DNA from: Lactiplantibacillus dongliensis
GTDB lineage: Bacteria; Bacillota; Bacilli; Lactobacillales; Lactobacillaceae
Reading direction: 5' to 3'
DNA length: 34,901 nucleotides
Assembly (NCBI RefSeq): GCF_005405105.1
Contig: NZ_BJDK01000036.1
Location: 1 to 34,901, forward strand
In this document: piece after piece, positions 1 to 34,901 of the stretch
Layout of the letters: the number at the start of each line of letters is the position of its first letter
Numbering within the stretch: position 1 is the stretch's first letter
Notes under the pieces: generated by a model
Seen by the model: only the letters and a program-made list of their open reading frames with translations
Database searches by the model: none
What the model was told of the DNA's origin: nothing
Made by a program: the position numbers and the translations under genes

Positions 1-96
1 AAGAATTGATAGACCCTACACATTTGATTCGTCGAAACTTTGTTCAGTTTTCAAAGGTCTAAGTTCGTTCGTTGATTACCTCAACGCAACTTAATC
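1..96 (-). other. rRNA operon leader (transcribed leader, 16S expected beyond base 1)
   Basis: Read on the minus strand, this stretch lies just downstream of two strong tandem promoters and contains CTTTGAAAACTGAACAAAG (38-56), a motif typical of lactobacillus rRNA leaders and spacers and comparable to boxA-region antitermination sequences. It ends with GTGTAGGGT-type sequence close to base 1. No part of 16S rRNA is seen, so the rRNA gene itself is an inference from the leader and promoters. Confidence 0.7.
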
Positions 97-125
97 AGTT
101 TAACATTGTGACTCATAAGTGTCAA
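97..125 (-). promoter_or_regulatory. rRNA promoter P2
   Basis: On the minus strand a perfect -35 TTGACA (120-125) is followed by a 17-bp spacer and TAAACT (97-102) with an extended -10 TG one base upstream. Expected start is the G near 90, the first base of GTTGCGTTGAGG. The -35, the spacer length and the first 20 transcribed bases copy P1. Confidence 0.8.
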
Positions 126-185
126 CAACTTTTTTAAATCAACTTAATCAAGCAACGCGTTGATTGCCTCAACGCAACGTTTACA

Positions 186-214
186 AGAATAACAAACTGA
201 TTAATAACTGTCAA
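186..214 (-). promoter_or_regulatory. rRNA promoter P1
   Basis: On the minus strand -35 TTGACA (209-214), a 17-bp spacer and TATTCT (186-191) with an extended -10 TG. The region upstream (215-260) is AT-rich, as expected of an UP element. It lies about 89 bp upstream of P2, the classical Firmicutes rrn P1-P2 distance. Confidence 0.8.
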
Positions 215-323
215 CAACTTTTTGAAAGAAATTGAATATTTATACAATCTGCATTTATCATTCAAACATTGCCTATGCCGTGTGGTTTAGCTATTTCGTA
301 GCTCTCTCGCAGCGACAAGTAAT

Positions 324-352
324 ATCTTATCAAGAATTACTATGCAGGTCAA
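324..352 (-). promoter_or_regulatory. Additional upstream promoter
   Basis: On the minus strand TTGACC (347-352), a 17-bp spacer and TAAGAT (324-329) preceded by TG (extended -10). It points toward the rRNA leader. Just downstream the transcript could fold a small AGCTA/TAGCT hairpin (about 286-302). It may be an additional rrn promoter, or it may make a short separate RNA. Confidence 0.5.
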
Positions 353-366
353 GCTTTTATTTAAAA

Positions 367-747
367 TTATTTTGATAATTGTTCAAATAAGGGCTGCGTA
401 TTCACATGAACACTCTCAAACAACTGATGTAACTGGCTTCCAGCAACAAACTGCAAACCTTGTTTTGCAAATAAAGCCCGAACATGATCATTAATCGTCA
501 AATTATTAAAGACAAACAGGACCACCTTCTCATCACCGAGTTCAGCAATGACCGAATCAAACAAACGCAATTGGTCAACATCTAGCCCGACATCCGCACG
601 TAGCTTACTTAAAACTGAGCCTAAAGGTGTTTGACCAGCAACTACTGGAAAATTATAAAACGAATAGTGTGAATCTTGCCGTTGAACTAAGAAGCTAGTG
701 CCAGTTGTATCAACACTCATAATCGTACTTGCAACTTGTTTCTTCAT
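367..747 (-). CDS. Nudix-like hypothetical protein lacking the catalytic box
   Basis: A 126-residue protein of unknown function. The stretch around residues 40-75 (LSKLRADVGL, then an aromatic-rich strand) resembles the helix and following strand of Nudix hydrolases, but the glutamates of the GX5EX7REUXEEXGU box are absent. If the fold is right the protein is probably not a typical pyrophosphohydrolase. Its ATG shares one base with the TAA of the S1-domain gene upstream (TAATG), which implies translational coupling. No strong terminator follows it; the rRNA promoters begin within about 15 bases of its end. The Nudix link is inference from pattern only. Confidence 0.75.
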   Translation of the reverse strand: MKKQVASTIMSVDTTGTSFLVQRQDSHYSFYNFPVVAGQTPLGSVLSKLRADVGLDVDQLRLFDSVIAELGDEKVVLFVFNNLTINDHVRALFAKQGLQFVAGSQLHQLFESVHVNTQPLFEQLSK

Positions 748-1148
748 TAATGGGCGCCTTCCTTTAAGTGATTCAGTGAATCTTCAATCCAACCGTCCAA
801 GTGAGCAGCGATCGGATCGAAACCAGCATGGACATGTCGATTGGTCCAAAAGTGCTTGTGCCGGAAAGTCTTATAGATTTCCAAATCGCTATTCGTCGGT
901 TGAGGCTGATGTTCAACACAGCGCAGTGACAAACTGATCTTACCGGTATACTCATCAATATCTAAAACGACCACATCGACCGCCTGACCAACCTTCAGAT
1001 AATCGGTAATACTTTTAACATAGCCCTCGTGGCATTCTGAAATATGAATCAAGCCTTGATGCTCAGCATCTAAGGTCACAAACGCCCCATAAGGTTGAAT
1101 ACCCGTTACGCGACCATGTACCCGCATGCCAATTCGATAATCACTCAT
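747..1148 (-). CDS. S1-domain RNA-binding protein (CvfD/YugI/GSP13 family)
   Basis: A single S1 RNA-binding domain fills residues 4-75 (GMRVHGRVTGIQPYGAFV, then GLIHISE and IDEYTGKISLSLR), followed by a basic, histidine-rich tail. The family (B. subtilis YugI/GSP13, pneumococcal CvfD) associates with ribosomes or acts as a post-transcriptional regulator. An open GTG lies 15 bases upstream, but that GTG is part of the ribosome site AAGTGAGG, so the ATG at 1148 is chosen (133 aa, 9-base spacing). It is translationally coupled to the Nudix-like gene. The promoter at 1204-1233 drives the pair. Confidence 0.88.
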   Translation of the reverse strand: MSDYRIGMRVHGRVTGIQPYGAFVTLDAEHQGLIHISECHEGYVKSITDYLKVGQAVDVVVLDIDEYTGKISLSLRCVEHQPQPTNSDLEIYKTFRHKHFWTNRHVHAGFDPIAAHLDGWIEDSLNHLKEGAH

Positions 1149-1203
1149 ACATAAACGCCTCACTTAATATTTTTTATTTCTATACTAAACTGCAATCCTA
1201 AAT

Positions 1204-1233
1204 ATTATAACCTGAAAACCGTTGAATTCACAA
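1204..1233 (-). promoter_or_regulatory. Promoter of the S1-domain gene
   Basis: On the minus strand TTGTGA (1228-1233), an 18-bp spacer and a consensus TATAAT (1204-1209), about 55 bases before the ATG at 1148. Confidence 0.6.
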
Positions 1234-1242
1234 CGATGGTAC

Positions 1243-1271
1243 TAAAAAAGCAACTACCTTTAAGCAGTTGC
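1243..1271 (-). terminator. Rho-independent terminator of the cyclophilin gene
   Basis: On the minus strand GCAACT and AGTTGC (6 bp) enclose a short loop and are followed by TTTTTT (1244-1249). It isolates the cyclophilin gene from the S1-domain promoter just beyond. Confidence 0.8.
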
Positions 1272-1286
1272 CCCTTAGATTGAACT

Positions 1287-1871
1287 TTAGTCTGTGATCG
1301 TAATGGTTTCGATGACCACATCTTTAACTGGCTTATCTTGCATCCCCGTCTTCACGGTCGCAATCGTATCCACAATATCCATCCCATCGCTAACGGCACC
1401 AAAAACAGTATGCCGGAAGTCTAACCAAGGTGTTCCACCTTGACCGTAAGCCGTCACAATCTCTTCTGGATAACCAGCTTGCGTCATCTGGTCCGCCATG
1501 CCATCTTGTAGATGATGGTTTTGGACGATAAAGAATTGACTGCCATTAGTGTTTGGACCAGCATTGGCCATTGACAAGGCTCCGCGAATGTTAAAGACTT
1601 CTGGCGAGAATTCATCTTCAAACTGATTTCCCCATAGACTTTCACCACCAGCGCCAGTCCCAGTAGGATCACCGCCTTGAATCATGAAATCTGGAATAAT
1701 ACGATGGAAGATAATGCCATCGTAGTACCCTTTTTTCGCTAAACCGACAAAGTTTTCAACACTCTTAGGGGCTTGTTCTGGAAACAATTGTACCTGAATG
1801 TCACCGTAGTTAGTTTTAATCGTTGCTTTGGGTCCCTTGACTTGGGACAAATCTAATTGTGGGTATGCCAC
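1287..1871 (-). CDS. ppiB: Peptidyl-prolyl cis-trans isomerase, cyclophilin type
   Basis: A 194-residue cytoplasmic cyclophilin without a signal peptide. It catalyses cis-trans isomerisation of X-Pro bonds. The catalytic signature [14 protein letters not shown] lies at about residues 55-68 and the ligand-binding stretch [18 protein letters not shown] at about 98-115. The start is GTG: ATGs further in would remove the first strand, and AAGGTG sits five bases before this GTG. The gene is monocistronic, ends at a clear terminator and is divergent from the DedA gene. Length is normal for the short cytoplasmic cyclophilins of lactobacilli. Confidence 0.95.
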
Positions 1872-2003
1872 AAGATCACCTTTTTCTTCATAGAATATCT
1901 CGATAATACAAGAGAATCCGGGGAATTACTAGTAAAACTCTCTTAATCCTAATAATTCGGTTGCGATTCATCACGGGTCATAGTATTCCGAGGCATTATC
2001 TGG

Positions 2004-2009
2004 TATGCT
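2004..2009 (+). promoter_or_regulatory. Extended -10 promoter of the DedA gene
   Basis: TGG followed by TATGCT (2004-2009) gives an extended -10; no good -35 is seen at 17 bp. The element sits inside a short inverted repeat ATCTG...CAGAT (1998-2017). The ATG follows at 2049. Confidence 0.4.
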
Positions 2010-2048
2010 GTATCAGATAAAAAAGTTAAACATTATTTGGAGGTAACC

Positions 2049-2702
2049 ATGAGTTTTCTAGTTGATTTCGTACTACACATTGATCAACATCTGGTCACCA
2101 TCGTTAACAGCTTCGGCATCTGGACTTACTTAATCCTCTTTGCCATTATCTTCATTGAAACTGGCGCGGTGATCTTGCCCTTTCTGCCAGGGGATTCCTT
2201 ATTATTTGCAGCCTGTGCTCTAGCTGCCAACCCCACCTATGGCTTACACATTTGGTCATTTGTCGGCTTATTCTTAATCGCCGCCTTGGCTGGTGATTCG
2301 CTAAACTTCCTAATCGGTCATTCGCTGGGCGAAGCGCTCACGCGGACTTCGTGGTTTGGGAAGCTGATTAATCAAAAACAACTGGCTAAATCTGAAAAGT
2401 TCTTCGACAAACACGGTGGCATCACCGTCACGATTGCCCGTTTTATGCCAATCATCCGGACTTTCGTGCCTTTTGTAGCTGCCAGCAGTCGAATGCAATA
2501 TCGCCAATTCATTCGCTATAACGTCATCGGCTGTGTGCTCTGGGTCGTTTTGTGTTGCGGGGGCGGTTACTTCTTCGGGAACATTCCGTTCGTCAAAGCC
2601 CACTTCTCATTAGTCGTCATTGGCATTATCGTGATTTCCTTAATTCCAGCCATTGTTTCCGCTCTAAAAGCCCGCTTCAGTCATACACCTGAAGAAGACT
2701 AG
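2049..2702 (+). CDS. DedA family membrane protein
   Basis: A 217-residue polytopic membrane protein of the DedA/SNARE-associated superfamily (VTT domain), which includes the undecaprenyl-phosphate translocase UptA and related lipid scramblases. Visible family marks are ETGAVILPFLPGDSLLF (about residues 37-53), GDSLNFLIG (about 83-91), and ARFMPIIRTFVPFVAA with the conserved Arg-Pro-x-x-Arg core (about 133-148). A TTG further upstream is open, but it belongs to the ribosome site TTGGAGG, so the ATG at 2049 is the start. It is monocistronic and convergent with the DUF1461 gene, sharing a bidirectional terminator. Confidence 0.93.
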   Translation: MSFLVDFVLHIDQHLVTIVNSFGIWTYLILFAIIFIETGAVILPFLPGDSLLFAACALAANPTYGLHIWSFVGLFLIAALAGDSLNFLIGHSLGEALTRTSWFGKLINQKQLAKSEKFFDKHGGITVTIARFMPIIRTFVPFVAASSRMQYRQFIRYNVIGCVLWVVLCCGGGYFFGNIPFVKAHFSLVVIGIIVISLIPAIVSALKARFSHTPEED

Positions 2703-2707
2703 CCCTC

Positions 2708-2746
2708 AAAAAAAGACCACCGACAAGTTGTCAGTGGTCTTTTTTT
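2708..2746. terminator. Bidirectional terminator between dedA and the DUF1461 gene
   Basis: Runs of A and T flank the stem GACCACCGACAA / TTGTCAGTGGTC (one mismatch), giving a U-tract in either direction for the convergent genes. Confidence 0.9.
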
Positions 2747-2748
2747 GA

Positions 2749-3387
2749 CTATAAAGCTTGTAGTGCTCGTTTTCCAATTGATAGATAATAGGCAAATGTC
2801 CACTCCATAATCACAATCGCTAACACAAAGCACTGCATAAAAAACGTATCTGGTAACACGAGGATGATGCGATCGTATAACGGATCAAACAACCAGTCCG
2901 CGTTACGGAACAACACGCGATGAAAGAAGACGAAAAATTGATCAAAATTGACCGCCATAATCGCTGCGACAATGGGTGGTACCCATAGCGCCGTCTGCAT
3001 CGGCAACACAAAGCGCCAAAGTTGCTGGCGCCGTTTAAGCTGCTGAAAAAAGAGATAGGTGGTCACACTAGTGATGATAAAAACCACAATATCTAACATA
3101 AAGAGGTTCTTGACGTCTGCAAAATGAATCAACGCACTCGTCGAATCCGTAAAATCACGCATTTTGAGTGACCGCACCCACGGAAAGTTCAAATAGGCCA
3201 ACAACTGAAAGTAATTGGTCATCAACCGACCAGTCGACAAATTGACAATGGCCCCTAAATGTTGGAACTGCGCATTCAGCCAATACAGCCAGGTTGCATT
3301 AATCGTTAATATGATGGTGCCGCTCAATACCCATAGATATAGGCCTAGCCATAACAGCCAGTCACGACATTTATTTATCCACGCCAT
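2749..3387 (-). CDS. TIGR01906/DUF1461 family integral membrane protein
   Basis: About 212 residues with four or five hydrophobic segments (about residues 6-30, 92-112, 125-145 and 185-205). Between the later segments is the family's characteristic FHRVLFRNADWLFDP...IILVLPDTFF block. Function is unknown; the family is common next to NagD-type HAD phosphatases in lactobacilli, as here. The ATG at 3387 is preferred over one at 3405, which has no ribosome site; a weak GGGA lies 8 bases before 3387. Either choice overlaps the 3' end of the HAD gene (17 or 35 bases), so the two are probably coupled. It is the last gene of the yunD-yutD-HAD operon. Confidence 0.85.
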   Translation of the reverse strand: MAWINKCRDWLLWLGLYLWVLSGTIILTINATWLYWLNAQFQHLGAIVNLSTGRLMTNYFQLLAYLNFPWVRSLKMRDFTDSTSALIHFADVKNLFMLDIVVFIITSVTTYLFFQQLKRRQQLWRFVLPMQTALWVPPIVAAIMAVNFDQFFVFFHRVLFRNADWLFDPLYDRIILVLPDTFFMQCFVLAIVIMEWTFAYYLSIGKRALQAL

Positions 3388-4162
3388 TTTCCAAGTCCCA
3401 GTCATCTAATGAGTTGATCTCATTAGTTGGTTTGATTTGCTGCTGTGCCACTAGTTCTGGCGTCGACACCCCGGTATAAACGAGCAACGAATCCATCTCA
3501 AAGTTGATGGCCGCCGAAATGTCCGTCATATAGTTGTCGCCGACCATCACGCAATCACGCTTATCGAGCCCAATGCGTTCGATCGCCTTTTGCATAATAA
3601 TTGTTTCTGGCTTACCGACATAGGTCGCTCGTTGTTGGGTCGCCCGTTCGACCATTGCAATTACCGAACCGGCCCCTGGCACTAAGCCGCGTTCATTGGG
3701 CAGATTAGTGTCAGCGTTAGTCCCGATGAATTTAGCACCGCGTTTAATCGCTAACGTTGCTAACTCAAACTTATGGTAAGTCGCATCATAGTCTAAACCG
3801 ACGATGACAAAACGCGGGTCCTTTTCATTAAAGTGGAACCCCTTCGCTAACATCGCCCCTTTTAGGCCCAATTCGCCAATGACATACATGGATTTGTCAC
3901 CGTCACCAGCTAATTCCGTCACATAATCAGCCGTTGCTAGTGCGGCCGTATAGACGTTATCCGGGCTGACATGGATATCATGGTTGTCAGCCAAATTAGC
4001 CGCCACATCTTCTGGAGACTTCGTCGTGTTATTCGTGACTAACAAGAAGTCCGTCTGGGTTGCTTGCAGCCGTTCGATAAACCGCTTGGCAGCCGGAATT
4101 CGTTCACGACCACGGTAGACCGTCCCATCTAAATCAATTAAATATCCCTTATACTTACTCAA
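3371..4162 (-). CDS. HAD hydrolase, subfamily IIA, NagD/YutF-like (TIGR01457)
   Basis: A 263-residue haloacid-dehalogenase-type sugar or nucleotide phosphatase. The motifs are in order: DLDGTVYRG (residues 10-18, nucleophile Asp10), LVTNNTTKSPE (about 41-51), a GKPETI block (about 178-183) and GDNYMTDI (about 203-210). The physiological substrate is unknown. The start is TTG, chosen because AGAGAGGA lies 9 bases upstream and the DLDGT motif follows at the usual distance. It sits between yutD (15-base gap) and the DUF1461 gene (overlap). B. subtilis has a similar yutD-yutF neighbourhood. Confidence 0.92.
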   Translation of the reverse strand: MSKYKGYLIDLDGTVYRGRERIPAAKRFIERLQATQTDFLLVTNNTTKSPEDVAANLADNHDIHVSPDNVYTAALATADYVTELAGDGDKSMYVIGELGLKGAMLAKGFHFNEKDPRFVIVGLDYDATYHKFELATLAIKRGAKFIGTNADTNLPNERGLVPGAGSVIAMVERATQQRATYVGKPETIIMQKAIERIGLDKRDCVMVGDNYMTDISAAINFEMDSLLVYTGVSTPELVAQQQIKPTNEINSLDDWDLENGVDK

Positions 4163-4177
4163 ACTAAAAAATCCTCT

Positions 4178-4810
4178 CTACTTCTGTCGAATTGTAAAAT
4201 GCCGCTTCCCGCTCGTTTGCTTCGTCGTCTTCGCCTGGTTACCGCTATTAGCTTTAACCTTAGCTGGACGCCGCTGCTTTTCAGTAAACGGTGCGGCCTT
4301 TTGCTTCGTTGTAAAGGACTTATGGTTCCCTCTACGCCGTTGTTTGCTGCGACTGCTACTTCGATTGCTACGGCCACGCGACGTCTGATTGTCGCGTTTA
4401 TTTGTGCGATGCTCATCTTTACGTGGATGACTCGTTCGTTTCGGCTTAATCACCCGTTCATTCTTTAAAATAAAGTAGGCACAGCCAAAGTTACAGTATT
4501 CATAGAGATAGTCTTGCACACTGCCAATGGTCTGAGACCGCTGAACATCCTTGGTCTCATCTTTAAAGAAGCCCTTTAACCGTAACTGTTCAAATCCCCA
4601 GTCGCCCACAATATAATCGTATTTGTTTAAAACGGGACTAAACCGTTCAACAAATTTGTCCAAATCAAACCCATCCCGGTACTCAAACACGATTTCAAAT
4701 GGGTGTTTGTTCACTTCGATATGGGTACGGTCGGTCCGCAAACCGTGATAGAGATTTTGTCGGCGTTCTGCTTGCTGTTCAGCAAGTTCGTTAATATGAT
4801 CGCGGTTCAA
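4178..4810 (-). CDS. YutD family protein with a long basic tail
   Basis: Residues 1 to about 115 match the YutD/DUF1027 domain (HPFEIVFEYRDGFD, YDYIVGDWGFEQLRLKGFF, and YCNFGCAYFILKNE with two cysteines). The remaining 90 or so residues form a low-complexity tail rich in Arg, Lys, Ser, Thr and Gln. Function is unknown; the tail looks suited to nucleic-acid binding, which is inference. The start is TTG with AAAGGTGG 7 bases before it. The gene is 21 bases downstream of the YunD-like gene and 15 bases upstream of the HAD gene, in one operon. Overlapping ORFs in other frames here are by-products of the repetitive basic codons. Confidence 0.85.
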   Translation of the reverse strand: MNRDHINELAEQQAERRQNLYHGLRTDRTHIEVNKHPFEIVFEYRDGFDLDKFVERFSPVLNKYDYIVGDWGFEQLRLKGFFKDETKDVQRSQTIGSVQDYLYEYCNFGCAYFILKNERVIKPKRTSHPRKDEHRTNKRDNQTSRGRSNRSSSRSKQRRRGNHKSFTTKQKAAPFTEKQRRPAKVKANSGNQAKTTKQTSGKRHFTIRQK

Positions 4811-4831
4811 ACCGACACCACCTTTCTTTGT

Positions 4832-6217
4832 TTATGATAACGGCCATTTTTTAGCGAGGTAATCCCCCACGACCGTTCTTAAAAATGCACTAAATAGAAT
4901 ATCCGTCTGACCACCAATCGTTAAGGTTGGGAAGAACGGAATAAATAAATGATGATCCAATAAAGCGATCTGATACGTGGCCTGCTCATCAACTGGTTGA
5001 CCTAAAACCGTCAACGTTTTATCAGTTGCGTCCCAGACTAGCCCTTGATATTGGATATAGCCAAAGACCTGGCCGCGAAAGCCCATCCCGTGTAACTGGA
5101 ACTTATTCAAAAACGGCCGCGCTAGCTCCATCTCATAGACTAAGCGCCACAAGTCTTGCCCACTTAGAGTCACTCGAATGACGTGCATCGCGTGTGGTAA
5201 CATCGTATGCAAATCATTCAAATTAACCGGACCCTTTGGTAAGTCCCGCATGAACAGGCCACCATTCAACATGCCAAGTTCCGTCCCCGCATAGTCGGTA
5301 ATCGCCCGGAGTCCTAACGCAGTCAATTCACTACGATGGTGCCAATGCGGCGTCAGTTGCTTGGGCACCCGCGCGACGACTTGCTGAGCCAATAGTTGTT
5401 CGCCTTCCGCTTGCCAACGCTGAATCTCCGCTGCATCCGTTGTTTCTTCAGGCAACGTATCGGTCGTCACTGTTTGGGCTTGAGCCGTGGTCACATGATG
5501 TTGGTCGCCAATCGTCAAATTGATTTGACCAACATGTTCCCCAAACTTCCCCGCTGCTGCCACTAAGACGCCATGGTCATTTTCCCCATTCACTAATAAG
5601 TGATGGGTATGACTGCCAATAATGACATCAATCACGGGGTAGTGTTTCGCTAACCAACGATCCACATTAATCCCCAAATGTGACATCACAATCAACACAT
5701 CATATTGTCCTTTATAGTGCTGCAACAGTTGCGGTAACCGCTCTTTAACACTAGTTGGAGTCCAGCCTGCTAACGGATAGGTCAACGTAAACGGCGCAGT
5801 AAAGGCCAACAATAGAATCCGGGTGCCTGCTGGTGTCGTCACCGTTTTGGCTGGCAAGGCCCAGTCAGGCTGCGCCCCCGTCTTAACGTCCGTTAGATTG
5901 TCCAAAACAACATCAAAGTTCGCGTGCTGATACAACTGATTGAGCTCCGTTTTAGTTAAGCCTAAGCCTTCATTATTGCCGACCGTCACGGCATCGTAGC
6001 CGATCTGGTTCAGTAATTGGACGTTGGCTTGGCCCCGGGTGGCTTCGGACAACGGGTGCGCACGATCAACCGCATCGCCCAAATCCAACGTTAATACTGT
6101 CGCGCCAGCAGCTTGCTGGTTCGCTCGCTGCGCCAATAAATACCGACGAATTCGCGGCCACCGTTCAAAATGGGAATGTAAATCATTAGTATGCAAAATT
6201 GTCACACGTTCACTCAT
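4832..6217 (-). CDS. Bifunctional metallophosphatase / 5'-nucleotidase family protein (YunD-like)
   Basis: A 461-residue protein with an N-terminal calcineurin-like metallophosphoesterase domain: ILHTNDLHSHFE (residues 6-17), DLGDAVD, VGNNEG (GN[HN]E-type motif), MSHLG and GSHTHH at about residues 190-205. A 5'-nucleotidase C-terminal domain follows (about 280-430). The family hydrolyses nucleoside phosphates or cyclic nucleotides. No signal peptide or LPxTG is visible, so it is probably cytoplasmic like B. subtilis YunD. A TTG 15 bases upstream is in frame but overlaps the ribosome site TTGAGGGG, so the ATG at 6217 is used. First gene of the yunD-yutD-HAD-DUF1461 operon. Confidence 0.92.
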   Translation of the reverse strand: MSERVTILHTNDLHSHFERWPRIRRYLLAQRANQQAAGATVLTLDLGDAVDRAHPLSEATRGQANVQLLNQIGYDAVTVGNNEGLGLTKTELNQLYQHANFDVVLDNLTDVKTGAQPDWALPAKTVTTPAGTRILLLAFTAPFTLTYPLAGWTPTSVKERLPQLLQHYKGQYDVLIVMSHLGINVDRWLAKHYPVIDVIIGSHTHHLLVNGENDHGVLVAAAGKFGEHVGQINLTIGDQHHVTTAQAQTVTTDTLPEETTDAAEIQRWQAEGEQLLAQQVVARVPKQLTPHWHHRSELTALGLRAITDYAGTELGMLNGGLFMRDLPKGPVNLNDLHTMLPHAMHVIRVTLSGQDLWRLVYEMELARPFLNKFQLHGMGFRGQVFGYIQYQGLVWDATDKTLTVLGQPVDEQATYQIALLDHHLFIPFFPTLTIGGQTDILFSAFLRTVVGDYLAKKWPLS

Positions 6218-6247
6218 GCCGTCGCCCCTCAATAATTATCTTCGTTA

Positions 6248-6276
6248 ATCCTAAAGCATTCCACGAAACCGGTCAA
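6248..6276 (-). promoter_or_regulatory. Promoter of the yunD-yutD operon
   Basis: On the minus strand TTGACC (6271-6276), a 17-bp spacer and TAGGAT (6248-6253), about 30 bases before the ATG at 6217. Confidence 0.6.
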
Positions 6277-6284
6277 GCACACCC

Positions 6285-6893
6285 CTACTGCCGCTTAGCG
6301 AAATCGTCCGCCTTACCTTGAACCATCTGCTCAATCTCTGCCAACGAAAACGGCGCCCCAAATGGCACGGGATGATCTAAGTAAGCTGTCTCTGGCGTAT
6401 CAACACCGACATTCAAATTTTCCTTGATATTCACCGCATAATGATGGATATGGCCATGCAAATTAATGATCTGCTTGACGATCCCCATCATCATCGGGTA
6501 ATGCGTCATATAATACTGACGATGATCGTACTTGATCAACACCCCAACATCGTGGAACTCAAACTTCGGGTGGCCATTCAATTGCGGATCATGGGCCGCT
6601 AAATATTTGAAAAAGGCCCGTGAATCATGATTGCCCTTAATAAACACAATTTTACCATGTAATTGGCATAAAATTGCACAAACCTGTTGATTAGATAATT
6701 GCGCCGGATGTGTAAAGTATAAGGCCACGTCACCCAGGTGATAGACGGTGTCGTGATCGGTCACGCGCGCATTCCAATGATCAATAATCGTTTGATTCAT
6801 CGTTTCAACGTCCGGGAACGGCCGCGGCGCAAAGTCGTTCATCCCCAATAAATCTTTATGATAAAAATGTGTATCTGAAGTAAAATATTGCAT
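6285..6893 (-). CDS. Calcineurin-like metallophosphoesterase
   Basis: A 202-residue single-domain phosphoesterase. Metal-binding motifs are visible in order: SDTHFYH (residues 5-11), HLGDVAL, KGNHDS, MTHYPMM and HGHIHH. Such small stand-alone enzymes act on phosphodiesters, but the substrate is not predictable. The ATG at 6893 is chosen because GAGGGA lies 4-5 bases before it; the longer reading frame would start inside that ribosome site. The gene lies 67 bases upstream of the YunD-like gene, which has its own promoter, so it is probably a separate unit with possible read-through. Confidence 0.9.
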   Translation of the reverse strand: MQYFTSDTHFYHKDLLGMNDFAPRPFPDVETMNQTIIDHWNARVTDHDTVYHLGDVALYFTHPAQLSNQQVCAILCQLHGKIVFIKGNHDSRAFFKYLAAHDPQLNGHPKFEFHDVGVLIKYDHRQYYMTHYPMMMGIVKQIINLHGHIHHYAVNIKENLNVGVDTPETAYLDHPVPFGAPFSLAEIEQMVQGKADDFAKRQ

Positions 6894-6984
6894 AATGTCC
6901 CTCATTTTAAACTAAATTCAAATCAACTTTAATTGTACCGCTTAGCCCCCTAAAAGGCACTGCTGCGGTTCAGCTTGCTCAAAT

Positions 6985-7016
6985 AAAAAAGCCGATCGCC
7001 AACTGGCAAACCGACT
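6985..7016 (-). terminator. Rho-independent terminator of the amino-acid permease
   Basis: On the minus strand AGTCGGTT pairs with GATCGGCT (with GU pairs) around an inner GCC/GGC stem with loop AGTT, followed by TTTTTT. Confidence 0.7.
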
Positions 7017-7024
7017 GTTAAGAC

Positions 7025-8407
7025 TTATTTAAGTGTTGACCGATGCATCCGATCATCAACGACTTTAATACTATAAAGCACAATAATCCAAATGGCAGCC
7101 GCAATCAAGGCAATCAAGGTCTCAGACTTTAAGCAGAGGACGACTGCAATGAAGCCGAGGAAAATCAAAATCAGATAATCTGAAATTGGGAAGAACGGCA
7201 TCCGAAATTGCTTCTTATCGGTTTTACCGGCTTGTTTGCGATACGCGAGATGCGCTAAAACAATCGCACCCCAGATAAAGATGAAGCAAGTCGTCGACAC
7301 ACTGGCAATCAGTGAAAAGACCTTGCCAGGCATGACTAAGTTCAGTAACACCGCAATCCCAATCACTAACGTTGAAAAACGCAACGCATTGCGTGGCACT
7401 TGACTGCTCGACAGTTGCCCCATTGAATGGGCAAACTTACCTTTTTTGCCGTAAGTCAATGAGAATAACATCCGCCCGGTACTGAACAAGGCGCTGTTAC
7501 ATGACGATGCTGCCGCGGTTAAGACGACAAAGTTGATAATGGCGGCTGCGGCGGTCACCCCTAAGTTGGTAAAGACCTGTACAAAGGGACTATGTGCCGC
7601 CGAAAAATAACGCCATGGATACATACACATTAAGAAGAACAACGACCCAACATAAAACAAAATAATTCGTAATGGAATGTTGTCAATCGCTTTAGGAATT
7701 ACTTTTTTAGGATCTTCGGTTTCAGAAGCTGTCATCCCAACCATTTCAATCCCGATAAAACTAAACAGGACCATCTGGAAAGATAAGACTAACCCTTTAA
7801 TTCCATGCGGCATAAAACCACCATAATTCACTAAATTACCTAAACTGGCATGGCCGACCGGGGTCTTCACGCTGAATACGACCATTGCAATCCCGACCAC
7901 AATCAAGGCAACAATCGCCGCAATCTTGATAATGGCGAACCAAAACTCAGTTTCCCCAAAAGCTGAGACGTTGACCGAATTTAATGCTAATAACAACAGT
8001 AAGATAATGACTCCGGGCACCCATTGTGGTAGCTTTGGGAACCAAAACTGCATATACTCACCAGCGGCGGTGATTTCAGCCATCGCAATCGTCACCCAGC
8101 AGACCCAATAGGTCCACCCGGCAACAAAACCCGTCTTTTCACCCAAATACTGACGAATAAAATCAATATATGAATGGGTATTAAGATCAGACAACAACAA
8201 CTCACCTAACGCTCGCATCAATAGGAAACACATCAAGCCGGTCACTAAATAGGCAATCAGAATGGATGGCCCGGCCAAGTGGATCGACTGTCCAGCCCCT
8301 AAAAACAGACCGGTCCCAATCGTGCCGCCAATCGCAATTAATTGCACATGCCGACTTTTTAAGCCACGTGACAATTGTTCATCTTGCGGCTGCTGACTTT
8401 CTTTCAT
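7025..8407 (-). CDS. AAT-family amino-acid permease (D-Ala/D-Ser/Gly transporter-like)
   Basis: A 460-residue, roughly 12-helix permease of the APC superfamily. The N-terminal GGTIGTGLFLGAGQ (about residues 26-39) is the backbone substrate-binding signature of helix 1. The stretches SDLNTHSYIDF, GWTYWVCW, QFWFPKLPQWVPG and INFVVLTAAASSCNS resemble E. coli CycA, so import of D-alanine, D-serine or glycine is the best guess, though substrate range in this family is hard to read. The ATG at 8407 is used: the upstream open frame has no start that fits AAGGGGAG, which lies about 11 bases before this ATG. It is monocistronic with its own promoter and terminator. Confidence 0.88.
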   Translation of the reverse strand: MKESQQPQDEQLSRGLKSRHVQLIAIGGTIGTGLFLGAGQSIHLAGPSILIAYLVTGLMCFLLMRALGELLLSDLNTHSYIDFIRQYLGEKTGFVAGWTYWVCWVTIAMAEITAAGEYMQFWFPKLPQWVPGVIILLLLLALNSVNVSAFGETEFWFAIIKIAAIVALIVVGIAMVVFSVKTPVGHASLGNLVNYGGFMPHGIKGLVLSFQMVLFSFIGIEMVGMTASETEDPKKVIPKAIDNIPLRIILFYVGSLFFLMCMYPWRYFSAAHSPFVQVFTNLGVTAAAAIINFVVLTAAASSCNSALFSTGRMLFSLTYGKKGKFAHSMGQLSSSQVPRNALRFSTLVIGIAVLLNLVMPGKVFSLIASVSTTCFIFIWGAIVLAHLAYRKQAGKTDKKQFRMPFFPISDYLILIFLGFIAVVLCLKSETLIALIAAAIWIIVLYSIKVVDDRMHRSTLK

Positions 8408-8432
8408 AGTTAAGCACACTCCCCTTGACCTT

Positions 8433-8461
8433 ATTATACCGGTGCTTTTAACGGCATTCAA
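8433..8461 (-). promoter_or_regulatory. Promoter of the amino-acid permease
   Basis: On the minus strand TTGAAT (8456-8461), a 17-bp spacer and a consensus TATAAT (8433-8438), about 26 bases before the ATG. It lies inside the spuriously extended reading frame, which supports the shorter start. Confidence 0.75.
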
Positions 8462-8661
8462 AAGGGGACACATTAGACTTTTAACCATTTTGGTATAGGC
8501 CAATGCGTATTGAACTGGTTGAACGTCAACTGCCGCAAGCGCTGTCAATAGCTAACTAGTAGGAGTTAACCCCAAACGGCTAAAATGTCAATTAACTAAC
8601 CAATTAACATGAGTAATGTGAAACTAAAGCACATTAAGATGAATAACTTTCAGGTGGTTAC
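8462..8661. other. Intergenic region, no gene seen
   Basis: This 200-bp stretch between the permease promoter and the ackA terminator has no supported ORF. It contains AT-rich direct copies of CAATTAAC (near 8588 and 8602) that could be upstream promoter sequence; nothing further is supported. Confidence 0.5.
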
Positions 8662-8697
8662 AAAAAACGCATCTAACAGTTGCCTGCTAAATACGTT
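8662..8697 (-). terminator. Rho-independent terminator of ackA
   Basis: On the minus strand a 14-bp stem (AACGTATTTAGCAG with CTGTTAGATGCGTT, including GU pairs), loop GCAA, then TTTTTT. One of the strongest terminators in the window. Confidence 0.92.
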
Positions 8698-8706
8698 TTA
8701 TTTGAA

Positions 8707-9909
8707 CTATTTAGACTGATCTGGATGGCCAATTCGTTCAACATCACGCGCAATCATTAACTCTTCATCAGTCGGAATCAGGACAATCCGAGTAGTCGCA
8801 TCGGCGGCACTCAAGTCCCGTTCGACCCCGCTGACTTGGTTCTTATGAGGATCAAGCTTGACCCCAAAGTAACCTAGATGATCCGCAATCCGTTGCCGCA
8901 TCTTGGCATCCCGTTCACCAATCCCGGCGGTAATGACAATCGCATCGACCCCTTGCATTTCAGCAATATAAGCCCCAATATACTTAACAATCCGATTGAC
9001 AAAAATATCGATTGCTAGCTGGGCTTGTGGATCTTGGTCACACCGCGCTTCTAACTCTTCCATGTCCGCAGAACCCGCAATCCCGAGTAACCCCGACTTC
9101 GTGTTTAGGATCTTCAACATGGCATCGGGATCCGTAATATTCAGCTTTTGCATGAGATAAGCTACTAACGACGGGTCAACATCTCCCGAACGCGTCGCCA
9201 TCGTAATCCCAGCTAAAGGGGTAAAGCCCATTGATGTATCCAAACTTTGACCATTTTGAATAGCCGTAATCGAACTCCCAGCGCCTAAATGCACTGTAAT
9301 CAGCTTTAAATCGGCTAACGGCCGGCCTAATAACTTAGCTGCTCGGCTTGCAACATAGCGATGGCTGGTCCCATGAGCCCCAAACTTTCGCGCCCCAAAC
9401 TTTTGATAATATTCATACGGTAACGAATACAGATAGTTCACTTTCGGCATACTCGTATGAAAGGACGTGTCAAACACTGCAACCGCCGGCACATGTGGGA
9501 GAATCTTTTTAAAGGCCCGAATGCCAACTGCATTTGCCGGATTGTGTAAGGGCGCATATTCAGCTAAGTCTTCAATCTTTTGCAAGACGGCATCCGTAAT
9601 CAATACGGAATCTTTAAAGACTTCACCACCAGCAACCACTCGATGACCAACTCCCGTGATTTCATCATAAGTTGCAATAATATGCAGCTTGATTAGCTCA
9701 TCAAGAATAATGTTCACCGCCGTTTGATGATCCGGCACGACTTCGCGTTCTTGATACTTGTGATCCAAACCATACCGAATATGCACCGGTGACTCATCAA
9801 ATCCGATGCGTTCAACTGCACCACTGGCAATTACTTGTTCCTGCGGCATTTCAAACAACTTAAACTTTAACGTGGAACTACCCGCATTAATCGCAATCGT
9901 CTTCCCCAA
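8707..9909 (-). CDS. ackA: Acetate kinase
   Basis: A 400-residue acetate kinase, interconverting acetyl phosphate plus ADP with acetate plus ATP, the ATP-yielding last step of the phosphoketolase and acetate branches. Visible marks: NAGSSTLKFKLF (residues 8-19), GHRVVAGGE (about 87-95), the catalytic-Asp region FDTSFH, HLGAGSS in the ATP site, and a C-terminal TAGIGERD loop. The start is TTG with AAGGAG 9 bases upstream; no closer ATG preserves the NAGSS motif. It lies 13 bases after ytxK, with which it shares the promoter at 10970-10998. Lactobacilli often carry several ackA paralogues; which one this is cannot be told here. Confidence 0.97.
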   Translation of the reverse strand: MGKTIAINAGSSTLKFKLFEMPQEQVIASGAVERIGFDESPVHIRYGLDHKYQEREVVPDHQTAVNIILDELIKLHIIATYDEITGVGHRVVAGGEVFKDSVLITDAVLQKIEDLAEYAPLHNPANAVGIRAFKKILPHVPAVAVFDTSFHTSMPKVNYLYSLPYEYYQKFGARKFGAHGTSHRYVASRAAKLLGRPLADLKLITVHLGAGSSITAIQNGQSLDTSMGFTPLAGITMATRSGDVDPSLVAYLMQKLNITDPDAMLKILNTKSGLLGIAGSADMEELEARCDQDPQAQLAIDIFVNRIVKYIGAYIAEMQGVDAIVITAGIGERDAKMRQRIADHLGYFGVKLDPHKNQVSGVERDLSAADATTRIVLIPTDEELMIARDVERIGHPDQSK

Positions 9910-9922
9910 ATCGACTCACTCC

Positions 9923-10942
9923 TTAACGACTAATATTTTGACCAACCCAGTCGTCAATCTGGGCAGTAAAGGCTTCAAACGCGCGGGTATCTTCAAATGA
10001 TGGGAACTCACCTAATAAGACTTTGCCGGCCTGTTTGGCTTTGGCTCCCCGTTTTTGTAAGACGACTACCGACTTACGCGACTTTTCGTCTAAGAACAGA
10101 TTTGTTGGCAAATTTAATAAACCTTGTAAATAGGCCGCCGAACTCATCCATTTAAGGAGACCTTGTGCTTCTTGTGACTGGAAAATGTTCGTTGGAACTA
10201 AGAAGACCCCCCAACCACCAGGTTGCAATTGCGACATCGCACGTTCCATCATCAAATGGTGCACGTAAGAATGACCATTGGTTGCTTTGGTCTTAAAGTC
10301 TTGTACCCGTTCGTCTAATGGATAATAGCCCACGGGTAAATCACCAATCGCAATTTCAGTCTTCGGCATCACTAATGGATCAATACCATCCTGATGGAAT
10401 AGTTCCACTTTTGATTGTTGCAAATCCATACTCATAGCCGCAATGGCCAATTGGTTATCATCGTTATCAACCCCGTAGCCTTGGATCGTGGCTTTTCGAG
10501 TTGGTTGTAGCTGATTCATGACCGTCGTTAACAGGTTCCCGGTACCAACCGCAATATCTAAAATAGATAATTTGTCGTTGGGACCAACTAACTTCGCAAT
10601 TAAGTAAGCTGTCAATAACCCGATTGAATCTGGCGTCATCTGATGATTAGGATCCACGCGATCACTATGAATCGCTTTTAAAAGTGCTAATTGAATGGCT
10701 CGACGAATCGTTTCTGCATCTAATTGGCTCAATTGAACCGATGCATACAATTTCGTTAGTTCAGCCACATGTTCAGCATCCGGTTGGCCGGCTTCGACCT
10801 GCACCGTCTGCCCCAATAAGTTATCACCAGTTTCGATCAACGCATCGACGTAGGAAACTGATAGTTGTTGCATTAAAATTGTCACTGATTGATCTAAGAC
10901 TTTATATAAAGCCTCAGTTTCTGATTGTGCCAGAATTCTCAC
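9923..10942 (-). CDS. Class I SAM-dependent methyltransferase, YtxK family
   Basis: A 339-residue protein related to N6-adenine DNA methylases. The SAM-binding motif I is LDIAVGTGNLL (about residues 145-155), and the catalytic-type motif reads DLPVGYYP (about 197-204) in place of NPPY. No target-recognition partner is present; its real substrate is unknown. The family is conserved between comG and ackA in Bacilli, as here. Start uncertain: the GTG at 10942 directly adjoins GAAGAGG, too close for a usual ribosome site. ATT or CTG codons 3 and 4 lie 5-8 bases after GAGG and could be the true start. The next ATG is 23 codons in. Confidence 0.88.
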   Translation of the reverse strand: MRILAQSETEALYKVLDQSVTILMQQLSVSYVDALIETGDNLLGQTVQVEAGQPDAEHVAELTKLYASVQLSQLDAETIRRAIQLALLKAIHSDRVDPNHQMTPDSIGLLTAYLIAKLVGPNDKLSILDIAVGTGNLLTTVMNQLQPTRKATIQGYGVDNDDNQLAIAAMSMDLQQSKVELFHQDGIDPLVMPKTEIAIGDLPVGYYPLDERVQDFKTKATNGHSYVHHLMMERAMSQLQPGGWGVFLVPTNIFQSQEAQGLLKWMSSAAYLQGLLNLPTNLFLDEKSRKSVVVLQKRGAKAKQAGKVLLGEFPSFEDTRAFEAFTAQIDDWVGQNISR

Positions 10943-10969
10943 CTCTTCGAAAATACTTGATACGCACTT

Positions 10970-10998
10970 ATCTTACCGATTTTCAGCCGCTAATTCAA
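10970..10998 (-). promoter_or_regulatory. Promoter of ytxK-ackA
   Basis: On the minus strand TTGAAT (10993-10998), a 17-bp spacer and TAAGAT (10970-10975). The -35 overlaps the last codons of comGG. It gives ytxK-ackA vegetative expression independent of the competence operon upstream. Confidence 0.65.
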
Positions 10999-11247
10999 GC
11001 TGGAGCCCCGGTGACGTGCGGAAGCGTTCTCTTTTTGCGTAGATGTTGTTCTAGCTTTTGACCGCGTCGATTGCACTGACTTTGTGTGCTTTTGCACAGT
11101 TAACTTAGTTGGGTGACGATAGTCATTGATCAATGCTTGATAGACTTGTTGACGTTGCACGTAGTTGAGATAACGATAAGTCTCAAACGCACTAAAGATT
11201 AAGACAAAACTTAAGACTGATAATAAAACCGTACCGCGATGCTTCAT
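10990..11247 (-). CDS. comGG: ComGG-position competence protein
   Basis: A short 85-residue protein with one N-terminal membrane helix (about residues 7-24) and a basic Ser/Thr-rich tail. Sequence similarity to B. subtilis ComGG is not obvious; the assignment rests on position as the seventh gene of the operon, the single N-terminal helix, and the 4-base ATGA overlap with comGF. ComGG is a minor component of the competence pseudopilus. It is shorter than the roughly 120 residues of B. subtilis. AAAGGTGG lies 7 bases before the ATG. Confidence 0.75.
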   Translation of the reverse strand: MKHRGTVLLSVLSFVLIFSAFETYRYLNYVQRQQVYQALINDYRHPTKLTVQKHTKSVQSTRSKARTTSTQKENASARHRGSSLN

Positions 11248-11654
11248 TTTTCAGCCACCTTTGGAAGTAGAAGTCGGGACTTGAAAGTTTGGCCTTTTAG
11301 GGTGGTGACGGATAGATGCAGATCATCATCTAATTTAAACGATTTGACATTTGGCATTAAGACGATGAAACCGCGTGAATTGCTCTTCAGTCGTAGATCA
11401 TTCTTATCCAATACTAGATTAAATGCCTTCATTCTTGGCGAGTAAAACATTTGGTCGCTACTTTTAAACGAAAATCCATGTGCTGGATTTTCTAATTCAT
11501 GCAACATCAAGTACCATTCCACTTCTGGAGCAGCTTGTTTAGAATTATTCCTAATACTGTGTTCACCTTGAAAGATTACGCCACCTATGATGAGTAAAAT
11601 GCTCAGCGAAACAACGACTTCAATCATCGTAAATCCTAGTGTTTTATTTTCCAT
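11244..11654 (-). CDS. comGF: ComGF-like competence pseudopilin
   Basis: A 136-residue type IV pilin-like protein. The leader has the prepilin processing site Gly7-Phe8 followed by TMIE (Glu12, position +5 of the mature protein) and a hydrophobic helix (about residues 9-27). The C-terminal part is a beta-rich domain. It is a minor pseudopilin of the DNA-uptake apparatus, cleaved by ComC. The start overlaps comGE by 11 bases and the ribosome site is weak, consistent with coupled translation. Confidence 0.85.
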   Translation of the reverse strand: MENKTLGFTMIEVVVSLSILLIIGGVIFQGEHSIRNNSKQAAPEVEWYLMLHELENPAHGFSFKSSDQMFYSPRMKAFNLVLDKNDLRLKSNSRGFIVLMPNVKSFKLDDDLHLSVTTLKGQTFKSRLLLPKVAEK

Positions 11655-11865
11655 CCTGCATGACCACTTTTACCGTATCTCCCTTTAACTGAATACTTTC
11701 ATAATGTTCTCTGGCCATTTGAATCTTAAGCAAAGACGCCTGTTCACGCTGTTGCATCATATATTCAGTACCACCCCACAAAACAATCGAGCTGGTCAAA
11801 ATTGTTAATGCCACCACGATTTCAGCCATGATAAAACCTGAATGCCGTTTACTCAATCGTAACAT
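11644..11865 (-). CDS. comGE: ComGE-like competence pseudopilin
   Basis: A 73-residue short pilin-like protein. A basic leader ends at Gly10, followed by FIMAE with the +5 glutamate (Glu15) and a hydrophobic helix. It is identified as ComGE by operon position and prepilin motif. GGGGAG precedes the ATG by 6-7 bases, and the start overlaps comGD by 17 bases. The ORF is shorter than B. subtilis ComGE (about 115 residues), as is common in lactobacilli. Confidence 0.82.
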   Translation of the reverse strand: MLRLSKRHSGFIMAEIVVALTILTSSIVLWGGTEYMMQQREQASLLKIQMAREHYESIQLKGDTVKVVMQDGK

Positions 11866-12349
11866 GGTAAGCTCCCCATCCCATTTGCGTCGTTATTTTG
11901 ACCGTTTTCTTAGTCAACTCCGAGTAAATTTTAAAAGTGGTTAACGACGGATGCCCAGTTTTACTAATATAAATCCGATTTAAATATTTGCCATCAATTT
12001 TAGGCCGTTGGACAAATTTTAATGTTGGCGGCAATTTAACTGGCGTTTTAATTGCCTCAGATGGTTTCTGTGGATTAAAACGATGAAACTCAATTTGCTG
12101 TGGCTGATTATCAGTTGTATAAAAGATAACCGAACGGGCCTTCTGCTGCGAACTTGCCATATAGATATTCTGCTTCCACAACGTATTCAACCGTTCCCAA
12201 AATAATTGTTCATTATTAACTTGCTGCTGACGTGATGGAAACTGATACATACCGATAAGCAGTAGTGACCCTAACAGACTCATCACAATTGTTGTCTCTA
12301 ACAATGTAAAACCTAGCCTGCAACTATCCCTTTGACCCAGTAATTTCAT
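11849..12349 (-). CDS. comGD: ComGD-like competence pseudopilin
   Basis: A 166-residue pseudopilin with a prepilin site at Gly13-Phe14 (GFTLLE, +5 Glu18), a hydrophobic helix over about residues 14-33 and a globular, basic C-terminal part. It is exported and processed by prepilin peptidase, which is not in this window. The ATG has AAAGGA about 8 bases upstream and overlaps the 3' end of comGC by 26 bases. Confidence 0.88.
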   Translation of the reverse strand: MKLLGQRDSCRLGFTLLETTIVMSLLGSLLLIGMYQFPSRQQQVNNEQLFWERLNTLWKQNIYMASSQQKARSVIFYTTDNQPQQIEFHRFNPQKPSEAIKTPVKLPPTLKFVQRPKIDGKYLNRIYISKTGHPSLTTFKIYSELTKKTVKITTQMGWGAYHVTIE

Positions 12350-12680
12350 TTCCTGAATCCTTTGGTAATTTAATTGTCGTTTCGGCTTGTTTCTTTTGTC
12401 TATCAGTTAAATAATCATCCTTTTTCAAATTTTCATAATTAACCGATTTATCAGTAACCTTAACATTATGATCATTTGCGTACATTGCTGCTTGATTCTT
12501 GACAACCGTTTCTAATGCCTCATGCTGCTGTACACCCGCCTTTTCTCGTTGATTATTCAAGTTCGGTACAATAATCAACATCAACAATGCAATGATTGCT
12601 AGAACGATCACCATTTCGATTAAAGTAAATCCTTTTTGTGGTGCCACACTCTTCCGCATAACCTTTTTTAATGTCATCAT
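12324..12680 (-). CDS. comGC: ComGC major competence pseudopilin
   Basis: A 118-residue major pseudopilin. The basic leader ends in QKG, with cleavage expected between Gly17 and Phe18, then FTLIEMVIVLAII with the conserved +5 glutamate (Glu22). A short soluble domain follows, with residues 46-75 resembling other ComGC proteins (AGVQQHEALETVVKNQAAMY). ComGC polymerises into the fibre that crosses the wall during transformation. Two adjacent ATGs are possible (12680 or 12677); the second has better spacing from AGG. It overlaps comGB's stop codon. Confidence 0.93.
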   Translation of the reverse strand: MMTLKKVMRKSVAPQKGFTLIEMVIVLAIIALLMLIIVPNLNNQREKAGVQQHEALETVVKNQAAMYANDHNVKVTDKSVNYENLKKDDYLTDRQKKQAETTIKLPKDSGNEITGSKG

Positions 12681-13726
12681 TTTCCTAATTCCCCCATTGA
12701 GTTGTACATCGGTAATAAGATGTTTAAATACGTGCCAACGATTACAACGGCAATCACCATAAACATTAATGGCTGAATCCAGCTAATGAGCCGGTTCAAA
12801 TCCCGGACAAGCCGATCATATTGCAACGTTGCAAAATAAATCAATTCTTTACTAAGTTGTTCTGGTGGACTTTCTTTACCAACCAATACGGCCAATTCGT
12901 CTGGCAACAGTCGATCACCATGAATAATCGTGGTTAACGATTGGCCAGCTAATAAGGCTTTTTCAACTGCCGTACCTTGTTGCTGCAACAACGACTGACT
13001 TTTAAATTGCCGACTCACTTCACAAATCGCCCGCAATCCCAGTCCCCCTGACAACAACATTCCCGCATTCAAAGCCAAGTAATAGCCGCAATAGGTCCGA
13101 ATTAATGAACCGACTAGTGGCCAGCGAGCTAATTGCTGGTAACGAGCGCGGACTGGGAGCCGTTTGAGCTGACCAATGACTAATAGTGCCGTCAACCCGC
13201 CAATGCTCGCTAAGCTACCTAAAATTAGCTGCCAAGACAAGGCGCTTGCTGGCGCGTTGAGTGCTTGATCAAAATTCGGTAGAATTGCCGTCTTAACCAC
13301 GGCCAAAGTCCCAACTAATAACGCCAACAATACTAACGGGTATTGCAGTAATCGGCGAATCTGTTGCTGTTGTGCAGCTTTCGTTCGCATTAACCGCCCG
13401 GCCTGAATAAGCGTCGACACTAATTCACCATGCTGCTCCGCGATTAATAACTGGTAGTATAAATCCACTGCGATATAATCCTGTAGGGCAGTGGCCAAAT
13501 CCTCGCCACATTCTAACTGGGTAATTGCCACCCGTAAGCCGGCATACTGTCGTCCTTGGACATCCACAACAAAGCCCATTGCGGCTCGCAACGAAAACCC
13601 ATTTGTAATCAGATCGGCTAACGTTTCGAATAGACCGGCTTGCACCTTAACTGATAAACGTTTAGTCCCCCGTAAGCTGTTGGGCCACGGTCGCGTCGAG
13701 GTGGCCGCTTGTGACGTGTGCTTCAA
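12677..13726 (-). CDS. comGB: ComGB competence inner-membrane platform protein
   Basis: A 349-residue GspF/PilC-type platform protein with two T2SSF domains (about residues 30-150 and 225-345) and three membrane helices (about 125-148, 165-185 and 320-342). It anchors pseudopilus assembly and couples it to the ATPase ComGA. The TTG start at 13726 is supported by GGAGG 7 bases upstream, which places a 65-base overlap with the end of comGA; translation is probably coupled. Confidence 0.92.
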   Translation of the reverse strand: MKHTSQAATSTRPWPNSLRGTKRLSVKVQAGLFETLADLITNGFSLRAAMGFVVDVQGRQYAGLRVAITQLECGEDLATALQDYIAVDLYYQLLIAEQHGELVSTLIQAGRLMRTKAAQQQQIRRLLQYPLVLLALLVGTLAVVKTAILPNFDQALNAPASALSWQLILGSLASIGGLTALLVIGQLKRLPVRARYQQLARWPLVGSLIRTYCGYYLALNAGMLLSGGLGLRAICEVSRQFKSQSLLQQQGTAVEKALLAGQSLTTIIHGDRLLPDELAVLVGKESPPEQLSKELIYFATLQYDRLVRDLNRLISWIQPLMFMVIAVVIVGTYLNILLPMYNSMGELGK

Positions 13727-14642
13727 TTAATCGCCTCCATTCCGCGGTCATCAATTGACCAGTTTTGGCCATCGACAACTGAGTCAAATCCGTTACGATA
13801 TCAAATATCGTCGCTTGCGTCCCATCTGTTAATGGTAACAACCGCTGATACGTGACCGTTGCTAGTGCCTGTAACAAGGTACCCCGATCAACGCCTAATT
13901 GTTCTAACCGTGGTAACACCCCATAGACACCCCGCGCATGCAAAGTGCTCAACACTAAATGTCCGCTCAAAGCAGCTTGAACCGCAATCTGCGCGGTCTC
14001 TGCATCCCGAATTTCACCAATAATAAAGACTTCCGGGTGATGTCGTAAACCGACCTTCAACAAATCGGCATATGTCATCTGGGCGGCCGGATTCACTTGT
14101 AACTGTAAAAATTGGGGCTCGTAGATTTCGACCGGATCTTCAATCGTCATCACCACTTTTTGACCACCATATTCGCGCACTAAATCATACATGGTCGTGG
14201 TCTTCCCTGACCCCATTGGTCCCGAAAAAATAATTAACCCACTTTGCTGCAATTGATGCTGTAAAATAGTCCGTTGATTTGGAACTAAATACTGTAGATT
14301 CACCGGGTCATCCGGATAGAGCAATCTTAAAACTAAGGACTCACGACCTAGAAAATCACCCACGGTTGAAATGCGCATATTAAGGACGGACTGCGCAACG
14401 GTCATCGTCATCGCACCAAGTTGTGGGCGGCGATGGTCACTGATGGCCATATTGCTGCGATACTTAATGTGATTGATCAGCTGCTGGCCGCGGTCGACTT
14501 CCAAAGTCATTAGCGTTGTCAATTGACCAGTAGCTTGAATTAAAACTTGATAGGCTTCCGCAGTCGGCAACCAATAGATATCACTAGCTTGTTGATCGAC
14601 TGCGGCCTGAATGATGGTACTTAACTGGACTTCAACTGACAC
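13662..14642 (-). CDS. comGA: ComGA competence traffic ATPase
   Basis: A 326-residue GspE/PilB-type ATPase powering pseudopilus assembly. Walker A is GPMGSGKTT (about residues 141-149), the Asp box is TIEDPVE (about 164-170), Walker B is FIIGEIRD (about 200-207), and the His box LVLSTLHARG follows at about 225-234. The start is GTG with AAAGGAG 8 bases upstream. It heads a seven-gene operon whose members overlap throughout. No sigma-A promoter is seen, but a weak ComX-type box is (14666-14673). Confidence 0.95.
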   Translation of the reverse strand: MSVEVQLSTIIQAAVDQQASDIYWLPTAEAYQVLIQATGQLTTLMTLEVDRGQQLINHIKYRSNMAISDHRRPQLGAMTMTVAQSVLNMRISTVGDFLGRESLVLRLLYPDDPVNLQYLVPNQRTILQHQLQQSGLIIFSGPMGSGKTTTMYDLVREYGGQKVVMTIEDPVEIYEPQFLQLQVNPAAQMTYADLLKVGLRHHPEVFIIGEIRDAETAQIAVQAALSGHLVLSTLHARGVYGVLPRLEQLGVDRGTLLQALATVTYQRLLPLTDGTQATIFDIVTDLTQLSMAKTGQLMTAEWRRLIEAHVTSGHLDATVAQQLTGD

Positions 14643-14665
14643 TTAACTCGCTCCTTTCACTACCA

Positions 14666-14673
14666 ACTCCGTA
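14666..14673 (-). promoter_or_regulatory. Possible ComX (cin) box of the comG operon
   Basis: On the minus strand TACGGAGT lies 23 bases before the GTG of comGA, a partial match to the late-competence box TACGAATA. No sigma-A -35/-10 pair is seen in the 50 bases between the rbsK terminator and comGA. The match is weak. Confidence 0.3.
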
Positions 14674-14692
14674 AAACCCCCTTTTTCCAATT

Positions 14693-14734
14693 AAAAAAAA
14701 CGAGCAAGTTAAAAATTAATTTAACTCACTCGTT
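14693..14734 (-). terminator. Rho-independent terminator of rbsK
   Basis: On the minus strand AACGAG-TG-AGTTAA pairs with TTAACT-TG-CTCGTT and is followed by eight T. It stops ribokinase transcripts before comGA. Confidence 0.85.
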
Positions 14735-14759
14735 CACAGTTTTTATTTAAATTTACGTC

Positions 14760-15680
14760 TTAAGCGCGTTCCGCTGCTTGAATCTCAGCTTTCGTCGGAA
14801 TTGATGGTTGCGCCCCTAATTGTTGCACGGCTAATGATGAAGCCCGGTTGGCAAACCGCACCGCTGTAGCCAAGTTACTGAAGTCGGACTGTAAGACCGA
14901 ACTCAACGCACCGATAAAGGTATCGCCAGCCGCGGTTGTATCCACAGCATTTACTTTATAAGCGGGAACAAAACCATGTTCCGTCCCTCGTATCCAAAAT
15001 GCCCCGTGACTACCGACAGTGATAATCACATTCGCCACACCTTGCTGCTGCAAGTTAGTGGCCGCTTTAATCATCGAGCGCTCATCCGTAATATGCACCC
15101 CAGTTAATGTTTCAGTCTCCGTTTCATTGGGGGCGATTAGGTCGGTTAAAGCTAACAAGCTCGCTGGTACCGCCGTGGTCGCCGGCGCCGGATTTAAGAT
15201 AGTCGCCGTACCCGCGGCTTTGGCTAACTTAAAACCATGTTCAGTCGCCGCTAAGGGGGTTTCAAACTGCGCAATTAAAAAGGTGCTAGCCACAATCGCC
15301 GGTTGGGCAGCATCGACATCTGCTGCGGTCACTTGCTGATTAGTCCCACCATCAATCAAGATTCGGTTTTCACTACTACTATCCAGCAAAATAAACGCCG
15401 ACCCCGTCGCCGCCTGATCACTGTGGGCAACATACTGGTCGTCAACACCACTATCAGTCAGCTGTTTGACCATAAAGTCGCCTTCCTGATCGTGACCAAC
15501 TTTACCAATAAAGGTCGTCTGAGCCCCCGCCCGTGCCGCGGCAATGGCTTGGTTGGCACCTTTGCCCCCACCAGCAATGCTTTTACCAGTTAGCGGCAAG
15601 GTTTCGCCCGCTTTGGGAAAACGTTTAAACCGCAAAATCGTGTCAACATTTAAACTACCTAATACGGTTACTTTATTCAT
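14760..15680 (-). CDS. rbsK: Ribokinase
   Basis: A 306-residue PfkB-family kinase, ATP plus D-ribose to ribose 5-phosphate, feeding the pentose phosphate and phosphoketolase pathway. N-terminal GSLNVDTI and the ribose-binding GGGKGANQA (about residues 37-46) match PfkB signature 1. The C-terminal DTTAAGDTFIGAL (about 245-257) carries the anion hole and catalytic Asp. It stands alone, without rbsD or a ribose transporter beside it. GGGA lies about 10 bases before the ATG, and an extended -10 TGCTAAAAT sits at 15715-15723. Confidence 0.93.
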   Translation of the reverse strand: MNKVTVLGSLNVDTILRFKRFPKAGETLPLTGKSIAGGGKGANQAIAAARAGAQTTFIGKVGHDQEGDFMVKQLTDSGVDDQYVAHSDQAATGSAFILLDSSSENRILIDGGTNQQVTAADVDAAQPAIVASTFLIAQFETPLAATEHGFKLAKAAGTATILNPAPATTAVPASLLALTDLIAPNETETETLTGVHITDERSMIKAATNLQQQGVANVIITVGSHGAFWIRGTEHGFVPAYKVNAVDTTAAGDTFIGALSSVLQSDFSNLATAVRFANRASSLAVQQLGAQPSIPTKAEIQAAERA

Positions 15681-15714
15681 GAAATTTTCGTCCCTTCAAG
15701 TCCTCAATAGCTTA

Positions 15715-15723
15715 ATTTTAGCA
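15715..15723 (-). promoter_or_regulatory. Extended -10 promoter of rbsK
   Basis: On the minus strand TGC followed by TAAAAT; no clear -35 at 17 bp. The start would fall about 28 bases before the ATG. Confidence 0.4.
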
Positions 15724-15766
15724 AACTGCTTGCCAATACACCAGTTAGAACCTATTTTGGGTAAAC

Positions 15767-15810
15767 AAAAAGCGGCTAGGCCACTCACCAATTGGGAATG
15801 ACTTAGTCGC
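15767..15810 (-). terminator. Rho-independent terminator of yebC
   Basis: On the minus strand a long imperfect hairpin (GCGACTAAG with CCTAGCCGC outside, CATTCCC with GGTGAGTG inside, loop AATT) is followed by TTTTT. Confidence 0.75.
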
Positions 15811-15823
15811 TAATGTCAGCTTG

Positions 15824-16555
15824 CTAGTCTTCTGGGAAGTTAGCGGCTTCGTAGACATCTGATACGTCGTCGTTATCTTCAAGTTCTTCAAGCATGTGTT
15901 GTAACTTTTCAACTTTATCAGCTGGAACATCGGTTAAGTTTTCAGGAATCATGGTTAATTCAGCAGTTGCCAAAGTATACCCTTTTTCTTGTAACGCATC
16001 CCGAACTTCTGCTAATTGTTTAGGGTCAGTGTAAATTTCAAAGGCTTCGTCGCTAGATTGTAAATCATCGCCACCAGCATCTAAAACATCCATTAACATC
16101 GTATCTTCATCCGTGTCAAGATCAGCACGTTCGATGACGATGTAACCCTTCCGATCAAACATGTAACTAACCGCACCGGTTGCAGCTAAGGCCCCACCAT
16201 GATGGGTGAACGCTGAACGAACCGCAGCTGCGGTCCGGTTCTTGTTATCCGTCAAAGCGTGAACTAACACCGCAATACCACCAGGGCCGTAGCCTTCGTA
16301 GACAACTTCTTCGTAGTTCGCCGCACCGGAGCCACTACCTTTATCAACCGCCCGTTTGATGTTATCTTTAGGCATGTTGGCAGCTTTGGCCTTATCCATG
16401 ATCAACCGCAAATTCGAGTTAGAATCTGGATCAGGACCCCCGGCTTTTACAGCCATATAAAGTTCACGAGAGATTTTTTGGAAAATCTTCCCACGTTTAG
16501 CATCTTGAGCGTTTTTACGCCCTTGAATGTTATGCCATTTTGAATGTCCTGACAT
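15824..16555 (-). CDS. yebC: YebC/TACO1 family protein
   Basis: A 243-residue YebC-family protein. The N-terminal SGHSKWHNI...[14 protein letters not shown] (residues 2-26) is the family hallmark, and the acidic second and third domains follow ([21 protein letters not shown]). Historically annotated as a transcriptional regulator (PmpR); work on TACO1 and bacterial homologues points to a ribosome-associated role in translating proline-rich stretches. GAGGAG lies five bases before the ATG. It is monocistronic, with the promoter at 16610-16638. Confidence 0.96.
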
Positions 16556-16609
16556 TGTGACTCCTCTTTTCTTTTATTTATTCGATTTATGATTAAACAT
16601 ACGGTTAGT

Positions 16610-16638
16610 AGTTTAACAAATAAACCGGCTAAATTCAA
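16610..16638 (-). promoter_or_regulatory. Promoter of yebC
   Basis: On the minus strand TTGAAT (16633-16638), a 17-bp spacer and TAAACT (16610-16615) with an extended TG, about 50 bases before the ATG. Confidence 0.65.
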
Positions 16639-16697
16639 GGTTTGGAACCGTGAACAGGCGGAATTCTTAGTGCGATTACGTTGAAATGAAACTAGGC

Positions 16698-16790
16698 TTA
16701 CTTGCTTGGTTTTTGATTGTCGTTAGCTTGGGTGGCCGCTTCCGCCAAACGCTTCTTCTCCCAAGCGGCATGTAACGCTTTGATAATTGA
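16698..16790 (-). pseudogene. C-terminal remnant of a lost gene
   Basis: Thirty codons read on the minus strand SIIKALHAAWEKKRLAEAAT and on to ...NDNQKPSK before a TAA at 16698-16700. They have normal-looking local codon use, unlike the AT-rich gene next to it, but an in-frame TAA lies immediately upstream (16791-16793) and there is no start. This fits the tail of a gene whose front was removed, perhaps when the AT-rich gene at 16867-17301 arrived. The parent gene is not recognised. Confidence 0.4.
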
Positions 16791-16866
16791 TTACTTGATA
16801 GTAAAAGCGTAGTTTTAGCAATTAATTTCAATCAAAAATTTATTTGCTATAGATATTAAATTGGCC

Positions 16867-17301
16867 TCAACGATTATCAGGATTATTCACGTAATGTATC
16901 ATGTTGCTTATATAATTTTCGATATTTGTTTTGATATATTCTTTATATTTCTCTTTATTTTCTTTTGTTAATCCGTCCGGAAAAATTGTCTTATTATCAA
17001 TCAAAACCATCAAGCTATGCATAAAATAGGTGTTAGCAATCGTGGCTTTTGAAGCATTACTATGTGCTATATTTTTCTGCGTATCAGTTATTTTAATGTT
17101 AAGTTCAATAACTTTCTTTGCATTTTCCACGCGTTCATTATAACTTTTTAAACCTATTTTCGTTATTTTTAAATACTCATTTATTAGATTATTGTCTATA
17201 TCTCCAAACATCGCCACAAACGCAGGAACCATATCTTCAAAACCACTCCAAACGTGATTTTCTTCCTGGTTTTCATTCTTCAAACTTTCATCTTTTTGCA
17301 T
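16867..17301 (-). CDS. AT-rich orphan hypothetical protein
   Basis: A 144-residue soluble, mostly helical and charged protein (rich in Asn, Lys, Glu and Ile) with no membrane segment and no recognised domain. Its codon use is clearly more AT-rich than all neighbours, which suggests horizontal acquisition. The ATG at 17301 is chosen because GCGAGG lies 9 bases before it; a longer frame would begin with a TTG upstream of that site. It follows the DsrE-like gene after about 23 bases and may be cotranscribed. The ORF looks intact and begins with a real ribosome site, so it is called a gene despite the lack of homologues I can name. Confidence 0.6.
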   Translation of the reverse strand: MQKDESLKNENQEENHVWSGFEDMVPAFVAMFGDIDNNLINEYLKITKIGLKSYNERVENAKKVIELNIKITDTQKNIAHSNASKATIANTYFMHSLMVLIDNKTIFPDGLTKENKEKYKEYIKTNIENYISNMIHYVNNPDNR

Positions 17302-17324
17302 TTTAAATTTCCTCGCTTCCAATA

Positions 17325-17645
17325 TTATGGCTTCAAATACCGAAACCCCAATTCTTCCAACTCAACAATCCGCACAACACCTGCCGGCACCACACGCACA
17401 CCAGCAACCAAATCAGCCACTTCAACTTGATGACTTACCAACGCATTATGACAAGCATCGACTTCCACTTGTGGATTATCTTGCATAAACTCAGTCCACA
17501 TCACATCTACCAACGTTGTCACGGCCGCACCATTAACAACGATCACAATCTCACTAGTTGGCAAGGTCGTAATTAAATTATGAACATTACTAAACGCCGT
17601 CTCAACTTTGTCCACATCATCAACGTGAACCACCACTTTTGCCAT
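17325..17645 (-). CDS. DsrE/DsrF-like family protein
   Basis: About 106 residues with the alpha/beta DsrE fold. VVVHVDDVDKVETAFSNVHNL opens the domain, a conserved-position cysteine appears in VDACHNAL (about residue 65), and the end reads VVPAGVVRIVELEELGFRY, typical of YchN-like members. Relatives act in sulfur relay or unknown redox and thiol chemistry; the role here is unknown. The ATG at 17645 has GAGGGT 7-8 bases upstream, better than an ATG two codons earlier. It begins 5 bases after the isomerase gene, in one operon. Confidence 0.8.
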   Translation of the reverse strand: MAKVVVHVDDVDKVETAFSNVHNLITTLPTSEIVIVVNGAAVTTLVDVMWTEFMQDNPQVEVDACHNALVSHQVEVADLVAGVRVVPAGVVRIVELEELGFRYLKP

Positions 17646-17650
17646 CGTCA

Positions 17651-18511
17651 TTACCCTCGACTTTCAATCAATTTCGTTTCCAACCCACGCAAGTAATGAT
17701 AACTCGCTAACATATTGGCACAAGTACTATCTGATTCATCCGGCACCTCATAAATCATAGTGGCTTTGGGATTCATCACACTTAACACCCGCTGCCAGTC
17801 AATCAAGCCTTCACCTAATGGCAGACTATCATGCCGCTGACCAAGTGAATCCACCAGATGATAATGCTGAATCAATGGCCGCAGCCGCTTCAACGCCAGC
17901 ATCGTCAATTCCATATCGCCATGCAAGCCAATAAATACGTGACTCAAGTCGCAGACTAACGGATAGTGATGTTGAATCAGCTGTTCATCCAACTGCGGAT
18001 CACCATACATAAAGCTTGGCGTAATTCCATTTTCAATCATCACATGTCCTTGTCCCTGCTTGACTAACTCATCTAACCGCGCGAAAACGGTGCTCCGAGC
18101 TTCTGCTAGCGATGGGTATTCAGCGACTAGCGCCGCACTTTCGCCCCCACCATAGCCACCATGAACCAGCAACCGACAGTCATATTCCGTTACTAAGTCC
18201 AATAGTTTCGCGGTCGAATCTTGTAAAAATTGATAGGCTTCCGGTTGCCGTTGCGGATCTAATAATTGATCCAAATGCACGCCGTGATAGCTCATCGGAT
18301 GATGCACGACGACATCCTCAGTCACATTGTCGATCACAAATTTAATCGCATCGCCCAAATGTTTTAGGCCATCACCTTCAAAATCGGCGGCACTGGTATA
18401 AAATTCAAAAGTCGTTGGCCGATACTGCAGGCGATTCATTAATTGTACCGGTTCAGCGGACGCTTTTAGGCCTAACTGCACTAAGCCCGGGCGTTTTGCT
18501 AACGTTAGCAT
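17651..18511 (-). CDS. Sugar phosphate isomerase/epimerase-like TIM barrel
   Basis: A 286-residue protein of the AP endonuclease 2 / xylose isomerase-like TIM-barrel superfamily. Likely metal-site residues appear in VVHHPMSYHG (about residue 72), VHGGYGGGE (about 122), the glutamate in MIENGITPSF (about 168), CDLSHVF (about 200), HYHLVDS (about 230) and the final IYEVP (about 263). Substrate unknown. AAAGGATG lies 8 bases before the ATG. It is followed closely by the DsrE-like gene. Upstream lie the three 71-nt repeats and the ccpA terminator; I see no convincing -35/-10 in front of it. Confidence 0.8.
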   Translation of the reverse strand: MLTLAKRPGLVQLGLKASAEPVQLMNRLQYRPTTFEFYTSAADFEGDGLKHLGDAIKFVIDNVTEDVVVHHPMSYHGVHLDQLLDPQRQPEAYQFLQDSTAKLLDLVTEYDCRLLVHGGYGGGESAALVAEYPSLAEARSTVFARLDELVKQGQGHVMIENGITPSFMYGDPQLDEQLIQHHYPLVCDLSHVFIGLHGDMELTMLALKRLRPLIQHYHLVDSLGQRHDSLPLGEGLIDWQRVLSVMNPKATMIYEVPDESDSTCANMLASYHYLRGLETKLIESRG

Positions 18512-18592
18512 TTTATCATCCTTTCTTTGAGTCTTTTTTTGTCTTCCTATTAAATGTTGATTTTTTCTGGTTGAGGAACCTTCTAATTTTTC

Positions 18593-18663
18593 AGCCGAAA
18601 CGTGTTCCAGAACGACTGCCAGTTCCGCTTGCTACACCAGTTGACCATGCGGAAAGCCCACCG
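18593..18663. repeat. 71-nt repeat, copy 1
   Basis: Begins AGCCGAAACGTGTTC and ends GCCCACCG. It differs from copy 3 at a single base (18636, A instead of G). It contains an internal inverted repeat TTCCGC / GCGGAA enclosing 20 bases. The minus strand is the direction of neighbouring transcription. Confidence 0.85.
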
Positions 18664-18683
18664 ACTGTGCATTCCAGTTTTCT

Positions 18684-18754
18684 AGCCGAAACGTGTTCGC
18701 TCGGGCAACTTCCTCCGCTTAGCTACGCTAGCCAACCATACCGGAAACCCACCG
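18684..18754. repeat. 71-nt repeat, copy 2 (divergent core)
   Basis: Keeps the first 15 bases (AGCCGAAACGTGTTC) and the last 7 (CCCACCG), and the total length of exactly 71, but much of the core differs. The core contains a different small hairpin (TAGC-GTA-GCTA on the minus strand). Confidence 0.85.
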
Positions 18755-18774
18755 GTGGTACTTTCTATTCTACT

Positions 18775-18845
18775 AGCCGAAACGTGTTCCAGAACGACTG
18801 CCAGTTCCGCTTGCTACGCCAGTTGACCATGCGGAAAGCCCACCG
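18775..18845. repeat. 71-nt repeat, copy 3
   Basis: Matches copy 1 at 70 of 71 bases. The three copies start at 18593, 18684 and 18775, an exact 91-bp period, separated by 20-bp unrelated spacers. No ORF explains them. Confidence 0.85.
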
Positions 18846-18903
18846 CATAATCAACTAGCTAGGCAATGCTCACTGGCAACTCGTCGTTCTTCCACACTCT
18901 ACC

Positions 18904-18934
18904 AAAAAAGGCCCAGAACCGAAGTCCTGAACCT
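18904..18934 (-). terminator. Rho-independent terminator of ccpA
   Basis: On the minus strand an 11-bp stem (AGGTTCAGGAC with GTTCTGGGCCT, including GU pairs), a TTCG loop, then TTTTTT. The 71-nt repeats begin beyond it, so they are outside the main ccpA transcript. Confidence 0.92.
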
Positions 18935-18956
18935 AGTATACGCCAAATAACTTAAC

Positions 18957-19967
18957 CTATTCAGCTGATTTTGTTGAGCCCCGACGGACAATCCCATATG
19001 GTAAGGTAACGGTCTTTTCGTCGAGTTCTTTATCGTTCATTAACTTGGTTAACATCCGCATGGCAACGGCACCAATATCATACAAAGGTTGTGTGATTGA
19101 CGTGATGGCTGGCCGCGCAATTTGGGTCACAATCGTATCGTTACTAGTGATGACTTCTAAGTCGTCTGGAATACTAATCCCAGATTCAACACTAGCATTG
19201 ATAATCCCAGCCGCCATTTCATCGTCGCCAACGAAGACCGCAGTTGCACCACTATCCGCGATAACGGGTTGTAACTTGGTCCCAGCATCGTATGAGTAGC
19301 CGGCTTCATAAACCAACTTGTCGTCATATGGCAACTTTGCCTTGTTCAAAGCACGTTTGTAACCGGCTAACCGGTATTCAGCGTTGATTGATTGTGACAA
19401 CGGTCCTAAGGCAATGGCAATCTTTTCGTGACCGCGCTTGATTAACGCAGTGACCGCTTCTTCAACCGCTGCGGCATAGTCGATGTTAACACTTGGCGTT
19501 TCGCCTTGTGGGTCAACCGTTCCGGCTAACACAACGGGCGCTTTAGCACGTTTGAATTCAGCACGGAGCTTATCATCGATATGGTTTCCCATGAAGATGA
19601 CCCCATCAACTTGCTTAGCCATTAACGTGTTCAAGACATTCACTTCTTGTTCGCCGGCATCGTCGGAGTTAGTCAAAATGATATTGTACTTGTACATCAT
19701 CGCAATGTCATCAATCCCACGGGCTAATGACGCAAAATAAATGTTCGTGACGTCTGGGATAATAACCCCCACCGTCGTCGAACGCTTGCTAGCTAAGCCA
19801 CGGGCAACCGCGTTTGGCCGATAATCAAGGCGTTCGATTACTGCCAAGACCTTCTTACGTGTCGCTGGCTTGACATTCGGATTCCCATTAACGACCCGTG
19901 AGACGGTGGCCATTGAAACCGCCGCTTCACGTGCCACATCATAAATCGTTACTGTTTGTTTTTCCAT
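18957..19967 (-). CDS. ccpA: Catabolite control protein A
   Basis: A 336-residue LacI-family regulator. The helix-turn-helix is at residues 6-25 (VTIYDVAREAAVSMATVSRV), the hinge around residues 50-60 (AVARGLASK), and a periplasmic-binding-like effector core follows. With HPr(Ser46-P) it binds cre sites to repress or activate carbon-metabolism genes. The family call as CcpA rests on sequence similarity in the DNA-binding head and on the divergent pepQ neighbour typical of lactobacilli. AAAGGG lies 10 bases before the ATG. Its promoter (19994-20022) carries a cre-like half-perfect site in the spacer, suggesting autoregulation. Confidence 0.97.
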   Translation of the reverse strand: MEKQTVTIYDVAREAAVSMATVSRVVNGNPNVKPATRKKVLAVIERLDYRPNAVARGLASKRSTTVGVIIPDVTNIYFASLARGIDDIAMMYKYNIILTNSDDAGEQEVNVLNTLMAKQVDGVIFMGNHIDDKLRAEFKRAKAPVVLAGTVDPQGETPSVNIDYAAAVEEAVTALIKRGHEKIAIALGPLSQSINAEYRLAGYKRALNKAKLPYDDKLVYEAGYSYDAGTKLQPVIADSGATAVFVGDDEMAAGIINASVESGISIPDDLEVITSNDTIVTQIARPAITSITQPLYDIGAVAMRMLTKLMNDKELDEKTVTLPYGIVRRGSTKSAE

Positions 19968-19993
19968 ATTAAAATAGCCCTTTCTTACTTGGT

Positions 19994-20022
19994 ATCATAT
20001 GTTTTCATTCGTTTTCATGCAA
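19994..20022 (-). promoter_or_regulatory. Promoter of ccpA
   Basis: On the minus strand TTGCAT (20017-20022), a 17-bp spacer and TATGAT (19994-19999), about 27 bases before the ATG. Confidence 0.65.
20004..20017 (-). promoter_or_regulatory. Degenerate cre in the ccpA promoter spacer
   Basis: On the minus strand TGAAAACGAATGAA. The left half matches the cre consensus TGWAANCGNTNWCA fully and the right half poorly. It lies between -35 and -10 of ccpA, where binding would block RNA polymerase. Confidence 0.5.
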
Positions 20023-20073
20023 CATCAACCAATATAGCAAATTAACGGTCGCGTTGCAACTCATGACAGATAT

Positions 20074-20087
20074 TGAAATCGCTTTCA
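20074..20087 (+). promoter_or_regulatory. Perfect cre site between ccpA and pepQ
   Basis: TGAAATCGCTTTCA matches every defined position of TGWAANCGNTNWCA. It lies about 75 bp upstream of the ccpA -10 and about 155 bp upstream of the pepQ start. Confidence 0.85.
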
Positions 20088-20184
20088 TGAAAATAATACC
20101 GTATTTCTTTCAAAAATTCAACATTTTACACAGCTAGCGGCAAAATTTTCAAGGTTTTCGGGTCCAATTTCATCCCTAACAGCG

Positions 20185-20218
20185 CTATACTAACTTATAA
20201 GTAACCTAGTAATAGGTT
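20185..20218 (+). promoter_or_regulatory. Putative pepQ promoter region with palindromes
   Basis: A -10-like TATACT (20186-20191) is followed by the palindrome ACTTATAAGT (20193-20202) and the hairpin AACCTA...TAGGTT (20203-20218) ahead of the ribosome site. No good -35 is seen. Confidence 0.4.
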
Positions 20219-20242
20219 CAAAAAATTCAAGGAGTGATTGAA

Positions 20243-21352
20243 GTGGCAGATTACACCAAGCTACAACAAGTTCGTCAATGGACCAATGATAACCATGTTG
20301 ACGTGACTTATGTGAGTGATTTTCATACGATTTCTTATTTAACCGGATTTGGGAGTGACCCCATCGAACGGACACTAGCACTGTTCATCTTCGCTGATGC
20401 GGAACCATTCTTATTCGCTCCCGCCCTTGAAGTCGAAGCCATCAAAGGGACTGGCTGGCCTTATCCCGTCTATGGCTACCTCGACCATGAAGATCCTTAC
20501 GCCTTAATCGCGACCCATATTCACGACCAATTAACTGATCCAAAAGTCTGGGCTTTAGAAGAAGGCAACTTGACCTTGGATCGTTTCCAAGCCATCAAAG
20601 CCCAATTCCCAGCTGCTCATTTTGATAAGAACTTATCACCAATGATTCAACAACTACGGTTAGTCAAAACACCAGATGAACTTGAAAAGTTGAACATGGC
20701 TGGCAAGTGGGCCGACTTCGCTTTTGAACAAGGTTTCGCTGCCGTTAAAGCCGGTCGGACGGAACAACAAATTGCCGCCGAACTCCAATATGCCTTAATG
20801 CAAAAAGGGATTATGGAAATGAGCTTTGGCACCTTAGTTCAAGCTGGGACCCATGCGGCTGAACCACATGGCGCTACTAACGAGATCCAAGTTAAACCAA
20901 ATGAATTAGTCCTATTTGATCTTGGGGTCATGTATGAAGGCTATGCTTCCGATGCTTCACGGACCATTGCTTACGGTCAACCAACGGCTAAACAAAAAGA
21001 AATTTTTGATGTTTGTTTAGAAGCCCAATTAACGGCCCAAGCCGCAGTTAAACCTGGGATGCCTGCCGAAGACGTTGACAAGATTGCCCGTGACATCATC
21101 ACCAAAGCCGGTTACGGTGACTACTTCATTCACCGTCTCGGCCATGGCTTAGGCCAGACTGACCATGAATTTCCATCCATCATGGCCGGTAACCACATGC
21201 CATTAGTTGAAGGGATGTGTTTCTCAATCGAACCTGGGATTTACATTCCAGGCGTTGCCGGTGTCCGGATCGAAGACTGTGGGGTTGTCACTAAGGAAGG
21301 CTTCAAGCCATTCACCCATACGTCCAAAGAAATGAAAATTTTAGATCTCTAG
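20243..21352 (+). CDS. pepQ: Xaa-Pro dipeptidase (prolidase)
   Basis: A 369-residue M24B metallopeptidase that cleaves Xaa-Pro dipeptides in the cytoplasm. The creatinase-like N-terminal domain is followed by the pita-bread fold with dinuclear-metal ligands visible: the Asp in FDLGVMYEGYASDASR (both Asp), His in HRLGHGLGQTDHE, Glu in IEPGIY, and Glu in VRIEDCG. The start is GTG at 20243, with AAGGAG eight bases upstream; an earlier in-frame GTG overlaps that site. Divergent from ccpA, an arrangement conserved in lactobacilli. Confidence 0.96.
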   Translation: MADYTKLQQVRQWTNDNHVDVTYVSDFHTISYLTGFGSDPIERTLALFIFADAEPFLFAPALEVEAIKGTGWPYPVYGYLDHEDPYALIATHIHDQLTDPKVWALEEGNLTLDRFQAIKAQFPAAHFDKNLSPMIQQLRLVKTPDELEKLNMAGKWADFAFEQGFAAVKAGRTEQQIAAELQYALMQKGIMEMSFGTLVQAGTHAAEPHGATNEIQVKPNELVLFDLGVMYEGYASDASRTIAYGQPTAKQKEIFDVCLEAQLTAQAAVKPGMPAEDVDKIARDIITKAGYGDYFIHRLGHGLGQTDHEFPSIMAGNHMPLVEGMCFSIEPGIYIPGVAGVRIEDCGVVTKEGFKPFTHTSKEMKILDL

Positions 21353-21359
21353 ATTAATC

Positions 21360-21399
21360 AAAAAGCGGCCTACCCGATTTTAACGGGTAAGTCGTTTTT
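21360..21399. terminator. Bidirectional terminator between pepQ and the aldo/keto reductase
   Basis: AAAAAGCG...TACCCG pairs with CGGGTA...CGTTTTT around an AT-rich loop, with A/T runs on both sides for the convergent genes. Confidence 0.85.
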
Positions 21400-21412
21400 A
21401 TTAGCACTAAGT

Positions 21413-22366
21413 TTAAGGTAAATCATTACCAGCAGCAAAGTAGACATCATACCACTCTTGCTTGGTCAACGTGACATCGGCCCCGGCAATACTTTCCGTT
21501 AAGTGTTGCGGATTCATCGAGCCTAAGATCACTTGCATTTTTGCTGGGTGCCGCAAGATCCAGGCAGTCGCAATTGCATTCTTCGTGACGCCATAGTGAT
21601 CCGCTAACGCCTGCAATTTCGCATTTAAGGCGGGGAACTTCGGATTATCAATGAAGGTCCCGGCAAACATCCCATATTGATACGGCGACCAAGCTTGAAT
21701 CGTCATGTGATGTAACCGTGAATACTCAATAATCTCACCATCATGATTCAAGCTAGCCGTGTCTTGCATGTTCGTATGCAACCCAAATTGAATGGGCCCG
21801 GTATGCATTACACCAAATTGTAACTGATTAATGATCAGCTTTTGGTCTAAATTCGCTTGTAACATCGCCACTTGCATCGGGTTAAAGTTAGACACGCCAA
21901 AATGCCGCACCTTGCCGGCCGTTTGTAACTCATCAAAAGCCGCGGCCACCTCGTCTAAGTCCATTAGCGGATCTGGTCGATGTAGTAAGAACGAATCCAA
22001 ATAATCAAGCTGCATCCGCTTTAAGATGCCATCGACCGTTGCAATCAAATGTTGCTTAGAAAAATCATAGCGTTGGCCAAAGACCAGTTCACCACGACTT
22101 CTTTGCGGATCAAGGACGATCCCGCCTTTAGATTGGATAAAGAAATCATCCCGTGACAAGCCGGATTGCTTTAAAGCGGTCCCAAAAGTCGTTTCGGATT
22201 GGCCGTTACCGTAAATATCCGCACTATCAATAAAATTGACGCCCTGAGCATGGACCGTCGCTAAAATATTAGCCGCGTCCGTCGGGTTCAACCGTACCAT
22301 TCGCATAATACCTAATGCCACGGCTGATACCTTGATAGACGTATCACCTAAGTTAAGTAGTTTCAT
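21413..22366 (-). CDS. Aldo/keto reductase
   Basis: A 317-residue NADPH-dependent oxidoreductase of the AKR superfamily. Catalytic tetrad positions are visible: the Asp in FIDSADIYG (about 43-51) with its Tyr, the Lys in FIQSKGG (about 78-84), and the His in LLHRPDP (about 120-126). The C-terminal NADP-binding GSMNPQHL is near 285. Substrate unknown; similar to YdhF-type reductases. The ATG at 22366 is chosen with AAAGGAG about 10 bases upstream. It lies downstream of a MerR regulator gene, and its promoter has the 19-bp spacer typical of MerR targets. Confidence 0.92.
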   Translation of the reverse strand: MKLLNLGDTSIKVSAVALGIMRMVRLNPTDAANILATVHAQGVNFIDSADIYGNGQSETTFGTALKQSGLSRDDFFIQSKGGIVLDPQRSRGELVFGQRYDFSKQHLIATVDGILKRMQLDYLDSFLLHRPDPLMDLDEVAAAFDELQTAGKVRHFGVSNFNPMQVAMLQANLDQKLIINQLQFGVMHTGPIQFGLHTNMQDTASLNHDGEIIEYSRLHHMTIQAWSPYQYGMFAGTFIDNPKFPALNAKLQALADHYGVTKNAIATAWILRHPAKMQVILGSMNPQHLTESIAGADVTLTKQEWYDVYFAAGNDLP

Positions 22367-22407
22367 CCTGTAAACACTCCTTTGGTTGAATTTCAAACCA
22401 CGCTTAC

Positions 22408-22438
22408 AGGATAGTCCTTAGAGGGGACTCTAAGTCAA
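22408..22438 (-). promoter_or_regulatory. MerR-type promoter of the aldo/keto reductase
   Basis: On the minus strand TTGACT (22433-22438), a 19-bp spacer and TATCCT (22408-22413). The over-long spacer is the hallmark of MerR-activated promoters. Confidence 0.85.
22417..22434. promoter_or_regulatory. MerR operator dyad
   Basis: CTTAGAG-GGGA-CTCTAAG is a perfect 7-bp inverted repeat lying almost wholly within the 19-bp spacer and touching the -35, where MerR dimers bind and untwist DNA. Confidence 0.85.
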
Positions 22439-22445
22439 TAATTGC

Positions 22446-22904
22446 TTACAACTTTTGCGCGGCTTCATACGCTTTGACTTGAGCTAGTAACTCATCAGCT
22501 GACAACTGTGACAGGCTATCACAGTCTACCAGGCCTTCACTCCCAGCAGCAACCGCGCGCTGATAGACATCGATTTTATGATTGACCTTTTGTAAGTTCA
22601 ATAACGATTCATGAATCTGTTGTTCAACCGCCAATTTTTGTTGCTGGAACATCGCTAAACGTTCGGCCAACGTCCCATCGCCAGCCTGACACCAACTAAC
22701 AAACTGCCGAATGTCTTCTAACGGCATCCCCGTCTGCTTCAAACAGCGAATCAACGCTAATAAATCTAAATCATCATCATTAAAGATCCGCCGGCCATGA
22801 TCATCCCGTTTCACAAACGGGGTCAGGCCCGCTTTTTCATAGTAACGTAAAGTGTAACTTGAAAGGCCGGTCTTTTTGGCAACCGTCCCAATGGAATATA
22901 ACAT
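22446..22904 (-). CDS. MerR family transcriptional regulator
   Basis: A 152-residue regulator. The winged helix-turn-helix is at residues 1-70 (YSIGTVAKKTGLSSYTLRYY, then KRDDHGRRIF), and a dimerisation coiled coil at about 80-120. The C-terminal tail includes one Cys in VDCDSL (about 127); there is another Cys in SWCQAG (about 71) and one in IRCLKQ (about 54). Redox or electrophile sensing is possible but not shown. It lies directly upstream of the aldo/keto reductase and its operator. AGGAG precedes the ATG by 8 bases. An intrinsic terminator-like hairpin sits just before that ribosome site. Confidence 0.92.
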   Translation of the reverse strand: MLYSIGTVAKKTGLSSYTLRYYEKAGLTPFVKRDDHGRRIFNDDDLDLLALIRCLKQTGMPLEDIRQFVSWCQAGDGTLAERLAMFQQQKLAVEQQIHESLLNLQKVNHKIDVYQRAVAAGSEGLVDCDSLSQLSADELLAQVKAYEAAQKL

Positions 22905-22923
22905 ATTTTCAACTCCTATAAAG

Positions 22924-22954
22924 ATAAAAATAGGCCCAGCTAATCGCTAAGCCT
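22924..22954 (-). terminator. Terminator or attenuator just upstream of merR
   Basis: On the minus strand AGGCTTAGC pairs with GCTGGGCCT (9 bp, GU included), loop GATTA, then TATTTTTATC. It ends about 20 bases before the merR ATG. It may close the old HicB-like unit or attenuate merR. Confidence 0.65.
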
Positions 22955-22964
22955 AATCGGTAAC

Positions 22965-23262
22965 TTAAAAATGGTACGGTGCAGTCCGCTCAATGACGTC
23001 TATACTAGCTTGCTTCAAATCAATCGTGATAAGCTGGATTGTGTCATTTGGATATCTAGCCTGAATCGTCGCTAACGGCGTCATTGCTGGTAACGTTTAG
23101 TATCATATAGCATCAATCCCAAAACCGTTGTGGCTTGCATTTAGCAATCTCAATCATATCAGTCTGACTAGTCGCCCCAGAAACATCGGGAAAAATAATC
23201 ATTAGCTTGTTCGTTGTCTGATCTGAGATAAATACGGCTGGATAAGTCACTAATTTACGCAT
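22965..23262 (-). pseudogene. Frameshifted HicB-family antitoxin-like gene
   Basis: The ATG at 23262 (GAGGGC upstream) opens MRKLVTYPAVFISDQ...IIFPDVSGATSQTDMIEIA, the pattern of HicB N-terminal domains. After this the frame runs into a stop at about 23113. One frame over, ATTVLGLMLYDTKR continues the domain, and another shift gives PAMTPLATIQARYPNDTIQL...ERTAPYHF to a stop at 22965. Joined, these make a roughly 99-residue HicB-like protein, so at least two frameshifts have broken it. No HicA toxin gene is adjacent. The HicB identity is from pattern recognition. Confidence 0.65.
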
Positions 23263-23286
23263 CAAATAGCCCTCATTAATTGGCCT

Positions 23287-23319
23287 AAAAAACGACCCAC
23301 ACAATGTCGGGTCGTTTTT
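23287..23319. terminator. Terminator downstream of the YtxH-like gene
   Basis: AAAAAACGACCC pairs with GGGTCGTTTTT around a 10-base loop. The T-run serves the YtxH-like gene on the minus strand; the A/T symmetry makes it bidirectional. Confidence 0.88.
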
Positions 23320-23332
23320 CAAAAATCATCAT

Positions 23333-23857
23333 TTAAGCTTCTGGCTGATCATCATCAGCGGAAGTTGCAGTATCCTCAGCTTCACTAGCAGCTGATGTTT
23401 CTGGTTCATCAGCAGCAGAATCCTCAGTTGATGCTTCACTATCAGCGCTATCATCCGCACCAAATGCGGCGGCACTATCAATGACGATATCGTCATTCGC
23501 GTTATCAGCATCGTCAGCTTCAACCTGAGCCAATTCAGAACGCAAGCTGTCAGTTGCTTCATCTAAATTACTGCTGAAGCTGTCGCCACCTTCGTCCTTA
23601 GCAGCTTGATATTGATCAGCGATGTCAGCAACTTTATCTTTAGCAGCGGCAAATTGTTTGCCAGCTTCTTCCTTAAAGTCTTCAGCGGCATCGTTGGCGT
23701 AAAAGGCGTAATCAATCGCGCGATCCTTGAAATCGGCTAGCCCTTGTTGCGCCCGTTGCTTTAAGTCGGCTTTCTTCTCATCATCCATCTTCATGGCGAC
23801 GCGGGCAATCACTGCCCCGCCCAATGCTAATCCAACTAAGAATGCTTTTTTCGACAT
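23333..23857 (-). CDS. YtxH-like protein with acidic low-complexity tail
   Basis: A 174-residue protein with a short hydrophobic N-terminus (residues 4-20, FLVGLALGGAVIARVAM), a charged helical middle resembling YtxH/late-embryogenesis-like segments (residues 25-100), and a tail from about 105 rich in Asp, Ala, Ser and Glu. Function unknown; partners of DUF948 proteins in Firmicutes are envelope-associated stress proteins. The ribosome site GGAGG is built from the last Glu codons of the upstream DUF948 gene, and only 2 bases separate the genes, so translation is coupled. Confidence 0.85.
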   Translation of the reverse strand: MSKKAFLVGLALGGAVIARVAMKMDDEKKADLKQRAQQGLADFKDRAIDYAFYANDAAEDFKEEAGKQFAAAKDKVADIADQYQAAKDEGGDSFSSNLDEATDSLRSELAQVEADDADNANDDIVIDSAAAFGADDSADSEASTEDSAADEPETSAASEAEDTATSADDDQPEA

Positions 23858-23859
23858 AC

Positions 23860-24276
23860 TTATTCCTCCTCATCGTGGTGCTTGTTCCGCCGGTCACGAT
23901 AAACGTCAAACGCCGCTTTACCGACCTTAGTGGCACTCGCAAATCGATTCTTCTTTTCGTTGTTCTTACCGACTTTCGCGGTTAACTCACGCGTCGCAGC
24001 ATTTAAATCTGAAACGCTTTGGCCCAAGTCACCCATCGCTTGAAAGGCGGGGTCGATTGAAGCGACCTTACCATTCACATCTTTTAATAATTCATTGGCA
24101 TTCGACATGATATTTTCCGTCTGGTGGGATAAGGCATCCACATCATCCGTGATCGTGTTCAAACTCCGGTTAATTTCACCCATTGTTTTAGTCATGCGCA
24201 CTAAGAAAATGCCAATAAAACAAACTAGCACTAAAAATGCGACGGCGGCAATGATGCCCGCAATATGTGCAATCAT
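23860..24276 (-). CDS. DUF948 domain-containing membrane protein (YtxG-like)
   Basis: A 138-residue protein. An N-terminal membrane helix (about residues 4-27) is followed by a long amphipathic coiled-coil region (about 30-105) and a basic C-terminus. This is the usual DUF948 layout; B. subtilis YtxG-YtxH form a similar pair. Function unknown. GGAGG lies 9 bases before the ATG. The upstream region holds a possible extended -10, TGCTATGCT on the minus strand. Divergent from the MscS gene. Confidence 0.88.
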   Translation of the reverse strand: MIAHIAGIIAAVAFLVLVCFIGIFLVRMTKTMGEINRSLNTITDDVDALSHQTENIMSNANELLKDVNGKVASIDPAFQAMGDLGQSVSDLNAATRELTAKVGKNNEKKNRFASATKVGKAAFDVYRDRRNKHHDEEE

Positions 24277-24419
24277 CTTAAAATTCCTCCTTCAACGACC
24301 TTTTTACATTAAAACAAGCATAGCATTGTCATAAAAATACTGCAATCAAAAAAGTGCTTACATCCACGATTATCCCGCCTTAGGACTAGATACGGATAGT
24401 CAGGTGCCAGAAAGTCTGC

Positions 24420-24425
24420 TACACT
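24420..24425 (+). promoter_or_regulatory. Extended -10 promoter of the MscS gene
   Basis: TGC followed by TACACT (24420-24425); no clear -35. The ATG is 33 bases downstream. Confidence 0.35.
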
Positions 24426-24457
24426 AGTTATCAGATTACTTTAACGAGGGTGAAAGC

Positions 24458-25345
24458 ATGTTTTTTCCATTAACGTTAGCCGTCGATGCGCCCACCAAAC
24501 AAGTCTCCGTTTGGATGAAATTAGCAGCGAAGATCGATTGGCAACAAATTATCATTAACATTGGCGGTAAGATTGTTGAGATTATTCTGTTCGTGGTCTT
24601 ATTTTGGATCATTGACCGATTAGGCAAGCACCTAATCCATCACATCTTTATTACTAACGCCAAGACGAGTAATACCGCATCGAACCGAATTTCGACGATT
24701 TTTACGCTATTACTCAATATTTTCCACTATATTATTATGTTCTTTGCGCTCTACGCCGTCTTGTCGGTACTAGGCGTGCCGGTGGGAACCTTAATTGCCA
24801 GTGCTGGGATTTTTAGTGTCGCATTAGGCTTAGGGGCGCAAGGCTTTGTCAGCGATATCGTCACTGGTTTCTTCATCTTACTAGAAGAACAATTCGATGT
24901 GGGTGACTACGTTAAGATTGAAACCATTGAAGGTACCGTTTCGGCGATGGGCTTACGAACGACGCAAATTACCAGTCCGGATGGCACGCTCAACTTTGTG
25001 CCGAACCGCAGAATTCTGATTATTAGTAATCAGTCGCGAAATGACATGCGCGTCTTAATTGACTTGCATATCTTAACCAATACACCAATCAAAGACTTGA
25101 CGCAGGCTGTCAAGGAAACCAATCAAAGCTTGATGCCTAACTACCCAGATATTATTGGCGAGCCTGATATTCAAGGCGTCGCCACACAGGCTGATGGGAC
25201 GTTGGTTTTCCGCGTACAGTTCTATGTTAAAAACGGCATGCAATTCGCCATCCAACGTGACTTTTTAGCGGCCTACTTAGCTGCCGCCAAAGCCGCTGGT
25301 ATCCAGTTACCCTCGCCAACCTTGAACTTGACCCATCCCAAATAA
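24458..25345 (+). CDS. Small-conductance mechanosensitive channel (MscS/YkuT family)
   Basis: A 295-residue MscS-type channel. There are three membrane helices (about residues 32-52, 75-98 and 105-130); the pore helix ASAGIFSVALGLGAQGFVSD carries the Gly/Ala packing pattern of TM3. The beta domain begins with FDVGDYVKIETIEGTVSAMGLRTT, and a C-terminal alpha/beta domain follows. It releases solutes on osmotic downshock. GAGGG precedes the ATG. In B. subtilis ykuT is near ykuQ-ykuR and ykuL, and here the same genes sit convergently next door. Confidence 0.94.
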   Translation: MFFPLTLAVDAPTKQVSVWMKLAAKIDWQQIIINIGGKIVEIILFVVLFWIIDRLGKHLIHHIFITNAKTSNTASNRISTIFTLLLNIFHYIIMFFALYAVLSVLGVPVGTLIASAGIFSVALGLGAQGFVSDIVTGFFILLEEQFDVGDYVKIETIEGTVSAMGLRTTQITSPDGTLNFVPNRRILIISNQSRNDMRVLIDLHILTNTPIKDLTQAVKETNQSLMPNYPDIIGEPDIQGVATQADGTLVFRVQFYVKNGMQFAIQRDFLAAYLAAAKAAGIQLPSPTLNLTHPK

Positions 25346-25348
25346 CGC

Positions 25349-25393
25349 AAAGGTTCCAGCCACTGAGTATTACTCGGTGGCTGGAACCTTTTT
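25349..25393. terminator. Bidirectional terminator between mscS and the diaminopimelate operon
   Basis: AAAGGTTCCAGCCACTGAGTA pairs with ACTCGGTGGCTGGAACCTTT, a stem of about 20 bp with short loop and A/T flanks on both sides. Confidence 0.95.
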
Positions 25394-25400
25394 AAATCAC

Positions 25401-26555
25401 TTATTTTTGTAAGTCGTTACGATGGGTCAAGTAACCCGTCATCGCATTCACCCCGGCCATAATAGCACTCGTATGCGGCACCATATGTTCAGAATGGAGC
25501 GAATAAGGACTATCGACCCCTAACCAAAACATCGTCCCCGGAATCTGATGAATCAGATAACCGAAGTCTTCGCCGGTCATCGCTGGCCGGGTTTCGATAA
25601 AGTTGACGTCCGCATCCTTTTGCATATACTGCATAAAGTCAGCGGTAATCGCATCGTTATTTTCAACCGGATAATACCCGCCTTGATGCAAGTCGAGGTC
25701 AATCTGGCAATCATAGGCTAATGCGATTCCTTCAACAATCGTCCGCACCCGCCGTTGAATATGCAAGTTCATATCTTGCGTCAAGGCGCGAATCGTCCCA
25801 TCAATCTGGGCTTCACCCGCAATAACGTTGCCGATTGTTCCGGCAGTGAAGTGTCCTAATGTCACAACGCCGCTTTGAATCGGATCCACATTACGTGACA
25901 CAATCGTTTGTAATTGTTGGACTAACGCCGACCCGGCCACGACCATATCATTAGCATTATGTGGAAAGGCCGCATGACCACTCTTCCCGGTCAAATGCGC
26001 ATGAATCTCGCAGGTCCCAGCAAATAACGTCCCCATCCGACAACCAATCGCACCCGCTGGTAGATCAGGGTTGTCATGGAAGGCAAAGATTTCATCGGGC
26101 ATCCAGTCTTGGTCTAAAGCCCCGCTTTGATACAACCGCATCCCACCGGAAGCATTTTCCTCGGCTGGTTGGAACATGAAAATCATATCAGTCGTCGGTT
26201 GATTTTCAGCAAAGTAACTCAAAATCCCTAATGCGACTGACATGTGAATATCGTGACCACAAGCATGCATCTTGCCTGGATGCTGGGACTTAAATGGTAA
26301 GTCCGTCGCTTCAGTCACCGGTAACCCATCGATATCCGTCCGATAACCAATCCGATAGTCATGTGATTGTCCACTGACCTTGACCAAAATCGCCGTATCC
26401 AGACTTGGAATCTGCTTAATCGTCAAATAGGTTTGGGGCATCTTCGCAATGATTGATAAGAGGTAGGCTTGCGTTTCGTGTTCTTCCAAACCCAATTCAG
26501 GAATCTGATGTAAATGTTGATAAATTGGCAATAAATCGGCTTCTTGTAATGCCAT
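25401..26555 (-). CDS. N-acetyldiaminopimelate deacetylase (M20D, YkuR-like)
   Basis: A 384-residue M20-family amidohydrolase. Visible: HQIPELGLEEHET (about residues 16-28), the metal-site HACGHD (about 96-101), FQPAEENASGG (about 128-138), the lid-region GKSGHAAFPH (about 190-199) and TGEDFGY near residue 325. Adjacent dapH supports the acetylase branch of lysine and meso-diaminopimelate synthesis, in which this enzyme removes the acetyl group from N-acetyl-LL-diaminopimelate. Alone, the sequence could also be another M20D hydrolase. GGAGGG lies 7 bases before the ATG at 26555; it starts 17 bases after dapH. Confidence 0.92.
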   Translation of the reverse strand: MALQEADLLPIYQHLHQIPELGLEEHETQAYLLSIIAKMPQTYLTIKQIPSLDTAILVKVSGQSHDYRIGYRTDIDGLPVTEATDLPFKSQHPGKMHACGHDIHMSVALGILSYFAENQPTTDMIFMFQPAEENASGGMRLYQSGALDQDWMPDEIFAFHDNPDLPAGAIGCRMGTLFAGTCEIHAHLTGKSGHAAFPHNANDMVVAGSALVQQLQTIVSRNVDPIQSGVVTLGHFTAGTIGNVIAGEAQIDGTIRALTQDMNLHIQRRVRTIVEGIALAYDCQIDLDLHQGGYYPVENNDAITADFMQYMQKDADVNFIETRPAMTGEDFGYLIHQIPGTMFWLGVDSPYSLHSEHMVPHTSAIMAGVNAMTGYLTHRNDLQK

Positions 26556-26572
26556 CAACGATCCCTCCCGAA

Positions 26573-27283
26573 TTAAAGTTGACGCAAGGCCGACATTAAT
26601 TCAGTCTTGTCCTTAGTCTTAGCATCGATATCTTTTAGTTTCCGGGCTGGAGTTCCCCCAACAACGGTATATGGTGCAACGTCATCTAAGACAACTGCGC
26701 CGGCACCAACTACGGCCCCTTTACCGACATGCACGCCTTCAACAATCACGGCGTTAGCGCCGACTAAGACATCATCATCGATCCGAACAGGGTCAGCCGA
26801 CGGTGGTTCTACCACGCCAGCTAACACAGCACCGGCACCAATATGACAGTTCTTACCGACCAAAGCACGGCCACCTAAAACGGCTCCCATATCGATCATT
26901 GAGCCAGCACCAATTTCAGCCCCAATATTAATGACGGCCCCCATCATGATCACGGCATTGTCACCAATCAAGACTTGGTCGCGAATAAAGGCCCCGGGTT
27001 CGATCCGTGCGTTATATTGCTTTAAATCCGTCATTGGGACCGCGGAATTACGGGCACCATTTTCTAATTGTGAGTCTTCAATTTTAGCCGCATTAGCCTT
27101 CAAGAAAGGTTCAACAACGGCCCAGTCGCCGAATAAAACACCGGCGTTACCGCTAAAGAACGTCTTAATCCCAGCTGGAACATCAAGTTGGTCAAGTTGA
27201 CCTTTAACGTAAACTTTAACTGGCGTTTGCTTTTTTGCATTGCCAATATAGTTAATAATTGATTGTGCATCTAATTTTGCCAT
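26573..27283 (-). CDS. dapH: Tetrahydrodipicolinate N-acetyltransferase
   Basis: A 236-residue left-handed beta-helix acyltransferase. The N-terminal alpha domain (residues 1-80) is followed by hexapeptide repeats ([IV]G..A, about residues 90-205: [58 protein letters not shown]). It transfers acetyl from acetyl-CoA to tetrahydrodipicolinate in diaminopimelate synthesis for peptidoglycan and lysine. GGAGGG sits 6 bases before the ATG. It is central in cbpB-dapH-deacetylase, the same set as B. subtilis ykuL/ykuQ/ykuR. Confidence 0.95.
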
Positions 27284-27300
27284 TTTACACCCTCCATAAA

Positions 27301-27795
27301 TTACGATTTAGCTTTTTCGCTCGTCGAAAAATCCTTCTCAATCATATCATATTGCTTCCCGATTTCATGCGTCAGAAAGTTAAAACTCTTCATAAATTCA
27401 CGCCGCGTGACGATACCGTTAAAGATACCATTTGCATCCACAACGGGCACAAATGGATTGTCAATCATCAAGTGTAAGCTAGTCTCAACATCTTCAACGC
27501 GTTCAACCGTCTTCACGTCACGTTCCATGACTTCACTCACGCGACAATCCATTAATACCTCTGTATTGAGCTGGTCAAAGCCCAACATTTTCTCAGTGAT
27601 CATCGGTAACGAAATCAAGCCTTCAAAGTGCCCGGCATTATCAAGAACCGGAATCTTCGAATATTTAATCTTCGTCAACACTAAAAAGGCGTGGTACAAG
27701 TTATTATCAGTTTGGACATTAGCAACAATGTCAGCCGGAATCAAGTAATGGTCAGCATTACGCAAGAGCATATCCTCAACTGGTTTAATTAACAT
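27301..27795 (-). CDS. cbpB: CBS-domain c-di-AMP-binding protein (CbpB/DarB/YkuL)
   Basis: A 164-residue tandem CBS-domain protein: CBS1 at about residues 12-72 ([38 protein letters not shown]) and CBS2 at about 85-145 ([38 protein letters not shown]). The family in Bacilli binds c-di-AMP and, unliganded, activates Rel or other partners, linking potassium and c-di-AMP status to metabolism. The assignment rests on size, domain layout and ykuL-like synteny. GAGGAGG lies 10 bases before the ATG; 17 bases separate it from dapH, so it is probably the first gene of the operon. Confidence 0.88.
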
Positions 27796-27884
27796 CAGCC
27801 AAAAACCTCCTCAAAACCTCTACTCACTATTTTACCTGAAACTCAAAAATAATGACGGCGTTTTGCTCAAGCTTTTAACTTTCT

Positions 27885-28403
27885 TTAGTGGTCGAAATGA
27901 AAGCTTAATTCTGGTACTGGCGCCATTGAGCGATCATAGTACTGCACGTCAAACGTTTGCCCATCAGTGTCAACGATTGCATACGTACCACCAATCCGCG
28001 TAAATTCACCCCGAGGATAACTAATACTGCCAGGGTTCAATAGTAACGTACCGGCATGGCGCTCCACACCTAACTGATGGGTGTGACCAAAGCACGCTAA
28101 TTGGGCGTGCTGTTGTTGGGCGTTGGCCAGTAGATGATCCAGTGATAGATTAACGCCAACCAAATGTCCATGCGTCATGTAGACGGTCACCCCTGCCACC
28201 GTCTTGGTCACGGCATTGGGCAACTGATCGTCGAAGTCCATATTGCCTTGCACGACTGCCATGTCGTTAAAGACCGGATCATCATGCTGCAACTCCGAAT
28301 CGCCACAATGGAAAAAGGCATCGACTTTGCCCTGATAAGCCTTTAAAAGCCGCACTAAAATATCGCGATCACCATGACTGTCACTCACCACTAAACACTT
28401 CAT
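27885..28403 (-). CDS. YfcE/YsnB-type metallophosphoesterase
   Basis: A 172-residue MJ0936/YfcE-family phosphodiesterase. Motifs: VVSDSHGD (residues 5-12), FHCGDSE, VQGNMDFD (GN-D type), MTHGH, FGHTHQ, and the family signature LNPGSISYPRGE (about 135-146). Acts on cyclic or bis(p-nitrophenyl)-type phosphodiesters in relatives; the natural substrate is unknown. The ATG at 28403 overlaps the TGA of rdgB (ATGA), with GGTGGG 7 bases upstream. Third gene of murI-rdgB-yfcE, the same cluster as B. subtilis racE...ysnA-ysnB. Confidence 0.93.
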   Translation of the reverse strand: MKCLVVSDSHGDRDILVRLLKAYQGKVDAFFHCGDSELQHDDPVFNDMAVVQGNMDFDDQLPNAVTKTVAGVTVYMTHGHLVGVNLSLDHLLANAQQQHAQLACFGHTHQLGVERHAGTLLLNPGSISYPRGEFTRIGGTYAIVDTDGQTFDVQYYDRSMAPVPELSFHFDH

Positions 28404-29008
28404 TGTGCATCCCACCATTCATCAAATTTTGGCATTAATTGCCGTAACGCCGCACCACGATGACTAATCGAATTCTTCTGAGCATCCGTTAATTGGGCCA
28501 AGGACTTTTGAAACTGATCTGACCAAAATAACGGATCGTAACCAAACCCATTGTCACCGCGTGGCGCAATCAAAATCCGGCCCCGCAACTCGCCATCGAC
28601 GACGAGCTTTTGACCATTAGGCTTTAGCGCCACTAAAGTGGTATGGAACGTTGCCGTCCGTTTAGCTTCGGGGACCCCGCCGAGATTCGCCAACAGCTTG
28701 GCATTATTTGCCGCATCATTATGATCACCGGCATATCGCGCCGATAATACCCCTGGATCGCCATGCAACGCATCGACCATTAAGCCGGAATCATCCGCAA
28801 TCGCCGGTAAGCCCGTAGCGTTGACCACTGCAGTCGCTTTGGTCGTGGCATTTTCTTCAAACGTAATGCCATTTTCCGTAATTTCGGGAATATCAGGAAA
28901 ATCAGCTAATGTCTTGATCTCAATCGCATAATCGCGGAACATCTCTGCAAATTCGCGAGCTTTACCGGGATTCTTCGTCGCAATAATTAATGTCTGTGGT
29001 TTACTCAT
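28400..29008 (-). CDS. rdgB: XTP/dITP diphosphatase (RdgB/HAM1)
   Basis: A 202-residue house-cleaning nucleotide pyrophosphatase that removes dITP, XTP and ITP. Visible: IATKNPGKAREF (residues 9-20), ITFEENATTKA (about 48-58), ADDSGLMVDAL (about 71-81, catalytic Asp), GFGYDPLF (about 155-162) and SISHRGAAL (about 180-188). Its start shares a base with the murI stop and it overlaps the phosphoesterase by 4 bases, so the three genes are translationally coupled. Confidence 0.96.
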   Translation of the reverse strand: MSKPQTLIIATKNPGKAREFAEMFRDYAIEIKTLADFPDIPEITENGITFEENATTKATAVVNATGLPAIADDSGLMVDALHGDPGVLSARYAGDHNDAANNAKLLANLGGVPEAKRTATFHTTLVALKPNGQKLVVDGELRGRILIAPRGDNGFGYDPLFWSDQFQKSLAQLTDAQKNSISHRGAALRQLMPKFDEWWDAQ

Positions 29009-29823
29009 TACCGATCACCGCCTAAAGTAGTTTGACTAACATGAAAGTTTGGTTGATCCAACCAGTCGCGCGCAATCGCTGCAAACTGATCCGCTGAACC
29101 AGTCGTATAAAATCTATCCGGATAAGTCTTGGTCGCCTGCGTATTGGCAATATCCATATAATCCAGCATAAATGAAACACCGTTAACCGTCTCGGCGCCG
29201 GAATCAATCAACGTGACGTCGGGACCCATCACATTTTGAATCAACGGTCGTAACAATGGATAATGCGTGCAGCCTAAGACTAATGTATCAATGCCGCTCG
29301 TCTGTAGCGGGCGTAAAGTTTCAGCCACGACCCGTTTAGCCACGGTTGACCGATACTCATTAGACTCCACTAACGGCACAAACTTTGGACACGCCAGCTC
29401 AATCACTTGAGCATCGGGATCTTTGGTCAAGATGGCGTCACGATACGCATGACTCTTGATCGTCCCTTCCGTCCCTAAGACGCCGATCTTCTTAGAATGC
29501 GATGCTTTTAACGCCGCTCGAGAACCGGGTGAAATCACGCCAATCACTGGAATCTTAAGTTTCGCCCGTAAATCAGGCAACGCCGCTGCAGTGGCTGTAT
29601 TGCAAGCAATCACTAACATTTTAATGTCTTGCTTCAATAAAAACGTCGCCATCTGCCAACTAAACTCACGCACTTGAGCGCTCGGACGCGGCCCGTATGG
29701 TAAGCGCGCCTGATCGCCAATAAAAGTCACTGTTTCGCGTGGCAGTTGCTTTAACGCTTGTTTAACAACCGTTAAGCCGCCCACGCCAGAATCCATGAAA
29801 CCAATTGCATGTTCATCTGCCAT
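29008..29823 (-). CDS. murI: Glutamate racemase
   Basis: A 271-residue racemase supplying D-glutamate for peptidoglycan. Catalytic cysteines are in ACNTATAA (about residue 74) and GCTHYPLL (about residue 186), and the N-terminal GFMDSGVGGLTV (residues 8-19) matches the substrate loop. The frame is open 36 codons further upstream, but those codons include the promoter at 29860-29888, and the ATG at 29823 has CGGAGCG upstream and gives the usual family length. It heads the murI-rdgB-phosphoesterase operon and is divergent from yslB. Confidence 0.96.
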   Translation of the reverse strand: MADEHAIGFMDSGVGGLTVVKQALKQLPRETVTFIGDQARLPYGPRPSAQVREFSWQMATFLLKQDIKMLVIACNTATAAALPDLRAKLKIPVIGVISPGSRAALKASHSKKIGVLGTEGTIKSHAYRDAILTKDPDAQVIELACPKFVPLVESNEYRSTVAKRVVAETLRPLQTSGIDTLVLGCTHYPLLRPLIQNVMGPDVTLIDSGAETVNGVSFMLDYMDIANTQATKTYPDRFYTTGSADQFAAIARDWLDQPNFHVSQTTLGGDR

Positions 29824-29859
29824 ATTTAAAACGCTCCGTTCGCTTAATTCTGAATCTTT

Positions 29860-29888
29860 ATTATGGCCTTTTTTAGGCGTGATTTCAA
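29860..29888 (-). promoter_or_regulatory. Promoter of murI-rdgB
   Basis: On the minus strand TTGAAA (29883-29888), a 17-bp spacer and CATAAT (29860-29865), about 30 bases before the ATG. It lies within the open frame upstream of murI and so supports the shorter start. Confidence 0.65.
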
Positions 29889-29996
29889 GCCAGTCACCCG
29901 GTGCATTAACCAGTTCAAACGGTGGTAACACTGGTTCCAGTCCCTGGTCAAGTCCAACTCGATCAAAGCTGACAATTTGGTAAAATTCACGGAAAA

Positions 29997-30027
29997 TTGC
30001 CGCAAGGACGCCGAAACAAGGTATAAT
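29997..30027 (+). promoter_or_regulatory. Promoter of the yslB gene
   Basis: A consensus TATAAT (30022-30027) with TTGCCG (29997-30002) at a 19-bp spacing. The ATG is 55 bases downstream. The open frame upstream of the ATG runs through this promoter and is not coding. Confidence 0.55.
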
Positions 30028-30081
30028 AACATTTATAAAGCGGCCGTAATGCTGCGATTACACACATGGAAAGGATCTATC

Positions 30082-30591
30082 ATGACGAACGCCTTTTATT
30101 CTCAATTTGCCGGTAATGCCGCCAAATCCTCCGTTTTAAGCGTGGAAATTTTACGCGATGCCCTCCTACCGAACCTATTAGGTGACGATAGCAGCGGTAT
30201 TCTCTATTGGGCCGGTAAAGACCTAGCCCGCAAGTTTCCTGTGGACAGCGATGCAGATTTGGTCACCTTTTTCGATCAAGCTGGTTGGGGCCACTTGGTT
30301 GTCACGAGTACCAGTAACGACCTCTTAACTTATGAACTGAATGGCGAACCCGTTGCCCGCCGCAACGCCGCCATTAAAAATCCCGATTATATGTTAGAAA
30401 CCGGTTTTCTTGCTGAACAAGCCGCCCAACGGTTTAACTGTGTCAGTGAAGCGAAGCTCACGGCCACTAAACGGTTGAAGATTGAAATGGCCGTAACGGT
30501 TGACCACAAGCAGCCGCTAACTAATCACGACCCAGCCACTCCGATCGACATCGTGCGCCCGGATGTTGACCCGGATGCTTCTGAAAATTAA
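30082..30591 (+). CDS. YslB family protein (DUF2507)
   Basis: A 169-residue protein of the YslB family, with a V4R-like fold in relatives. Typical features: an N-terminal LSVEILRDALLPNLLGDDSSGILYWAGKDLARKFP stretch (about residues 19-52) and the later LTYELNGEPVARR and ETGFLAEQAAQ. Function unknown. The ATG at 30082 has AAAGGA 6-7 bases upstream. In B. subtilis yslB lies in the same broad region as racE, rdgB, trxA and mutSB. It ends at a strong terminator. Confidence 0.88.
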   Translation: MTNAFYSQFAGNAAKSSVLSVEILRDALLPNLLGDDSSGILYWAGKDLARKFPVDSDADLVTFFDQAGWGHLVVTSTSNDLLTYELNGEPVARRNAAIKNPDYMLETGFLAEQAAQRFNCVSEAKLTATKRLKIEMAVTVDHKQPLTNHDPATPIDIVRPDVDPDASEN

Positions 30592-30596
30592 CGTCA

Positions 30597-30645
30597 AATA
30601 GCGCCTTAGTCCGAACCATTGCGTTTCGGACTAAGGCGCTATTTT
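30597..30645 (+). terminator. Rho-independent terminator of yslB
   Basis: AAATAGCGCCTTAGTCCGAA pairs fully with TTCGGACTAAGGCGCTATTT around a short loop, then T's. Very stable. Confidence 0.93.
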
Positions 30646-30652
30646 AGTTATG

Positions 30653-30687
30653 AAAAAAAGCACGACCGTTTTAAGCGGCCGTGCTTT
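30653..30687 (-). terminator. Rho-independent terminator of trxA
   Basis: On the minus strand GCACGGCCG pairs with CGGTCGTGC (one mismatch) and is followed by seven T's. Confidence 0.88.
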
Positions 30688-30702
30688 CGTCCTGCAATCA
30701 AT

Positions 30703-31017
30703 TTAAGCTAAATATTGATCTAAGGTCTTTTTAATTTGTTCTTTGGAATGATAACCAACCAAAGTATCAACCACTTCGCCGTCTTTTTTAACTAATAAAG
30801 TTGGGATACTCATAATACCAAAGTTGCTGGCAGTTTCAGGGTTAGCATCGACGTCCATCTTGTTGAAAGTGACTTGGTCACCCATTTCACCATCTAATTG
30901 TTCAACGACAGGTGATTGCATCCGACATGGACCACACCAAGTTGCCCAGAAATCAGTTAACGTGACACCTTTAGCAGTATCGCTTTCAAAAGTCTTATCA
31001 GTAGTTGCTACGACCAT
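30703..31017 (-). CDS. trxA: Thioredoxin
   Basis: A 104-residue thioredoxin with the redox motif WCGPC (residues 27-31), the buried Asp in LTDFWATW (Asp22) and cis-Pro in IMSIPTLL (about residue 72). It keeps cytoplasmic proteins and reductases reduced with NADPH via thioredoxin reductase. GGAGG lies about 9 bases before the ATG. It is monocistronic between mutS2 and yslB, with the promoter at 31059-31086. Confidence 0.97.
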   Translation of the reverse strand: MVVATTDKTFESDTAKGVTLTDFWATWCGPCRMQSPVVEQLDGEMGDQVTFNKMDVDANPETASNFGIMSIPTLLVKKDGEVVDTLVGYHSKEQIKKTLDQYLA

Positions 31018-31044
31018 TTTGATCGGCCTCCTTAAATTTTATCC

Positions 31045-31073
31045 ATTTACTTATAGTAAGTATATCAGTAAAT
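31045..31073. promoter_or_regulatory. Nested palindromes over the trxA -10 region
   Basis: ATTTACT (31045-31051) and AGTAAAT (31067-31073) form an outer 7-bp inverted repeat. A second pair, ACTTA/TAAGT (31049-31061), overlaps its left arm. They cover the -10 and start region, where an operator could act. Confidence 0.4.
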
Positions 31074-31086
31074 GACCAAAGCACAA
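31059..31086 (-). promoter_or_regulatory. Promoter of trxA
   Basis: On the minus strand TTGTGC (31081-31086), a 16-bp spacer and TATACT (31059-31064). It is overlapped by nested inverted repeats (31045-31073). Confidence 0.5.
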
Positions 31087-31166
31087 ACAATTTGTTCACA
31101 ATCGATTACCGATTTATCACCTTAAGTTTACCGTGAACCGACGCTCACGACCAGTAAAACGCAAGT

Positions 31167-33533
31167 CTATTTGAACGTGACTTCGGTAGCGCCATTACCA
31201 CCATGGTTCGGCGCCGCAAAGTGAAAGTCTTTGACTTGTCGATTCGTCTGCAAGTAGTTGGTAATCCCTTCACGCAATGCTCCGGTACCTTTACCATGCA
31301 CGATAGTAACCGATGGATAGCCTGCCAATAAGGCCGCGTCAATGTAACGATCAACTTGCATCATGGCGTCTTCATAACGGACCCCACGCAAATCCAAGTT
31401 AGGCGAAACATGACTAGCATTGGCACTCTTGACCACGGCGCGCGCCTGTTTCGGCTCCGCTTCAGGCTTAACCCGCTCCATGTCACTGGTTTCAATCCTC
31501 ATCTTTAAGATGCCTAATTGAACTTCCCAGGCATGCTTACCCATTTGCTGCATCAAGACCCCACGTTGTCCATATGATTTGACGAGCACATCATCACCCG
31601 TATGGAAATCTTGTTTGGCCTTTTCATGCCGCAAAACGCGGTTTTTCTTGAGCTTAGGTTGTTGTTCAAGGGCGTTTAACGCGCCCTTGGCATCAATCAA
31701 TTCATTTTCTTTAACGTTAACCGTCCCGCTAGCTAATTGCTTCTTCCGCAAATCACTAATAATGGCATCGGCCTTCGTCTTGCTCTTCTCAACAATCGCG
31801 TTGGCCTGCACCTTGGCATCCTCAATCAATTGATCCTTACGTTGTTGATAGGCATTGAATTCACTCTTCAATTGCTTGTGCAACTTGTCCGAATCAGCCA
31901 CTTCCGCCGTTAAATGCAGTTGTTCGTCTTCGACTTGCTTCCGCTTCGCCACTAAGTCCGCAATCATCGCATTCAGGTCCTGGCTATCGGTATCGGTCAG
32001 TGACCGCGCTTGATCCACGATTTCAACGGGAATCCCTAAACGTTGCGCAATGTCTAACGCATTACTACGCCCCGGAATCCCAACTAATAAGCGATACGTT
32101 GGCTTTAAGGTCTGCTCATCAAACTCCATGCTGGCATTAATCGTATCTGGTCGGTTGAACCCATACGCTTTTAGTTCTGGGTAATGGGTCGTGGCGACCA
32201 CTTGACTGCCATGTGACCCGATTGCATCCAAGATGGCAATCGCTAACGCAGCCCCTTCTTGCGGATCGGTCCCAGCGCCAAGTTCATCGACTAACACTAA
32301 GCTGTGTGCATCAATTTGCTTCAAGAAGCTTTCAATGTTTTCCATATGGGAAGAAAAGGTACTCAAGTTTTGCTCAATCGATTGTTCATCACCGATATCG
32401 GCAAAAATCTCATGATAAATCCCAATCCGACTACCTTCATCCACCGGAATAAATAACCCGGATTGGCCCATTAATTGCAGTAAGCCTAACGTCTTCAACG
32501 TGATGGTCTTCCCACCAGTGTTGGGTCCTGTAATCACAATCGCCTGATAGTCCGTACCTAACGTAATGTCATTCGCAACGACTTTCTTTTGATCAATTAA
32601 AGGATGGCGTGCCTGCCGTAAATAAACCTGATTCTCTGTAGATACAGCTGGTTCAGTTGCCTTCATATCATGAGCATAGCGGGCTTTGGCGTTGATGGAG
32701 TCAAAGTGACCTAAGATCGCCGCATTTTGCATAATCTCATCTTGATATGGTGAAATCAAGTTTGATAATTCTTCCAAGATACGTTGTTCTTCGGCCTTTT
32801 CAGCCACTTGATTCTGCCGTAAGCGGTCATTTAACGCCATCACAGCTTGTGGTTCAATGAATAATGTCTGACCACTCGCGCTTTGGTCATGGACAATACC
32901 GCCAAAACGACTGCGATTCTCGGCCTTGACCGGAATAACATACCGATCATTTCTAATAGTAATAATCGGATCACTTAAATACTTCGCATCCTTACCACGG
33001 GTGTATTGTTCCATCTTCGAGCGAATCTCACCCTCGGTCTTGCTGATATGACTTCGGATGCTGCTGAGTTCTGGTGACGCGTCATCGGTGATATGGCCAT
33101 CGCCTTCAATCGCCGTGGCCAGTCGCTTAGTCACTTCTGGCAACGTCACTAGTTCCTGAACTTCATCGAACAAGTGACGAATGCCGTTTTCCGGTGAGTC
33201 TTCTAAAAGGTCGTCAAAGAACCGGACAATTGCGCGGGTGGTCTTTAAAATGCGCCCAACTTGCCCTAGTTCACTCCCATTTAAAGTCGCCCCAATTGCT
33301 AGTCGCTTCATATGCGGTGCAATGTCGGCTAACCGAGCAATCGGAATGCCGCCCTTTAGCCGATAAACTTCGGCGCCATCATTGGTTTCATCTAACGCTA
33401 ATTGGACCGCCGCCACGTCGCTCATTGGCTGCAGCTCACTTAATTCTTTTTGACCAGCTGCTGACACTAAGTACGGTGCCAACTGCTGCTTAACTTGCTG
33501 GTATTCTAATGTTTTTAAAACTTTTGGATTCAA
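31167..33533 (-). CDS. mutS2: MutS2 ATPase/endonuclease
   Basis: A 788-residue MutS2. It lacks the MutS mismatch-recognition N-domain and has core and clamp helices (residues 1-300), Walker A GPNTGGKT (about 336-343), LVDELGAGTDPQEG as Walker B/signature (about 412-425), a long coiled coil (about 510-610) and a C-terminal Smr nuclease domain (about 711-788, LDLRGVRYEDAM and HGKGTGALR). MutS2 is linked to anti-recombination and, in B. subtilis, to splitting collided ribosomes. The start is TTG with AGGAGGG upstream. Downstream of zapA after a terminator; no cvpA or polX lies between them here. Confidence 0.97.
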   Translation of the reverse strand: MNPKVLKTLEYQQVKQQLAPYLVSAAGQKELSELQPMSDVAAVQLALDETNDGAEVYRLKGGIPIARLADIAPHMKRLAIGATLNGSELGQVGRILKTTRAIVRFFDDLLEDSPENGIRHLFDEVQELVTLPEVTKRLATAIEGDGHITDDASPELSSIRSHISKTEGEIRSKMEQYTRGKDAKYLSDPIITIRNDRYVIPVKAENRSRFGGIVHDQSASGQTLFIEPQAVMALNDRLRQNQVAEKAEEQRILEELSNLISPYQDEIMQNAAILGHFDSINAKARYAHDMKATEPAVSTENQVYLRQARHPLIDQKKVVANDITLGTDYQAIVITGPNTGGKTITLKTLGLLQLMGQSGLFIPVDEGSRIGIYHEIFADIGDEQSIEQNLSTFSSHMENIESFLKQIDAHSLVLVDELGAGTDPQEGAALAIAILDAIGSHGSQVVATTHYPELKAYGFNRPDTINASMEFDEQTLKPTYRLLVGIPGRSNALDIAQRLGIPVEIVDQARSLTDTDSQDLNAMIADLVAKRKQVEDEQLHLTAEVADSDKLHKQLKSEFNAYQQRKDQLIEDAKVQANAIVEKSKTKADAIISDLRKKQLASGTVNVKENELIDAKGALNALEQQPKLKKNRVLRHEKAKQDFHTGDDVLVKSYGQRGVLMQQMGKHAWEVQLGILKMRIETSDMERVKPEAEPKQARAVVKSANASHVSPNLDLRGVRYEDAMMQVDRYIDAALLAGYPSVTIVHGKGTGALREGITNYLQTNRQVKDFHFAAPNHGGNGATEVTFK

Positions 33534-33569
33534 CTTAACCCTCCTAGTTGCATCGTGTTCGCAAGCCGT

Positions 33570-33601
33570 AAAAAAAGATGCTGTCGCTAAGCTTCAGCAT
33601 C
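33570..33601 (-). terminator. Terminator overlapping the 3' end of zapA
   Basis: On the minus strand GATGCTG (inside the last zapA codons) pairs with CAGCATC, loop of 11 bases, then TTTTTTT. It separates zapA from mutS2. Confidence 0.85.
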
Positions 33602-33838
33602 ATCTGCTTGCATTTTTAATAACTCCGCTTGCTTATCCACCTGATCAGAAATGGCATTGAATGCAAGTAAAATGGCAATCTGCTCATTCGATAGATCTGA
33701 TGATAGTTTTCTTAACTGTTTAATTTGTGTATTCATCATTTCAGTCACGGTCTGCATATGCTGATCGGACGCACTGCCGATAATCGTATACGCATGGCCG
33801 TCAATGGTCGCCTTGAATCGGCGTTTACTGGCTGTCAT
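33587..33838 (-). CDS. zapA: Cell division protein ZapA
   Basis: An 83-residue ZapA that bundles FtsZ at mid-cell. The N-terminal KRRFKATIDGHAYTIIGSAS (residues 5-24) is the family strand-turn-strand, followed by a long dimerising coiled coil (about 30-80). AAGGAG lies about 10 bases before the ATG. Its neighbours are mutS2 downstream and, in related genomes, often rnhC divergent. Confidence 0.93.
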   Translation of the reverse strand: MTASKRRFKATIDGHAYTIIGSASDQHMQTVTEMMNTQIKQLRKLSSDLSNEQIAILLAFNAISDQVDKQAELLKMQADDAEA

Positions 33839-33871
33839 AAGTCTTCAGCTCCTTTTTTCATAACAGTTCAT

Positions 33872-33877
33872 ATTTTA
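33872..33877 (-). promoter_or_regulatory. Extended -10 promoter of zapA
   Basis: On the minus strand TGC followed by TAAAAT (33872-33877), about 34 bases before the ATG; weak -35. Confidence 0.4.
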
Positions 33878-33951
33878 GCATGTTGGCGGGGTTTATGCGA
33901 CTTTTGGGGACGATGTGGTAATTTTGACATGTTGAACTGCAATTTAAAGCT

Positions 33952-33995
33952 AAAAAAGCATGTTCAGCTGCCATATAACGGCTACCGAACATGCT
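33952..33995 (-). terminator. Terminator downstream of the secreted-protein gene
   Basis: On the minus strand a 9-bp stem AGCATGTTC / GAACATGCT with an inner GGTAGCC/GGCAGCT extension and then TTTTTT. Confidence 0.9.
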
Positions 33996-34064
33996 TACTG
34001 TACTGATTTAACTTGATTTCCATAAGGCTTAAAAAGAATTAGCCAGCTTAATTTACTAAGCACG

Positions 34065-34562
34065 CTACTTCAATCGCTTATAGTCGAGACCTTCCAAATG
34101 GATACTAAAGTATAGTTGACCACGATGATGCTTCATCGTCTCAATTTGAGCATATCCGACTTGACCATTGCCATTATTTTTTCGATAGTGCTTTGACGGT
34201 GTAAACGCATATTGACCTTTATATTTCGTATGATAGACTTTGTTAAAATGCTGCTTATCAAAGAGATGCTGATATGGATGCTTTTTGGTACCAGACCAGT
34301 GTTTGTAGTATGATCCTTTACCACTCCGAGTCAGCTTTACCCGCCAGGTTACCATACTGCCATGCTTTGTTCCCAAGTCCTTGGCCGAATAATAGTGTTG
34401 GAACTGCCAAGTACCCATTAACTTTTTAGGTGTTTTTGTCCGTTTGGTGACATATATATTTTCTTCACCCGCATGGACATTTAGATTAGTCATCGACAAT
34501 CCAAATAACACAACTAGTAATGCTAGTACCGACATAACTCCAAAACGCTTAAATCGTTTCAT
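34065..34562 (-). CDS. Secreted basic hypothetical protein
   Basis: A 165-residue protein. It opens with a Sec signal peptide: basic MKRFKRFG, a hydrophobic core (about residues 9-26) and a VHA cleavage site about residue 32. The mature part is rich in Lys, His, Tyr and Gly, with KLMGTWQFQHYY, KLTRSGKGSYYKHW and related aromatic blocks that suggest a small beta-rich domain. No LPxTG or lipobox is visible. Function unknown. The ribosome site is weak (GGAAG about 9 bases before the ATG). It is a separate unit with its own terminator. Confidence 0.8.
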   Translation of the reverse strand: MKRFKRFGVMSVLALLVVLFGLSMTNLNVHAGEENIYVTKRTKTPKKLMGTWQFQHYYSAKDLGTKHGSMVTWRVKLTRSGKGSYYKHWSGTKKHPYQHLFDKQHFNKVYHTKYKGQYAFTPSKHYRKNNGNGQVGYAQIETMKHHRGQLYFSIHLEGLDYKRLK

Positions 34563-34888
34563 TTATATAACTTCCATTCCATTTATTTAAACTCAATCAT
34601 TCCTGCCACTATAAACATAATAGCAGTATTCCTATTATATCGAGGCGTTTTATTTAATAATCATGTTATATCCCAGTTTATTAATAAAAATCGGCCTTCT
34701 AGATATGAAAGAAGACTCCACTATGTTAATACGAAGTTACCACGCAGCAACATCACAAAGAAAAATTTTCAATGAAAGTTTTACATAAAAAGACACTTTT
34801 TAACAATACTAATTTCAAAGTAACTAGGGTCTGTTTGAAAACATCTTTTTTAGGTATAATCTTGGTAAAAACGAATTGAGGTTTTACC
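34563..34888. other. AT-rich intergenic region, divergent promoters
   Basis: About 326 bp without a gene. It holds -10-like sequences on the minus strand for the secreted protein (TGC-TATTAT around 34618-34626, TATAAT around 34636-34641) and, on the plus strand, TATAAT at 34855-34860 for the gene starting at the window end. Nothing else is supported. Confidence 0.5.
34864..34888 (+). promoter_or_regulatory. Hairpin over the ribosome site of the last gene
   Basis: GGTAAAA (34864-34870) and TTTTACC (34882-34888) form a perfect 7-bp inverted repeat that ends at the ATG, with the GAGG ribosome site in its loop. It could modulate translation. Confidence 0.4.
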
Positions 34889-34901
34889 ATGACAGTGCCT
34901 A
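34889..34901 (+). CDS. Start of a plus-strand gene (partial, unidentified)
   Basis: The ATG at 34889 follows TTGAGG at 7-8 bases and a TATAAT box about 30 bases upstream, and opens MTVP before the window ends. Four codons cannot identify it. Position upstream of and divergent from zapA would fit rnhC in some Bacilli, but a transposase or other gene is equally possible. Confidence 0.5.

Follow-up and report, generated by a model that had tools for sequence, protein, structure and literature searches.

A family of dispersed repeats with a conserved rod-like fold docked at gene ends in Lactobacillaceae

attC sites, above all the ~123–126-bp repeats of Vibrio, are imperfect palindromes with variable arms and conserved bulges that lie at gene ends, and BOX elements have a modular make-up. 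BOX elements of Streptococcus pneumoniae are dispersed intergenic repeats with stem-loops (PMC3049150, PMC2267715), and REP and REPIN sequences with RAYT are dispersed extragenic palindromes (PMC3116915, PMC3733652). ERIC/IRU, NEMIS/Correia and other bacterial MITEs are dispersed, non-coding sequences of ~100–200 bp whose transcripts are long stem-loops, and NEMIS transcripts were proposed to act on neighbouring mRNAs (PMC2229807). The repeats bcr1–bcr18 of Bacillus cereus are intergenic, with about half of the copies expressed (PMC3446304), and some repeat families of this species have a conserved RNA structure (PMC2267715). A study of mRNA decay in B. cereus reported expression for 84 of 165 and for 62 of 155 intergenic repeats, and a correlation with decay rate for one repeat family (PMC3446304).

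The element described here is also short, dispersed, structured and found at gene ends, as are ERIC and NEMIS in the available descriptions, but unlike these MITEs it showed no clear target-site duplication, has no flush terminal inverted repeats, docks at stop codons and terminators, and shows strong covariation across genera. In 194 copies the two ends matched at 2.0 of 12 positions when unshifted; shifting them by 5 raised this to 7.4 of 12, which corresponds to the terminal helix. Like bcr1–bcr18, it is intergenic and structured; the host family differs. Whereas BOX elements are modular, the element forms one rod, and its apex-truncated copies lie downstream of a full copy. It resembles attC in length, in its imperfect palindrome, in its variable arms with conserved bulges and in its position at gene ends; in contrast to attC, its copies are not in one cassette array and nearly all are without the core sites (of 194 copies, one strand has GTTRRRY in 5 and RYYYAAC in 4, the opposite strand in 4 and 5, respectively). 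Compared with REP/REPIN, the hairpin is far longer, the genome of the window contained no PF01797 (Y1 transposase) match, and 22 of 194 copies carried a GTAG tag at their 5' end. The element thus fails the tested definitions of a flush-inverted-repeat MITE, a Y1-dependent REPIN and an attC site.

The window is the whole analysed stretch of 34,901 nt from Lactiplantibacillus dongliensis, whose genome is called the own genome below. The features around the repeats, in the order of reading of the minus strand, are:

18957–19967, minus strand: ccpA, lying upstream of the element and in the same sense (TIGR01481, 568.9 bits, cut-off 442.35)
18909–18934, minus strand: terminator-like hairpin 3' of ccpA; its T-run ends just before the RNA 5' end of the element at 18900
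18776–18900, minus strand: full element, with RNA-sense 5' end at 18900 and 3' end at 18776 (R3 match, 113.5 bits, positions 1–124 of 124)
18755–18775, minus strand: 3' tail of the full element, reaching the start of truncated copy 2 (in other copies, a loosely conserved T-poor tail after GTTTCRRC)
18684–18754, minus strand: copy 2, of another variant than the full element and 5'-truncated, with its cut in the apical loop
18664–18683, minus strand: tail of truncated copy 2, previously taken as a spacer
18593–18663, minus strand: copy 1, 5'-truncated, of the variant of the full element (70/71)
17651–18511, minus strand: downstream, same-sense gene of the xylose-isomerase-like TIM-barrel type (PF01261, 39.9 bits, cut-off 31.1; zero NCBIfam matches)

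The original prediction described three exact 71-nt copies with 20-nt spacers, copies 1 and 3 differing at one base and copy 2 being much changed. The same starts (18593, 18684 and 18775) and spacer lengths were found again, with 70 of 71 identical positions between copies 1 and 3, and 43 and 44 of 71 between copy 2 and the other two; the variants stand in A-B-A order. The 71 nt, however, are not the unit, because copy 3 continues to 18900 as a full unit of 125 nt (18776–18900), the only whole copy in the window; copies 1 and 2 are half copies. The 71-mers alone gave no folding signal above that of shuffled sequence, whichever strand was folded. The CCCACCG sequence, regarded as a constant end of the element, is instead the apical loop at which copies 1 and 2 are cut. 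The spacers had been called unrelated, which holds only in part: a loosely conserved tail adjoins the AGCC end. The proposed helical phase of 91 bp was abandoned because other arrays in the own genome have other steps, from 79 to 138.

Alignment of 42 distinct copies showed that most continue ~50 nt past the 71 nt to a conserved CACACTCT-like end. The whole element is ~124 nt, mostly 119–126 nt, of which the 71-nt piece is one half; in RNA sense it reads 5'-AGAGUG...CACGUUUC-3'. The full unit folds into a single long rod of ~40 base pairs with internal loops that are preserved across genera. On both strands, z values of −5.8 to −9.5 were obtained as RNA (three copies) and −6.3 to −8.6 with DNA parameters (two copies); for the full element of the window, the RNA values were −7.4 and −7.6 on the two strands. 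A covariance model, R1, was built from nine copies, and R3 is the model turned to the minus strand. In an R3 search of the window up to E 0.1, the full element was the only match. Within it, a promoter-like match at 18823–18851 (+) was near chance (1 found against 0.5 expected). Four matches of 78–79 nt in the own genome (C21:22457–22534, C25:42479–42557, C28:11672–11749 and C31:40144–40221) suggest, from their length, a recurrent mini form; in the C25 match (L008) both ends are present and the apical part is missing.

Compensatory base-pair changes exceeded the controls, as expected for a structured RNA, in alignments that were fitted to the model and hence favour the structure. Among 65 copies under R3 (6 from Lactiplantibacillus, 59 from other genera), 97.3% of cells were paired, two-sided changes occurred in 37 of 40 pairs, and the covariation score was 0.897, against 0.088–0.127 for slid controls. 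In the set of 35 own-locus rows, which includes one opposite-strand echo, two-sided changes affected 29 of 40 pairs and the score was 0.522, against 0.050–0.095 for slid controls. The earlier proposals are supported in two respects: that selection acts on structure rather than coding, and that the copies are a structured RNA family or a miniature repeat.

The two strands were distinguished by their non-Watson–Crick cells. After opposite-strand echoes and matches outside 112–131 nt were left out, the plus strand showed A-C against G-U cells of 71 vs 11 (34 own rows), 186 vs 63 (106 named Lactiplantibacillus rows) and 91 vs 24 (75 further rows, 10 from two further Lactiplantibacillus genomes and 65 from other genera). 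Sign tests gave about 1.5e-6, 6e-12 and 7e-10 by row and 0.0009, 0.011 and 0.013 by pair for the three sets; because the rows are related, these values are not strict probabilities. A plus-strand excess of A-C cells equals G-U pairs on the minus strand. Judged from this asymmetry, it is the minus strand that is folded, as RNA or single-stranded DNA, rather than the strand on which the repeats were originally read. The G-U share of standard pairs was ~3% (91/2815). As this is low for RNA, a folded single DNA strand is also possible.

The original prediction would have fallen had there been no other copies; these were found in the own genome and its relatives, and the repeats are not a chance feature. 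With the 311-nt stretch as BLAST query, the own genome yielded 47 matches, the stretch itself included, and R1 gave 74, of which 11 were opposite-strand echoes; 56 of the remaining 63 were at least 110 nt long. Across Lactobacillaceae, the family of the window, R1 matched 45 of 121 genomes and 16 of 40 genera. An order-level draw of 198 genomes contained six with a match at E ≤ 1e-5, and each of the six belongs to Lactobacillaceae. Copy numbers in the R1 surveys of more than 40 genomes are lower bounds, since at most 29 (family) or 17 (order) candidates were scored per genome. A pattern scan of genome contigs found at least 91 stretches; among the 80 loci listed, 78 were Lactiplantibacillus and two were apparent chance hits. 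These loci were chosen by a motif in the RNA 3' half, and the first own-genome loci by a BLAST query rich in 3' halves. The relative G135 (Lactiplantibacillus) shares the ccpA stretch of the window at 94% identity.

No full-copy match at E ≤ 1e-5 was found in 50,697 phage records or in 72,556 plasmid records, sets from which records near the own genome may be excluded. Rfam 15 gave zero matches at gathering score for the window and 15 loci of other genera; two miRNA models reported at E ≤ 10 for 18400–19000 were far below their gathering scores and were regarded as chance. The Rfam, phage, plasmid and own-genome Y1 searches did not identify the repeats as part of a known mobile element. A literature search, mostly outside subscription journals and covering the available parts of PMC5217627, PMC2267715 and PMC2864571 among others, gave no recognised description of the repeat. 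The element is apparently uncharacterised so far.

The position of the element relative to genes was analysed in 114 full copies from the own genome and named Lactiplantibacillus loci, with genes on both sides assigned by simple ORF calling; sites that are orthologous between closely related species enter this set repeatedly. The upstream gene (RNA sense) was co-oriented with the element in 78 of 114 copies. In 43 of these 78, thus 43/114 overall, a same-sense stop codon lay within 10 nt of the element 5' end, overlapping the element in 29 (distances −8, −6, −1 and 0). Only 1 of 36 oppositely oriented upstream neighbours was as close, and 1 of 55 convergent downstream genes lay within 10 nt of the element 3' end. 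A further 27 copies started directly behind a terminator-like hairpin with a T-run, compared with 12 of 570 shifted background points; 19 stood behind another copy, and 25 belonged to no docking class. In the window, the element begins just past the ccpA terminator.

Across 21 species, the element was present in 8 and 2 at two gene-end sites and in 6 behind ccpA, indicating that occupancy changes between species. At both gene-end sites the stop codon was in place where the element was absent. This indicates that the native gene ends came first and the element was inserted there. Empty sites in other species had diverged too far for junctions to be read. These results rest on other comparisons than a regex search, which returned 1742 'copies', many of them false.

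The arrays were strongly polar. The first member in RNA sense was full in 52 of 52 arrays (own genome and named loci). Among copies away from the locus edge, 75 were 5'-truncated and 3 were 3'-truncated, one of the three being apex-deleted; these loci were selected by a 3'-half pattern. The neighbour-side labels are unsure at overlapping HMM hits, so the order rests on the array analysis. Truncation starts clustered near the apex, and solo truncated copies made up 3 of 69 in named loci. Because of the selection by 3' half, a whole-genome check was made with two 13-mers, one per half. It yielded 44 pairs, nine unpaired 5'-half motifs and six unpaired 3'-half motifs in the own genome. All nine of the former lay inside model matches, five full-length and four of 78–79 nt, and four of the six latter lay in no model match; this check agrees with the 5'-truncation bias. 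In genome G123, inspected by hand, there were 11 motif pairs, three unpaired 5'-half motifs and nine unpaired 3'-half motifs. As truncated copies keep one arm only, the rod is not needed at every site.

On the whole, array neighbours resembled each other no more than randomly drawn pairs do. Similarity between array neighbours was 0.768 in L. modestisalitolerans and 0.775 in the own genome, against 0.771 and 0.783 for random pairs; in L. songbeiensis it was 0.83 against 0.779 (three pairs only). Two-copy arrays paired different variants in 27 of 27 cases. Pairs of copies two apart were often near-identical: similarity reached at least 0.93 in 11 of 29 such pairs in L. modestisalitolerans and in the own genome in 2 of 4, compared with 2 of 59 and 1 of 13 adjacent pairs. 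Template jumping would explain the full-first polarity and the mixed neighbours, but not the A-B-A identity.

A target-site duplication test on 194 copies gave as its largest excess a 2-nt match, in 26 copies against 15.2 with shuffled flanks, after many offsets were tried. No clear duplication was found in the 194 copies and no excision was seen, and it is for this reason that mobility is read from the scatter of the copies and their patchy presence. The 25 widest clusters listed from 993 ORFs at loci with copies contained no transposase, reverse transcriptase or other mobiliser. Genome-wide enzyme searches covered Y1_Tnp and RVT_1. The own genome contained two RVT_1 reverse-transcriptase matches; one reverse transcriptase, on contig C42 (L304:1171–2568, +; PF00078 match), was of group II intron type by eye.

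Taken together, the dispersal and the frequent one-way placement behind gene ends suggest a small mobile sequence whose active form would be a single strand in its folded state. The reading we favour, at somewhat better than even chances, is that these structured, dispersed repeats are a new non-autonomous family, docked at gene ends, whose working form is the folded minus strand, most likely as RNA. Copies join gene ends in a polar manner by their 5' end, either at the stop codon native to the gene or immediately after an intrinsic terminator. Docked copies would then be carried as a sense 3' UTR cap, or alternatively be reached by terminator read-through, as behind ccpA, where the element lies beyond the terminator and may be transcribed little. 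The element probably acts as RNA in 3' UTRs; we infer that it is transcribed, was once mobile and alters 3'-end stability or read-through. An effect in the 3' UTR is plausible by analogy, because B. cereus repeats are expressed and one family is tied to decay rate in the part of that study available (PMC3446304).

The same fold and polarity could also belong to a mobile hairpin at the DNA level, comparable to attC or IS200/IS605 ends: the minus strand would fold while single-stranded in replication, a strand-specific enzyme would move this DNA, and the RNA would be irrelevant. The stable fold with DNA parameters (z −6.3 to −8.6), the strict pairing with few G-U pairs and the polar insertion are consistent with this, and terminators also fold as single-stranded DNA. 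We consider it unlikely, as attC core motifs occur in at most 5 of 194 copies, the own genome is without Y1 transposase, and the presence of this enzyme does not clearly follow that of the element (14 of 45 genomes with the element, 18 of 76 without). Inert DNA palindromes are a very improbable account. Quasipalindrome template switching in replication produces compensatory changes without selection and would keep the arms complementary in the absence of any function, and truncation starts near the apex fit such a process; the internal loops kept across genera, the strand asymmetry and the polar insertion at stop codons speak against it.

The array structure brings in a SINE-like retroelement, whose RNA would be reverse transcribed while jumping between templates and onto mRNA 3' ends. 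It is in line with the sense-oriented docking at both kinds of gene end, the excess of 5'-truncated copies (75 against 3, one of the three apex-deleted), the full copy first in 52 of 52 arrays and the different-variant neighbours in 27 of 27 two-copy arrays. Nevertheless, it appears fairly improbable. Truncated copies seldom stand alone (3 of 69 in named loci), and the frequent near-identity of copies two apart suggests that a local process is at work. RVT_1 occurs about as often with the element as without it (10 of 45 and 17 of 76 genomes), and the loci were selected by a 3'-half pattern, though the own-genome motif check agrees. A bacterial SINE in the strict sense, a structured non-coding RNA that retrotransposes onto mRNA 3' ends by reverse-transcriptase template jumping, is likewise an improbable proposal. 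Its targets would be terminator ends and stop-codon-trimmed ends; it would leave sense copies behind genes and yield head-to-tail arrays in which a single full copy is joined by several that are 5'-truncated.

Lactic acid bacteria carry a structured element in dozens of copies per genome that has no Rfam match as tested, and docking at stop codons and terminators offers a direct handle on the mobiliser. If the element acts as RNA in 3' UTRs, as we favour, Lactobacillaceae would have an extensive level of post-transcriptional control that is open to experiment; should it move as RNA, bacteria would have a counterpart to the SINEs of eukaryotes.

Several minor observations were made at the loci. 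In the window, a run of genes at 10990–14642 (−) resembled by eye a comG-type competence pseudopilus operon. A CRISPR-like array with the repeat ggatcatccctacgtatgtggggaatac was present at the same loci as an element copy (L021, L128 and L081). In genomes G131, G134, G129 and G133 (L264, L270, L276, L284, L294 and others), the element was nested in a longer dispersed repeat, with alignments of ~310–720 nt, and this longer repeat was also found with a short stretch instead of the element (L268, L300 and L302).
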